From: Borreliella bissettiae DN127
Lineage (GTDB): Bacteria > Spirochaetota > Spirochaetia > Borreliales > Borreliaceae
Direction of reading: 5' to 3'
Length of the DNA: 64,000 bases
Assembly (NCBI RefSeq): GCF_000222305.1
Contig: NC_015921.1
Location: 836,756-900,755, forward strand
In this document: positions 1-64,000 of the stretch, piece by piece
Position numbering within the stretch: the first letter of the stretch is position 1
Layout: each line of letters starts with the position of its first letter
Notes under the pieces: model-generated
The model's input: the letters and a program-made list of their open reading frames with translations, nothing else
Databases searched by the model: none
Told to the model about the DNA's origin: nothing
Made by a program: the position numbers and the translations under genes

Positions 1-53
1 AATTATATTTATTTTATAATATCAATTGTAATTCAATATTATTTAGGAAGCGT

Positions 54-2645
54 ATGGAAAAAAATGTTACCCCAATGATGAGGCAGTATTTAAATATCAA
101 AAAACAACATAAGGATGCCATTCTTTTTTTCAGAGTAGGAAGTTTTTATGAAATGTTTTTTGATGATGCAATAGAGGCAAGTAAGCTTCTTAATTTAACA
201 TTGACAAAAAGAGAAAATGTTCCAATGTGTGGTGTGCCTTATCATACTAGTAAGGAATATATAAGAAAATTAATTTTATTTGATAAAAAGGTTGCAATTT
301 GTGAGCAAGCGTCTAATTCTACTTCTGGAGGGCCTTTAGAAAGAGAAGTTGTTGAGGTAATAACCCCAGGTGTTATTATTGATGAAGATTTTTTAAATGA
401 TGATGTTAATAATTATTTAGTTGCTATTAGTGATTATAAAAATTATTATTCGTTTTCTTATATAGATTTGTCTACTTCTAGTCTTGGAATAATGTTTTAC
501 GAGAATAGTTTTTTTGAAAAACTTAAAAGGGATCTTGAGAAATACTCTCCTAAAGAGATAATAGTTTCTGAAAATTTTTATTATGAATACTCAGACAAGC
601 TTAATCTTAGTCGATTTTTAATTAATAAGGTTCCTGCTTGGCATCTTGATAAAGATATTGCAATAAAAACAATAAAGGAGCATTTTAACATACTTGGATT
701 GAGCTCTCTTGGATTTGATGAGGAAAAGCCCTATTACATTTCAATTTTTCTCATTATAAATCATATAAAAAATAATTTAAAAAATTTATTAAGCAATATT
801 GATAAAATAGATATTAATAATGATTCTTCGTACATGTTTCTTGATGATGTAACTCAGGTTAATCTTGAGCTTGTGAAAAATAATAATGATTTTTCTTCTC
901 AATATTCATTATATTCTGTGTTAAATGATTGCAAAACTGCAATGGGAAAGAGACTTTTGCGAGAATTTATTTTAAATCCAATTTTAAATATTTCTGAGAT
1001 TAATACCAGACTAGATCATGTTGAATTTTTTTGCAAAAATATTGGCTTAACTATGACTTTAAGAGAAACTTTTATTGATATATGGGATATTGAGAGAATA
1101 ATATCTAGGATTCAAATGAAAAGATATATTAAAAAAGATTTTTTATTTATTGAAAAAGCCCTTTCTGTATTTTTTAGGGTAAAAAAGTTATTCAATAAGT
1201 ATAATTTTGATTATTGGAATTTTAATAAGTTTGAGGAAGATAGTATTTCTAAAGTTTGTTTTTTAATAAATAGTGCAATTTCAAACTTGCCCGATGAGCT
1301 TATTAAAAGAGGTTATGATTTAAAACTTGATAGTTTAAAAGATTTAAAGATTAATGCAAATAAATATATTGATAAATATCTTGAATCAGAGAGATTGCTT
1401 AGCAAGATTAATAACCTAAAGATTAGAAAAACTAATAATAGGGGATTATTTTTTGAAGTTACAAAGAGTAATTATGCTCAAGTGCCACCACATTTTATGG
1501 AAAGTCAAACTTTAAATTCCTCAAAAAGATATAAAACAGAAAAACTTATTTCTCTTGAAGTGGATATTAATAATGCTGAAGACAATGTAGTTGCTTTTGA
1601 GCAGGAAATTTTTGATGAAATAGCATCAAATGTTGTTAAGCATAATAAAGTTCTTAAAAAGGTTGCAGAATTTTTTGCATATATTGATTTAGTTGTTAAC
1701 TTTGGTTATTTGGCAAAAAAAAATGAATATAAAAGACCTGTATTGACGTCTGATAAAGAAATTTTTCTTGACAAGTCTAGACATCCTGTTGTTGAGTATT
1801 ATGTTAAAAACACCGAAATCTTTACTGAAAATTTTGTAAGGATTGATAAAGAAAGGTATTTTTGTTTAATTACTGGACCTAATATGGCAGGTAAATCAAC
1901 TTATTTGCGCCAGGTAGCTTTAATTACTTTAATGGCCCATATAGGTTCTTTTGTTCCAGCTTCTAAAGCTGTAATAGGCGTTACAGATAAAATTTTTTGC
2001 AGAATTGGAGCAAGTGACAACATTGCCAAAGGAGAATCCACTTTTTTGGTTGAAATGAATGAAACAGCTAATATTTTAAGAAATGCAACAGAAAAGAGCT
2101 TGATAATTATGGATGAGGTTGGAAGAGGTACTAGTACGAATGATGGGCTTGCTATTGCTTATTCTATTATAGAGCATATTTTAGAGTATATTAAAGCTAG
2201 AAGTTTGTTTGCTACGCATTTTCATGAATTGTCGTCTATTAATCACAAAGCTTTTATTAATCTTTCAATGAAAATTGAAAAGCAAGGCAGCGATCTTGTT
2301 TTCTTAAGAGAAGTTGAAGAAAAACCATCTCTTAATTCTTATGGGATTTATGTTGCTCGCATAGCAGGACTTCCTTTAAGGGTAATAGATAGGGCTAATG
2401 TTATTTTAGAAAGTTTGCTTGACAGAAAGGGCAATTCTTTTTTGGAGCTTCTTCCCGCTGTTTCTTCTGATAGTAATGATGGGGGGAAAGATTTGAAAAA
2501 TGACACTAATGTTCATATTAAATTAAATGAGTATTTGGAGTTAAAAAATTTTATTTCTAACATAGATATTAATAATATTACCCCTTTTCAATCAATTGAG
2601 CTGTTAAATCAAATTGTTTTAAAGGTTGTTTCTCAGTCCAGTTAG
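54..2645 (+). CDS. mutS: DNA mismatch repair ATPase MutS
   Basis: MutS recognises mispaired or looped bases and, as an ATP-driven clamp, recruits MutL. The 863-residue protein has the family's usual length. The mismatch-wedging motif GSFYE is at residues 29-33, with the Phe that stacks on the mismatch and its partner Glu. The ABC-type ATPase near the C-terminus has Walker A GPNMAGKS at about 608-615 and Walker B with MDEVGRGTS at about 686-694, followed by a helix-turn-helix tail. The ATG start has an AGGAAG ribosome site 5-6 bases upstream. It is the first gene of a two-gene unit with comF, which begins one base after the mutS stop. MutL is not in this window. Confidence 0.97.
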   Translation: MEKNVTPMMRQYLNIKKQHKDAILFFRVGSFYEMFFDDAIEASKLLNLTLTKRENVPMCGVPYHTSKEYIRKLILFDKKVAICEQASNSTSGGPLEREVVEVITPGVIIDEDFLNDDVNNYLVAISDYKNYYSFSYIDLSTSSLGIMFYENSFFEKLKRDLEKYSPKEIIVSENFYYEYSDKLNLSRFLINKVPAWHLDKDIAIKTIKEHFNILGLSSLGFDEEKPYYISIFLIINHIKNNLKNLLSNIDKIDINNDSSYMFLDDVTQVNLELVKNNNDFSSQYSLYSVLNDCKTAMGKRLLREFILNPILNISEINTRLDHVEFFCKNIGLTMTLRETFIDIWDIERIISRIQMKRYIKKDFLFIEKALSVFFRVKKLFNKYNFDYWNFNKFEEDSISKVCFLINSAISNLPDELIKRGYDLKLDSLKDLKINANKYIDKYLESERLLSKINNLKIRKTNNRGLFFEVTKSNYAQVPPHFMESQTLNSSKRYKTEKLISLEVDINNAEDNVVAFEQEIFDEIASNVVKHNKVLKKVAEFFAYIDLVVNFGYLAKKNEYKRPVLTSDKEIFLDKSRHPVVEYYVKNTEIFTENFVRIDKERYFCLITGPNMAGKSTYLRQVALITLMAHIGSFVPASKAVIGVTDKIFCRIGASDNIAKGESTFLVEMNETANILRNATEKSLIIMDEVGRGTSTNDGLAIAYSIIEHILEYIKARSLFATHFHELSSINHKAFINLSMKIEKQGSDLVFLREVEEKPSLNSYGIYVARIAGLPLRVIDRANVILESLLDRKGNSFLELLPAVSSDSNDGGKDLKNDTNVHIKLNEYLELKNFISNIDINNITPFQSIELLNQIVLKVVSQSS

Positions 2646-2646
2646 T

Positions 2647-3264
2647 ATGAGCTATTTAAATGTTCTAAAGAGTATATTTTTGCCTTTTTGTGTTTTTTGT
2701 GGGAAAAGGTATGTAGCTTCTAATGCTCTTTGTGACCAATGTAAGTCGCTTTTTAATTTTGAAATTAAATTTAATGAAAATCTGATGTATTTTTTTGAAT
2801 ATAAAGAGCATTACAGACTTTTAATTTTGTCTTACAAGAGAGATGCTCAAAAGTCAATTGGTAGATTTTTGGCAAGTGGAATTGCTGAATGTTTAAATAA
2901 TATTGATTTTGATCAAATAGTAACTGTTCCTTGTAGTTTTAAAAGAAAATTATTTTATGGTTTTGATCATATGGAATACATTGGTATTTTATTAAGCCGT
3001 TTTGGGTTTAATTATATAAATGTTTTTTCAAGAAAGTATGGAAAAAGTCAGAAGTTAATGAAAGGGAATCTTAGATTTAGAAATCTTGAAAATAAAATTA
3101 AATTAAGATCAAAATATAAAAATTTTCAATTTAAAAAGATTGTTTTGCTTGATGATATTGTTACCACGGGAGCATCTATGTGTATTTGTGAAGACCTTAT
3201 GATGCAGTTGGGAGCTTATAAGGTTATAAGGCTTTCGTTGGCCAAATCTTATAATTTGGTTTAA
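2647..3264 (+). CDS. comF: ComF-family phosphoribosyltransferase-like protein
   Basis: A 205-residue ComF/GntX-type protein. The N-terminus has a four-cysteine zinc-ribbon pattern (C15, C18, C29, C32). The C-terminal half is a type I phosphoribosyltransferase fold with the PRPP-binding loop LLDDIVTTGAS. In naturally competent bacteria ComF helps single-stranded DNA enter the cell; I know of no natural competence in Lyme spirochaetes, so its role here is unclear and may be in nucleotide or DNA metabolism. I chose the ATG one base after the mutS stop (translational coupling) over an in-frame TTG at 2626, because the ComF family starts close to the zinc finger. The terminator-like hairpin at 3321-3355 follows it. 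Confidence 0.85.
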   Translation: MSYLNVLKSIFLPFCVFCGKRYVASNALCDQCKSLFNFEIKFNENLMYFFEYKEHYRLLILSYKRDAQKSIGRFLASGIAECLNNIDFDQIVTVPCSFKRKLFYGFDHMEYIGILLSRFGFNYINVFSRKYGKSQKLMKGNLRFRNLENKIKLRSKYKNFQFKKIVLLDDIVTTGASMCICEDLMMQLGAYKVIRLSLAKSYNLV

Positions 3265-3294
3265 TGTTGACATTATTTTTGCTAAGTGTTAATC

Positions 3295-3324
3295 TTGACT
3301 TAAGGTTTAGTTTATGTATTTAAT
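3295..3324 (+). promoter_or_regulatory. Candidate promoter for the rimP-nusA-infB operon
   Basis: TTGACT (3295-3300) and TTTAAT (3319-3324) are separated by 18 bases and resemble a sigma-70 promoter. A second TTGACA lies at 3267-3272 but its matching -10 is poor. Transcription from this pair would start inside the terminator hairpin, about 35 bases before rimP. This is inferred from consensus only. Confidence 0.35.
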
Positions 3325-3355
3325 AAGGTTCTTATAAAAGAACCTTATTATTTTT
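3321..3355 (+). terminator. Intrinsic terminator after mutS-comF
   Basis: A perfect 13-bp inverted repeat (3321-3333 paired with 3338-3350) with a 4-base loop is followed by TTTTT at 3351-3355. This is the strongest hairpin plus T-tract in the first 10 kb and should end the mutS-comF transcript. It lies only 10 bases before the rimP start, so any rimP promoter must overlap it or lie inside its upstream arm. Confidence 0.75.
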
Positions 3356-3365
3356 AGGGATACAG

Positions 3366-3803
3366 TTGATTAAATGTTTTGACAAAAATAATGAAGTTTT
3401 TAATTTGATAAAAGATTTAACAAGGCGGTTAAATGTTGAGATATTAGAAATTAATATCTTTAGAAATAAAAATAATGGAAAAATTCAAATAGTTCTTTAT
3501 AGTAAAAATTTTTCCTTAGATATTGATTTGCTGACTGATTTGCATAAGATGATTTTATTAATTTTAGAAGCAAATCTTAAATATAGTTTTACTTTAGAGC
3601 TTTCTACTCCAGGAATAGATAGAAAAATAAAAAGTGACAGAGAGTTTAAAATTTTTGAAGGTAAAAAGATTAAGTTAATGCTAGATAATGAATTTGAAGA
3701 GGGCTTTATATTAGAGTCAAAGCCAGAAAGTTTTATTTTTAAAACAGATAGCAAAGAAATAAATGTTTTTTATAGTGATGTTAAGAAGGCCAAATTAGTT
3801 TAA
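3366..3803 (+). CDS. rimP: Ribosome maturation factor RimP
   Basis: RimP assists late maturation of the 30S subunit. The 145-residue protein has the family's two-domain size. The conserved linker motif [10 protein letters not shown] lies near residues 79-88 (family consensus SSPGLDRPL), followed by an SH3-like C-terminal domain. The start is TTG, supported by AGGGA five bases upstream. No in-frame ATG lies nearby. It is first in the classical rimP-nusA-infB-rbfA-truB order, and that context makes the assignment firm despite low sequence conservation. Confidence 0.9.
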
Positions 3804-3816
3804 GGAGGAAGTTTGG

Positions 3817-5265
3817 ATGATAAAGGGCACGGGGCACATGATTGTAAATATTGCAAACGATCGCAGCATGAGTATAGATTCTATTAGAAAAACAATTAAA
3901 GAATCAGTATTAATAGCTTATAAGAAGTATTTTGGAAGTAATGAGAATGCTTTTATTAAATTTGATGATGATACGGGAGATTTGGCTGTTTATGCAAAAA
4001 AGAAAATTGTAAAAGAGGTAAAAGATTCTTTGCTTGAAATATTGGAAAAAGATATCTCAAAGGAAAATATTGTAGAAGGTGGTTATGCTTACATTGAAAT
4101 TAATCCTAAAGTTTTTGATAGGCTTTCTATTCAGGTTGCAAAACAAAGAACCAAAAATGACTTGCAAGGAATTGAGGATAATGAGATTTTATCAGAATTT
4201 AAAAGCAAGTTAAATAAGGTTGTTATTGGGTACGTTCAACAAAATAGAAATGGTGACCTTTATGTTAATCTTGGCAATACTGACGGCATAATTCCTAAGA
4301 AGTATCAGTCGCCAAGAGAAGTTTACAATATTAATGATAAGATTAGAGTTTTAGTTTACAATGTCAAAAAGGGAAAAAATGGCATTGAAGTTATTCTTTC
4401 TAGAACCCACCCAAAGTTTATTGAAGAGCTTTTAGCGCTTGAAATTCCAGAAATTGAAGAAGGTATTATTAAAATTCATAAAATAGTTCGTGATCCGGGT
4501 TACAGAATCAAAGTTGCTGTTTATTCTGAAAAAGAAGAGATTGATCCTGTTGGTCCTTGTATAGGACAAAAAGGAGTCAGAATTCAATCTATAATTAAGG
4601 AGCTTGAAGGAGAAAAAATCGATATTATTCCTTATAGTAAAGATATTAAAGAATTTATAAAAGATTCTTTGACTCCTTCGAAGATTGAGCATGTTTATAT
4701 TCTTGACGAAGATTTACATAAAGCCTTAGTGGTTGTTAGCGATGATCAGCTTTCTCTTGCTATAGGCAAAATGGGTCAAAATGTTAGGCTTGCTAATAGG
4801 CTTCTTGACTGGGCTATTGATGTTAAAACTAGCAGTCAATTTGCAGAAATGAAAGCTAATTCAGAGTTTAAGCAAGAAACGCTCGAAATGTTTGATAAAG
4901 TTATGCAGGATGTTGTTGAAGAGGAACAATTTGAAGAGATCAGCAAAATAAGTGATCTTAAATTACTAGATTCTTCTGTGATTTCTAATTTATCAAAAGA
5001 GGGGCTTGATGATATTAACAATTTTTTACAAGCAGATGAGGGAATGCTTTTTAATCTTGGCGTAAGTTATGGAAAACAAGAAGAAATTAACAAAATATTA
5101 AAAGAAGGAATGATAATAATTGCTAATGACAATGATGAGTCTATAGAAAAGATAGAAGAAGATGAAGAGCTTCTTTGCCCTGAATGCGGTGTTGTTATTA
5201 ATGAAAATATGACCTCCTGTCCGGGCTGTAAAATAGGGCTTAGTTTTGAGTTTGAGGAGGAGTAA
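3817..5265 (+). CDS. nusA: Transcription termination/antitermination factor NusA
   Basis: NusA binds RNA polymerase and nascent RNA to modulate pausing, termination and antitermination. The order is an N-terminal polymerase-binding domain, an S1 domain at about 135-200 (VIGYVQ...), then two KH domains with GPCIGQKG near 247-254 and AIGKMGQNVR near 314-323. The acidic C-terminal tail (about 450-482) ends with a four-cysteine cluster, C454/C457 and C468/C471, which looks like a zinc ribbon and is not a standard NusA part. ATG start with AGGAGGAA seven bases upstream and 13 bases after rimP. The stop is two bases before infB. Confidence 0.96.
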   Translation: MIKGTGHMIVNIANDRSMSIDSIRKTIKESVLIAYKKYFGSNENAFIKFDDDTGDLAVYAKKKIVKEVKDSLLEILEKDISKENIVEGGYAYIEINPKVFDRLSIQVAKQRTKNDLQGIEDNEILSEFKSKLNKVVIGYVQQNRNGDLYVNLGNTDGIIPKKYQSPREVYNINDKIRVLVYNVKKGKNGIEVILSRTHPKFIEELLALEIPEIEEGIIKIHKIVRDPGYRIKVAVYSEKEEIDPVGPCIGQKGVRIQSIIKELEGEKIDIIPYSKDIKEFIKDSLTPSKIEHVYILDEDLHKALVVVSDDQLSLAIGKMGQNVRLANRLLDWAIDVKTSSQFAEMKANSEFKQETLEMFDKVMQDVVEEEQFEEISKISDLKLLDSSVISNLSKEGLDDINNFLQADEGMLFNLGVSYGKQEEINKILKEGMIIIANDNDESIEKIEEDEELLCPECGVVINENMTSCPGCKIGLSFEFEEE

Positions 5266-5267
5266 AT

Positions 5268-7883
5268 TTGTCGAAAAATATTGATGATATTAAAAATGAA
5301 GATGGTAAAAAAATTAAGATTGTTAAGTTAAAAAAGAAGGTAGTAAAAATTGTAACTCATAATGATTTAAGTGGTAAAAATGATTCAAATAGTTCTGTTG
5401 ATTTGCATAAGCACAACAGCAAAGCTGAACATTTGCAAAACAGAGACAACAGAGCTGGAGGATATTCGCAAAACAGAGACAACAGAGCTGGTGGATATTC
5501 GCAAAATAGAGACAACAGAACTGGAGGATATTCGCAAAATAGAGACAACAGAACTGGAGGATATTCGCAAAATAGAGACAACAGAACTGGAGGATATTCG
5601 CAAAATAGAGACAACAGAACTGGAGGATATTCGCAAAATAGAGACAACAGAACTGGAGGATATTCGCAAAATAGAGACAACAGAACTGGAGGATATTCGC
5701 AAAATAGAGACAACAGAACTGGTGGATATTCGCAAAATAGAGACAACAGAACTGGGGGATATTTGCAAAACAGAGACAATAGGGCTGGAGGATATTCGCA
5801 AAACAGAGATAGTTTAGCATCTCAATATCAAGGTTCGGCAAAGAAAACATATGTTGCCAAAAATAATTCTCAAAATAAATATACTACTTCTGTGTCTTTT
5901 AGAAGAGTTATAAAGACCAAAGTTCCTGTTATTGTTAGCAGCACATCTTCATCAGATTCTGAGAATAGTAAAGAGTTAAATCGTAAGCTTGGCGAGAAAA
6001 AAAAGCAGCAACAAGAAAGTCAAAAAAGCTATAAGAGAAAAAAAGCAGAGACTGAGAGCAAGACAATTGAACAAAAAGTTTTTGAGCAACTTCAAAAAAA
6101 GAAAAGAGAAAATTTAGCTAATCCTATTCCAAAGTCAATTGACATTATGGGCAGTATTACTGTTTCTGATCTTGCAAGAAAGATGAATTTAAAATCTTCT
6201 GATTTGATTGCTAAATTAATGGCTTTGGGCGTAATGGTGACTATTAATGAAAAAATAGATTCTGATACAGCAACTATTTTAGTTGAAGAATATGGCTCAA
6301 AAGTTAATGTTGTTTCTATTTATGATGAAACGGTTATAGAAGAAGAGATAGAGGATCAAAGCAAAAGAATTGAAAAGCCCCCTGTTATTACAATAATGGG
6401 TCATGTTGATCATGGCAAGACCAAACTGCTTTCTGTGCTTCAAAATATAGATATAAATCAAACGGAGTCTGGTGGTATTACTCAGCATATTGGAGCTTAT
6501 ACTATTGTTTATAATGATCGAGAAATAACATTTTTAGATACTCCCGGGCATGAAGCTTTTACTATGATGCGAAGTCGTGGGGCTCAAGTTACAGATATTG
6601 TTGTTCTTGTTGTTTCAGCAATTGATGGTGTTATGCCTCAAACCATTGAAGCTATTAATCATGCAAAAGAGGCAAATGTTCCAATTATTGTTGCTATAAA
6701 TAAGATTGATTTGCCGGATTCAAATCCCGATAAGATTAAACATCAGCTTTCAGAATACGGCTTAGTATCTGAGGATTGGGGGGGAGACACTATTTTTGTG
6801 TTGATTTCTGCTCTTAAAAAAATAGGAATTCCTGAACTTCTTGATATGATTCTTTTACAATCAGATATGATGTTATTAAAGGCAAACCCATCCAAAAGAG
6901 CTATTGGAAAGGTACTTGATGCCAAGATTGATTTGGGTCGCGGAATAGTTTGTTCTGTTATTATTGAGGATGGAACCCTTTATGTGGGAGATTCTTTTGT
7001 GGGTGGAGCATGCTATGGTAAAGTTAAGGCATTAATTAACGACAAGGGTGTTTCTGTTAAGAGTGTTGGACCTGCTAAAGCTATTAGTGTTTTAGGATTT
7101 TCTTCAATGCCTCAAGCCGGGGATCCTTTTCAAGTAACTAAAACTGAAAAAGAAGCAAAATTGATCAGCTCCAAAAGACAAGATCTTAAAAAATATGAAT
7201 CTTCCAAAAATGTAAAGAAAGTTACCATGTCAAATCTTTATGATTCAATCAAAGAGGGAACGCTTAAAGAGCTTAAAATAATTTTAAAAGCAGATGTTCA
7301 AGGCTCAGTCGAAGCTTTAAAGAATTCTCTTGAAAAATTGACAAACGATGAGGTTCGAGTAAGAGTTGTACATTCATCAGCGGGGGTGATAACTGAAACA
7401 GACATTAGCTTTGCTTCAGCAAGCGATGCTATTGTTATTGGATTTCATGTAAGGCCTACTGCAAAAGCTCAAGTACTAGCGGATCAGGAAAAAGTTGAAA
7501 TTAGAAAGTACAATGTTATTTATGATGCTATAAATGATGTTAAGTCAGTTCTTGAGGGAATGCTTGAACCAGATGTTGAGCAACAGTTTATTGGTTTTGC
7601 TGAAGTGAGAGCTGTAATAAATGTTCCTAAAATCGGGGTAATAGCTGGTTGTTATGTTTCTAGGGGATTAATAAAGCGAGATGCGATTACTAATGTGATG
7701 AGGGATGGTTTGCAGATTCATTCTGGAAAAATATCATCTTTAAAGCGATTTAAAGATGATGTTAAAGAAGTTGCTGAGCAATATGAGTGTGGTGTTGTGA
7801 TTGATAATTATGCTAATATTAAAGAAGGAGATATAATTGAAGCATTTGAGATAAAAAAGGTGAAAAAATCTTTTAAAGCTTAG
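5268..7883 (+). CDS. infB: Translation initiation factor IF-2
   Basis: IF-2 is the GTPase that places initiator tRNA on the 30S subunit and promotes 50S joining. The N-terminus is a lysine-rich segment (1-56), then eleven copies of an 11-residue repeat with consensus [11 protein letters not shown] (57-177), then a charged linker and an IF2-N helical domain near residues 290-340. The G domain has GHVDHGKT at 378-385, DTPGHE and NKIDL, followed by domains II-IV. Length is 871. The TTG start has a strong GAGGAGGAG site just upstream, inside the nusA end. The repeat array is the odd part: the six central copies are identical at the DNA level, which suggests recent expansion. Confidence 0.97.
5436..5812 (+). 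repeat. 33-bp in-frame tandem repeat array within infB
   Basis: Eleven complete 33-bp units run from 5436 to 5798, with a partial twelfth to about 5812. Copies 3 to 8 are identical. Copies 1, 2, 9, 10 and 11 carry one to a few substitutions, mostly at the GGA/GGT/GGG glycine codon or an Ala/Thr change. Because 33 is divisible by three, gain or loss of units keeps infB in frame. It behaves like a coding minisatellite. Confidence 0.97.
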
Positions 7884-7906
7884 TATTGTTTTATTTATAT
7901 GTGTTT

Positions 7907-8269
7907 ATGTATAAGAGTATAAAAAAGTTTAAACTTGAAAGTTTTATTGCTCAAGAAATTGGCAATTTAATAGTAGGTGGGGGGATTAAAGATCCCAGAA
8001 TTCATTCATTTTTAACCGTGGTTAAAGTAGAATTTTCAAAAGATTTAATAAATGCTAAAGTGTTTGTGGGCTCTATTAAGGAGGGTGCTTCTTTAGACAA
8101 TGCAGTTAAAGCTTTAAATAATGCTAAGGGATTTATTCAGGGACAAATTGTTAAGCGAATTAAAGTCAGAAGTACCCCTAAATTATTATTTGTTAAGGAT
8201 GATTCTCTTTCTAAATCATTTTATGTTAATAAGTTAATTGAAGGATTAAATACCACAAGAGAGAATTAA
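7907..8269 (+). CDS. rbfA: Ribosome-binding factor A
   Basis: RbfA binds the immature 30S subunit near helix 1 of 16S rRNA and is needed for its maturation and cold adaptation. The 120-residue product has the compact KH-like family pattern: an opening helix with [13 protein letters not shown], then [21 protein letters not shown] and a closing KSFYVNKLI helix. I prefer the ATG at 7907 because family members start just before the first helix. An in-frame TTG at 7886, three bases after the infB stop, would add seven residues. Neither has a clear ribosome site, so coupling to infB translation is likely. Confidence 0.9.
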
Positions 8270-8271
8270 AT

Positions 8272-9120
8272 TTGGAAAATGGATTCCTTTTAATTAATAA
8301 AGAACAAGGTAAAACTTCTTTTGAAACCCTTTTTCCTATAAAAAAATATTTTAATACAAATCGTGTTGGGCATGCTGGCACACTTGATAAATTTGCAAGT
8401 GGAATTTTGATTGGCCTTATAGGAAAATATACAAAGCTTTCAAGTTATTTTACTTCTTTAGATAAAGAGTATTTAGCAGAATTTAGATTTGGATTAGAAA
8501 CAGATACTCTTGATCCAAATGGAAAAATAGTTAGCAAAACAGATTATATTCCTAATTTAGAGGATATAGATTTAAAGCTTAAAGATTTTGTAGGAGAGAT
8601 TTATCAAAGTCCCCCCAGATTTTCTTCTGTTCATATTGATGGTAGCAGGGCCTATAAACTTGCTTTGAATGGAAAGTTTTTTGAAATTAAAAAACGAAGA
8701 GTGACTGTTTATAGTATTCAAAGATTAAATTATGATTTTAGTTCTTCTGTGCTTAGTTTAAAAATTAGCTGTTCAAAAGGTACTTATATTAGGAGTATTG
8801 CAAGAGATTTGGCTTATTCTCTAAATTCTTGCGCTTATGTTAGCAATTTGAAAAGAACTAAAGTAGGTATGTTTAGGTTAAAAGATTCCACATTGTGTGA
8901 AAATTTGAGCAAAGCCTCCTTAATTAGTCTAGAATCTTTAAAAAGTTTTGAAAAAGTTTACATTGATTCTGATAAGATAAATCTTGTTAAAAATGGTGTT
9001 TATGTTGAAATTAAAATCAATATTAATGAATTTAAGATTTTAAAATCCAGAGAAGAAAAAATATTAGCAGTAATTCAAGGAGTTGGTTTTAATAAATATA
9101 AATATGTTATTATGTTTTAA
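8272..9120 (+). CDS. truB: tRNA pseudouridine(55) synthase TruB
   Basis: TruB converts U55 of the tRNA T-loop to pseudouridine. The catalytic aspartate is D39 in GHAGTLDKFASG. Other family blocks are SPPRFSSVHIDGSRAYKLA and the CSKGTYIRSIARDL segment. At 282 residues it is normal for TruB with a short C-terminal domain. The start is TTG three bases after the rbfA stop, as is common in this operon. A bulged hairpin at 9162-9201 follows and probably ends the upstream transcript. Confidence 0.95.
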   Translation: MENGFLLINKEQGKTSFETLFPIKKYFNTNRVGHAGTLDKFASGILIGLIGKYTKLSSYFTSLDKEYLAEFRFGLETDTLDPNGKIVSKTDYIPNLEDIDLKLKDFVGEIYQSPPRFSSVHIDGSRAYKLALNGKFFEIKKRRVTVYSIQRLNYDFSSSVLSLKISCSKGTYIRSIARDLAYSLNSCAYVSNLKRTKVGMFRLKDSTLCENLSKASLISLESLKSFEKVYIDSDKINLVKNGVYVEIKININEFKILKSREEKILAVIQGVGFNKYKYVIMF

Positions 9121-9161
9121 TTTTATATTTATTTTTTTAAACAATTTAATAATTTGTTATT

Positions 9162-9201
9162 AAAAATAACTCGAAAAGGATAAATTGCTTTTGTTATTTT
9201 T
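9162..9201 (+). terminator. Bulged hairpin after truB, possible terminator
   Basis: AAAAATAAC (9162-9170) pairs with GTTATTTTT (9193-9201), and AAAAG (9174-9178) pairs with CTTTT (9188-9192). The result is a 14-bp stem with a 3-base bulge and a 9-base loop, ending in T residues. It is AT-rich, so its strength is uncertain. It overlaps the -35 region of the rpsO promoter candidate. Confidence 0.5.
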
Positions 9202-9219
9202 AAGAAAAAATATTATAAT
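9191..9219 (+). promoter_or_regulatory. Candidate sigma-70 promoter for rpsO-pnp
   Basis: TTGTTA (9191-9196) and a perfect TATAAT (9214-9219) are spaced by exactly 17 bases. Initiation near 9226 would leave a leader of about 65 bases before the rpsO ATG. A second perfect TATAAT at 9268-9273 has no usable -35 and would start transcription inside the ribosome site, so I rank it lower. Confidence 0.6.
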
Positions 9220-9290
9220 CTATCATAGTAAGTTTAAATTATGGCAATAGGTTTATTAGAGCTTTGCTATAATGGTATAGGAGTTGCTTT

Positions 9291-9557
9291 ATGATAGATA
9301 AAAAGCAAAAGCAAAAAATAGTTTCTGAATTTGGAAAAAATGAAAGCGATACTGGTTCTGTTGGGGTTCAGATCGCACTTATTACAGGTAGAATAAAGTA
9401 TTTAACTGAACATTTAAAGACAAATAAAAAAGATCACAGTTCAAAAAGAGGCTTGTTAAAGTTGGTAGGGCAAAGGCGAAGTTTATTGCGGTATTACCAG
9501 AAAAAAGATTTAGAAGCCTATAGGATGTTGATATCTAAACTTGGTCTTAGAAAATAA
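9291..9557 (+). CDS. rpsO: 30S ribosomal protein S15
   Basis: S15 (uS15) binds the central domain of 16S rRNA early in 30S assembly and forms a bridge to the 50S subunit. The 88-residue protein is standard. It contains the family signature around [15 protein letters not shown] and the [22 protein letters not shown] segment that contacts rRNA. ATG start with AGGAG about seven bases upstream. It lies between truB and pnp, as in many bacteria, and has its own promoter candidate. Confidence 0.98.
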
Positions 9558-9571
9558 AAAGAGGTTGAATT

Positions 9572-11740
9572 TTGAGGAAAATATTAAAGTTGAAAATAGG
9601 CAGAGACGAGTTAGTATTTGAGACTGGATTTATGGCTAAGCAGGCTAATGGGTCGGTTCTTGCAACTTATGGGGGATCTTCGGTTCTTGCAACTGTTTGT
9701 TGTTCAAGCAGTGTAAGAGAGGATTTAGATTTTGTTCCGCTTTCTGTTGAATATAATGAGAAATATTATGCCGCTGGTAAAATTCCGGGAGGATTTATCA
9801 AAAGAGAGGGAAAGCCAAAGGATAAAGAAATACTTGTTTCCAGGCTAATAGATAGGCCAATGAGACCTCTTTTTGATAAAAGATTTGGTCGAGAAATTCA
9901 AGTAATTCCTACTACTTTAGCTACAGATCAGCTCAATCCTCCAGATATTGTTGGAATGAATGCTGCTTTTACAGCAGTTTTTTTGTCAGATATTCCGTTT
10001 AACGGCCCAATTGCAGCTGTTAGAATGGTTTATTTGAATGGTAAGTTTATAGTAAACCCTTCTTTTGAAGAGATTCATGATTCTGATCTTGATATTGTTG
10101 TTGCCGGAAGTTTAAATGGAATTACTATGGTAGAAGGTGGTGCTAATGAGGTTAGTGAGGATATTTTGCTTTCAGCAATAGATAGTGCACATGAATATAT
10201 TAAGCAAATTTGCAATGCTCAAAAAGAATTTTTAGATATTGTAGGGGAAAAGGAAAAACTTCCTTTAGCTTTTGAAGAAAAAATATTTGAATTTAAAGAG
10301 GAGCTTAGGGATTTTGTTTATGCAGAGCTTAAAGAAGCTTGTTTTGTCAAGGGAAAGCTTAATAGAGATAAAGCTATAACTTTACTGCGAAATAAATCTT
10401 ATGAACATTTTTCTTCTCTTGAGAAATTGACTGATAGTAATGAGTCTCTTTTTCATAAAGCTTTTGATGATTTTGAGAAGGAGATTGTTAGAAATTCTAT
10501 TCTTAATGATAATATTAGAACAGACGGCAGAACGCCTAATGAGATAAGAAATATTATTTCAGAAGTTGATATTTTAAGTAGAACTCATGGTTCTGCGCTT
10601 TTTACAAGAGGAGAGACGCAAGCTTTAGCAGTAACTACTCTTGGTACAAGCATTGATGAACAAATAATGGATGACATTGATGGTGATAAGCGCCTTAATT
10701 TTATGCTCCATTACAATTTTCCACCATTTTCAGTTGGTGAGACTGGTAGACTTATGACTGGCAGGCGCGAGATTGGCCATGGTCATTTGGCTCAAAGAGC
10801 TTTAGAATCAATGGTTCCTGGGAAAAATGATTTTCCTTATACTATTAGGGTAGTTTCTGAGATTTTAGAGTCTAACGGATCTTCTTCAATGGCTACTGTT
10901 TGTGCTGGGAGCATGTCTTTAATGTCAGCGGGGGTTCCTGTTAAAGGGCAAGTTGCAGGAATAGCTATGGGGCTTATTAGCGAAGGTGATAAATATGTAG
11001 TTTTAAGTGATATTCTTGGAGAAGAAGATCATTTAGGCGATATGGACTTTAAAGTGGCTGGTACTAAAAATGGAATCACTGGATTTCAAATGGATATTAA
11101 GATTGAAAATGTTACTAAAGATTTGATGAGAGATGCTCTTGAGCAGGCAAGAGTAGGTAGAATACATATATTATCTATTATGAATAATGTAATTTCTAAT
11201 TCAAGAGTTGGTATATCTAAGTATGCTCCCAAAATTGTTCAACTTCAAATTGACATTGACAAGATATCTCTTGTTATAGGATCTACTGGAAAAACCGTTA
11301 AGGCTATAACAGATGAATTTGAAGTTAAGGTTCAAATTGAGCAGAATGGAAAAATTATTCTTTTCGGGGATGATGATTTTAAGATGCAAAAGGCTAAAGA
11401 AAGAATAGAGAGTATTGTAAGAGAGCCAAAGGTAGGCGAAATTTATGAAGGAACTGTTAAAAAAATTAATAGTTTTGGGGCTTTTATTGAACTTACCCCT
11501 TCAAAAGAAGGATTTTTAAGTACTCGTTTGAAACCTAGAGACAGTAAGTATGGTTCTGGAAGATTTGGAAATAGCAATAGATATTCTAGATTTGGTGGCG
11601 GCTCAGATAATATAAGGGGTAATGCAGGGTTAGTTCGACCTCCAAAATTAGAAGAAGGTCATCGAATTAAAGTTAGAGTAATTGATATAGACAAATTTGG
11701 AAAAATTGATCTTGAAATTGTTAGAGATAAAGATTATTAA
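9572..11740 (+). CDS. pnp: Polyribonucleotide nucleotidyltransferase (PNPase)
   Basis: PNPase degrades RNA 3'-to-5' by phosphorolysis and can add nucleotides in reverse. Domains in order are a first RNase PH core (about 1-210), an all-helical linker, a second RNase PH core with FTRGETQA and [10 protein letters not shown], a KH domain with [12 protein letters not shown], and a C-terminal S1 domain ([15 protein letters not shown]). The S1 domain is interrupted at about 654-686 by a Gly/Arg/Ser/Asn-rich insert that is unusual for the family. The start is TTG 14 bases after rpsO, with AGAGG upstream. It is 722 residues long. Confidence 0.97.
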
Positions 11741-11746
11741 AATAAT

Positions 11747-13258
11747 ATGAAATTTGTTTTGAATAATTTATTTAAAGGTTATTTTTTTTGTTTTGTCTTG
11801 TTTTTTTCTTGCCTTACTACAAATAGATCTATTCAAGACTCTCATGTTGGTGATCTTTTAGAGAAGAAAAAAGAAGCAGTTATTATTGATGATAATAATG
11901 TTGTCCTTGAGAGTGAATTTAAAAGAGACTATTTGATAGGATTAAAAGATAATGAATCTTTTTTCCTTAGCGATGCTTTTTTAAAAGAAAACAATTTTTA
12001 TTTTAAAAAAGCCAGAGAAAGTTATGCTAAAAAAAATATTGGCTTGACAAACTATTATTTAAATAAAATAGTAATTAATGAGAATCAGCACAACAGAGAA
12101 TTGCTAGCTAAGGCAAATTTGTTTTTTGGATATGTGAATTATGAGAATGGTTTTTATGATCTTTCTGAATATAATTTTGATCTCTTTTTAAAAGACTATA
12201 AATATTCTTATGCTAGCTTAAGATCAGCTGAATTAAAATATCTTGCTAAAGAAAAATCGGATGCAATTTCTGCATTTAAAGAAATTAATCAATTTTCTAT
12301 ATCAGGTTATGATAAAGAGATTTATGATTTTTTAAGTAATAAACTTGGAGTAAGTCATTTAAACTTAGAGTCTTTGGGATTTCTTGACAATAGCGTTTTT
12401 GATACATTTGTCTTTAATGATAATATATTTGTAACTAATATATTGGGGGGGCTTTTAAGATATAATATTAAAAAAAATGATTGTAGGGTCTATCTTAAGG
12501 ATAAAAAAAGCATTTTTTTAAATGGCATTAAGGGTTTCGCAGATTATAATGGAACAATTTATATTGGTGGTAAAAATGTTGTTTATTATATAGATGATGT
12601 TGATGGAGATTTGAAGCAAATAAATGTTCCCGCTAATGCTGATTTTAGCAATGTGCAAGTTTTACTTGGTGTTAAAAATGGAATATTTGTTGGCACTCTA
12701 AATTCTGGGTTGTGGTTTTATGATTTAAAAAATTGGAAAAATATACCGCTTGGATCTAATAAAATTTCTTCACTGTGTTTTGATAGTTTGAAAAATTTAC
12801 TATTGGTTGGAACAGTTGATAAGGCTATTTATAGCATTAATGTTGACAATTTGAAAAAGATCAAACATTTGAATTTTTTTACTAAGAATGATAATGAAAA
12901 AAATATTAATTTTATAAAAGAGTATAAAGATAGTTATTTTGTTGGAACATATGGCGGGGGTCTTTTTGAATTAAATTTAAATAAAAATAGCTATAAAAAG
13001 CACGTTATTGCTAATAATATTGATGTTAATTATTTTATGGATATGGAGATTAAAGGCAAAAAGTTATTGTTTGCAACCTTTGATCATGGGTTATTGATTT
13101 ATGATTATGAAAATGACAATTGGGATTATTTTGGACCCAATAATGGACTTCTTAATTTGAATTTAATAAAAGTTTCTAGATTTGAAAATTATGTCATACT
13201 GGGTACTCTTAATAACGGTTTGGTTTTTGTAGATGAAAATATTAAAAAACAGCTATGA
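11747..13258 (+). CDS. Probable lipoprotein with helical-repeat and propeller-like repeats
   Basis: I do not recognise a named family. The first 22 residues form a signal peptide ending in LFFSC, a relaxed spirochaetal lipobox with C22 as the candidate lipidated cysteine. Residues about 70-190 look like TPR helices (FKKARESYAKKNI, LLAKANLFFGYVNYENGFYDLSEY). The C-terminal half has repeated blocks of the type GTLNSGLWFYD, GTYGGGLFELN, ATFDHGLLIYD and GTLNNGLVFVD. These resemble the propeller repeats of sensor histidine kinases, but no kinase is attached. It starts six bases after pnp and overlaps lptF by 26 bases. That tight link suggests a periplasmic role tied to the Lpt-like permeases, which is inference. 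Confidence 0.75.
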   Translation: MKFVLNNLFKGYFFCFVLFFSCLTTNRSIQDSHVGDLLEKKKEAVIIDDNNVVLESEFKRDYLIGLKDNESFFLSDAFLKENNFYFKKARESYAKKNIGLTNYYLNKIVINENQHNRELLAKANLFFGYVNYENGFYDLSEYNFDLFLKDYKYSYASLRSAELKYLAKEKSDAISAFKEINQFSISGYDKEIYDFLSNKLGVSHLNLESLGFLDNSVFDTFVFNDNIFVTNILGGLLRYNIKKNDCRVYLKDKKSIFLNGIKGFADYNGTIYIGGKNVVYYIDDVDGDLKQINVPANADFSNVQVLLGVKNGIFVGTLNSGLWFYDLKNWKNIPLGSNKISSLCFDSLKNLLLVGTVDKAIYSINVDNLKKIKHLNFFTKNDNEKNINFIKEYKDSYFVGTYGGGLFELNLNKNSYKKHVIANNIDVNYFMDMEIKGKKLLFATFDHGLLIYDYENDNWDYFGPNNGLLNLNLIKVSRFENYVILGTLNNGLVFVDENIKKQL

Positions 13259-14522
13259 GTCTTACATAATTACTGAATTTTTTAAATATTTTTTAATTAC
13301 GTTTTTATTTTTCTTTTTCGTATTTTTTATAAATCAAATTTTATTCTTTATGAGAATACTTCTTCAAAATTATGTTCCCTTTTTTAAGGCTTTTATTTTT
13401 ATTATATATTCTCTTCCTATGGTGATTGCACTTTCTCCCCCTTTTGCTTCTTTGATTTCAGTAATTCTGACTATTCATAAATTCAAGCTTCACAATGAAA
13501 TTTTAGCTTTTCGTTCAATTGGCATATCAATTTTTGATTTACTTGTCCCATTTTTTAAATTGGGAATAGTTATTGCTTTTATATCTTTTATATCTAATGA
13601 TATTTTGCTTCCACTTGGATCTATTGGTAGGTTAAAAATTTTTAATGAAATAAAAGAAGAAGTTCCTCATTTGGTATTAAAGCCTTATTCAAGCAAACAG
13701 TATGGAGATTTGATTTTTGTTTCTGGTGAGAAATCGGAAAATGGTTATAAAAATGTAACTTTTTTTGATAACACTGGACTTAAGGGTTTTGATAGAATAT
13801 TTATGGCAAAAAATCTTGATATTAAAAAAGAAAATTTTCAAGTGTATTTTATTTTAAATGATGTTTTATCTATTGCTTTAACAGACAGCGAGAGTGGATT
13901 TTATGATTATTTTTATGCAGATAAGATGAAATATTCAATCGATCAGGTTACATTTAGTGATAGTTTTTTATTAAATTATGTAACTCCTTCTCAAATGAGC
14001 ATGAGGGATGTTATAAAATTAATTAAAAAACAAAATAATTTAATTACAGATTCAAATATAAAAAATAATCTAGAAGGAGATTTTTTAAGTTTAAATTTTT
14101 CAAATCTTTATTTAAATTATTTATACAATCAAAATTATTATGTGGATGAATCTTATGTTTTTGAAAATTTAAACTATATGTATAACTTAAATTTAAATTT
14201 TAAACCTTATCAAGATAAAAGTATGAAGCAAAATTTGGCTCTTTTTAATCTTGAATTTTTTCAAAAAATTAGTTTACCGCTTTCGGTTTTATTTTTCATT
14301 TTTTTGGCTTTTTCAATGGGAATGTATTCTAATAGGAAGTATTCTATTATTCTTGAGCTTGTAATTTCAATTCTTGTTTGTGTTTTTTATTGGGTAATGT
14401 TTATTGGTGGTAAAGTTTATACTGTGCAATATGCGCCAAATCCCCTTGTTGTTACTATTTTGCCCAATTTAATTTTAGTTATTGCAGGAGCAATTCTCTT
14501 TTTGAGATTGTTAAAAAAATGA
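13233..14522 (+). CDS. lptF: LptF/LptG-family permease (LptF-like)
   Basis: LptF and LptG form the membrane core of the ABC transporter that, in Gram-negatives, pulls LPS from the inner membrane into a periplasmic bridge. The 429-residue protein has the family layout: three N-terminal membrane helices (about 15-40, 48-72, 98-120), a large periplasmic domain with the jellyroll pattern (about 130-330), then three C-terminal helices. It overlaps the preceding lipoprotein gene by 26 bases and lptG by an ATGA junction. Lyme spirochaetes make no LPS, so the cargo must differ. Which member is LptF and which LptG rests on order and length. Confidence 0.82.
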   Translation: MKILKNSYESYIITEFFKYFLITFLFFFFVFFINQILFFMRILLQNYVPFFKAFIFIIYSLPMVIALSPPFASLISVILTIHKFKLHNEILAFRSIGISIFDLLVPFFKLGIVIAFISFISNDILLPLGSIGRLKIFNEIKEEVPHLVLKPYSSKQYGDLIFVSGEKSENGYKNVTFFDNTGLKGFDRIFMAKNLDIKKENFQVYFILNDVLSIALTDSESGFYDYFYADKMKYSIDQVTFSDSFLLNYVTPSQMSMRDVIKLIKKQNNLITDSNIKNNLEGDFLSLNFSNLYLNYLYNQNYYVDESYVFENLNYMYNLNLNFKPYQDKSMKQNLALFNLEFFQKISLPLSVLFFIFLAFSMGMYSNRKYSIILELVISILVCVFYWVMFIGGKVYTVQYAPNPLVVTILPNLILVIAGAILFLRLLKK

Positions 14523-15586
14523 AAATAGATAAGCTTTTTGTAAAAAGCATCATTCTTACTTTTTTATCTATGAACTTACTTTTCATGATTTTAATTATTC
14601 TTGGTGATTTATTTGTCAATCTTCTTAATTATCTTGAAAAGAATATTGGCTTTAAGGATATTCTTTATATTTATTATTTGTATTTGCCAAAGGCGTTCTC
14701 AGATGGAGTGGCTTTATCTTTTCTTTTTGCTATTTCTAATCTTATTGGCAATCTTTCTATGAGAAATGAAATAATAGGTCTTTTTAGTTGTGGAGTTTCA
14801 CTTGCCAGTATATTAAGACCAATCATTTTAATTAGTATATTTATTTCAGTTGTTCTTTTCTTTTTTGATAATTATTTAGTAATAGATACTGTAGCAAGAA
14901 GAGATATTCTTATTAAGAATAGCATTGGTAATAGTGGATCTGGCGATAAAACTATAATAATAAGAGATCTTGCTAGAGAAATTTATAATATTAAATCTTA
15001 TGATATTGACGAGAATACTTTTGCTAACTTGATGATTATAATTAAAGATAGTCAAGATGAGTTTCAAACAAGGTACGATATAAATAAAGCTGAATGGAAA
15101 GATAATAAATGGAAGCTTTATGGTATTAGAGAGTTTGTTAAGGTTGGTAGAAAAATTAAGGAGAATGCCTACGATGTTCTTGATGGGACAGGGATTATTA
15201 AGCTGGCGCCCGATTACATAAGAACCGTGATGCTTTCATCAAAGGCATTAAATTTTACTAAACTTATTAATTGGATAAGTTTTCTCAAAGTCGAACATTT
15301 AAATTATTCTGATGCATTGTTTGATTTGTTAAATAGGGTATTCTTTTCATTTAGATTAATTCTTCTTAGCTTTACTGTTGGGTTTATTGCTCTTGCTCTT
15401 AAAAAGAATATTTTTATACTCAGTTTATTAAATAGCATTGCTTTTGCTGTTGTTTATGTTATTTCTATTGTAATTTTTAATTTTTTAGCGGATCTTGGTT
15501 ATTTACATATATATGTATCAAGTTCTTTTACAACTATATTTTTTTTGATTATCAATTTTTTTGTTTATAGGATTGTTAGAAAATAA
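14519..15586 (+). CDS. lptG: LptF/LptG-family permease (LptG-like)
   Basis: Second half of the Lpt permease pair, 355 residues. It has three helices near the N-terminus (about 12-34, 55-78, 95-118), a periplasmic domain (about 125-265) and three C-terminal helices ending in a short basic tail. The start overlaps the lptF stop as ATGA, so the two proteins are probably made at equal levels. The ATPase subunit (LptB) is not in this window, but a cysteine-free LptD-like protein is encoded at 53893-57333. Together they suggest a conserved trans-envelope bridge. Confidence 0.82.
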
Positions 15587-15615
15587 TATATATAATAATT
15601 ATTTGGGATATTTAT

Positions 15616-16743
15616 ATGTTTAGTGTAATCAAGAACGACAAACATTCTAATGCAAGGGTTGGATTTCTCAATCTTCCTCATGGCAGAGTAGATACTCCTT
15701 GTTTCATGCCGGTTGGTACTTTGGGGGCAATGAAAGGATTAAAACATGCTATTCTTGAGAAGTTAGAATGCAATTTGATGCTTGCAAATACTTATCATTT
15801 ATATTTAAGGCCAGGTATTAAAATCATTGAAAAATATGGCAGTCTTCATAATTTTACAACTTGGAATAAAAATTTTTTAACCGATTCAGGTGGATTTCAG
15901 GTATTTTCTCTTTCTGGTTTGAGAAAAATTGATCTAAAGGGTGTACATTTCAAATCTCATTTAGATGGATCTTACCATTATTTTACTCCTGAGGGAGTAT
16001 TTGCTATGCAAGAGATTTTTGGCAGTGATATTATTATGCCGCTTGACATTTGCAGTTCTTACGGGATTGATTATAATGAAGCCAATTTATATACAAATAT
16101 TACAACCAATTGGGCCCGCAGCACATTCAAGTCTTATAAAAATAGAAAAGAGGGATATAACGGGCTTTTATTTTTAATAACTCAGGGAAATTTTTTTAAA
16201 GATTTAAGGAAAAGAAGCATCAATGATGTATTAGAATTAGACAGTCCAGGTATTGCCATCGGAGGCATTTCTGTTGGAGAGCCAAGAGAGAAATATTTAG
16301 AAATTCTTGAATATAGTTCTTTGTTGATACCAAAAGAAAAACCAAGGTATGTAATGGGTATTGGCACTCCCCACTATATACTTGATGCAATATATTACGG
16401 CATTGATATTTTTGATTGTGTTAATCCCGCAAGAATTGCTAGGCATGGGTCTCTTTTAACAGATAATGGGGTGATGCGAATTGGTAGAAAGGAGTATAAG
16501 GATGATACTTCCCGGGTAGAGAAGGATTGTGGTTGTACTTTATGTACAAGGTATTCAAGAGGATATTTAAGACATTTAATAAAATCTAAAGAACTTTTTG
16601 GAATAGTTTTGGCAAGTGAGCATAATATTCACTATATGTTTCGGTTGATTGCAAAGATCAGAACCGCAATTCTAAATGATAATTTTTTAAACTTTAGAAC
16701 TGAATACTTAAAAAAGTATGAAGAGGGGAATTTTGATGAATAA
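15616..16743 (+). CDS. tgt: tRNA-guanine transglycosylase
   Basis: Tgt swaps guanine-34 in GUN-anticodon tRNAs for a queuosine precursor. The 375-residue protein has the family length. It carries the catalytic and substrate motifs [31 protein letters not shown] and [10 protein letters not shown], and the zinc site [16 protein letters not shown] near the C-terminus. ATG start with GGGATA about five bases upstream. The end overlaps murJ by eight bases. No other queuosine gene is present in this window. Confidence 0.96.
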
Positions 16744-18256
16744 ATATGTGATTTCTACAATTTTGATCATGATTTCCACTTTTTTTTCAAGAATAATGGG
16801 CTTTGTAAAGATAAAGATTTTTTCTTATTATTTTGGTGCAAATCTTGATGCTGATATTTTTAACTATGTTTTCAATATTCCTAATAATTTGCGCAAAATA
16901 CTTTCAGAGGGTGCAATGACTTCGGCTTTTTTGCCTGAATTTACACATGAAAAAAACAAATCACACAAAAAAGCCGCTATTTTTTTTAGAACAGTTATAA
17001 CCTTTAACGTTATTTCCATTGGACTGATTGTTTTAGTTATGATTATTTTTGCAAAGCATATTATGTATTTTATATCTTATTATAGGGGTGAGAACTTAAT
17101 TTTTGCAAGTTCTGTATTTAGGTATTTGGTATTATATATCTTGCTTATAAGCCTATCATCAATTTTCGTATCTGTTCTAAATTCATATAAAATTTTTTTC
17201 ATCCCTTCATTTTCGCCTATTATGCTTTCTTTGGGAATAATATTGAGTATATTCTTATTTTATAGTCGGTTTGGGATATATAGTGCTGTTATTGGCGTAA
17301 TTTTTGGGGGGTTTTTACAATTTTTGATTCCGTTTGCAAATTGCCTTATGATTGGTTTTGCCTGGAAGCCATCATTTTATTTTAGAGAAAAAGTATTTTT
17401 AAATTTTTTAACCAGATGGTTTCGTATGATTTTTGGATTTTCCATTTCAATTGTTACTCAGCAGATTTCATTTGCATTGGCGTCTACTCTTGATATAGGA
17501 AGTGTTTCTATTCTTAGCAATGCTGTAGTTTACTATCAGCTTCCTGTGGGAATTTTTTATATTTCTATTGCAACAGTAATTTTCCCCAAAATGGCAGAGT
17601 ATGCTGTTTCGGGGAATAATATAAAATTAAATGCTCTGTTGGTGGATGGAATTAAAATTTTATTATTAATTTTTATTCCAGTCTCTTTTTTAATGTTTAT
17701 TTGGTCTGACCATATTTTAAATTTATTTCTTATGGGGGGCAAGTTTTCTATTTATGATACTCAAAAAACGGCGGGTGTTTTGAAATGTTTTCTTTTAGGC
17801 TTGCTTTTTTATTCAATATTTGGTTTTTTTCAAAAATATTATTTTTCTGTTCGTGATGCAAAGACGCCATTTTATTTGAGTGTTTTATTTTCTATTCTTG
17901 ATATTGCACTTTCTGTTTTTGGTATTAGTTATTATGGTTTGAATGCTTTAGCATTAGCCCAATCTATTTCTTTTATGATTTGTGTAATTGTTTTTTATTT
18001 TATAATTTTAAAAAGAGGAGTCAAAATTGATTTAATTGAGATTTTATTTGTTCTTTTAAAGTCAATTATTACGCTTTTCCCTTTATATTTAGTTTATTTC
18101 TTTTTTGAAAAGTTTCAGTGGGATGTGGGGTTTAGTTTTAAAAATCTTTATTTTTTAATTACAGCTGGAATTGTTAGTATATTTATTTTGTTTATTTGTT
18201 ATTATGTTTTAGGAATAAATAAGCTTTTTAGGTTTATCAGGAGGGATACTTTATGA
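16736..18256 (+). CDS. murJ: Lipid II flippase MurJ (MviN)
   Basis: MurJ flips the peptidoglycan precursor lipid II across the inner membrane. The 506-residue protein is almost wholly hydrophobic with about 14 membrane helices. It has the family opening [20 protein letters not shown], the motif [23 protein letters not shown] and the mid-protein [18 protein letters not shown] chose the ATG at 16736 because AGAGGGG lies seven bases before it. An in-frame ATG at 16718 would add six residues with no ribosome site. It overlaps tgt by eight bases and the following gene by ATGA. Confidence 0.95.
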
Positions 18257-19662
18257 AATACTTTGCTTTTTTCTTTTTTTTACTTATTTTGAATGTGTAT
18301 GCTCAAAATGTTAACCCCCCAGCTCTCCCTAGTCCCCCTTTGTTGCCCGAAATTACAGAAAACAAGCTTGTTGAGAGAGAAAATTCTTCTAAGGGCGAGA
18401 ATTTTTCTAATATTGGTTTAGATGGTAAGTATGTTAATGATACAATTCTTTATGGGCTTGATAGTCAAGTTACAAACATTATAAAAGCTCTTAAAAAATC
18501 AAGTGATAGTCAATATAATTTATCTCTTAAGAAGAGACTCGAGAAAACTTTTAATGCTGATATTAAAAAGGAAATACTTGAATTGTTTATTTCTCTTAAG
18601 TATTCAGGGGGCATTGATACAGCAAATTATATTCTTGAAAATTATGAGAGTAAGAGATATTCAAATGCTTTATTTGGTTTGGCAATTTCGTATCTTAAGG
18701 AGTTTGATGATAAAGAGAAATTAAAAAAAACTCTTATTGACATTCTTGAAAATAAAGAGGGCAATGTGGTATCTATTGCAGCTTATTATTTAGGAGAGCT
18801 TAATTCTCTTGAGTATTCTAAAAATATGATGGAAGTTTTTGAAAAATATTCTGGAAATGATGGCGCTAGAAGAGAAATACTTATTGCTCTTGGAAAAATG
18901 GTCGCTGTTGAGTATCAGGATAGAATTTATGAAATTTCGTTAGATAATTACGAGACCCCATCAATTAAGGCTGCTGCAATCGAGGCGTTGTCATATCTTG
19001 CTGTGGATAAAGTAACTACAAATGCTGATTTGTATCTTCAGAGTAATAACAATAATTTAAACGTTAAATTGGCTATTATTGTTTCTTTGTCTAAAGATCC
19101 TTCTTTAAAGTCCAAAGAGATTTTACAAGGATTTTTAAGAGATTCTGATGATAATATTAGATTTAAAGCTATTAATGCAATTAAAGGACATAAAGACTCT
19201 TCAGCAAAGGATATTTTGATTTATAAGCTTAAAAGCGACCCATCTCTTAAAGTTAGGGAGGCTTCTGCTAAGGCTTTAATTGATATGGATCTTGGGGATA
19301 TTGAGATGAAAAACATTATGTTTGATTTTAAGATTGAGAATAATTTTAAAATTTCAATGTTTAGTTACCTTTTAGATAAGGATTCTCTAAAAGCATTGTC
19401 AATTGCTTTAGAAATTGTTAACAAAGAAAATGTTAATAAACCTTCAAATGTTTTAAAAGGCATTGCTTCAATGCTGGCTGGTAAAAAGGGCAATTTTGAT
19501 AATTTTTATTCTAAAATCATTGACAGTAAAAATGTTGATTTAAAGCATTTTGCATTAAAAGGGGCTGTTTATAATAAATCTTCATCACTTTCTGATAAAC
19601 TTAAAAAAATTAAAAGTGAAACAAACTCTCAATATATTAAAGTGCTTTTAAAAGATTATTAA
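18253..19662 (+). CDS. Exported HEAT-repeat protein
   Basis: No named function recognised. A signal peptide (about 1-17, cleavage after VYA) is followed by a proline-rich stretch (21-33). Residues about 75-460 are helical repeats of HEAT/PBS-lyase type: IKAAAIEALSYLAVDKV, VKLAIIVSLSKDPSLKSKE, IRFKAINAIKGHKDSSAKD and VREASAKALIDMDLGD are successive units. Such scaffolds bind proteins or peptides, so a periplasmic adaptor role is likely. The start overlaps the murJ stop (ATGA), which suggests a link with envelope or cell-wall assembly. It converges on coaBC with 21 bp between. Confidence 0.85.
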   Translation: MKYFAFFFFLLILNVYAQNVNPPALPSPPLLPEITENKLVERENSSKGENFSNIGLDGKYVNDTILYGLDSQVTNIIKALKKSSDSQYNLSLKKRLEKTFNADIKKEILELFISLKYSGGIDTANYILENYESKRYSNALFGLAISYLKEFDDKEKLKKTLIDILENKEGNVVSIAAYYLGELNSLEYSKNMMEVFEKYSGNDGARREILIALGKMVAVEYQDRIYEISLDNYETPSIKAAAIEALSYLAVDKVTTNADLYLQSNNNNLNVKLAIIVSLSKDPSLKSKEILQGFLRDSDDNIRFKAINAIKGHKDSSAKDILIYKLKSDPSLKVREASAKALIDMDLGDIEMKNIMFDFKIENNFKISMFSYLLDKDSLKALSIALEIVNKENVNKPSNVLKGIASMLAGKKGNFDNFYSKIIDSKNVDLKHFALKGAVYNKSSSLSDKLKKIKSETNSQYIKVLLKDY

Positions 19663-19683
19663 TAATCCGCTAGCATATTAGTA

Positions 19684-20856
19684 TTAGTACAAAATTTTTA
19701 AAATTTCTTTAGCCATTTCTGATTTTTCCATTTCTGGCAGTTCTTTTGTGCTTTGTTTATTTATTATATAAACTTTGTTTAAGTTTGAACCAAAATATTT
19801 AAGTTCATTTGCAATGATAAAGTCCAAATTTTTATTTTTTAATTTTTCTTTAGCTTTTTGAATTAAATTTTTAGAATTTTCAGCGCAAAATCCAATAACA
19901 ATTTGGTTTTTAAGCTTATTGTGTCCCACGTGTTTAATTATGTCAGGATTTTTTATTAATTTTATATATAATCTATTGGTTTTATTTTTTTTAATTTTAC
20001 TGCTTAAAATGTGTTTGGGTTTAAAATCGGCAACGGCTGCAGCCCCAATTATTATTTCAAATTTATTATATATCTTGAGAACTTCTTTGTACATTTCCAT
20101 TGCAGATTTTATTTTTATAATATTGACCCCTTCAGGCTCAGTTTCATTGGTTGGGCCTGTAATAATTGTAACTTGAGCCCCTAGTTTAACAGCCTCTTGT
20201 GCTAAGCAAAACCCCATTTTTCCCGTTGATGTATTTGAAAAATAGCGAATTGGATCTATTAATTCTTCGGTTCTGGATGCTGTTATAAGTATTTTTTTGT
20301 TTTTTAGGTAATCTTTTTGATTAAATTCATTCAATATTGTTTTTATAATTTTGTCTTCATTTTTAAGCCGCCCTAAAGCATTTGATGAGCAAGCTAGAAA
20401 TCCTTTATCAGGCTCAATGAATTTATAATGATAGGCTTTAAGCTTTTTTATATTTTCTTTTAAAATAGGGTTTGAATACATTGTGCTATTCATTGCTATT
20501 GCAAAATAAGTAGGAGCTGTGCTTGCAGATATTATTGTAGTTAATGCATCATCAGCAATTCCTGATGCAATTTTAGATATTGTGTTGTAAGTAGCAGGAA
20601 TAATAAGAATTAGATGTGCCCATTTTGCAATTTTTATATGCTCAACCTCATTGTGATCTAAATCCCATAAATTAGTAATAATTTTATTCTTAGAAATGGT
20701 TTCTAAAGTTAATGGGGTAATAAATTTAGTTGCATTTTGTGTCATTATAACTTTAACTTTGTATCCTAATTTAACTAAACTAGAAACTATGTATACTGAC
20801 TTGTAAGAGGCTATGCCCCCGCATATACCAATTAATATATGTTTATTTTTATTCAT
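19684..20856 (-). CDS. coaBC: Bifunctional phosphopantothenoylcysteine synthetase/decarboxylase CoaBC
   Basis: CoaBC makes 4'-phosphopantetheine from 4'-phosphopantothenate in two steps of CoA synthesis. The N-terminal flavoprotein decarboxylase (about 1-180) has GICGGIASYK, the catalytic histidine H73 in NEVEHIK (family numbering near 75), AMNSTMYSNP with N123, and the lid cysteine C156 in GFLACSSNALGR. The C-terminal synthetase (about 185-390) has ITASRTEELIDPIRYFSN, STGKMG and AAAVADFKP. It is divergent from the small membrane protein and panF that import the pathway's precursor, a neat functional cluster. The historical name is dfp. Confidence 0.95.
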   Translation of the reverse strand: MNKNKHILIGICGGIASYKSVYIVSSLVKLGYKVKVIMTQNATKFITPLTLETISKNKIITNLWDLDHNEVEHIKIAKWAHLILIIPATYNTISKIASGIADDALTTIISASTAPTYFAIAMNSTMYSNPILKENIKKLKAYHYKFIEPDKGFLACSSNALGRLKNEDKIIKTILNEFNQKDYLKNKKILITASRTEELIDPIRYFSNTSTGKMGFCLAQEAVKLGAQVTIITGPTNETEPEGVNIIKIKSAMEMYKEVLKIYNKFEIIIGAAAVADFKPKHILSSKIKKNKTNRLYIKLIKNPDIIKHVGHNKLKNQIVIGFCAENSKNLIQKAKEKLKNKNLDFIIANELKYFGSNLNKVYIINKQSTKELPEMEKSEMAKEILKILY

Positions 20857-20872
20857 ATAATATATATTATAT
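20855..20872. promoter_or_regulatory. AT palindrome carrying divergent -10 elements (coaBC / yhdT-panF)
   Basis: An 18-bp perfect palindrome made only of A and T lies in the 43-bp gap between the divergent coaBC and yhdT genes. TATAAT occurs on the + strand at 20856-20861 and 20870-20875, and on the - strand within 20866-20871. I see no good -35 for either direction. It could be overlapping promoters, an operator or both. Confidence 0.4.
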
Positions 20873-20899
20873 AATATATGTTTTTAAAGGTTGTTTTAA

Positions 20900-21094
20900 A
20901 TGAAAAATAGGATTTTGTACGCTGTATTATTGTATGTTTGTATGTTTTTATTGTGGTTTTGTTTTGCCTATTTTATTGACACATCAGCTACTATATTTAA
21001 TATTCCTTTGTGGTTTTTTGGATCAGGAATTTTATTCCCCATAATAAATTTTTTTTTGGTTTGTTTTTTTATTTTAGCAATTAGTAAAACTTGA
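20900..21094 (+). CDS. YhdT-like small membrane protein (PanF partner)
   Basis: A 64-residue, very hydrophobic protein with two membrane helices (about 5-28 and 38-60). Its length, the central GSGILFPI...FFLV pattern and its position directly upstream of panF match the DUF997/YhdT family, which is often encoded next to PanF. Function is not established; it may be a small accessory subunit of the pantothenate transporter. ATG start, preceded by AAAGG about 10 bases upstream. The gap to panF is 59 bases. Confidence 0.75.
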   Translation: MKNRILYAVLLYVCMFLLWFCFAYFIDTSATIFNIPLWFFGSGILFPIINFFLVCFFILAISKT

Positions 21095-21153
21095 TACATT
21101 GTCGATAATTTTTTTTATTTTTAGATTAAAAAAAAAGAAATAGAGGTAGGTTT

Positions 21154-22488
21154 TTGTTATTAAATAAATATTTTCTTGCAAATCGAAATATTAATTTTAT
21201 TGTTATGGCTTTGTTATTTGCTTCTAGCTATATTAGTGCTAGTAGTTTTATTTCTGGTCCTTCTGCTGTTTATCAGTATGGGTTATCTTTTATATTATTA
21301 GCTACCATACAAATTCCCACAACTTTAATTGTTTTTGTTATTGTTGGTCAGAGATTAAATCGTGAATCAAAAAAAATTAATGCAATTAATATTATTGATT
21401 ATATTAGGCATAGATATGAAAGTGATTTTTTAGCGTTAATTAGTGGATGTGTATTGATTTTTTTTTCAATGTTTTTGATTTCTGCCCAATTAATAGGTGG
21501 TGCTAAGCTTATAGAAGTTTTTTGGGGGATTGATTACGTGGTTGGTCTTTTGTTTTTTTCCCTATTAGTTTTTATTTATGTATTTTTTGGTGGTTTTAAG
21601 GCAGTAGCTTATACGGATTTGATTCAAGCATTTTTAATGCTAGTTTCATCTGTTATTTTGTTTTCTAGGATGTTGGATTTGGGAGGGGGTATTAATAATT
21701 TATTCAAAACAGCAACATCCAGCTTAGATAAAAGCCTTTTGCTTCCTTCAAATGTTGACCTAAAACCGCAATATATAATTTCTTTTTGGATCTTAATAGG
21801 AATAGGAATATTAGGGCAGCCTCAGATTATTAATAATTTTATAGCATTTAAAGATGAGAATGCTATAAAATTTTCTCTCCCTATTTCTACTTTTATTATT
21901 AGCTTTTTAATTGTTTTGATGCATTTAATAGGGTTTTTTGCTGTTATTTTTTTTCCGGATTTAAATCCAAATGATAAAGTTGTTTTAAATGTAGCTTTAA
22001 AGGTTTTAAGTCCTTTTTATTGTTTTTTGTTTTTTATGGGTCTTTTATCTGCAATAATGTCTACGGTAGATTCAAATTTGCTCTTAATGACATCTGTTTT
22101 AATAAAGTCAATATTTATTTATAAAAAAGATTTAAAAGAAGATTCAAAGGTTAGCAAGGTAATAATGATTTCTAATATTTTTTTTATTGTAACAATACTT
22201 ATATTTTCTCTCTTTCCGCCCAATTTTTTATTCTTTGTTAATATTTTTGCTTTTGGGGCTTTGGAAGTTTCATTTTTTCCCATTATTGTTTTTGGACTTT
22301 ATTTAAATTTTGTAAGCAAAATGGCGGCTTTTGCTTCTATGTTTTTAGGTTTAATATTTTATTTGTGCATTTTACTCTTTGGTTTAAATATTTGGTTTTT
22401 TCACCCCGTTTTTCCATCATTTTTTGTTTCTATATTTACATTTTTAATAGTTAATTTTTTTTATAAAAAAAATAGTAGGGCTTGTTAG
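21154..22488 (+). CDS. panF: Sodium/pantothenate symporter
   Basis: A member of the solute:sodium symporter family, 444 residues, with about 12-13 membrane helices. It has the family blocks ASSYISASSFISGPSAVYQYG near the N-terminus, GGFKAVAYTDLIQAFLM in the middle, and GILGQPQIINNFIAFKD. The pairing with a YhdT-like protein and with coaBC next door supports pantothenate as the substrate. The start is TTG with AGAGG about eight bases upstream. The end overlaps no confirmed gene, because the next start is set at 22497. Confidence 0.88.
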   Translation: MLLNKYFLANRNINFIVMALLFASSYISASSFISGPSAVYQYGLSFILLATIQIPTTLIVFVIVGQRLNRESKKINAINIIDYIRHRYESDFLALISGCVLIFFSMFLISAQLIGGAKLIEVFWGIDYVVGLLFFSLLVFIYVFFGGFKAVAYTDLIQAFLMLVSSVILFSRMLDLGGGINNLFKTATSSLDKSLLLPSNVDLKPQYIISFWILIGIGILGQPQIINNFIAFKDENAIKFSLPISTFIISFLIVLMHLIGFFAVIFFPDLNPNDKVVLNVALKVLSPFYCFLFFMGLLSAIMSTVDSNLLLMTSVLIKSIFIYKKDLKEDSKVSKVIMISNIFFIVTILIFSLFPPNFLFFVNIFAFGALEVSFFPIIVFGLYLNFVSKMAAFASMFLGLIFYLCILLFGLNIWFFHPVFPSFFVSIFTFLIVNFFYKKNSRAC

Positions 22489-22496
22489 GGATATTT

Positions 22497-23444
22497 TTGC
22501 ATTTGGATAAGTATATTTTGTTAGAAGTACTTGCTAATGATAATGGCAAGCGACTAGATTCAATTTTGATTAAAATTTTGAATTTTTCTAAAGCACGGAT
22601 AATAAAATATATTAGAAAGGGTGATATTAGGTTGAATGGCCTAAAATCACATTTTTCATGTAGAGTTTGCAAGGGTGATAAAATTTATTTATATAAATCT
22701 TTAGCCCAAAGTTTGAACTTAATTGTGGATGAATGCTTTAAAAGCAATATTGATTTTGAATGTATTCGAAAAAGAATAATTTATGAAGACAGCGATTTAC
22801 TTGTTTTGGATAAGCAAAGAGGCATTTTAGTTCATGGAGGTAAAAATTCTCTTGATTTTTTAGTGAATGCTTATCTTTTAAGTCAAAATTTAAGATCTCT
22901 AAGCTTTAAGCCTTCTGCAGTTCATAGGCTTGACAGGAATACTTCTGGTATTGTTATTTTTGCAAAAAATATAAATACCGCAAGAAAGCTAAGTGTGGCA
23001 TTTAGTAGCGGATCTATAATTAAAAAATATTTTGCAATACTTTTAGGCGAGGTTAAGTCAACTGTTGTTTATAAAAATCATTTGTTTAGAAATAAAAGGT
23101 TGAAAAAAACTTTTGTTTTAGAGGGTAAAGGGGATATTAATGCAATTACAAAGGTTAGTCCAATATTATCTTCTAAAAGAGCTACTCTTGCTGAGATTGT
23201 TATTGAAACAGGCTTTACTCATCAAATAAGGTCTCAGTGTTCCTTTAACAATCATCCTTTAATTAATGACAAGAAATACTATGATAAATTCAAAAAAAGC
23301 GATTACTTTTTACATGCTTTTTTGGTAAAATTTAATGGAACATTCTTTAAAAAGAATGAATTTTACTCTAAGCCTAGTTTAGAATTTTTAAAACAAGTAA
23401 AAGATATTTTTGATGTCTATGAATTTTCAGAATTTTTCAAGTGA
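22497..23444 (+). CDS. RluC/RluD-family rRNA pseudouridine synthase
   Basis: The protein starts with an S4 RNA-binding domain (about 10-65: GKRLDSILIKILNFSKARIIK, IRLNG). The catalytic domain of the RluA/RluC/RluD class follows, with the active-site aspartate in VHRLDRNTSGIVIFAK and later GFTHQIRSQC and HPLINDKKYY. The target uridines cannot be told from sequence. Start choice: TTG at 22497 has AGGGA six bases upstream. An in-frame TTG at 22482 would overlap panF and sits too close to a ribosome site. The 3' end overlaps the next gene. Confidence 0.85.
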   Translation: MHLDKYILLEVLANDNGKRLDSILIKILNFSKARIIKYIRKGDIRLNGLKSHFSCRVCKGDKIYLYKSLAQSLNLIVDECFKSNIDFECIRKRIIYEDSDLLVLDKQRGILVHGGKNSLDFLVNAYLLSQNLRSLSFKPSAVHRLDRNTSGIVIFAKNINTARKLSVAFSSGSIIKKYFAILLGEVKSTVVYKNHLFRNKRLKKTFVLEGKGDINAITKVSPILSSKRATLAEIVIETGFTHQIRSQCSFNNHPLINDKKYYDKFKKSDYFLHAFLVKFNGTFFKKNEFYSKPSLEFLKQVKDIFDVYEFSEFFK

Positions 23445-24360
23445 TTTTTTTTTAAAAAAAATATTAAGCAAGGTTAAAAACTTCGCAACTAGCATTAAGC
23501 ATAAATTTGTTAGAGTTAAGGTGTATGCATTAGTAGGATCTGCTGGAACTGGCAAGAGCTTTAGATCGCATTTGGTAGCAGATAAATATTCAATACCTTT
23601 AATCATTGATGATGGGGTGTTAATTAAAAACATGAAAATTATTGCTGGAAGTTCTGCTAAGTTTGAAGATAATGTTTTTAGAGCAGTAAGGCGATCTGTA
23701 TTTGAAGATGATGATCATTGCAGAGAAATGCTTGAAGTACTTGCAAGAGAAGAATTTAATAAAATATTAATATTAGGAACAAGTCTTAAAATGATAGATA
23801 AAATAATTTCAAGACTTTTGTTGCCAAATGTTTTTAAGATTATTTACATAACAGATGTTTCAACCAGACAGGAAATAGAAAAAGCAAGAATTTCAAGGCA
23901 AATGGGGGAGCATGTTGTACCGGCAGCTGCTTTTGAAATAACGTCTATTAGACCCAATTTGCTATTAAATTCAATTAAAGTTTTTTTTAAAAGTGGATGG
24001 TTCTTTGCTAGGAAGAAAAATTATATTCGATCTGTTGTAAAGCCCCATTTTTATGAAGAAGGGGTTTTGTCTATTTCTAAGAGAGCTGTAAGGCAAATTA
24101 TTGAACATTGTGTTTCTGAGTATGATAGAAATTATATTGTTTATGATCTTAAAATCAAAAAAGATGGCAACAATTACCTTTTTAAGCTTTTTTTAAATAT
24201 TCCTCTTGGAAATAACTTGCTTAATAATACAGAAATGCTTAGAACTTATATTATTACGAACGTACTTAAGTATACAATAATTAATATATTATCTATTGAT
24301 ATAGTTATACATAAATTTTATGACAAAAAAGATTATTTAGAAGAGAGTTATGAAGGTTGA
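23413..24360 (+). CDS. P-loop NTPase with C-terminal Asp23/Gls24-like domain
   Basis: Not a family I can name with confidence. Residues about 40-180 are a P-loop domain with Walker A GSAGTGKS, an adjacent IDDGVLIK segment, and a region ending in SRQMGEHVVPAAAFEI. The C-terminal part (about 210-310) has the pattern GVLSISKRAVRQIIEHCVSE, alternating beta strands and VLKYTIINILSIDIVIH. This resembles the small Asp23/Gls24 fold of Gram-positive envelope-stress proteins. The start is one of two closely spaced ATGs (23413 or 23419), 26-32 bases inside the previous gene. It overlaps murC by 11 bases, which suggests a link to the cell wall. Confidence 0.72.
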   Translation: MSMNFQNFSSDFFLKKILSKVKNFATSIKHKFVRVKVYALVGSAGTGKSFRSHLVADKYSIPLIIDDGVLIKNMKIIAGSSAKFEDNVFRAVRRSVFEDDDHCREMLEVLAREEFNKILILGTSLKMIDKIISRLLLPNVFKIIYITDVSTRQEIEKARISRQMGEHVVPAAAFEITSIRPNLLLNSIKVFFKSGWFFARKKNYIRSVVKPHFYEEGVLSISKRAVRQIIEHCVSEYDRNYIVYDLKIKKDGNNYLFKLFLNIPLGNNLLNNTEMLRTYIITNVLKYTIINILSIDIVIHKFYDKKDYLEESYEG

Positions 24361-25756
24361 TTTTGATAATTTGAATAATATTTTTTTTGTAGGGATTAAG
24401 GGTGCTGGGGTTTGTTCTCTGGCTTGTTTTTTAAATTCGAAAGGGTATTGTGTAGAAGGGGTAGATGTCTTTGATAAGTTTTATACTGATGAAATTTTAA
24501 AGAATAATAAAATATCTTATTATGAGAATATTTATGAATTTTCATTAAAAGAGCTTGATAGGTCTTTTGATTTAATAGTATATTCTTCAGCCTACGATAA
24601 GGATAGTTTGCAAGTTTTACTTGAGGCAAAAGAATTAAATATGCCTATTTTATCTTATCCTGAGGCACTTGGCGAGCTTTCTAGAAAGTACTATAGCATT
24701 GGAATTGCAGGTTCTCATGGTAAAACGACCACTACGGCGTTTTTAGGTGTTCTTTTTAACAAATTAGGATTAAATCCCAATGTTATTGTGGGGTCAAGTG
24801 TTAAAGATTTTAAAGATAATTCTTCAATAGCAGGTATTAGTAATATTTTTATTGTTGAGACTTGTGAGTATAAAAAACATTTTTTGAATTTTAGCCCCAA
24901 TATGCTTATTTTAACCAATATTGACTATGAGCATGTTGATTTTTTTAAAAATTATGAGGCTCTTGAAGACGCTTTTTTACAGTATATTAATAATTTGAAG
25001 AAAAATGGGATATTAATAATTAATTCAGATGATAATAATTTGCTTAAAATCAAAAGGCAAATTAACAGAAAAGATATAAATATTTTTAGCTTTGGATCTA
25101 AAGATTTGTCTGATTTTCAAATAAGTAATATTGCAGTTAAGAGTGAATATTTTTGTTTTTCTTTTTTGGGTTTGTTAAACGTTGAGCTTAAGACTGTTTT
25201 ATTTCATAATGTATTAAATTTTTCAGCAGCTCTTTTGGCTTTAAATCTTTTTTTAGAAAGTAATGGAAAGTCAATTTTTGATTTTGAAGAAGCAGTAAAA
25301 AGAATTGCAAGAAATTATGGTGGTATAAAAAGAAGGGTTGAAGTTGTTAAAGAGAAAAATGGAGTGATTTACATGGACGATTATGCTCACCATCCCAGGG
25401 AAATTAAAAATACACTTTTTGGTATTAAAAATTTTTATAAGAACAAACGTATAATTTTGGATTTTATGCCCCATACATTTACAAGAACAAAAGAATTTTT
25501 TGCCGATTTTGTTGAAGTTCTAAGCGCTGCTGATATATTAATTTTGCATAATATATATCTTTCAAATAGGGAGAATTTTAATCCAGATGAACTTTCTGTT
25601 AAATTGTTTTTAAATATTAAAAAAATAAATAAAAATACTTATTTTTTTAAAGATGTTAAAGACTCTGTTGACTTTATAAAAAGTTTATTAATATCGGAAG
25701 ACTTGTTTATTACAATGGGTGCTGGAAATAATTTTATTTTACATGATTTTCTGTAA
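24350..25756 (+). CDS. murC: UDP-N-acetylmuramate--L-alanine ligase
   Basis: MurC adds the first amino acid of the peptidoglycan stem peptide in the cytoplasm. The 468-residue protein has the N-terminal nucleotide-sugar fold (FFVGIKGAGVCSLA), the ATP loop GSHGKTTTT at about 122-130, the central ETCEYKKHF and LTNIDYEHVDFF blocks that mark MurC rather than MurD/E/F, and the C-terminal DDYAHHPREI motif. ATG start inside the end of the preceding gene with GAAGAG upstream. It is followed closely by yicC. Confidence 0.95.
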   Translation: MKVDFDNLNNIFFVGIKGAGVCSLACFLNSKGYCVEGVDVFDKFYTDEILKNNKISYYENIYEFSLKELDRSFDLIVYSSAYDKDSLQVLLEAKELNMPILSYPEALGELSRKYYSIGIAGSHGKTTTTAFLGVLFNKLGLNPNVIVGSSVKDFKDNSSIAGISNIFIVETCEYKKHFLNFSPNMLILTNIDYEHVDFFKNYEALEDAFLQYINNLKKNGILIINSDDNNLLKIKRQINRKDINIFSFGSKDLSDFQISNIAVKSEYFCFSFLGLLNVELKTVLFHNVLNFSAALLALNLFLESNGKSIFDFEEAVKRIARNYGGIKRRVEVVKEKNGVIYMDDYAHHPREIKNTLFGIKNFYKNKRIILDFMPHTFTRTKEFFADFVEVLSAADILILHNIYLSNRENFNPDELSVKLFLNIKKINKNTYFFKDVKDSVDFIKSLLISEDLFITMGAGNNFILHDFL

Positions 25757-25766
25757 GGGTATTATA

Positions 25767-26633
25767 GTGAAAAGTATGACAGGATTTTTTTATTTGGAAA
25801 AAATAATTGGTAACTATATGTTTAGTGTTAATTTGAAATCTTATAACGGAAAGTTTTTAGAATTTAAATTTAGGTTACCAGAAATTTTTTCTGGCTATGA
25901 TCTTGATATAAGAAATTTGATTTCAAAATATATTAGCAGGGGCAATGTTTTTTTAAATGTAGGATATAAAGAATTGGTTCCTCGTGTGAATTTTACAGTT
26001 AATCCTAATTATATTGAGGCTATTTCTAGACTTAGAGATTCTTTGGCGCATACCAATCTTAATATTAAAAACGAACTAAGTTTAGGTGATTTTTTATCAT
26101 TAAAGGGCGCTTTGATAATTGATGAGGATAGTGAGCATCAAGAGGAGATTTATGGGTTGTTTAAAGGTGTTCTAGAGGAAACCTTATCCCATTATAATAA
26201 TGGAAGAAGTTTTGAAGGAGAAAATACTAAATCGGATATCGTGTCAACTCTTGCACTAATAGAGCGAGACCTTAAAATTGTTAAAGATGCTTGCAGCGAC
26301 ATAAATGTCAGATTATTTGCAAGCATTAAAGAAAATATTTCTAAATTAATGGATGAATTTAGAGATTTGAGTATTGCAGAAGAGGCCGCTAAAATGGCAA
26401 TTCGTTTGGACATTAATGAAGAGATTATTCGTTTAGATTCTCACATAGAAGCTTTTTATAAAAATCTTGAATATGAGATATGCGGCAAAGTTCTTGAATT
26501 TATTTCTCAAGAAATGCACAGAGAAATAACAACTATGAGTAATAAGGCAGTTGATCTTGATATTAAAAATTTGATTTTGAATATGAAGTTAAATTTAGAA
26601 AAAATAAAAGAGCAAATAAGGAATGTTGAATGA
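25767..26633 (+). CDS. yicC: YicC-family endoribonuclease
   Basis: The 288-residue protein shows the YicC hallmarks: the N-terminus KSMTGFF, the SVNLKSYNGKFLEFKFRLPE block and the C-terminal EINEEIIRLDSHIEAF/GKVLEFISQEMHRE/NKAVDL signatures. Members of this family act as endoribonucleases in other bacteria. I set the start at GTG 25767, with AAGGG seven bases upstream. The longer reading frame begins inside murC and adds residues not found in the family. The start of the next gene overlaps the stop by ATGA. Confidence 0.92.
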   Translation: MKSMTGFFYLEKIIGNYMFSVNLKSYNGKFLEFKFRLPEIFSGYDLDIRNLISKYISRGNVFLNVGYKELVPRVNFTVNPNYIEAISRLRDSLAHTNLNIKNELSLGDFLSLKGALIIDEDSEHQEEIYGLFKGVLEETLSHYNNGRSFEGENTKSDIVSTLALIERDLKIVKDACSDINVRLFASIKENISKLMDEFRDLSIAEEAAKMAIRLDINEEIIRLDSHIEAFYKNLEYEICGKVLEFISQEMHREITTMSNKAVDLDIKNLILNMKLNLEKIKEQIRNVE

Positions 26634-27172
26634 AAATAGCACTTTCTGGTAAGAGTGGTTGTGGTAATACTACTGTAAGTGGTATGATTGCCAAACATTA
26701 CGGTCTTGAGTTTATTAATTATACTTTTCATGATATTGCAAGAGAGCATAATATCCCTTTTTCAGAGTTTTATGAAAAAGAGATAATAGGAAGAGATGAT
26801 TATTATTGGGATAGATATCTTGATAATAGATTGTCTGTGCTTTCTAAAAAAAATAATACGGTGCTTGCTTCTCGTCTTGCTATTTGGATTTCTAAGAGTG
26901 CTGATTTAAAAATATATCTTTATGCTAAAATGGAAGTTAGAGCTGAAAGAATAATGACTAGAGAGGGGGGCATGTATTCTGATGTTTTAAGCACTACTTT
27001 TAGTAGAGATGAAAATGATAAAAAAAGATATTTAGCTATTTACAATATAGATATTGATGATTATTCTTCAGAGACCGATTTGGTGATTGATGTTACAAAT
27101 ATTAATCCAAATGAAGCTTTTGAATTAATTAGAGATGAAATTGATAAAAGAAATTTGAAAAAAATTAGCTAA
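26630..27172 (+). CDS. Cytidylate kinase-like protein with altered P-loop
   Basis: A 180-residue NMP-kinase-like protein of the shorter Cmk2 type. It begins with SGKSGCGNTTVSG at 6-18, where the Walker A lysine (family GxxxxGK[ST]) is replaced by N13. Other kinase-like parts are present: INYTFHDIAREH, a DRYLDNRL segment, ASRLAIWI, a lid with RAERIMTREGG, and RDENDKKRYLAIYNIDIDDYSSETDLVIDV. It is usually annotated cmk. The gene sits between yicC and rpoZ, a position normally held by guanylate kinase (gmk). Substrate and activity are therefore uncertain. ATGA overlap with yicC. Confidence 0.8.
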   Translation: MKIALSGKSGCGNTTVSGMIAKHYGLEFINYTFHDIAREHNIPFSEFYEKEIIGRDDYYWDRYLDNRLSVLSKKNNTVLASRLAIWISKSADLKIYLYAKMEVRAERIMTREGGMYSDVLSTTFSRDENDKKRYLAIYNIDIDDYSSETDLVIDVTNINPNEAFELIRDEIDKRNLKKIS

Positions 27173-27207
27173 ACTTATTTGATATGTTTATTTTATAAGG
27201 AGATTAA

Positions 27208-27408
27208 ATGACTAAAGTGCCTTTAAAAAAAATACAAGATTTTGATGGAAATTTTTATGAACTTGTTGTTGCAACTATAATGCGCACAGAGCAAATCATA
27301 GACAATATTTCTTTAGCAGAACATGCTACTTTTGATGATAAAATATTAGGGCAAGCTTTTAATGACGTTTTGACTGGTAAATTTAGCTATTCAATTGAAG
27401 GAAGATAG
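27208..27408 (+). CDS. rpoZ: DNA-directed RNA polymerase omega subunit
   Basis: A 66-residue protein whose middle, [15 protein letters not shown], matches the omega core helix (family pattern FELVLVAAKRARQI), followed by a segment like the second omega helix. Omega stabilises the beta-prime subunit. The match is weak because the protein is small. The context is strong: yicC, an NMP-kinase-like gene, then rpoZ is a conserved bacterial order. ATG start with AAGGAG seven bases upstream. Its last codons overlap miaA by 14 bases. Confidence 0.75.
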
Positions 27409-28315
27409 AATAGTTTTTATTTTTGGCCCTACAGCTGTGGGCAAAAGCAATATTTTATTTCATTTTCCAAAAAATAGAGCAGAAATTATTAATGTTGACT
27501 CTATTCAGGTGTATAAAGAGTTTAATATAGCCTCTTCAAAGCCAAGTAAAAATTTAATGAAACATATAAAGCACCATTTAGTAGATTTTTTAGATCCCCA
27601 AAAGGAGTATACTATTGGAATTTTTTACGAACAGGCTTTAAAAATAGTAAAAGAAATAAGACAGAAAAAAAAAATTCCCATATTTGTAGGAGGTACCGCT
27701 TTTTATTTTAAGCATTTAAAGGACGGATTTCCTTTAACACCTTTGGTTACTTCTGAAGTAAGAATTTATGTAAACAATCTTTTAACTCTTAAGGGCAAAT
27801 CTTATCTTTTAAAAGAGTTGAAAAATGTAGATCCCATTAGATTTAATATGTTAAATAAGAATGATATTTATCGCATTAAAAGATCGCTTGAGGTTTACTA
27901 TCAAACGGGAATTCCTATTAGCCAATTTCAAAAAAAACAAAATAGCGAGTTTAAAAATATTGTGATTATAGGCCTTAATAGATCTTTTGAAGATTTAAAG
28001 ACTAGAATATCAACAAGAATTAATGAAATGCTCAATATTGGATTGCTTTCCGAGATTAAGGGTTTATTTAGTAAGGGTTACAATGAAAATACTCCAGCTT
28101 TTAAAGGGATAGGCTATAATGAGTTTTTGTTATGGAAAAGTAGACCTTGGTATGATTTAAATGATATAATAAGTTTAATAAACAAAAATTCGTTTTTATA
28201 TGCAAAAAGGCAAATGACCTTTTTTGCCAAAATTTCTGATGTTTTATGGCTTCATCCAGAGGATGATTTAGATAACATTTTGAATTTAATTTTTAAAGTT
28301 GATAAGGAGATTTAG
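27395..28315 (+). CDS. miaA: tRNA dimethylallyltransferase MiaA
   Basis: MiaA adds a dimethylallyl group to A37 of tRNAs reading codons that start with U. The 306-residue protein has the P-loop GPTAVGKS at 11-18, the substrate motif [24 protein letters not shown], and later [13 protein letters not shown] and FAKRQM-like segments typical of the family. The start is TTG inside the end of rpoZ, with GAAGG close upstream. The stop is three bases before a small basic ORF that has its own ribosome site within the miaA end. Confidence 0.95.
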
Positions 28316-28318
28316 GGA

Positions 28319-28411
28319 GTGCCTTGCGGAAGAAAAAGAAAATTAAAAAAAATTTCTACCCATAAAAGGAAGAAGAAAAGAAGAAAGAATAGACATAAGA
28401 AAAAAAAATAA
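28319..28411 (+). CDS. Small basic protein, probable ribosomal protein bS22 (AURKAIP1/COX24-like)
   Basis: A 30-residue ORF starting at GTG, with AAGGAG (28304-28309) about nine bases upstream and three bases after the miaA stop. The product is about 60% Lys/Arg, starting MPCGRKRKLKKISTHKRKKK and ending in RHKKKK. The pattern K-x-ISTHKRKKKRRKNRHKK matches the short AURKAIP1/COX24 (mS38-like) family, whose bacterial members include the tiny 30S protein bS22. I recall that a cryo-EM structure of the B. burgdorferi ribosome reported non-annotated bS22 and bL38 proteins. This ORF is a good candidate for bS22. A stable hairpin follows 11 bases later. The family call is from memory of the pattern. 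Confidence 0.75.
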   Translation: MPCGRKRKLKKISTHKRKKKRRKNRHKKKK

Positions 28412-28420
28412 ATAATTTAT

Positions 28421-28451
28421 TACATAGATCGGACTTTTGTCCGGTTATGTA
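28421..28451. terminator. Bidirectional terminator hairpin between miaA unit and lipoprotein gene
   Basis: TACATA-g-AT-CGGAC (28421-28434) pairs with GTCCG-GT-TATGTA (28439-28451) around a TTTT loop, with one bulged G and one G-T wobble. On the - strand the hairpin is followed by a long T-rich run (complement of the A-rich bS22 end), so it should terminate the convergent lipoprotein transcript well. On the + strand there is no T-tract. Confidence 0.7.
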
Positions 28452-28457
28452 GTGGAA

Positions 28458-28829
28458 CTATTTAGAATGTTCAATTATTATATTGTTGACTATATTTATG
28501 TCTTTGCTAAAGATGTATCTTTTAGTTCCCTTGTAATTGACTAGGATCCAATTTCCTTCAATTCCATAGCGTTCTGTTTTTTCTAGTGTTTTTTCAATTT
28601 TTACGACTTCATCTTTCCTGAGTAGAACCGCGTAATCATAATCTAATTCGCTATTTTTCTTAGTGCTTTTGCTAAGAAAAGCATAATCTTTTATTATTAT
28701 GCCCATTTTATTGCTAAAGCCCAGAATGCTACTTTTGGGCAAATTTAATTTTTGAATGAGAGGAATTTTGTTATTGTTATTACAGGCTAATAGAATTAAG
28801 GATATTAAATATAATATTTTTGTATTCAT
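28458..28829 (-). CDS. Small lipoprotein with SH3-like C-terminal domain
   Basis: A 123-residue protein with a clear lipoprotein signal: basic start, hydrophobic core and lipobox LLAC with C16, followed by a flexible NNNN tether. The rest (about 40-120) alternates beta strands and ends with GNWILVNYKGTKRYIFSKDI, a pattern like bacterial SH3 domains. It probably sits in the periplasm or on the surface; no function is evident. ATG start with AAGGAAA about six bases upstream. It is divergent from a beta-barrel protein gene, with an 80-bp shared upstream region. Confidence 0.8.
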   Translation of the reverse strand: MNTKILYLISLILLACNNNNKIPLIQKLNLPKSSILGFSNKMGIIIKDYAFLSKSTKKNSELDYDYAVLLRKDEVVKIEKTLEKTERYGIEGNWILVNYKGTKRYIFSKDINIVNNIIIEHSK

Positions 28830-28848
28830 AATTTCCTTGATTTTTTAT

Positions 28849-28884
28849 ATACTATTTTAGTGTGTTACTATAATAATATAGTAT
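28849..28884. promoter_or_regulatory. Divergent promoter region with ATACTAT inverted repeat
   Basis: ATACTAT (28849-28855) and its inverted copy ATAGTAT (28878-28884) flank 22 bases that contain a perfect + strand TATAAT (28869-28874). The pair lies between the divergent lipoprotein and beta-barrel genes. It could be an operator over both promoters. No convincing -35 is visible. Confidence 0.35.
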
Positions 28885-28909
28885 TTTTTAGAATTTTTAA
28901 GGATTGTTA

Positions 28910-29455
28910 ATGAAGAAATATCTTTTTTTTATTTTATTTCTCATCTCTTCTAATAATTTAATTTTTTCTTATCCACTTTCTTTTGGTGGAGGGGTTTCTT
29001 ATCAATTTACTAATTATACTGATAAAACAGGCGCCACTAAATTTGCTCCAAATTTTACTAGAGCAGATCATGGGATTAATTTGAATTTATTTTTTGATGC
29101 AAATTATGCACTTTTTGAAATGTCTTACAAAGAGGCTTTTGTTGATACTCACAATGGTAGATATTTCTCACTTGGGCTTTATGGAACATATCCGATGGTT
29201 TTCAAAGAGCAGGTTAGAATGCTTTTCCCATTGATTGGATTTAAATACGCTTTTGATTTGAGCCCTAATAATTTTAATCTCTTTTTTTTAAGCATGGGGC
29301 TTGCTGCTGATCTTTTTATTCCCGATCTTGAGGGTTTATACATTAGGCCTTTGTTTATGCTTTCTATATCTCCATTTTCTAATAATAAAAATTTTTCTGG
29401 GTTAACAACTGAAATTATGCTTGGATTTAATATCGGTTGGAGATTTTTCAATTAG
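28910..29455 (+). CDS. Predicted outer-membrane beta-barrel protein
   Basis: A 181-residue protein with a signal peptide ending near residue 20 (IFSYP). The rest alternates short amphipathic strands rich in aromatic and glycine residues (SFGGGVSYQFTNY, YFSLGLYGTYPMVF, FFLSMGLAADLF, TTEIMLGFNIGWRFF). The protein ends F-N, close to a BAM signal. This fits an eight-strand barrel of the type found among Borrelia proteins such as the DUF3996 group; I infer the family only from general pattern. Start at ATG 28910, with AAGGA six bases upstream. Its stop overlaps the end of the convergent gene by eight bases. Confidence 0.75.
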   Translation: MKKYLFFILFLISSNNLIFSYPLSFGGGVSYQFTNYTDKTGATKFAPNFTRADHGINLNLFFDANYALFEMSYKEAFVDTHNGRYFSLGLYGTYPMVFKEQVRMLFPLIGFKYAFDLSPNNFNLFFLSMGLAADLFIPDLEGLYIRPLFMLSISPFSNNKNFSGLTTEIMLGFNIGWRFFN

Positions 29456-30230
29456 GAAGTTTTATTCCTAAATGAAATGGGACAGATCTTTCCTGTCCAA
29501 AGATGTTTGCAGTGAAATTTAATTTGTAAGGAGCGTTATTTGATTTTACAACAAGAGTGCTTGAGCCTCCCCCATCTAGATTAATGGCGTTAGTCATGCC
29601 ATAGCTTAATGCAAAATCAATGGCTTCATTAAGAGAGGCCCCTTTGCTATTATTGACACCCCTTCCTTCTATTGTAGCAAGAAATAAATACTTATTATTT
29701 TTATCAGTTCCTATTATTGTTCTTGGGTGCTTTGTTTCTTTGAAATTTTTTTTATACTTTCCGTTTTTAATTAAAACAAAAAATCCACTAAATCCATAAT
29801 CGCAGTTTTCTATTTCATCTTCTTTGGGATTTAATATGATTTTATTGTGTTTTATTACAATCTCTCCGTAGTTGTTTATTTGTTTTGAAATCATTTTTTT
29901 ATTATATATATATAGTCCTTTTGGGAAAAACATGTTTTTTTTAACTTCATATGGACTTGTGTTGATTGCAATGTCAACATTGTTGAAAATTAAGAAATGG
30001 CTTGTTGTTTGGCCTTTAAAGTAGTAATTGTTTATCTTTTTGTCGTAAATAGGTTTTGATATGGTGAATTTTAGATCTTTATTTTCAATTTTCACTAAAA
30101 CATAATTACTGTTTATGAAATAATCTCTAATAATTTTGTATTTGGCTTGTTTATTGCTTGATTTGGACAGCATTAGCCCCGAGAAAATGCTTAAAATCAA
30201 TACCAGTAGTGTTAATATTTTTTTATTCAT
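29448..30230 (-). CDS. Phosphodiester glycosidase (NAGPA) family exported protein
   Basis: A 260-residue protein with an N-terminal signal or anchor helix (about 5-24). The C-terminal half carries the NAGPA/DUF2233 signature: HPRTIIGTDKNNKYLFLATIEGR, then a helix with AIDFALSYGMTNAINLDGGGSSTLVV. Enzymes of this fold remove N-acetylglucosamine from phosphodiesters and act on envelope glycans in bacteria. The actual substrate in a spirochaete without LPS or teichoic acid is unknown. It overlaps the upstream gene by eight bases and converges with the barrel-protein gene. Confidence 0.85.
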   Translation of the reverse strand: MNKKILTLLVLILSIFSGLMLSKSSNKQAKYKIIRDYFINSNYVLVKIENKDLKFTISKPIYDKKINNYYFKGQTTSHFLIFNNVDIAINTSPYEVKKNMFFPKGLYIYNKKMISKQINNYGEIVIKHNKIILNPKEDEIENCDYGFSGFFVLIKNGKYKKNFKETKHPRTIIGTDKNNKYLFLATIEGRGVNNSKGASLNEAIDFALSYGMTNAINLDGGGSSTLVVKSNNAPYKLNFTANIFGQERSVPFHLGIKLPN

Positions 30231-30738
30231 TTCTTTTTATTTTATAAGAATAAATGCTTTTGGGATAGTTTGTTAGTATGAGGTTTTTAATTTTAGTTGC
30301 TAATTTTTCGTTTTTGAATTTTATAAGGCTAAATATTTGATAAATTATTTTGACATCTATATTTTTTTCGTTATTTAATATTTTTTTAATTTCTTCTTCA
30401 TTAATATTATCTTCATTTATTCTTAATTTTAGCGAAATGATTTCGTTTTTTATTTTTTGATTTTTGATCTTTTTTTGGTTTATTTTTTTTAAAAAATTAT
30501 TAGCCTCTTTATATTTTTTTATTTTTAGATAGTATTTTGTAATTAGCAGATAATATTGTTCTAAGTCAAAATTTTTAATTTTATTTATTGTTTCTAATTC
30601 TTTTGATAGGTTATTAGTTAAATCATAAAGCATATGTAGCTTTATTAAATTTTCTATATTTTCTTTATTATTACTCTTTAATTCAAAAGGAGAAATTACT
30701 AAAAATAATAAAACAAAAAAAAATGATAGCCAGTTCAT
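30223..30738 (-). CDS. Exported helical (TPR-like) protein
   Basis: A 171-residue protein with an N-terminal hydrophobic signal (about 3-20). The remainder is almost wholly helical and lysine/asparagine-rich, with TPR-like spacing (EQYYLLITKYYLKIKKYKEA, NNFLKKINQ). I recognise no family. It overlaps the NAGPA-family gene by eight bases, so the two are probably co-translated and act together outside the cytoplasm. The 128-bp gap to hrpA downstream on the same strand shows no clear promoter. Confidence 0.7.
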   Translation of the reverse strand: MNWLSFFFVLLFLVISPFELKSNNKENIENLIKLHMLYDLTNNLSKELETINKIKNFDLEQYYLLITKYYLKIKKYKEANNFLKKINQKKIKNQKIKNEIISLKLRINEDNINEEEIKKILNNEKNIDVKIIYQIFSLIKFKNEKLATKIKNLILTNYPKSIYSYKIKRNE

Positions 30739-30866
30739 AATTTATTATAAACTTTGTTTTAAGAATAATGAAAATAATTTGAAATTGTGTAAGCATTGAA
30801 TCTAACTTTGAAGAATGTTTGATTTATTATCTTTTCTATTATAAAAAGGCTTTCAAAGTTTAGTTT

Positions 30867-33335
30867 TTAAAAAAAGTAATTTAATTTTTTGTAAACTTTA
30901 TTTATTAATTTCTTTATAAAATGTAGCTTTTGTATGTATTCTTTGTTTTCTATAAGGCTTTTGATGCTTTCCATAGATTCTTCTATTGCCATTATGAAAT
31001 TTTGTTTGGGTTTTAGTCTAAAATTTCCAGAATAATCTGTTTCCAATGATAAAAAAAGTGCATTTTTTTTAGGGGGAGAGCTTGTAAATTGCATTGTACA
31101 TTCTAAAAGATTTTTCATTTTTTCAAGTTCATTAATGTTTACACTGTTTGTTTCATATTTTTTTATATAATGCCAATCTTTTCCCATGTTTTTAACTATT
31201 TCTATAGTTTCTAAAAATTTTTTGTTGTTAAAAACCGTTATATTTTTATGCATCAATTGTATTTTAATTTTTTTCAAATATTCATTATTTTGATTGTTTG
31301 GTTCGTTTTTAAAAATCATTTCTTTTAGCGATTCTAGGTTAATTTTTATTACGTAAATGTTATTTTTGTATTCCGCTTTGAAAATTTTTTTCCCTATTTT
31401 GATTTCATTGAGAATTTTTGTCTGCTCGGTATTTGTTATTTGTTTCTTTTTGTCAGATATGTCTTTATTTTTAAACTCTTCATTTATAATATCATCAACC
31501 CATTCTTTTTTTAAGACGCCAATGGATCTTGCATACATTTTTGTAGTTTCTATAATTTCCCCTGCAACGAAATATTTCACAGAATCGGTGCTAATAAGTG
31601 ATCCCGGATGAATTATTACGTTTTGAGCTCTGATGGTTTTATATTTCTTTTTTGAAGTTTTAAAACAAATATAATCCCGCATTCCTTTCATTATTGATTT
31701 TAAATAGCCTTCGTTGTCAAAAACACCTTTTTGTATTATTGGTATATTTAATTTGCTAATAATGTTTTCAAGTTGCATTTGTACGTTTGCTATCTCTTCA
31801 AGTCCTTGTAGATCTAGATAATTTTCCTTTGTGAAAGCTTCTTTATTTAGAGCTTTTTTAAAATCTTCAAAGATATTAACAAACCCAATTAAATCTCCCA
31901 TTGGATTTTTATATTTTAAGTGAGCTTGTCTGGCTTCCATCTCTTCATTTTGGGGTAGCAGGAAAATTCCACTTGTGGATAAAAATGATAGACCTATTGT
32001 GGTTTGATAGATCGCTTGTGGATAATTTATCATTGCTTCGACTAATGCTCTTGAATGTGCAGGTATTAATGGGAATAGTATCATATATTTCCCAATTTCT
32101 GTAAGTTCGTTTTTATTGTTTATAGCATCCAGAGATTTTAATATTTTGCTTGCAGTTTGAATCGAATACGTTGATGGTTTTGAGATAAAGTCAAAGTGGG
32201 TAAAATCTCTAATTCCAATATCTGCCATTCGCAGCACTACTTCAGATAGATCTGTTCTATATATTTCTTCTTTTTGATAATCTTCTCTTAATTGATAATC
32301 TTCTCTTTTATAAAGTCTGTAGCAAGTTCCTTTTGAAAGTCTTCCTGCTCGACCAGCTCTTTGGGTTGCTGATGATTTTGAAATTGGAACTTCTTGGAGC
32401 GAATAGGTATGAGTTTTTGTTTGGAATTTGTTTGTCTTAACTTTTCCACTATCTATTACTATTTTAATATTTTCAACTGTGATTGAAGTTTCTGCTATGT
32501 TTGTTGAGACTATTATTTTTCTTTTATTTTTAGGAGTAGGCATAAATATTTGCTCTTGAGCTTCTTTAGGCATTCTGCCGTATAAAGGAAATATTATTAA
32601 TTTTTTTCTTGAGTTTAATTCTTGTAATTCTTTGATAGTTTCTTTTATTTCTTTCTCTCCAGATAAAAATATAAGAATATCTCCTGCTTTTTTTTCTTTT
32701 ATTACATTTAAGACAATTTCTTTTATTTTTAATATCATCCCTTTTGATGTGTTTAAAAGAGGAGGATTGTATATTATTTGCACTGGATAAGTGATAGTTT
32801 CAATACTAACAACCGGTGCATTATTGAAATATTTTGAAAATATTTTTGTGTTTATCGTAGCAGATGAAACTATGATTTTAAAATCATCCCTTTTTCTTGA
32901 AATGTCTTTAATAAGACCCAATATAAAATCAATGTTTAAACTTCTTTCGTGTGCTTCGTCTATTATGATTACGTCATATTCATAAAGTAGTGTATCTTTT
33001 TTTAGCTCTTGCAGAAGCACCCCATCAGTCATTAATTTGATTTTGGTTTTTGGGCTTGTGATTTCTTCAAATCTTATCTTATAGCCAACTTCTTCTCCAA
33101 CATTTACGCCAATATGCCTGGCAATATATTCAGCTATTGATACTGTGGCTATTCTTCTTGGTTGAGTTACTCCAATTTTTCCTAATTTTGCAAAACCTGC
33201 TTCATAGATTATTCTTGGCAGTTGGGTGGTTTTTCCACTACCTGTTGGACTTTCTACAATTAAAACATTATGTTTTTTTAGTACTTTAATTAATTCATCT
33301 TTGTATTTATAAATTGGGAGTTTTAAATCATTCAT
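30867..33335 (-). CDS. hrpA: DEAH-box RNA helicase HrpA
   Basis: An ATP-dependent RNA helicase of the DEAH/RHA group. Motifs in order are GSGKTTQLPR (32-41), TQPRRIAT, the DEAHERS Walker B, SATINTKIFS, STNIAETSIT and QRAGRAGR. The HA2 and OB-fold regions follow. At 822 residues it is shorter than the 1300-residue E. coli HrpA, and nearer to HrpB in length. HrpA of B. burgdorferi has been reported to affect global expression and mouse infection (recall, not checked). It starts two bases after topA on the same strand. Confidence 0.93.
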   Translation of the reverse strand: MNDLKLPIYKYKDELIKVLKKHNVLIVESPTGSGKTTQLPRIIYEAGFAKLGKIGVTQPRRIATVSIAEYIARHIGVNVGEEVGYKIRFEEITSPKTKIKLMTDGVLLQELKKDTLLYEYDVIIIDEAHERSLNIDFILGLIKDISRKRDDFKIIVSSATINTKIFSKYFNNAPVVSIETITYPVQIIYNPPLLNTSKGMILKIKEIVLNVIKEKKAGDILIFLSGEKEIKETIKELQELNSRKKLIIFPLYGRMPKEAQEQIFMPTPKNKRKIIVSTNIAETSITVENIKIVIDSGKVKTNKFQTKTHTYSLQEVPISKSSATQRAGRAGRLSKGTCYRLYKREDYQLREDYQKEEIYRTDLSEVVLRMADIGIRDFTHFDFISKPSTYSIQTASKILKSLDAINNKNELTEIGKYMILFPLIPAHSRALVEAMINYPQAIYQTTIGLSFLSTSGIFLLPQNEEMEARQAHLKYKNPMGDLIGFVNIFEDFKKALNKEAFTKENYLDLQGLEEIANVQMQLENIISKLNIPIIQKGVFDNEGYLKSIMKGMRDYICFKTSKKKYKTIRAQNVIIHPGSLISTDSVKYFVAGEIIETTKMYARSIGVLKKEWVDDIINEEFKNKDISDKKKQITNTEQTKILNEIKIGKKIFKAEYKNNIYVIKINLESLKEMIFKNEPNNQNNEYLKKIKIQLMHKNITVFNNKKFLETIEIVKNMGKDWHYIKKYETNSVNINELEKMKNLLECTMQFTSSPPKKNALFLSLETDYSGNFRLKPKQNFIMAIEESMESIKSLIENKEYIQKLHFIKKLINKVYKKLNYFF

Positions 33336-33337
33336 AT

Positions 33338-35935
<2,598 letters not shown>

Positions 35936-35964
35936 TTAAGAATTAAAAAAAGTGAGAGTATTTT

Positions 35965-37206
35965 GTGAACAATTATAAAATTCTGCATACTTCGGATTGG
36001 CATATTGGAAAAAAAATTGAAAATTTTTCAATACTTAAGGAGCAGAAAAATTTTTTATCTTTTCTTTTAGAATTTATTAAAAAAGAAAAGATTGATCTTT
36101 TACTTATTGCTGGGGATGTTTATGATTCCAAAAGGCCTGGATTTGAAGAGCAAAGATTGGTGAATGATTTTTTTTATGAGCTTTCTTTTACTTCTTGTAA
36201 ATGGTGTGTGGTTATTTCTGGAAATCATGACAAAAAGGATTATTTAAGTATAAATAAAAAACTCCTTTCACGGTTTAATTTTTTTTTAATAACAGAATAT
36301 GGTTCTGATGAGCAAATAGTTTTATTAAAAGATAATGAAAATCTTAAGTTTATTGTTGTTTGTCTTCCACATATAAATGAAAGGCTTATTTTAGGGCAAA
36401 ATTTTGATGATATTTTTGAATTAGAAGATCAGCCCTCCAGTAAGCTATTTCTTGAAAATTTAGAAAATGCTTACAGAGAAGAGATATCAAATTTATCTAA
36501 ATTTTTAGAAAACAAGTATAAAGGAATTCCTAAAATATTAATGGCGCATTCTTTTTTTGGCAGCAGTAAAAAGATTGATACTTTGGGAGGCAGTTATATT
36601 GTTCCTTATAATGTTTTTGGAAATAGTTTTTCTTATGTTGCTCTGGGGCATATTCATAAATTCATGAAACTAAGAGATAATATTATATATTCAGGATCTC
36701 CCATGCAATATTCATTTAATGAATCTTGCGATAAATACATAAATGTTTTACATTTTGATAACAATAAATTAATCTCGCAAAAAGCATTTTTGGTGCCGAT
36801 TTTTAATAAATTAATCTTTGTTAAAGGGTCTTTAAATGAAGTTCTTGACTTTTTGGCTAATTTCAAAAAAGAAGAGTCTTTTACTATTTATTTGAAAATT
36901 GAACTTAATGAGGCAGTTGATACTAGCGCTGAGGAGACCATTTATGATTTAGCAAGGCTTAGTTTTATGAATTTAGTTTCTATTTCCTATTCTTTACCCT
37001 TAAGCCAGGATTTGCAAGACGACTCCAACTTTATTGGAGAACTTGAAGTGCTTGAAATGGATGAAAAGTATTTTTTTGAGAAAAAGTTGAGACGAGATTT
37101 TGAAAATGGCGTTATTAGGGATATCAAGTTTAAGGAAGAAGAGCTTATTTCTCTTTTTAATGAAGTTTTAACTAACGGATATTTGGGTGAATATGAGGAT
37201 AAATAA
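35965..37206 (+). CDS. sbcD: Nuclease SbcCD subunit D
   Basis: SbcD is the metallophosphatase (Mre11-like) subunit that, with SbcC, cuts DNA ends and hairpins. The metal-binding motifs are all present: [31 protein letters not shown] and ALGHIHK. At 413 residues the length is normal. The start is GTG, with a weak ribosome site upstream. Its end overlaps sbcC by 14 bases, which fits production of a complex in fixed ratio. Confidence 0.95.
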
Positions 37207-40039
37207 ACTCATATTTAAAAATATTGCTTCTTATAAAGGTGAGCACGAGTTAAATTTTGATACACTTCTTTTAAGACAATCGGGTATTTTTTTAATTTCT
37301 GGCAATACTGGAGCAGGCAAAAGCACTATTTTAGATTGCATAACTTTGGCGCTATATGCTCGTGTTTACAGACTTGGAAAAAAAATTGTAGATATTATAT
37401 CAAAGGGCGAAACTAGCGCTTACGTTAAATTAACTTTTACTATTTCTGGCAAGATTTATGAATCTTTTGTTGAGCTTAATGTAAAAAATATAGAAACCCC
37501 TAAGAGCATGTTGCTTAGTTGTTTTTTTGATAACAGTATTATTGAGGGTAGAGCTGATGTTTTAGAGCATATTAAAAGTCTTTGTCGATTAGACTTTAAC
37601 CAATTTTGTCAAACTGTAATTTTACCGCAAGGCAATTTTCAAGAATTTTTAACGTCAACTCCCAAAGAGAAAACCGCAATAATTGATAATATTTTTAATT
37701 TGAAAAAATATGATAATTTGGAATTTTATTTAAAAAGTGACTTCGAGCGTACAAAGTTTAATATAGATAAATTATTGAATTCTGAATCTTATGAAAAATC
37801 AATTCTTGATTATGATGAGAGTGAATATAAATCCCTTAAGGATTATTTGGATTTAGTTAATATTGATCGATTAGAAATTGATCTTGAAAATGTTAGGAGA
37901 GCTATTTTTTTGTGTAATCAGGCAATAGCGGCTAATGAGAGATATTTGGGCTTGGAAAGTGAAATGTCTTCTCTAGAGGATCAATTATTTTCTCTGATTG
38001 AACATCTAAACTCTTTAGAAAGGGATTATTCTGTTCAAAAGAAATTAAAAGAAAATTTGGATTTAGATCGGAAAATTTATTTATGTTCAGATTTTTGGAA
38101 TTTGAAAAATCTAGTTGCTATGCAAGGTGACTTGTTTAATGATAGCAGATTGCTTGATTTAGAACTTTCAAAAGTAATGAGTAATTTAAAAGAAATTAAA
38201 GATTTGGATAGTAATAATTTTAATTTTAGTTATGTTAAGGAACTTTATAACAAAAATTGCAATCTTTTTAATTTAAAACTTGTTGAGAATGATTATCAAA
38301 GCTTGCTTTTAAGGAAAAGTAGTCTTGAGGATGAAAAAAAAGAATTATTAAGGGCTCAGAGTAAAAAAAATGATGAGATTAAAAGCATTTCTTCTGAGAA
38401 ATCTAATTTTGATTTTGATAAATATGTTTACTATGAAGCATTGAAATTGTTTCAAACTTTTAATGATGAGTTGATTTCAAAATATAGAGATAGGTTAGAA
38501 TTTTTATTAAAAACTATTGAGAAAGAAGGTTTTAATAAAAAAAAGGAAAAAAATATTATTAAGATTGACTTATATAAAGAGTTGTTAAAATATCTTGATG
38601 ATAAAAATTTTTCTATTGAGAGCGATAAAGAAAAACTAAAATATATTGAGGTTGAATATAAAAATTATCAGCATAAAGATAAATTATCGGTTTGCAGCTT
38701 GAAAGAGCTTTATGCTTTAAATTCAAAACTTCATTTGATACAAAATCAACTTGATGAGCTTAAATATCAGATATCTTGCAGACAAGAAGAAATCTCTAAA
38801 CAAGAGGTTAATGCTTTAGAGTTTAAAAATAATAATGCTGAGATTTTAAGATTGATTGGAAAAAATTTATTTGACAAATACATAAGTTATTTTGATAGAG
38901 AAAAAATTTTAACATTTGAAAGTAAATTAGAAAAACTTGAACAATTTAAGGTTAGGGAAAAAGATTTAAAAATTGAGATTTCTTTGAAAAATAAAAATTT
39001 TGATCAAAATCTTTTAAAGATTAAGGATTTATTATTGAAACTTAATTTAAATTTAAGCTTTAATGATTATTTTTCTTTGGAAAGGGAATTTAATGTTGTT
39101 TTGGCTAAACAGAAAAGTATAGAAAATGAATGGAATATGCTTGTTTTAAATCTTAAAAATTTAGAAGATTTAAAAATTAAAACCGAAACACAAATTAAAT
39201 TTATAAAGGAATCTATATTGACTTTAAAAGCGAGATTAAATGAAGAGCAAAATAGTTTTATTAATATAATTTCAAATTTAAAAAGTGTGTTTTTTAGTTC
39301 ATTTTCTTTTGAATCAGAAACTGCTTTGGAGCAAATTAGTAAGAATAGTTTGTATTTCTTGCAAGAATTGAGTTTATCAATTAGCTCTAAGCTTGAATTT
39401 TTATCCAGAGATATCGAAAAGTATAAAATCAAGCTTTTAAATTTTCAAGCTCTTCAAAAAAAGATTAATCAGCAAAAAATTAATTTAGACTTACTAAGAG
39501 GTGAATTAAATCTTGCTAAAGAAAGGAAAGATAAGCTAGATGTTTTAAGGAAGGTAGTTATTAGATCTTCTGGATTGAAATATTATGTTCAAACTTTTTT
39601 AATTAATGATATTTTAAGGCTGGCAAATGAAAAGTATTTAAGGTGGATTTTTCCTGATTTTGAGCTTAAAACCAACAAAGAGAGCAAGGAGTTTGATTTT
39701 TTAATTGAAGACAAAAAAGATGTTAATAAAATAAGGACGGTAAAAACTTTGTCTGGCGGTGAGAAATTTCTTGTGTCTTTAGCTTTGTCTTTAGCTTTAT
39801 CTGATAAAATAAGGGATAGTGAGTTGAAAATAGAAGCCTTTTTTCTAGATGAAGGGTTTGGCAATCTTGATGAAGATACTTTAGCTCAAGTTATGCCTAA
39901 GCTTTCTAAGTTCCAAATGATGACCGGACGACAAATTGGTATAATTTCTCATGTTTCTTATTTAAAGGAAATGATTAAAGCACAAATAGTTATAAACAAG
40001 ATTTCTAAAATTTCTTATATTGCTATGGAAAATTTATGA
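37193..40039 (+). CDS. sbcC: Nuclease SbcCD subunit C (SMC-like ATPase)
   Basis: SbcC is the Rad50-like ATPase that holds DNA for SbcD. The N-terminal lobe has Walker A GNTGAGKS (37-44) and the Q-loop [11 protein letters not shown] long coiled coil spans about 170-800. The C-terminal lobe has the signature [18 protein letters not shown] and Walker [14 protein letters not shown]. No C-x-x-C zinc hook is visible anywhere in the coil, which is odd for Rad50/SbcC proteins. I chose the ATG at 37193 over a GTG six bases earlier because the family starts MxIxKLxFKN. Length is 948 residues. Confidence 0.94.
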
Positions 40040-40072
40040 TCATTTATGTACAATTAGGCTCTGAGGATAGAT

Positions 40073-41008
40073 ATGAAACGATATTTAGCGATTGATATTG
40101 GCGGGACTAGCACTAAATATTCGCTTGCAGATTCAAGTGGTGTTTTTTTTGATAAAAATGAAATAAGCACAGGTGCTACTTCTGATGAACAAGTAAATAT
40201 TTTAATTAATCTTATTAATTCTTACAAAGAATCAAATGATATAGCAGGAGTTGCAATTTGTATTCCTGGGTTTGTTGATCTTAAGGGAAATGTTCTTAGG
40301 GTAAATGCTATTCCCGGATTTGTTAATTATCCTTTAAAAGAGCGATTAGAATCTTTAACTGGAATAAGTACAGAGATTGAAAATGATGCTAATTGTGTAG
40401 CCTTGGCAGAAAAATTTAAGGGTAATGCTATTAACTCTAATGATTTTATTGCTATGACTCTTGGCACAGGAATTGGTGCTGGAATTTTTGCAAATGGCAA
40501 GCTTTTAAGAGGGAGTTCTTTTATGTCCGGAGAGATTGGATTTATGATTACTAGAGGTATTAGCAATAATATTCCTTTTAATTGTAGATGGGAATCCATT
40601 GCTTCTGTTTCGGCTTTAAGGAAAAGAGTTGCTATGCGATTAGGAAAGCCTTTAAAAGAAATTTCAGGAGAATTTGTTTTTGATCTAGCTGAAAATGGAA
40701 ATATTCATGCCAAAAATGAAGTTGAAAGATTTTTTGAGAATTTGTCATTTGGTATTTTTAATTTAATTTTTATTTTAAATCCTGAAAAAATTTTGATTGG
40801 AGGAGGAATAAGCGCAAGGCCTGATTTAATAGATAGAATATATGAAAAATTAGAAAATTTATGGTCTTTAGAAATGGCTTTTGATAATAATAATAATATA
40901 AAAAATCTTGTAACACTTGAGCCTACTAAATTTAATAATGAATCTGGTAAAATTGGAGCCTTGTATCATTATTTTACTTGCAAAAGGCAAAATAATTCTT
41001 CATTTTAA
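40073..41008 (+). CDS. ROK-family sugar kinase-like protein
   Basis: ROK proteins are glucokinase-like sugar kinases or repressors. The 311-residue protein opens with the phosphate-binding loop AIDIGGTSTKYS. It has the catalytic END in EIENDANCVALAE and the second loop LGTGIGAGIF. It has no N-terminal helix-turn-helix, so it is a kinase-length protein and not a XylR-type repressor, although homologues have been labelled xylR. The ROK zinc motif (GH...CxCGxxGC) is missing: GEIG is followed by F157, and only a single cysteine lies near 170. The sugar is not predictable. Convergent with the next gene. Confidence 0.88.
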   Translation: MKRYLAIDIGGTSTKYSLADSSGVFFDKNEISTGATSDEQVNILINLINSYKESNDIAGVAICIPGFVDLKGNVLRVNAIPGFVNYPLKERLESLTGISTEIENDANCVALAEKFKGNAINSNDFIAMTLGTGIGAGIFANGKLLRGSSFMSGEIGFMITRGISNNIPFNCRWESIASVSALRKRVAMRLGKPLKEISGEFVFDLAENGNIHAKNEVERFFENLSFGIFNLIFILNPEKILIGGGISARPDLIDRIYEKLENLWSLEMAFDNNNNIKNLVTLEPTKFNNESGKIGALYHYFTCKRQNNSSF

Positions 41009-41024
41009 TGGAGCGATAAAAATT

Positions 41025-41849
41025 TTAGGTTTGAATATTTGAAGCCAGCTTTTCTATAAAGCTTTCAACACTAGATTTTTGAATATTAAATTCTATTTCT
41101 ACTGTATTTTGGTCTTTTATTGTGGTCTTTATGTGGCTTGATATTGTTAGATTAGTCATGTTTGCCAAGACGGTTGGAATTAGCTTTTTTGATAATATTT
41201 TTAGTATTGGTGGGTTATTTGTTTTGATTAGGGATTTAAAAATATATTCGTTTTGATTTAAGCTATTTATAGACAAGGTTCCGCTGCTAAAAGGGATTAA
41301 ATTTTTGCTGTTTGCCATTTGGTTTGGAAGTAATAATGCTGAATCTTGAATCCAAAAAAACATTTCATTTTTTTCTACTTCTCCAATATATTTTGTTGTT
41401 AGTATATTATTGTCTTTCACAGGTTTATCTTTTTGGGTTATTGTAATAGTGGTTCTAGCTTTGTTTGGAATAATGTATATGTTTGAATTTTTAAGTTTCC
41501 ATTTTGGATTTGTAAGTATATTGCCTATTGATTCTGTATTTCTATTTTTATGAATTCCCCAGAAAATATCTTTTGGGAAATTGCCCATTATTAGTAAAGC
41601 AAAATCGTTGTTTTCTTTTTTATAACTAAAGTATAAGTCGCTTACAAGCCCGAGTGCGGATTTGTATTTAGGGCTTAAAGAGTTAAAAATAGACCTGTTT
41701 TTAATTAAATTGACATGGGCATATAAGTTTGCGTCAGGCAAAAGCTCCATTAGGTAATTTAGATTTTGTTTTGAGGGGCTGTAAGGTAGGCTGGCGCATC
41801 CTACTATGAGGCATGAAATGGTAATTATTTTTGTTAATGTTTTTAGCAT
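41025..41849 (-). CDS. Lipoprotein of unknown function
   Basis: A 274-residue protein with a clear lipobox LIVGC (C18) after a basic hydrophobic signal. The mature part has no motif I recognise; it shows alternating strands and helices, and a pattern of paired segments ([35 protein letters not shown]) that suggests a folded periplasmic or outer-membrane-attached domain. It is the last gene of the - strand unit after ileS, overlapping ileS by seven bases. It converges on the ROK gene with 16 bp between. Confidence 0.8.
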
Positions 41850-44800
41850 TTTTCAATTCCTATTAATGCAAATATGTCATCGGCAAGGTTTATTTTTTTT
41901 TCTAGCTTATTTTTGTTTAATATGATATTTAACGCCAATGTTTCAGCTTTAATGTATTTTTCAAATTTATTTAGCATTTCTTTTAAAGCCTCATTATTTT
42001 CTATGTATAAATTTATTCTATCGCTAACATCAAAATTTTTTTCTTTTCTTAAATTTTGTATTTGTCTTACAAATTCTCTTGTAAGTCCCTCCAAGTACAA
42101 CTCTTTAGTGATTAGTGAGTCTATTCCTATTGTAATGGATTCTTCATTGATTACTTTTAAGTTCTCTTTTTCTTCTCTTTCTAATATTATATCATTTAAT
42201 GATAAATAATGCTTTGCATTAGCTACTTTTATCTCGTAAGATGTTCCATTTATTATTTTTATTATGTCTTCGTTTTTTAGTTTGCTAATCTCAGCAGATA
42301 CTGCTTTCATATCTTTTCCAAGCTTTTTTCCAAGTTCTTTAAAGTTTGCCTTTGCTTTGTAAGTTATAAGCTCCTCTTCGTTAGTTTTTATTTTCATTTC
42401 TTTTGCATTTATTTCATCTAATATTATTTCTTGCATTTCCATTAGCATATTTTGTTCGTTTTGATTTTTTGTGACAATATATATCGTACTAATAGGCATG
42501 CGTATTTTTATATTATGCAATGATCTAAGTGATCTTGCCATCGAAGTTATTTTTCTTGCAAGATTTATTTTTTCTTCAATTGTTTTGTTAATGAAATTTT
42601 CATTTGATTTTGGATAATCGTTAAGGTGTATTGATTCTTTATCCTCATCGGTTTTTAAATTTTGATAAATCTCTTCTGTTATAAATGGAATAAAGGGTGC
42701 AAGTAAAATCATTAAAGTTTTGATTGCATAATATAATGTTTCGTAGGCATCATTTTTGTCTTTATCGTTTTCTGATTTCCAAAATCTTCGCCTTGATCTT
42801 CTTATGTACCAATTGTTTAATTTATCTATAAATTCAAGTAAAGATTCTATTGACTTTGTTAGATTGTATTTGTCTATTTCTATATTTAGTGTTTTTTTTA
42901 GGCTTTCAAGTTCGCTTATGATCCATTTGTCAAGGATATTGTTTTTAACTAGGTTTAGATTCTTTGGAGGTTTGAATTTATCAATTATTGCATAAGTTGT
43001 GAAAAATGAATAAGCGTTCCAAATGGGTATTATTATATTTTTAAGAACATCTCTTACTCCGTTGTCGCTATATTTTAAATCATCAGCTTTAACTACAGGG
43101 CTCATTATTAAATAAAGCCTTAAAGCATCAGCTCCAAAGGTGTTTATTACCTCCATTGGGTCTGTATAATTTTTAAAGGATTTTGACATTTTTCTTCCAT
43201 CGCTTGAAAGCACAAGTCCATTTACAATGACGTTTTTGAATGCTGTGTTTTCAAAAAGAGAAGTTCCCAGTATTGTAAGAGTATAAAACCATCCTCTTGT
43301 TTGATCTAGACCTTCTGCAATAAAGTCAGCAGGAAATATATTTTTAAAATTACTTTCGTTTGTGAATGGGTAATGGTTGCTTGCGTAGGGCATTGCTCCA
43401 GATTCAAACCAACAATCAAGAACTTCGCTTGTTCTGATAAATGTGCCACCGTCTTTGCTTGGCCAGGTTATTTTATCTATTTGGTCTTTGTGTAAGTCTT
43501 CAATTTTTTGACCAGATAGGGTTTCAAGCTCTTTTTTTGATCCAACGCAAATTTTTTTTCCTGTTTTTGAGCATATCCAAATTGGGATTGGATTTCCCCA
43601 AAATCTATTCCTGCTTATTGCCCAATCCTTTGCATTTTCTAGCCATTTTCCAAATCTTCCTTTTTTTAAATGAGCTGGCATCCAATTAATTTTTTCATTT
43701 ACTTCTAAGAGTTTGGTTTTTATTTTTTCTACATTTACAAACCATGAGCTTATTGGTCTGTAAATAATTGGGCAGTTTGTTCTGTAGCAAAATGGATACC
43801 TGTGCAGATAATTTTCTCTTTTGAATAAAAAATTTCGTAATTTTAGGTTTTCTATTATTTTTTTATCAGCATCTTTTACAAAAAGTCCTTTAAAATCTTT
43901 GACTTGATTTGTAAATTTACATTCAGCATCTAAGGGATCTATTATGTCGACATTTGTGTATTTTTTAAGTATTGTGTAGTCTTCTTCTCCAAAAGGAGCA
44001 AGATGGACAATCCCTGTTCCATCGTCAGTTGTAACATAATCGGCCGTGTGTACCTTGAAAGCCCCTTTATCTTTTTGTTCTAAAAAGTAGTTAAAAATAG
44101 GTTCATATTCTATGCCTTCAAGTTTATTTCCTTTGAATTTTTCTATAATAGTATATGAATTTTCATCATCATAATAGCTATTAAGCTTTTTTGATCCAAG
44201 TATTAAAATCTCTTCTTTTTTTTTGTCAAAAATTTTAGAATATTCTATTTCTTGTCCTACTGCAATTCCAAGGTTTGAAGGCAATGTCCAAGGAGTGGTT
44301 GTCCATACTAGTAAGTATTCGTTTTTATCTTTGATTTTAAATTTTATTGTTAATGATGGGTCATTGACTTCTTTGTATTCTCCAAGATTCACTTCGAAAT
44401 TTGAAAGTGGGGTTGCAAGCTTTGGGGAATAGGGTAGCACATAGTAACTTTCGTAAATTAAACCTTTGTTATAAAGATTTTTAAATACCCACCATACGGA
44501 TTCCATGAAGCTTATATCCATAGTTTTGTAGCCCTTTTCAAAATCTACCCATCTTCCAAGCCTCGAGATTATATTTTCCCATTCTTTTGTATATCTGAGT
44601 ACTATTTTTTTACATTCTTTGTTAAAATTTTCAATGCCATAATTTTCTATTTCGTATTTGCCAGAAATTCCCAATTTTTTTTCTACTTCGTATTCAACAG
44701 GTAACCCATGAGTATCCCATCCAAAATTTCTTTTAACATATTTGCCTTGCATTGTTTGATATCTTGGAATTATGTCTTTTATTGTGTTTGGAACAAAATG

Positions 44801-44971
44801 TCCAAAATGAGGAAGTCCTGTTGCAAAAGGCGGTCCGTCATAAAATGTAAATTCCTCACACCCTTCTCTTTGCTTTATTGATTTTTCAAAGATCTTATTG
44901 TCATTCCAAAATTTTAATATTTTTTCTTCTATTTTAGGAAAATTTGCCTTGTTTTCTACTTTTTTAAACAT
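41843..44971 (-). CDS. ileS: Isoleucyl-tRNA synthetase (eukaryote-like type)
   Basis: IleRS charges tRNA-Ile and edits misactivated valine. The HIGH motif appears as HFGH (55-58) within [13 protein letters not shown], and KMSKS lies near residue 594. The sequence around [19 protein letters not shown] and the 1042-residue length with a long C-terminal region and no bacterial zinc ribbon place it with the eukaryotic/archaeal type (mupirocin-insensitive class) and not the ordinary bacterial type. ATG start with GAGGAA about six bases upstream. It lies in a unit with the clp gene upstream and a lipoprotein downstream. Confidence 0.96.
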
Positions 44972-44985
44972 ATTATAATTCCTCT

Positions 44986-47205
44986 TTATTCTATTATTAT
45001 TTTTTCTTTTTCTAAATAAATTGTTATTTTATTTATGTTTTGATTTTCAGCTATTTTGGTGATAATATTTTCTTCTATTTTTTCTTTTATTGCGGCAATT
45101 ACGCTTCTTGCTCCTGAATTTTTTTTATAGTATTTTGTGGTTATGAATTTGTCAACATCTTTTTTTATTTCTATCTCGATTCCTTTGGAGTAAAATTTTG
45201 TCTTAAGGCTGCTTAAGTAGTTTTTGCAAATTTCTTCTACATTGTTCTTTGCAAGAACATTTAGGATAATTTTTTTTTGAATTCTGTCTAAAAAGGACAA
45301 CTTAAATCTTTTTTCAAGATCTTGTTTTATTTCTTCTTTAAAGTTTCTTGCCTCTAAGCTTTTTTGTTGATTTTTGTTAAATCCAATATTTTTTTCTCCA
45401 AGAAGCATTCTAGATCCAATGCTTGTAGTCATTATTATAATTGTGTTTTTAAATAATATTTTGTCTTCTTTGCTATCAATAAGTTCTCCATTTTCAAGCA
45501 TTTGACTTATTAGGCTTAATATAGAGTTGTGTGCATTTTCAATGTTTTCAAACAATATTAAAGTTTCAAATGAATATTTTAATTTATTTGTCAGAATGCC
45601 CCCATCAGAGTAACCTACGTATCCTGGATTTGTGCCAATTAATTTTGAAATAGAGCTTTCTTCTTTATAGTCTGACATATCTAGTCTTAATACTGAGTTT
45701 TGATCCTTGATAATTTTTTTAGATATTTCATCAGTTAAAGTAGTTTTTCCACATCCACTTGACCCTATTAACAATATTGAGGTTAAAGGTTTAGAATCGT
45801 CATTAAGTCCAAGCTTGACTTTAATGATTTCTTTAATAAGTTCACTTACCGCATGTTTTTGCCCGATCACTTTTTTATTTATTTCGCCTTCTGCTTCTTT
45901 TAATTCTAAAATTTCTTCTTTAGTATTATTTGCTGTTTTAATAGATAGTATTTCATTTATTGCCTTTTGTATATCATCTGATGTTATGATATTGTCTTTT
46001 GTAAGTTCTTCTTTTTTTATTGCGCCGGCAATGTCTATTATGTCTATTGCTTTATCTGGAAATCTTTTATTTATTAGATATTTGGATGAAAGTTTCACTA
46101 TATTTAAAAGCGCGCTTTTTTCATAGATCACCCCATGATAGTCTTCAAAATTTTTTGCAATATTTTCGATTATTTTTAGCGTATCTTTTTCATCAGGCTC
46201 TCTTACAGTAATTGTTTGGAATCTTCTGGCGAATGCTTTGTCTTTTGAAATATATTTTCGATATTCATTGTAAGTAGTTGCCCCAATGATTTGTATTTCA
46301 GCTCTAGAAAGTGATGGTTTTAGTATATTGGATGCATCAAGAGCTCCTTCGGAGTTTCCAGCTCCTATTAGAGTGTGTATTTCATCAATAAATATGATTG
46401 TGTTTTTGTTTTTTTCAATATACTTAATTATATTATTTAAACGGTCTTCAAATTCGCCTCTATATTTTGTTCCCGATACCAAGTTTGAAACCTTAAGCAT
46501 TAAAATTGTTTTGTCTTGTAGTTTGCTACTTATTTTTTTTTGTACTATGCTTGATGCAAGTCCTTCAACTATTGCTGTTTTCCCCACGCCAGGCTCGCCT
46601 ATTAGCATTGCGCTATTTTTGTTTCTTCTCAAGAGTATGTTTGTAAGAGCTTTAATCTCTCTTTCTCTTCCAATTAAGGGATCTAATTTTTTGACTTTTG
46701 CAAGTGCTGTTAAATTTTTGACATACTTTTCAATTTCAAAGTGTTCATTTTCAAGTCGTATTTCTTCATCAAATTCTTTGTAGGTTTCAATTAATCTTAT
46801 TTTATTTTTTTCCATGTATTCTAATATATTTTGATCTTTAAAGTTGAAGCTAGACTTACTTAGTTTGTGCTTTTTAAGAAGTTTTTTATTTTTTAATATT
46901 TGATAAAAAATTTCTTTTGCTCCTATTAGAGGTTTAGATTTAAACTCCTTTTTAGCTTCTTTTATGAGAGTAAAGATTTCTTTATTGATTTTTGGAATAA
47001 TTATCTCGTTTTTTTCTATTAAAATTTTTTCTAATTTATCTATTTCGCATATAACTTCTTGTTTAATGTTTTTTAGAGTTTTGGTATCTATAAATTTTAT
47101 TTCAGATTTTTTTGGAGTGATAATTATAGACAGTAATAAGTGCCAAATTGAAACTTCTTTATTTTTATTTTTTCTTGCAATTTCTTTTGAATCTATTTCT
47201 ACCAA
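44986..47205 (-). CDS. clpC: ClpA/ClpC-type AAA+ unfoldase with degenerate second ATPase domain
   Basis: A two-ring AAA+ unfoldase that would feed substrates to ClpP. The N-terminal domain is reduced and divergent (about 1-140). The D1 module is intact: [22 protein letters not shown] and [15 protein letters not shown]. The D2 module has a normal Walker A (GSSGCGKTT) but the Walker B region reads LFENIENAH where the family has LFDEIEKAH, so the catalytic Glu is N554. The sensor-1 Asn is S595 (MTTSIGS for MTSNLGS). A ClpP-docking IGF loop (NIGFNK) is present. The start is TTG without a clear ribosome site, 22 bases after the phosphomutase gene. ClpA and ClpC labels are both used for homologues. 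Confidence 0.88.
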
Positions 47206-47227
47206 AGTTATTAAATTTTCTGTTATG

Positions 47228-48937
47228 TTAATATTTTTTTATCTCCATCTTTATTGCATTTATTATACCAAATATTTTATGTTTTTCCTTATACTCTAGT
47301 TTTACAGATATGTAAAATTTAATTTTTGGCTCTGTCCCAGAGGGTCTTACAATGATTACAATTTCGTTTTCAAGTATAAATTTTATTGCGTTTATGGGGT
47401 GTTTATATTCCTTGATTTCTGAAATTTCATCTTTAAAATTAATCTTTTTAAGAGTTTCATAGTCTAATTTTTCAATTATTTTAATTCCTGCGAATTGTAC
47501 TTTTTGTTCTTTTCTCAGTTTTAACATTAACTTTTCTCTTTGAATTTCCCCATTGGCCCCTTCAAAGTTTTTTTCTATATTAAATTCTTCATAATATCCA
47601 AATTCTTTGTATATCTTTTCAAGATAATTCTTAATTGTTTGCTGTTTGGCTTTTAAGTCAAGCACTAAAGAACAAATCCCTTTTATGGCTGAAAATGCGT
47701 CCTTATCTCTAACTTTTTTCCCTATTAGATATCCATGACTTTCTTCACATGCAAAAGCAAATTTTTTATTTGGTTCATTTTTTTCCATTTCATTAATTAA
47801 GTTTCCTATCCATTTAAATCCTGTGTAAGTTCTAAAAATTTGAGAACCATATTTTTTTGCAATTTTTTCTAGCATTGGTGTTGTTACAAACGATGATATT
47901 ACAAATGTATTTTTAGGATTTATTTCTTTTGAGAGTATGTAGTTCATTAAAATACATGATATTTGATTTCCGTTTAAGAATATCCATTCGTTTTGCTCTT
48001 TGAACGCAACCCCTATTCTGTCAGCATCTGGATCTGTTGCAAGGGCAATGTCACAGTCTTCTTTTTTTGCAAGCTCTATTACTTTAAGCATTGATTCTTG
48101 TTTTTCTGGATTAGGATAATTTATTGTTGGAAATTCAGGGTTTGGCAGTATTTGACTTTTTTCTAAAAAAAGCTGTACTTTACTATTTGCAAAGAGTTTT
48201 TTTATTATGGTTCCACCGGTGCCATGTAGTGCTGTGTAGGCTATTTTTAAGTTTGTTTCTTTGCTCTTATTGTCAAAATCAGGGAATTCTTTGTTTATTG
48301 TTTTTACATACTCTTCGTCTATCTCGGTGTCAATTTCTTTGATGATCCCTTTTTCAATGCCTTCTTTTATGGTAATTGTATTTATTATGTTTTTTACGTG
48401 TTTAATTTCATTGGTTATTAGTGTGTCGTGGGGTGGTATTATTTGGATTCCACCTTTCCAATATGCTTTATAGCCATTATATTCTTTTGAATTATGACTT
48501 GCTGTTATCATAACGCCAACATCACAATCAAATTTTCTTATTGTATAAGATAGTTGGGGAGAAGGTCTTAAGCTTTTATATATATATGTTTCAAAATTAT
48601 TTGAGGCAAAAATTTGAGCAGCATTGTAAGCAAATTCTTTTGAAAAATATCTTGAATCATAGCTTATTGCAACTTTAGGGTTTTTGTTTATTTTAAGTAT
48701 GTAGTTGCATATTCCTTGGCTTATTTTTTTTACATTATATGTGTTGATGTAGCATGTTCCAGCTCCAATGACTCCTCTTATTCCAGCAGTGCCAAATTCT
48801 AGATCTTTATAAAATCTGTTTAGAATTTCTGTTGAATTATTTGTTTTTTCAATTTTTATTGCTTCTTCTTGAAAATATGTATCTTCTTCAAGAAGAATGT
48901 AATTTTTTAATTTTTTTTTGGCTTTGATTTTTTGCAT
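47228..48937 (-). CDS. Phosphoglucomutase/phosphomannomutase family protein
   Basis: An alpha-D-phosphohexomutase of 569 residues. Motifs are the phosphoserine loop TASHNSKEYNGYK, the metal loop DPDADRIG, the sugar-binding EESHGYLIG and the phosphate-binding RPSGTEPKIKFY near the C-terminus. The larger size matches the PGM2/PGM-like branch rather than short bacterial ManB. It should interconvert hexose-1- and hexose-6-phosphates; glucose, mannose or glucosamine preference cannot be read from sequence. The ATG start has AAGGA about seven bases upstream. It is the first gene of the - strand unit and is divergent from uvrB. Confidence 0.9.
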   Translation of the reverse strand: MQKIKAKKKLKNYILLEEDTYFQEEAIKIEKTNNSTEILNRFYKDLEFGTAGIRGVIGAGTCYINTYNVKKISQGICNYILKINKNPKVAISYDSRYFSKEFAYNAAQIFASNNFETYIYKSLRPSPQLSYTIRKFDCDVGVMITASHNSKEYNGYKAYWKGGIQIIPPHDTLITNEIKHVKNIINTITIKEGIEKGIIKEIDTEIDEEYVKTINKEFPDFDNKSKETNLKIAYTALHGTGGTIIKKLFANSKVQLFLEKSQILPNPEFPTINYPNPEKQESMLKVIELAKKEDCDIALATDPDADRIGVAFKEQNEWIFLNGNQISCILMNYILSKEINPKNTFVISSFVTTPMLEKIAKKYGSQIFRTYTGFKWIGNLINEMEKNEPNKKFAFACEESHGYLIGKKVRDKDAFSAIKGICSLVLDLKAKQQTIKNYLEKIYKEFGYYEEFNIEKNFEGANGEIQREKLMLKLRKEQKVQFAGIKIIEKLDYETLKKINFKDEISEIKEYKHPINAIKFILENEIVIIVRPSGTEPKIKFYISVKLEYKEKHKIFGIINAIKMEIKKY

Positions 48938-49011
48938 TAATTGTTCCTTTTATTTTATTTCATTAAACAAAGATTAATTAAATTATATTGATTTATAATG
49001 AATTTATATAC

Positions 49012-49038
49012 TTGATATAGAATTTATTATCATATAAT
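49012..49038 (+). promoter_or_regulatory. Candidate promoter for uvrB-uvrA-lptD
   Basis: TTGATA (49012-49017) and TATAAT (49033-49038) have a short 15-base spacer, within the AT-rich gap between the divergent phosphomutase and uvrB genes. Another TATAAT at 49040-49045 has no matching -35. Weak support. Confidence 0.35.
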
Positions 49039-49075
49039 TTATAATAATGTGTATTAAATTTTGGTCGTTAAATTA

Positions 49076-51082
49076 ATGATAGATTTTTTTTTGAAGTCAG
49101 AATATCTGCCTGCTGGCGATCAGCCTAAAGCAATAAAAAAGATTGAAAATTCTATTTTGATGGGAAATAAATATCAAACATTAAAAGGTGTTACAGGCAG
49201 CGGAAAGACTTTTACAATTGCAAATATAATCAAAGATCTAAACAGGCCTGCTTTAGTTGTAAGCCATAACAAAACATTAGCAGCACAACTTTACAGAGAG
49301 TTTAAAGATTTCTTTCCAAACAATGCTGTTGAATACTTTGTTTCTTATTATGATTATTATCAGCCTGAATCTTATGTTCCTTCAAAAGATTTATTTATAG
49401 AAAAAGAAGCCACTATTAATACTGAGATAGAAATCAAACGAATAAGGACGGTAACGTCTCTTGCTAAAAGGCGTGATGTCATTGTTGTTGCAACTGTATC
49501 TTCAATTTATGCTCTTGGATCTCCAGATTTTTTCAAAAAATCAGCACGAGAATTTTTTGTAGGTCAAAAAATTTCTATTAAAGAAATATCAGATATTTTT
49601 GTAGAGCTTTATTATGAGAGAACTTTAATGAATTTAGAAAGAGATAAATTTTCCATTAGGGGAGATATTGTTGAAATTTGGCCTAGCAGTGAGCATGGAG
49701 AATTTGCTTATCGAATTTGTTTAGATTTTGATGAAATTGTTGAAATATATAGGATTAGTTCATTTTCTAAGAAAAATTTAGGAGCTACAAATAGTTTTAC
49801 TCTTTTTGCCAAATCTTATTTTGTAATTCCTTATAAAAACGTATTAGAAGCGATACCTAAAATATCTCATGATTTAAGTCTTCAATGTCAATATTTCAAA
49901 GATAATAGTAAGCTTGTAGAAGCCGAAAGACTTAAGCAGAGAGTAGAGTATGATTTGGAGATGCTTAGAGAAACAGGATTTTGTTCAGGCATTGAAAATT
50001 ATTCTAAATATTTGAGTGGAAGTACAATGGAAAGACCTTATTGTCTTTTTGATTTTTTCCCAAAAGATTACTTATTATTTGTAGATGAATCTCATGTTAC
50101 ATTGCCGCAATTTAGGGGAATGTATAATGGAGATCATTCTAGAAAATTAAATCTTGTTAATTTTGGGTTTAGACTTCCTGCAGCGCTTGAAAATAGACCC
50201 CTTAAATATGATGAATTTGATGCATTAATTAATCAGGTTGTGTTTGTATCTGCAACTCCGGGTGTTGAAGAGAATGATAAGAGCAGTGTGGTTGTTGATC
50301 AAATAATTCGCCCCACAGGGCTTGTTGATCCTGAAATTATTACTAGGCACTCTGATGGGCAAATGGAAGATCTTTACATTGAGATTCAAAAAAGAGTAGC
50401 TCTTAAAGAGCGGGTTTTAATTACTACTTTGACAAAAAAAATGTCTGAGGATTTGACTGAATATTTAGTAAGCCTTGGTGTGAAGGCAAAATATCTTCAT
50501 TCAGAACTTGACACCCTTGAGAGAGTGGAAGTTATTTCGCTGCTTAGAAAATCTGAAATTGATGTTATTGTTGGCATTAATTTACTTAGAGAGGGCTTAG
50601 ATATTCCAGAAGTATCTCTTGTTGCAATATTAGATGCTGATAAGGTGGGGTTTTTAAGATCTACTACTTCATTGATACAAACAATTGGTAGGGCTGCTAG
50701 AAATTCTAATGGACTTGTAATAATGTATTACGACAAAATAAGTGTAGCTATGCAGGAGGCAATTGAGGAGACTGACAGAAGACGTCAAATTCAGATTGAT
50801 TATAATAAAAAAAATAATATTACTCCTAAGACAATTATTAAAAAGATTCAAAATATTTTAGAAAAAGAACTCAATAATAAAAATAAAAATGTTGGTTATG
50901 ATTTTGAAAAAATTATTTCAGGTGAGAGATTGTCTAAAAAAAAGCTTATTGATAAGCTTAAATTTGAGCTAGAAGAAGCTGTTAATGATGAAAGATTTGA
51001 AGATGCAATTATTTTAAGAGATAAAATAAAAGAGCTTAGTGGCAAAATTAGTGTGGCTCGTAATAAAAAAAGAGAGGTGTAA
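49076..51082 (+). CDS. uvrB: Excinuclease ABC subunit B
   Basis: UvrB verifies DNA damage handed over by UvrA and positions UvrC for the double incision. It has Walker A GVTGSGKT (38-45), the damage-probing beta-hairpin YYDYYQPE, helicase motifs including [23 protein letters not shown] and QTIGRAARN, and a C-terminal UVR motif ([23 protein letters not shown]). I chose the ATG at 49076; an in-frame TTG at 49061 would add five residues. Neither has a good ribosome site. uvrA follows three bases after its stop. Confidence 0.95.
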
Positions 51083-51085
51083 TTT

Positions 51086-53938
51086 TTGGAAAAAGGTTTG
51101 AAAAAAAAAATTATTGTCAGAGGAGCAAAAGAGCATAATTTAAAAAATATTGATGTAGATATTCCAAAAGATGGTTTAGTTGTAATATCTGGTAAGAGTG
51201 GCTCTGGCAAGTCTTCTCTGGCTTTTGATACTATTTTTGCAGAAGGGCAAAGAAGATATATGGAATCCGTTTCAGCTTATGCAAGGCAGTTTTTGGGTGT
51301 AATGAAAAAACCCAATGTTGATTATATAGATGGCCTTTCTCCTTCTATAGCTATTGAGCAGAGAACAATAAGTAATAATCCCCGCTCTACTGTTGGAACA
51401 ATTACTGAGATTTATGATTATTACAGACTAATATTTGCAAAAATAGGTAAAGCATATTGTCCAAATGATGGTAGATTAATAGAAGAGCAATCTTTAGACA
51501 AAATAGTTAATACTATTTTAAGTTATTCTGATGGATCTAAGGTTATACTTTTTGCTCCAGTTGTAAGGGGCTCTAAAGGCTCTCATAAAAAGGTTTTAGA
51601 AAAAATATTAAATCAAGGTTTTAATAGAGTTAGAATAAATTCTGAAGATTATTTAATAGAAGATGCACTTAATTTAAATTTACATAAAAATAAAAAACAT
51701 ACCATTGAAATTATAGTTGATAGGATTAAGCTTGGTAATAATGTTAGAATTAGACTTGCAGAATCTATTGAGACTTCTCTTGCTGTTTCTAATGGATATT
51801 TAAGAGTGGAAATTGATAATGATTTGGAAAAAATAGATAAACTATTTACAGAGCACAATAGTTGTCCTTTGTGTGGATTTTCACTTCCTCTTATAGAGCC
51901 CAGACTTTTTTCATTTAATAGTCCATTTGGTGCTTGCAGTGAGTGCTCTGGTCTTGGCGTTACACTTGAGTTTGATTTTGAGAGCATTTGTCCCAATACC
52001 AGTCTTTCTTTTAATGACGACGCTTTTCTTACGTTTAAGACAAGTTCGTCTTGGTCTGTTGCTATTTTTAAAGGACTTGCTAAACATTATAATTTTGACT
52101 TAAGTACCCCTATAAAAGACATTCCAGACAAAGTTCTTAAACAGATTTTATACGGCTCAAATGAAAAAATAGATTTTGTTTACCAGTCCAAAGAAATGGA
52201 AGCAAAGGAGGTAGATGGAGGATTTCATTATTCTAAAACATTTGAAGGACTTTTACCTCTTTTAAAAAGGCGATATCTTGCAACAGAATCAGAGAGTACT
52301 AAAATTTTTTACGAAAATTTGATGTCTAAAAAAATATGTAATTCATGCAAAGGGAAACGTTTAAGCGTTGGAGCTTTAACTGTGAAAATCAATGGGAAAG
52401 ACATTCAAGATCTTACTAATTTGTCTGTATTTGATTCTTATGTATTTTTTGAAAACTTGCAGCTTGATTTGGTAGATGAAAAAATATCTAAAGAAATTTT
52501 AAAGGAAATTAAAAGTAGACTTAAATTTTTAATTGATGTTGGTCTTTCTTATTTATATTTAAATAGAATATCAGGCAGCCTATCTGGTGGTGAGGCTCAG
52601 CGTATTAGGCTTGCTACTCAAATAGGCTCAGCACTTTCAGGCGTTATTTATGTTCTTGATGAGCCAAGCATTGGTCTTCATCAAAGAGATAATGAAAAAT
52701 TAATCTCTACTCTTGTTAATCTTAAAAATCTTGGCAATACTGTAATTGTTGTTGAGCATGATGAGCAAACTTTGCGCACCGCAGACTATATTATTGATAT
52801 GGGTCCTGGTGCTGGAATTCTTGGAGGAGAAATAGTTGCAAAGGGAGCCCTAATTGATATTTTAAATAGCAAGAATAGTTTAACTGGTCAATATCTTAGT
52901 GGTAAGTTTAAAATAGATGTTCCAAGCTCTAGAAGAAAGGCAGATAAGGGGGAAATTTTACTTTTAGGTTCTAATAAAAATAATCTTAAAAATATAGATG
53001 TAAGTATTCCTTTGGGAGTTTTTACCGTAATAACAGGTGTTTCTGGTAGCGGGAAAAGCACTTTGCTTAACGAAGTGTTATATCCAGCTCTTGATAGTAG
53101 ATTAAAGCTTAATGAAAGGTATTGTGATGGTTTTAAAGACATTGTTGGATACGAAAAAATCGATAAAATTATTCAAATAAATCAAAAACCAATAGGGAGA
53201 ACTTCAAGGTCAAACCCAGCAACTTATGTTGGATTTTTTACAGAGATTAGGGAGCTTTTTGCTAAGCTTCCAGATGCAAAGTCAAGAGGTTTTAAGGCCG
53301 GTAGATTTTCTTTTAATGTTAAAGGTGGAAGATGTGAGAAATGCCAAGGAGATGGGTATCTTAATATTCAAATGCATTTTTTACCAGATGTTTTTGTTCC
53401 TTGTGATTTGTGTAAGGGTAAAAAATTTAATGAAGAAACTTTAGAAGTTAGATACAAAGGGAAAAATATACATGATGTTTTAGAGATGAGTGTGTTTGAA
53501 GCAAGTAAATTTTTTGAGAATGTCCCTAAAATTAGTCATTATTTAAAATTTTTAATTGAAGTTGGGCTTGAATACATTAAATTAGGACAATCCGCAACAA
53601 CTTTATCAGGAGGTGAAGCTCAACGCATTAAGTTAGCTTTTGAGTTAAGCAAAAAGAGCACAGGTAAAACTTTTTATATTATTGATGAACCAACAACCGG
53701 ATTGCATTTTGATGACATAAAGAAGTTATTAGAGGTTTTGCAGCGGTTAGTTTCCAATGGTAATACAGTTGTGCTAATAGAGCATAATTTAGATGTAATC
53801 AAACAGGCAGATTATATAATAGATTTGGGTCCTGATGGTGGTTTGGCAGGGGGAAATATCGTTGTTTCTGGTATTCCTGAAGAGGTTGCAAAATGCGAGA
53901 ATTCCTATACAGGAATGTTTTTAAAAAATCTTTTATAG
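51086..53938 (+). CDS. uvrA: Excinuclease ABC subunit A
   Basis: UvrA is the dimeric ABC ATPase that first senses bulky DNA damage. The first ATPase has GKSGSGKSS (36-44) split by the zinc module CPLCGF...CSEC and the signature SGSLSGGEAQRIRLA. The second half repeats this with GVSGSGKST, the CEKC...CDLC zinc module and TLSGGEAQRIKLA. At 950 residues it is normal. The TTG start has AGAGAGGTG about seven bases upstream, three bases after uvrB. Its last 46 bases overlap the lptD-like gene. Confidence 0.97.
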   Translation: MEKGLKKKIIVRGAKEHNLKNIDVDIPKDGLVVISGKSGSGKSSLAFDTIFAEGQRRYMESVSAYARQFLGVMKKPNVDYIDGLSPSIAIEQRTISNNPRSTVGTITEIYDYYRLIFAKIGKAYCPNDGRLIEEQSLDKIVNTILSYSDGSKVILFAPVVRGSKGSHKKVLEKILNQGFNRVRINSEDYLIEDALNLNLHKNKKHTIEIIVDRIKLGNNVRIRLAESIETSLAVSNGYLRVEIDNDLEKIDKLFTEHNSCPLCGFSLPLIEPRLFSFNSPFGACSECSGLGVTLEFDFESICPNTSLSFNDDAFLTFKTSSSWSVAIFKGLAKHYNFDLSTPIKDIPDKVLKQILYGSNEKIDFVYQSKEMEAKEVDGGFHYSKTFEGLLPLLKRRYLATESESTKIFYENLMSKKICNSCKGKRLSVGALTVKINGKDIQDLTNLSVFDSYVFFENLQLDLVDEKISKEILKEIKSRLKFLIDVGLSYLYLNRISGSLSGGEAQRIRLATQIGSALSGVIYVLDEPSIGLHQRDNEKLISTLVNLKNLGNTVIVVEHDEQTLRTADYIIDMGPGAGILGGEIVAKGALIDILNSKNSLTGQYLSGKFKIDVPSSRRKADKGEILLLGSNKNNLKNIDVSIPLGVFTVITGVSGSGKSTLLNEVLYPALDSRLKLNERYCDGFKDIVGYEKIDKIIQINQKPIGRTSRSNPATYVGFFTEIRELFAKLPDAKSRGFKAGRFSFNVKGGRCEKCQGDGYLNIQMHFLPDVFVPCDLCKGKKFNEETLEVRYKGKNIHDVLEMSVFEASKFFENVPKISHYLKFLIEVGLEYIKLGQSATTLSGGEAQRIKLAFELSKKSTGKTFYIIDEPTTGLHFDDIKKLLEVLQRLVSNGNTVVLIEHNLDVIKQADYIIDLGPDGGLAGGNIVVSGIPEEVAKCENSYTGMFLKNLL

Positions 53939-56900
53939 TATTTTTAATTCTTTTAATATTTTCTAATGCAATTTTTGCCCAGACTGTAAATGACAAGAAT
54001 TCTAAAAAAAGAGATAAGCTAACCTTAAGCCAAAAATCTTATTTAAGAGAACTTGAGCTTTCAACCGACGAGGATTTAAAAAAATGGGCCTTACAAGAGG
54101 GTCTAAAAGAAACAGATGTTTCAAAAATACGAGAATTGCTTTTAAAAAAGTTTGGAATAGATCCTGAGCTTTTTGTTAAAGGAAAAGGGCTTGCCGGATC
54201 TGGTAGATATAAAATAATAATTGAAACTACAGATAATCTTGAAAATTTCACCTATGGGCTTACTAAGGATGAAAGCGTTGTTTTTGAAGGAAGAGTTAAT
54301 ATCTTGGTTGAAGATATTAAAGAGAATAAAAAACACAATATTAAAGGTGACAGGATAGTCCTTAATAGGAACTCTAAAAAACTTTATTCTATTGGAAATG
54401 TCGAATATATTCTTGATATGGATACCAATGAAAAGCTTTATTTTTATGGCAATGAATTTTTTGTTGATTTTGATTCTCAAAATTTTCTATTAAAAGATGG
54501 TATTCTTCAAAAAAAAATGCAAAAAAATCAAATAGATCATATTCTTTCGTTTGGAGGAAAGGTTTTAAAAAAGATAGACAATGATGTTACCATTTTGGAA
54601 CAGGCTTTTGCAACAACTAGTAAAATTCCAGAACCGTACTATTCAATTAAAGCTTCTAAAATATGGGTATTGCCCTCAGGAGATTTTGGGTTTTTAAATG
54701 CTATATTTTACATGGGAAGAGTTCCAGTATTTTATATTCCCTTTTTTTTCAGACCGGGAGATAGTTTATTTTTTAATCCATCTTTAGGCCTAAATCCACG
54801 AAAAGGTTTTTCTGTTTTTAATACCGTTTATCTTTTTGGTAATAAATCCTCAAGTGAAGATTCTTCTTTTTTGGACTTTGATTTCAATTCTGTTTATAAT
54901 TCAGGTAAAAACCCTTATATAAGAAATGGATATTTAACTTATTTTTTTTCAGAAAATTTGGCGCCCAATCTTAATAAAGATTATGTTAAGTTAATTTTTG
55001 ACATTTATGCCAATCTAGGATTTTATTCTGGAATTGATTTTAATTTGAGCAATACTTTGGGGCATTTTAAAACTTTGGAAGGAAATTTTGGATTAGGCTT
55101 TACTAGGAATGTTTATAGTTATGATGGAGGGTATTATCCTTTTGACAATAGAACTTTAAAACAATCTCTTTTTAGTTTTTCTAATCTTAACAAAGGAGAT
55201 ATATTTGGGCTTGAAGTTCCTTTTAGATATTTACTTAAATTTAAAACAGAATTTCTTTTAAGCGATGCACTTTTTTCGGTTGTTTTAGAGCACTATTCTG
55301 ATCCATATGTTAATATTGATTTTATAGATAGAATAGAAAGCGCTACATTTTTTTCTCTTTTAAATTTAGATAAAGATTCAGTTAAAGAGCAAACCAGCAT
55401 TAGCACTTTTGATTGGAATTTATCTTCTTTTTATAAGCGAACATTTAATGATGGCTCAATCTTGGATTATAAATTAAATAATTTAGGCTCAAGTTTTAAA
55501 TTGTCGGGCTATGAGAATCTTTATGTTAAATCTTCTTTGGAAAAACCAAAAGATATTAATGATCCTACAAGAAAATGGTTTTATCTGGAGAGAATTTATG
55601 CCCCATATATTGATTTAAATTTTCAAAAAGATCTTTACAATAATCAATGGACATTTTCAGCTGATACTAAAGAAATGATAATGCACCCAGAAATTAAAAA
55701 TCTAGAAGATAAAGATAATACTAAAAAGAGTGTGGAAGAGAAAAATGCTAAAAAAACAGCAGAATTAACCAAAGATTTATATATTCCTCCAGAACCAATT
55801 ACTTTAAAAAATATTGATCAATCCGATTCTTTTTTTATTAGGTTTGGCATTAATCCTTATTTAAGAAATAATGTTTTTTTTAATAATTATGGCATAACAA
55901 GTCCAAAGGACTTTAATTATGAAATAAAAAATTATTTATTTGATATAAAAAATAAAACGGATATAAAAATTCATGCTGATTTTTATAATCGTTTAATTAC
56001 TTTTGAAAATTTATTATATCTTAATACTATTGAGTATAATCCTTTAAATAAAGATTTTAAGGTTGAAGATAAAGATAAAAAAAGTGAGCACTCTGTCATT
56101 AACCAAATAAATTTAAACTTGCTTCCTTTTATTAGGTATCCTTTATTCTCTAGAAGTACTTTAAAGTTTGAAAATAAGACTACCTTGTATTCATTTAATA
56201 AAAAATATGATTCAGATGCAAAATCTTTGGTTAATAAGAATAGTAGTATTTTTTTATCTGATCCAGAAACTTTTTATCAAAGTTTAACAGCTTCTTTAAT
56301 TTATGATTATGATTATTTTAGTTCTGAGCTTTCAAGCGAATTAAAAAATAGTTTTGAAGATATTAAGGCTTCTTCTGAGCTTAAACTTTCTTTAGATTTT
56401 CCTTATTTGTCACAAGAAGCTGGAATTGGAATTAAATATTATAAAAAATTTAAAGAAGATGCTATGAAAAACTCTGGAATTTCTGCTGTTCAAAATCCCT
56501 TGGAGCCTCAAAAACCAGCATCACCTTATAAAAATTTAGAAATGTCTCCCGCTTTGTATTATAAAATTGAGCCGAGATATTTGGATTATTTTAAATTTAG
56601 TTTTTTAGCTGCTTATGATCCTTTGATAAATAGAGTTTCCGAGCTTTCTTTTAAGCTTAATGTTTTTGATTTTCAATTTTTGTTTGCCATGAAAGATGAC
56701 TTTGAATATAATTATGATCCTTTAAAAGGAGATTTTTCCAAAGTTGGAACTACAACCAAACTTGTTCCATATTCTGTAGATTCTAGTTACAAGAAGGATT
56801 TGTACGTTTTAACTTTTTTTGATAAGAAGCTTTCTTTTACTTTGGGGGTAGATGTCGGCTGGAAAATAAATTTGCAGAAATTTACAGATAATGAGCTTCG

Positions 56901-57333
56901 ATCTTCATTGACCTTGAAGTTTAAATATACAGAATTTTTAGAAATTTACTTTTCTACTTTTTCTATTAATACTAAGACTTTTAAATACTTTAAAGGATAT
57001 ATGGACCAAATTGGCCTTGAGCCTATCAATGTCTTTGCTGATTTATTAAAATCTTTCAATTTCTTTAATTCTCAAGACAGGAAAGATTCGCTTTTTAAAA
57101 TTAAAAAATTTTCATCAGGCTTTAAATTCAATTTTTATGATTGGAAATTTGTTGGCGAATATAATTTAGAGCCAGATTTGTTAATAGGATCTGATGAGAT
57201 TTATTCTCCTATTTGGAGAAATAATTTTACAATTTATATTTCTTGGAATTTTTTTGCTCCTATAAAAGCATCATTTGAGAACAATAAAGATACAAACTAT
57301 GATCTTATCATTAATAGAAAAACAAAAAAATAA
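53893..57333 (+). CDS. lptD: LptD/OstA-like outer-membrane protein
   Basis: A 1146-residue protein with a signal peptide (about 1-29, IFAQ). A helical segment at 40-90 precedes a jellyroll OstA domain (about 105-260, with VVFEGRVNILVED, GDRIVLNRNSKKLYSIGNVEY). A long beta-barrel region starts near VPVFYIPFFFRPGD. Classical LptD inserts LPS into the outer membrane. Here there is no LPS, the protein is about 360 residues longer than E. coli LptD, and I find no cysteine in the whole sequence. I recall a report that the B. burgdorferi homologue (BB0838) is needed to flip surface lipoproteins. The ATG start has GAAGAGG about eight bases upstream, inside uvrA. Confidence 0.88.
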   Translation: MREFLYRNVFKKSFIVFLILLIFSNAIFAQTVNDKNSKKRDKLTLSQKSYLRELELSTDEDLKKWALQEGLKETDVSKIRELLLKKFGIDPELFVKGKGLAGSGRYKIIIETTDNLENFTYGLTKDESVVFEGRVNILVEDIKENKKHNIKGDRIVLNRNSKKLYSIGNVEYILDMDTNEKLYFYGNEFFVDFDSQNFLLKDGILQKKMQKNQIDHILSFGGKVLKKIDNDVTILEQAFATTSKIPEPYYSIKASKIWVLPSGDFGFLNAIFYMGRVPVFYIPFFFRPGDSLFFNPSLGLNPRKGFSVFNTVYLFGNKSSSEDSSFLDFDFNSVYNSGKNPYIRNGYLTYFFSENLAPNLNKDYVKLIFDIYANLGFYSGIDFNLSNTLGHFKTLEGNFGLGFTRNVYSYDGGYYPFDNRTLKQSLFSFSNLNKGDIFGLEVPFRYLLKFKTEFLLSDALFSVVLEHYSDPYVNIDFIDRIESATFFSLLNLDKDSVKEQTSISTFDWNLSSFYKRTFNDGSILDYKLNNLGSSFKLSGYENLYVKSSLEKPKDINDPTRKWFYLERIYAPYIDLNFQKDLYNNQWTFSADTKEMIMHPEIKNLEDKDNTKKSVEEKNAKKTAELTKDLYIPPEPITLKNIDQSDSFFIRFGINPYLRNNVFFNNYGITSPKDFNYEIKNYLFDIKNKTDIKIHADFYNRLITFENLLYLNTIEYNPLNKDFKVEDKDKKSEHSVINQINLNLLPFIRYPLFSRSTLKFENKTTLYSFNKKYDSDAKSLVNKNSSIFLSDPETFYQSLTASLIYDYDYFSSELSSELKNSFEDIKASSELKLSLDFPYLSQEAGIGIKYYKKFKEDAMKNSGISAVQNPLEPQKPASPYKNLEMSPALYYKIEPRYLDYFKFSFLAAYDPLINRVSELSFKLNVFDFQFLFAMKDDFEYNYDPLKGDFSKVGTTTKLVPYSVDSSYKKDLYVLTFFDKKLSFTLGVDVGWKINLQKFTDNELRSSLTLKFKYTEFLEIYFSTFSINTKTFKYFKGYMDQIGLEPINVFADLLKSFNFFNSQDRKDSLFKIKKFSSGFKFNFYDWKFVGEYNLEPDLLIGSDEIYSPIWRNNFTIYISWNFFAPIKASFENNKDTNYDLIINRKTKK

Positions 57334-57342
57334 TAACGATTT

Positions 57343-57900
57343 TTATGTATTAGTAATATTAATTTTTATAGTTTTTGTTATTAAAACATTTATTGTTTTT
57401 TTTGCTTCAATTCCTATTTTTGCTATGTTGAGTTTGAAAATAGATGGATATTTAATATCTGGGCTTAAGGTATTGCTAGTTTTGTTTTTAGAGTGAATTT
57501 TTAGTGGATATGCTTTAAATTTAAATGAAGTTTCAGGGCCAATAAAAAACTCTCTGTATTTATTTTTATACCCTGTTTCATTGTTTATTGTAAGATCTTC
57601 TTTTTTTAAGACAATTTTATCGTTGTTAAGACTAGTGTTTTGCCAATTTATTTTTACTATGTCTAAGCTATTGTTTGTAATTTGAATATAAATATATTCA
57701 TTTGTAGCTTTAATTACATCTATGTTAATGTATTTATAGGGAGACTCTAGAACTTTAAAATCAGTTTCATAATCGTGGTTTATTTTTATTGTCGTACAAC
57801 AATAAAAATAAACCATTGAAATGAGAAATATTGTTTTTATGTATTTTTTGATAATATTTTTACTTAGTTTTATGAAAACCAAGATCTGCAATATTTTCAT
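57343..57900 (-). CDS. Membrane-anchored or lipoprotein of unknown function
   Basis: A protein of about 185 residues that I do not recognise. A hydrophobic segment IKTIFLISMVYFYCC near the N-terminus could be an anchor or a poor lipobox with the double cysteine. The rest is rich in beta strands (YIYIQITNNSLDIVKINWQN, SFKFKAYPLKIHSKN) with an immunoglobulin-like look. The start is uncertain: ATG at 57900 lies inside the RNase HI gene (41-base overlap); a longer reading to 57939 is possible but adds residues overlapping that gene. It converges on lptD with nine bases between. Confidence 0.6.
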   Translation of the reverse strand: MKILQILVFIKLSKNIIKKYIKTIFLISMVYFYCCTTIKINHDYETDFKVLESPYKYINIDVIKATNEYIYIQITNNSLDIVKINWQNTSLNNDKIVLKKEDLTINNETGYKNKYREFFIGPETSFKFKAYPLKIHSKNKTSNTLSPDIKYPSIFKLNIAKIGIEAKKTINVLITKTIKINITNT

Positions 57901-58459
57901 TCCCTGGAATAAAAGAAATTTTTCCACCTTTCTCTTCAAATTTTTTCCTTAGTTCAGTTGTTTTTTTGATTAAATTAATAGTAATTTGTGTTAATTTTTT
58001 GCTATTATAGATTCCTTTTGACCAATAGTCAATTATTAATTTGCTGTCGCCAAATATGTTTGTTATATTTTCTTTTAATGCTATTTTGAGTGCTGTATAT
58101 AGGGCAAGCAGTTCTCCAAAATTATTGCTAATCCCTTGAAAATTTTTGACATAATAATTTCCATATTCATTAATTAGGGATTTGTCTAAGATTTTATCCA
58201 ATATTGAAATTTTTTTTTCGTTTACAACTCTAATTTCTACGCCATTTCTTCTTCCTGTTCCAGAATCAAAATATATTCCAATTGGGTGGTGATGAATTTT
58301 GTTGTCAGTATTAAATAGCCAATTTTGAGCTTGTTCTATTGTTTTAAAACTTTTTATTTTATTATTTTTTCCTTTGATGGTAGTTTTGCATTCTTCCCAG
58401 GATTTGAAAATAATTTTTTCATTGCTATTAATCAAAATACAGGCATAATATTTGTTCAT
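57860..58459 (-). CDS. rnhA: Ribonuclease HI with N-terminal viroplasmin-like domain
   Basis: The N-terminal 50 residues (YYACILINSNEKIIFKSWEE...FKTIEQAQNWL) match the caulimovirus viroplasmin/RNase H1 hybrid-binding domain, which grips RNA-DNA duplexes and is typical of eukaryotic RNase H1. The catalytic domain follows with the four acidic residues D65 (IYFDSGTG), E116 (FGELLALY), D138 (IFGDSKLI) and D192 (ENIADLGF). It should degrade RNA in R-loops and leftover primers. 199 residues, ATG start, six bases downstream of the lipoprotein gene on the same strand. Confidence 0.9.
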   Translation of the reverse strand: MNKYYACILINSNEKIIFKSWEECKTTIKGKNNKIKSFKTIEQAQNWLFNTDNKIHHHPIGIYFDSGTGRRNGVEIRVVNEKKISILDKILDKSLINEYGNYYVKNFQGISNNFGELLALYTALKIALKENITNIFGDSKLIIDYWSKGIYNSKKLTQITINLIKKTTELRKKFEEKGGKISFIPGNENIADLGFHKTK

Positions 58460-58465
58460 GGTTTA

Positions 58466-60076
58466 TTAACTTCCTGAGCACCAGATGTTTGTTATATTGC
58501 AAGCTCTTCCAAAAATTTTTTCTTTCGATTTTTTTAATTCTACCGCATCTACTATTTCTTTGTTGTAGCCAATGAATTTTTCTTTTAAGGTTGGTTTAAT
58601 GAGTCTTTTTGGAAGCACGCTTGGAAGTATCCCTGTAATTGTATAAGACATGTAAAAATTGTAAGCGGCTGCATTTATTTCTCCAGGAGTAATTATTCCT
58701 GAAATTTCATAATTTCTTGATACATTAAGTCCTGCTATTTTATATATTCTATCAACTACTAAAGAGCAATAAGTTTTGTTGTGAATTTCTTCAAGATTAA
58801 ATGAATCTGTCCATAAATTAGAGGATATTAATGGAACCATATATCCAAAGTTATTGTCAATGTATCTGTTTCTTCCAAAATTAATAGCTTTTTTAATTGT
58901 TCTTGTGTCTGTTATTGGTGAGAATATTTTTAATATTCTTGACTGTACATATGTTGAAAGTTTTTCATATCCTGAGCCTTGAGTAGATGCTGTATCGAAT
59001 TTGATTTGATTGCTTGTAATTATTGATTTTATATCGAAACTATCATTTCCATTGAATGCAAGTTTTTTAGTAGCTTCGTATTTTTCTTCATCAAATATTC
59101 CTACATGTTGCCAAAAATAAAAAAACTCTGTCCAATCTATTTTTGGTTTTATTAGTATTATGTCGCCATTTGACAAAATAGATCTTAAATTTTTAGGAGT
59201 TATTTCAATGCCCGTATTTGGGTCTATTATTTTTGGTATTATATCATATTTATTGTTATTGTCAGAGTCAGTAGTTGACCTTTTTCTTCTTCTACTAGGA
59301 GGTGATTGCTTTGAATAATACAATTCATTGTGAAGATCTGAAATTTTTTGTTTTTCGATTATTGTTTCTATTTTGCTGTTTTCAATTTTTAAAAAGTTCA
59401 TAAATTGTTTAAAATATTTTTTATCTTTTATTTTTAATAATTGATTTGCTATTGTGTGCGGTGCAACATATTCTTTTCCATCTATTATTTCTTTTGTTAT
59501 TGAGTTTATATTTTCTTTGGGGAAGAATGAATTGATATGACTTAATTGTATATATCCTAAATTTTTATCATGAAATGTTTGCTCAATTAAGTTTAAAATT
59601 TCTTTTTCTAGATGCATTTGTAGTTCTATTAGTTCTGTTAAATTTTCATTATCTGAATTTGTATGATTAAAATTTATTTTTTTTTCAAAAGCAGTATCAA
59701 TTTTAATTGTTAGATTTCCATTGACGCTGCTTTGATCTAAAAATTTTATCCATTCTGTTTCATTATTTAGATAATTTCTATAAGCATTTAGATAGTTTTT
59801 TATTTCTTCAAGTTTTTGCGGGCTTATTTTGATTTTGGATGCTGTTTGTTTTATTAAAAATGAATTATCATTATTTTTTAAAATTTCTTGGATGCTAGAT
59901 AATGGTATTCGATATTCTACATTAGAAAGATTTTTTATTAAAGAGCTTTCTAGAGGTGTTTTTTGTGTTAATATGATTTCTGATGCACTTAGATTTTTTG
60001 ATTTGTTATCTGTAATTAAGGCGCAAGAGAATAATAAAATGTGTATAATTAATATTAATCTATTAATTTTCTTCAT
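58466..60076 (-). CDS. Lipoprotein with YiiX-type permuted papain-like domain
   Basis: A 536-residue protein. The ATG at 60076 gives a lipoprotein signal MKKINRLILIIHILLFSC with C18; a longer frame to 60106 is less likely. Residues about 20-280 are helical and charged. The C-terminal part looks like the permuted NlpC/P60 (YiiX/YaeF) fold: NGDIILIKPK, the catalytic-type histidine H324 in QHVGIFDEE, and a later cysteine C437 in TYCSLVVDRIYKIAG, in the permuted His-before-Cys order. Such enzymes cleave amide or acyl bonds in envelope lipids or peptides. Substrate unknown. It is the upstream gene of the rnhA unit. Confidence 0.8.
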   Translation of the reverse strand: MKKINRLILIIHILLFSCALITDNKSKNLSASEIILTQKTPLESSLIKNLSNVEYRIPLSSIQEILKNNDNSFLIKQTASKIKISPQKLEEIKNYLNAYRNYLNNETEWIKFLDQSSVNGNLTIKIDTAFEKKINFNHTNSDNENLTELIELQMHLEKEILNLIEQTFHDKNLGYIQLSHINSFFPKENINSITKEIIDGKEYVAPHTIANQLLKIKDKKYFKQFMNFLKIENSKIETIIEKQKISDLHNELYYSKQSPPSRRRKRSTTDSDNNNKYDIIPKIIDPNTGIEITPKNLRSILSNGDIILIKPKIDWTEFFYFWQHVGIFDEEKYEATKKLAFNGNDSFDIKSIITSNQIKFDTASTQGSGYEKLSTYVQSRILKIFSPITDTRTIKKAINFGRNRYIDNNFGYMVPLISSNLWTDSFNLEEIHNKTYCSLVVDRIYKIAGLNVSRNYEISGIITPGEINAAAYNFYMSYTITGILPSVLPKRLIKPTLKEKFIGYNKEIVDAVELKKSKEKIFGRACNITNIWCSGS

Positions 60077-60197
60077 GAGTAGTATTTTAGCATAATTTTT
60101 TGTCAATGTTTTTGATTTAAAGTTTTATTTTGAGCTGCTTTTTTTATTTTTGCAATTTTTTACATTTATATTAATTTTTTAAATTTTTTAAAAATAG

Positions 60198-60224
60198 TTG
60201 ATATTTTTCAATATAAACTATAAT
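60198..60224 (+). promoter_or_regulatory. Candidate arcA promoter
   Basis: TTGATA (60198-60203) and TATAAT (60219-60224) with a 15-base spacer lie about 38 bases before the arcA ATG. They are preceded by phased T-tracts (60139-60189) that could act as an UP-like or curved element. AGGGGA gives arcA a strong ribosome site. Confidence 0.45.
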
Positions 60225-60261
60225 ATTTTAATATATGGTAATTTTCATAAAGGGGAAATAA

Positions 60262-61491
60262 ATGGAAGAATATTTAAACCCAATAAATATATTTTCGGAA
60301 ATAGGTCGTTTGAAAAAAGTTTTGCTTCATAGGCCAGGAGAAGAATTGGAAAATTTGACGCCCTTTATTATGAAAAATTTTTTGTTTGATGATATTCCTT
60401 ATCTTAAAGTTGCAAGACAAGAACATGAAGTTTTTGTAGATACTTTAAAAAATAATTCAGTTGAAATTGAGTATGTTGAGGATCTTGTTAGCGAGGTTCT
60501 TGCTTCTTCTGTGGCACTCAAAAATAAATTTATATCTCAATTTATTCTAGAGGCAGAAATAAAAACAGATGACGCAATTAATCTTTTAAAAGATTATTTT
60601 TCTAATTTAACCGTTGATAATATGGTTTCTAAAATGATTTCGGGTGTTACAAGAGAAGAGCTTAAAGATTGCGCATTTTCGCTTGATGATTTGGTTAATG
60701 GCGCAAGTCTTTTTATTATTGATCCTATGCCTAATGTTTTATTTACTAGGGATCCTTTTGCCAGTATTGGCAATGGAATTACAATAAATAAAATGTTTAC
60801 CAAGGTTAGACGTAGAGAGACAATATTTGCAGAGTATATTTTTAAATACCATTCCATTTACAAAGAAAATGTTCCAATTTGGTTTAATAGGTGGGAAGAG
60901 ACTTCTTTGGAAGGTGGAGATGAATTTGTTTTAAACAAAGATCTTTTGGTTATTGGAATTTCTGAAAGAACAGAAGCGGAGTCTGTAGAAAAACTGTCCA
61001 TTAGTCTTTTTGAAAATAAGGCCTCATTTAATACAATTTTGGCTTTTAAAATTCCAAAAAGTAGAGCTTATATGCACTTAGATACAGTTTTTACTCAAAT
61101 TGATCATAGTGTTTTTACAAGTTTTACAAGTGATGATATGTATTTCTCAATTTATGTTTTAACTTATAACCCAAGTTCTAATAAAATTAATATTAAAGAA
61201 GAAAAAGCTAAGCTAAAAGATGTTTTGAGTTTTTATCTGGGCAGAAAGGTTGACATAATAAAATGTGCGGGTGGAGACTTAATACATGGTGCAAGAGAGC
61301 AGTGGAATGATGGTGCTAATGTTTTGGCGATAGCCCCAGGAGAAGTAGTTGCTTATTCTAGAAATCATGTAACCAATAAGTTGCTTGAAGAAAATGGCAT
61401 TAAAGTTCATAGAATTCCTTCTAGTGAGCTTTCAAGAGGCCGTGGTGGACCAAGGTGTATGTCCATGCCTTTAGTAAGGGAGGATATTTAA
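60262..61491 (+). CDS. arcA: Arginine deiminase
   Basis: ArcA hydrolyses arginine to citrulline and ammonia. The 409-residue protein has the active-site motifs [26 protein letters not shown] (with the catalytic histidine) and [10 protein letters not shown] with the nucleophile C399. The ATG start has AGGGGA about eight bases upstream. It is followed by arcB and arcD. In Borrelia the pathway supplies ornithine, which these bacteria use in peptidoglycan, and possibly ammonia for acid defence (known biology plus inference). Confidence 0.97.
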
Positions 61492-61548
61492 TACTTAAGT
61501 ATGAGTTAATGAGTTTTTAAAACTTGATTGTAAAGATTGGTGGGGTTG

Positions 61549-62532
61549 ATGTATAATTTACGAAATAGAAGCTTTTTAAATCTTTTAGATTTTACAAGCA
61601 AAGATATTAAATATTTACTTGATTTATCAGTTGATTTAAAAAAGTCAAAATATGCAGGAATTGAAGTGCAGAAACTTAAAGGTAAAAATATAGTTATAAT
61701 TTTCGAAAAAGATTCAACAAGGACCCGGTGTGCTTTTGAGATTGCAGCGTATGATCAAGGGGCAAATATTACTTATTTAGGACCTAAGGGGAATCAAATA
61801 GGCTCAAAAGAGTCTATGATAGATACAGCCAGAGTTTTGGGGCGCATGTATGATGCTATTGGGTTTAGAGGGTTTTCTCAACAGACTGTTGAATGTTTGG
61901 CAAATTATTCTAATGTTCCTGTTTACAATGGATTGACAGATATTTCTCACCCAACCCAAATACTAGCCGATTTAATGACAATAAAAGAGTATAAGGGGAG
62001 TTTGAAGGGAATTAAAATAGTCTTTTGTGGCGATGGTAGGGGAAATATTGCTAATTCTTTATTGAAAGGCTGTGCTATTATGGGGCTTGATTTTAGAATT
62101 TTTGCTCCCAAGGAGCTTTTCCCAGACCCCGATTTGACGCTTAAGGTTAAGGCTTTGGCGCTAGAGAGTGGGGGTAAAATTACAATTACAGATTCTAAAG
62201 AAGAGGCTATTAAATGCGCTGATGTTGTGTATACAGACGTGTGGGTATCTATGGGAGAGAGCAATTGGGGAGATAGAATAAATCTTCTAAAGTCTTATCA
62301 GGTTAATAAAGAGATAATGAGCATGGCAAAAGATGATGCAATATTTATGCATTGCTTACCTGCTTTTCATGATTTAAACACCACGATTGGTAAGGATATT
62401 TTTGATAAATACGGACTTGATGGAATTGAAGTTACAGAAGAAATTTTTAAAAGTAAAAATTCAGTTGTTTTTGATGTGGTTGAAAATAGAGTGCATACCA
62501 TTAAAGCTATTATGGTGTCAACTTTAGGATAA
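61549..62532 (+). CDS. arcB: Ornithine carbamoyltransferase (catabolic)
   Basis: ArcB splits citrulline with phosphate into ornithine and carbamoyl phosphate. The 327-residue protein has the carbamoyl-phosphate loop STRTR (56-60), the [10 protein letters not shown] motif, and the ornithine-binding MHCLPAFHD near the end. I chose the ATG at 61549 with GGTGGGG just upstream over an in-frame TTG at 61537, because the family begins MYNLRNR. A 12-bp palindrome lies right after the arcA stop. Confidence 0.96.
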
Positions 62533-62583
62533 TAGTATTTTTTATATGAAATTAAATTTATGAAATTATTTAGGAGGAATGTT

Positions 62584-64000
62584 ATGATCAAAATGCCAAG
62601 TAGTTTTACAATAATATTTTCTTTAATTATATTTGTTACTATTTTAACGTATGTGATTCCCGCTGGCAAGTTTGATAAAGAATTTAAGCAAATGGGTGAT
62701 GGATCTAAAAGGGAAATAATTGTTGCTGGAACGTATCAATATGTCGATCGTGGCCCTAGGGGATTTTTACATCCTTTTATGACTATTTTAACTGCAATGT
62801 CAAAGGGCATGGAACATGCTGCTGAAGTTATTGTTTTTGTTTTAATTGTTGGGGGTGCTTATGGGATTATTATGAAAACCGGAGCAATAGATGCAGGAAT
62901 TTATTGGTTAATTAAGAAGTTGGGACATAAAGATAAATTGCTTATTCCTTTGTTAATGTTTATTTTTTCAATTGGTGGAACTGTAACCGGAATGAGTGAA
63001 GAGACCCTTCCTTTTTATTTTGTTATGATTCCCTTAATAGTAGCTTTGGGTTATGATAACCTTGTTGGAGCGGCTATCATTGCTTTGGGAGCTGGAGTAG
63101 GCACTATGGCGTCTACTGTAAATCCATTTGCGACAGGAATTGCATCTGCAATAGCTTCTATTAGCTTACAGGATGGGTTTTATTTTAGAATTGCTCTTTA
63201 TTGTATATCAGTATTAGCCGCTATAATCTATGTTTGTGTTTATGCATCTAAAATTAAAAAGGATCCCTCAAAATCACTTGTATATTCTCAAAGAAATGAG
63301 TATTATCAATATTTTGTTAAAAAAGATGAGCTTTCTGTTGCTGGAGATAATACTCAGAGTGCTCTTGAGTTTACTTTTGCTCATAAATTAGTTTTACTTT
63401 TATTTGGATTTATGATATTGATTTTGATATTTAGCATTGTTAATCTTGGTTGGTGGATGCAAGAAATGACAATGTTGTATCTTGGAGTTGCTATTATAGC
63501 GGCTTTTATTTGTAAATTGGGTGAATCTGAAATGTGGGATGCGTTTGTGAAGGGTTCTGAAAGTTTGCTAACGGCTGCTCTTGTTATTGGACTTGCTAGA
63601 GGTGTTATGATAGTATGCGATGATGGTTTGATTACAGATACTATGTTAAATGCTGCTACTAATTTTTTATACAATCTTCCAAGACCCCTTTTTATCATTT
63701 TAAATGAAATTATTCAAATATTTATAGGATTTGTTGTCCCATCTTCATCAGGGCATGCTAGTCTAACTATGCCAATAATGGCCCCGCTTGCTGATTTTTT
63801 GTCAATTCCAAGAGCTTCAGTTGTTATTGCTATGCAAACTTCTTCTGGACTTATTAATTTAATAACACCCACCAGCGGAGTTATAATGGCTGTATTGGGG
63901 ATATCTAGATTAAGTTATGGTACGTGGTTTAAGTTTGTTTTTCCATTATTTGTTATTGAGTTCTTTATTTCTATTTTAGTTATTATAGCTAACATCTATT
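62584..64000 (+). CDS. arcD: Arginine/ornithine antiporter ArcD-like transporter (partial, runs off window)
   Basis: An open frame from ATG 62584 runs to the window end (472 codons without a stop). A strong AGGAGGAA site lies six bases upstream. The product opens MIKMPSSFTIIFSLIIFVTI and has about 11 membrane helices so far, with GGTVTGMSEETLPFYF, GAGVGTMASTVNPFATGIA and VPSSSGHASLTMPIMAPLAD. These are typical of the YfcC/DcuC-like carrier family that serves as ArcD in Borrelia. It should exchange external arginine for ornithine. The missing C-terminus is probably short. Confidence 0.9.
   Translation, partial: MIKMPSSFTIIFSLIIFVTILTYVIPAGKFDKEFKQMGDGSKREIIVAGTYQYVDRGPRGFLHPFMTILTAMSKGMEHAAEVIVFVLIVGGAYGIIMKTGAIDAGIYWLIKKLGHKDKLLIPLLMFIFSIGGTVTGMSEETLPFYFVMIPLIVALGYDNLVGAAIIALGAGVGTMASTVNPFATGIASAIASISLQDGFYFRIALYCISVLAAIIYVCVYASKIKKDPSKSLVYSQRNEYYQYFVKKDELSVAGDNTQSALEFTFAHKLVLLLFGFMILILIFSIVNLGWWMQEMTMLYLGVAIIAAFICKLGESEMWDAFVKGSESLLTAALVIGLARGVMIVCDDGLITDTMLNAATNFLYNLPRPLFIILNEIIQIFIGFVVPSSSGHASLTMPIMAPLADFLSIPRASVVIAMQTSSGLINLITPTSGVIMAVLGISRLSYGTWFKFVFPLFVIEFFISILVIIANIY

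Follow-up and report, generated by a model that had tools for sequence, protein, structure and literature searches.

Known forms of bS22

The name bS22, which is distinct from S22 as used for the unrelated Escherichia coli protein Sra/RpsV, denotes a ribosomal protein whose closest described case is that of the Borrelia burgdorferi 70S ribosome. In the paper reporting this structure (PMC10618245), bS22 was absent from the annotation, and a translated genome search led to bb0822, a gene with a GUG start at positions 867605-867697 of AE000783.1, whose side chains fit the density map. The protein was placed in a pocket of the 16S rRNA helices h2, h27, h44, and h45, with a contact to H68 of the 23S rRNA upon subunit joining; its transcript was described as abundant in fed nymphs, and K10Q as its sole change among the species of that study (PMC10618245). 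The same source considers Borrelia bS22 closer to the Bacteroidota type than to mycobacterial bS22, assigns chain 5 of 7jil to Flavobacterium johnsoniae, and names mitochondrial mS38 (AURKAIP1/COX24) and eukaryotic eL41 as analogues at the same site. In PMC6652808, as far as its text was available, AURKAIP1/COX24 is the label of a mycobacterial gene and nothing more.

A literature search on bb0822 with Borrelia returned the structure paper alone, a search for bS22 and Treponema together found nothing, and among the best 25 of 2,065 matches listed for bS22, ribosom and spirochete terms the structure paper was the only one on topic. The gene and its role were thus published previously in PMC10618245 and are no new discovery; what is added is that this ribosomal protein gene, near the decoding region and missed by annotation, is now confirmed in another genome. 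The phylum-wide distribution of bS22, its linkage to miaA outside Borreliaceae, the additional substitutions and the tail difference described below appear to go beyond that paper.

The reading frame after miaA in Borreliella bissettiae

The window, i.e., the whole stretch of 64,000 nucleotides analysed from Borreliella bissettiae DN127 (NC_015921.1, positions 836,756-900,755), had been given a sequence-only reading that proposed an unmarked, basic, GTG-started frame of 30 residues after miaA as a probable bS22 gene. The frame was found exactly as described at 28319..28411 on the forward strand (TAA included), and it translates into MPCGRKRKLKKISTHKRKKKRRKNRHKKKK, 30 residues. Lysine and arginine account for 63% of these (about 60% had been estimated), the highest share among the window's 339 ORFs with lengths of 25-60 aa, where the runner-up reaches 48%; the product thus has the size sought for bS22, about 30 residues, and the required composition, with Lys and Arg making up over half. 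The likely ribosome-binding site, AAGGAG at 28304..28309 (+), lies within the last codons of miaA, as the sequence-only reading had noticed, and is separated from the GTG by 9 nt, while the gap between the miaA stop and the GTG is 3 nt. As this site is inside the end of miaA, translation of bS22 may be partly coupled to that of miaA.

Three same-strand frames precede bS22. The tRNA isopentenyltransferase gene miaA occupies 27395..28315 (+; TTG start as listed; Pfam IPPT, E 1.3e-67), and its listed start is overlapped by a 66-aa ORF at 27208..27408 (+), which we take to resemble the RNA polymerase omega subunit and in which a Pfam scan found 0 families. Further upstream, at 26630..27172 (+), lies a cytidylate kinase-like gene (Pfam Cytidylate_kin2, E 2.3e-15). 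Judged from this layout, bS22 is probably co-transcribed with all three of these frames; the main text of the transcriptome paper PMC10319736 mentions neither miaA nor bb0820-bb0822. Past the bS22 stop, a hairpin at 28416..28456 (+) may mark the transcript end, with a folding energy of -21.8 kcal/mol (z -5.9) computed for the stretch 28405-28465. A terminator scan of the window did not list this hairpin because no run of T follows it. Across the family, the 60 nt after bS22 folded better than 95% of 100 shuffles at 26 of 36 loci and failed to do so at 10. Elsewhere in the window, an ORF at 5268-7883 resembles IF-2 by eye and has about ten tandem repeats near its N-terminus.

The identity of the product was checked in the way the sequence-only reading had suggested, with the bS22 chain of the Borrelia ribosome model as the reference. 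A PDB sequence search found residues 1-28 identical to all 28 modelled residues of 8FMW chain V (E 1.5e-11), which is labelled "30S ribosomal protein bS22" in the Borrelia burgdorferi 70S ribosome. Up to E 10, three distinct sequences were returned, 8fmw_V, 7jil_5 (E 4.7e-6), and 9i5v_10 (E 8e-5), and the matches to the structurally identified chains 8fmw_V and 7jil_5 place the product among the bS22 proteins. In a genome of the same genus (G022) the ORF lies at 867605, equal to the bb0822 coordinate of PMC10618245, so that G022 is probably the reference strain and the window probably comes from another species; this paper, with its non-annotated, GUG-started bb0822, is also the B. burgdorferi ribosome study to which the sequence-only reading had referred. 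The window genome (1,403,443 bases) holds a single bS22 match, and 36/36 Borreliaceae genomes match the protein. Compared as DNA with plasmid records, the region gave no match.

Could the frame nevertheless be an untranslated chance ORF? The region after miaA is short and A-rich, the Pfam and NCBIfam libraries are without a match, and mass spectrometry in PMC10618245 detected all ribosomal proteins but bS22. That last absence says little, since every fully tryptic fragment computed from the bS22 sequence has ≤5 residues and the database searched in that study was the reference proteome of 1290 sequences (PMC10618245). A lack of transposon insertions in bS22 was also reported there, which is poor evidence for a gene so short. 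A chance frame is refuted by its identity to a modelled ribosome chain (8fmw_V), and its retention in all 36 family genomes with mostly synonymous changes speaks against it as well; we give it practically no probability. The structure match, the single match in its own genome, the family-wide presence and the mostly synonymous variation confirm that the bS22 ORF is real.

The bS22 interpretation made from the letters alone is therefore supported. We are almost certain that the ORF is bS22, and it likely works here as in 8FMW, as a very basic bent helix filling a pocket of the 30S rRNA; that the window genome differs from the structure-solved genome, and that the terminal residues differ, is counted against this identity. 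From this pocket, bS22 would brace RNA close to the decoding region and provide a further inter-subunit contact.

Conservation and gene order in the spirochaetes

Within Borreliaceae, 36 loci (L010-L045) were compared. At 35 of them bS22 starts with GTG and at the remaining one with ATG, and every locus has AAGGAG ahead of the start, at a spacing of 9 nt (33 loci), 10 nt (two) or 8 nt (one). Among codons 2-28, 23 of 27 are variable, and residue changes are confined to positions 10, 11, and 23: bS22 evolves under purifying selection. The substitutions are K10Q (6/36), K11R (1/36), and K23Q (1/36), plus changes in the tail. The latter ends in KKKNK-stop at 33 loci, KKKNR and KKRNR at one each, and KKKK-stop in the window alone, where a run of nine A stands at 28400..28408 (+); the G022 copy (L036) has eight and the usual KKKNK end. 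The window's tail is either a real one-base indel or a homopolymer assembly error, and it leaves all 28 residues of the 8FMW model unchanged. Going upstream from bS22, the first stop of a long open frame is reached after 3 nt at 17 of the 36 loci and after 2-27 nt at the others. Four neighbours have relatives at 36/36 loci each: miaA, the omega-like ORF, the cytidylate kinase-like gene and a convergent 123-aa gene. The last of these (28458-28829, -) has a lipoprotein-like start by eye, no match in a Pfam scan, and family relatives at 47-100% identity.

When the phylum was searched with the single protein, 250 of 296 genomes gave a match at E <= 0.01, including 207 of 231 good assemblies; by row count, 31 of the matched genomes are Borreliaceae, which leaves 219 matched among the 265 genomes of other families. 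The reversed bS22 peptide, which controls for composition-driven matches and with which positives were not expected, had 0 matches in a similarly drawn set of 292 genomes, and this difference is a further point against a chance frame. When the 46 non-matching genomes were searched with a profile, five gave matches at E <= 0.1: those in G036 and G058 are convincing, that in G045 is weak, and the other two contain internal stops. The profile search found no convincing bS22 in genome G263 or in the non-matching genomes of families f32, f42, f46, and f47 either, which suggests that the gene was lost or has strongly diverged there. As far as such searches can tell, bS22 is widespread in the phylum and elsewhere absent or too divergent to be seen, some of the assemblies in question being incomplete. 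The matched share suggests that looking for this gene is feasible in most genomes of spirochaetes.

Outside Borreliaceae, 39 loci were picked by hand (1-6 per family, 24 families). Here bS22 starts with GTG in 20, ATG in 18, and TTG in one, measures 28-31 residues, and follows a Shine-Dalgarno-like motif in 38. A same-strand miaA lies within 3 kb upstream in 14 of the 39, representing 12 of the 24 families, and is absent from the fetched stretch in the other 25; the proposed check of other spirochaetes thus bore out the position after miaA in all 36 Borreliaceae loci and in a part of the distant loci. Among the 14 linked loci, the distance from the end of the miaA frame to bS22 is 38-181 nt in six and 1.1-2.2 kb in eight, and ORF clusters of Hfq type (seven loci) and SPFH type (six loci) lie between the two genes (each typed by a Pfam scan of a single member). 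Upstream of miaA, 5/39 loci have a relative of the omega-like ORF, and a dxs-type ORF (Pfam, one example) follows bS22 on the same strand in 13/39. At three loci of one family (L061, L065, L084), bS22 was seen away from miaA and near ORFs that by eye are bS6-like and single-strand-binding-protein-like; at L084 the latter two sit on the strand opposite to bS22.

Since miaA precedes bS22 in half of the sampled distant families, the linkage is likely older than Borrelia, though not universal. The shared gene order would be ancestral, with the qualification that related genomes among the 39 loci are not independent. Somewhat more probable than its opposite, in our estimate, is a wider reading in which bS22 would be a near-core ribosomal protein of the phylum, easily missed owing to its 28-31 residues and frequent GTG start, and in which the order omega-like ORF, miaA, bS22 would be ancestral and kept by Borrelia, placing an inter-subunit helix and a tRNA-modifying enzyme in one transcript. 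For gene finding, bS22 illustrates cleanly how a conserved gene of ~90 bases, often GTG-started, can go unrecognised by the Pfam and NCBIfam libraries tried.

Comparison with known systems

The family link to AURKAIP1/COX24, which the sequence-only reading had seen in the residue pattern, is a weaker point after the HMM check. Scans of bS22 and 23 relatives with Pfam and NCBIfam gave no usable family; the protein gave no match to PF08213 (COX24_C, cut-off 23 bits), a PF08213 search of the window genome gave no match, and among the 23 aligned relatives three were matched, weakly (best E 0.17). A profile of these relatives searched against solved structures again led to 8fmw_V, 7jil_5 and 9i5v_10, as the single sequence had done, while chains from mitochondria or actinobacteria were not reached. 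As these libraries do not recognise bS22, the AURKAIP1/COX24 link rests on the ribosomal position as given in PMC10618245 and PMC10085706. The same-site analogues differ: mS38 is longer than bS22 and eL41 is a single unbent helix (PMC10618245), and neither has a sequence match to the window's bS22 by the COX24 profile or the PDB profile search.

The actinobacterial proteins of Mycobacterium smegmatis and Cutibacterium acnes are alike in being highly basic and in occupying the same pocket (PMC10618245, PMC10085706), whereas they are unreached from the window's protein by sequence or by the 23-sequence profile in the PDB search. By analogy with what has been proposed for free C. acnes bS22, the protein might serve chiefly as an antimicrobial peptide, released and active away from the ribosome; added C. 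acnes peptide inhibited the growth of three bacteria as well as cell-free translation (PMC10085706). Those assays, however, used added peptide and concern another phylum, 30 residues leave no space for a usual signal peptide, and the Borrelia chain was observed in the ribosome (8FMW, PMC10618245), which makes such a main role very improbable.

Closer to the window's protein are the Bacteroidota-type chains 7jil_5 and 9i5v_10, the latter named AURKAIP1/COX24 domain-containing protein. Both have 30 residues and align with it end to end at the E-values given above, with differences at roughly a quarter to a third of the aligned positions. Closest of all is B. burgdorferi bS22 (bb0822, 8FMW chain V; PMC10618245). 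The window belongs to a different genome and its product ends in KKKK instead of KKKNK, and the helix in the h2/h27/h44/h45 pocket was seen in B. burgdorferi, in a near-identical chain to which the window's protein is tied by sequence; the two are alike at 28/28 modelled residues and share the same GUG start.
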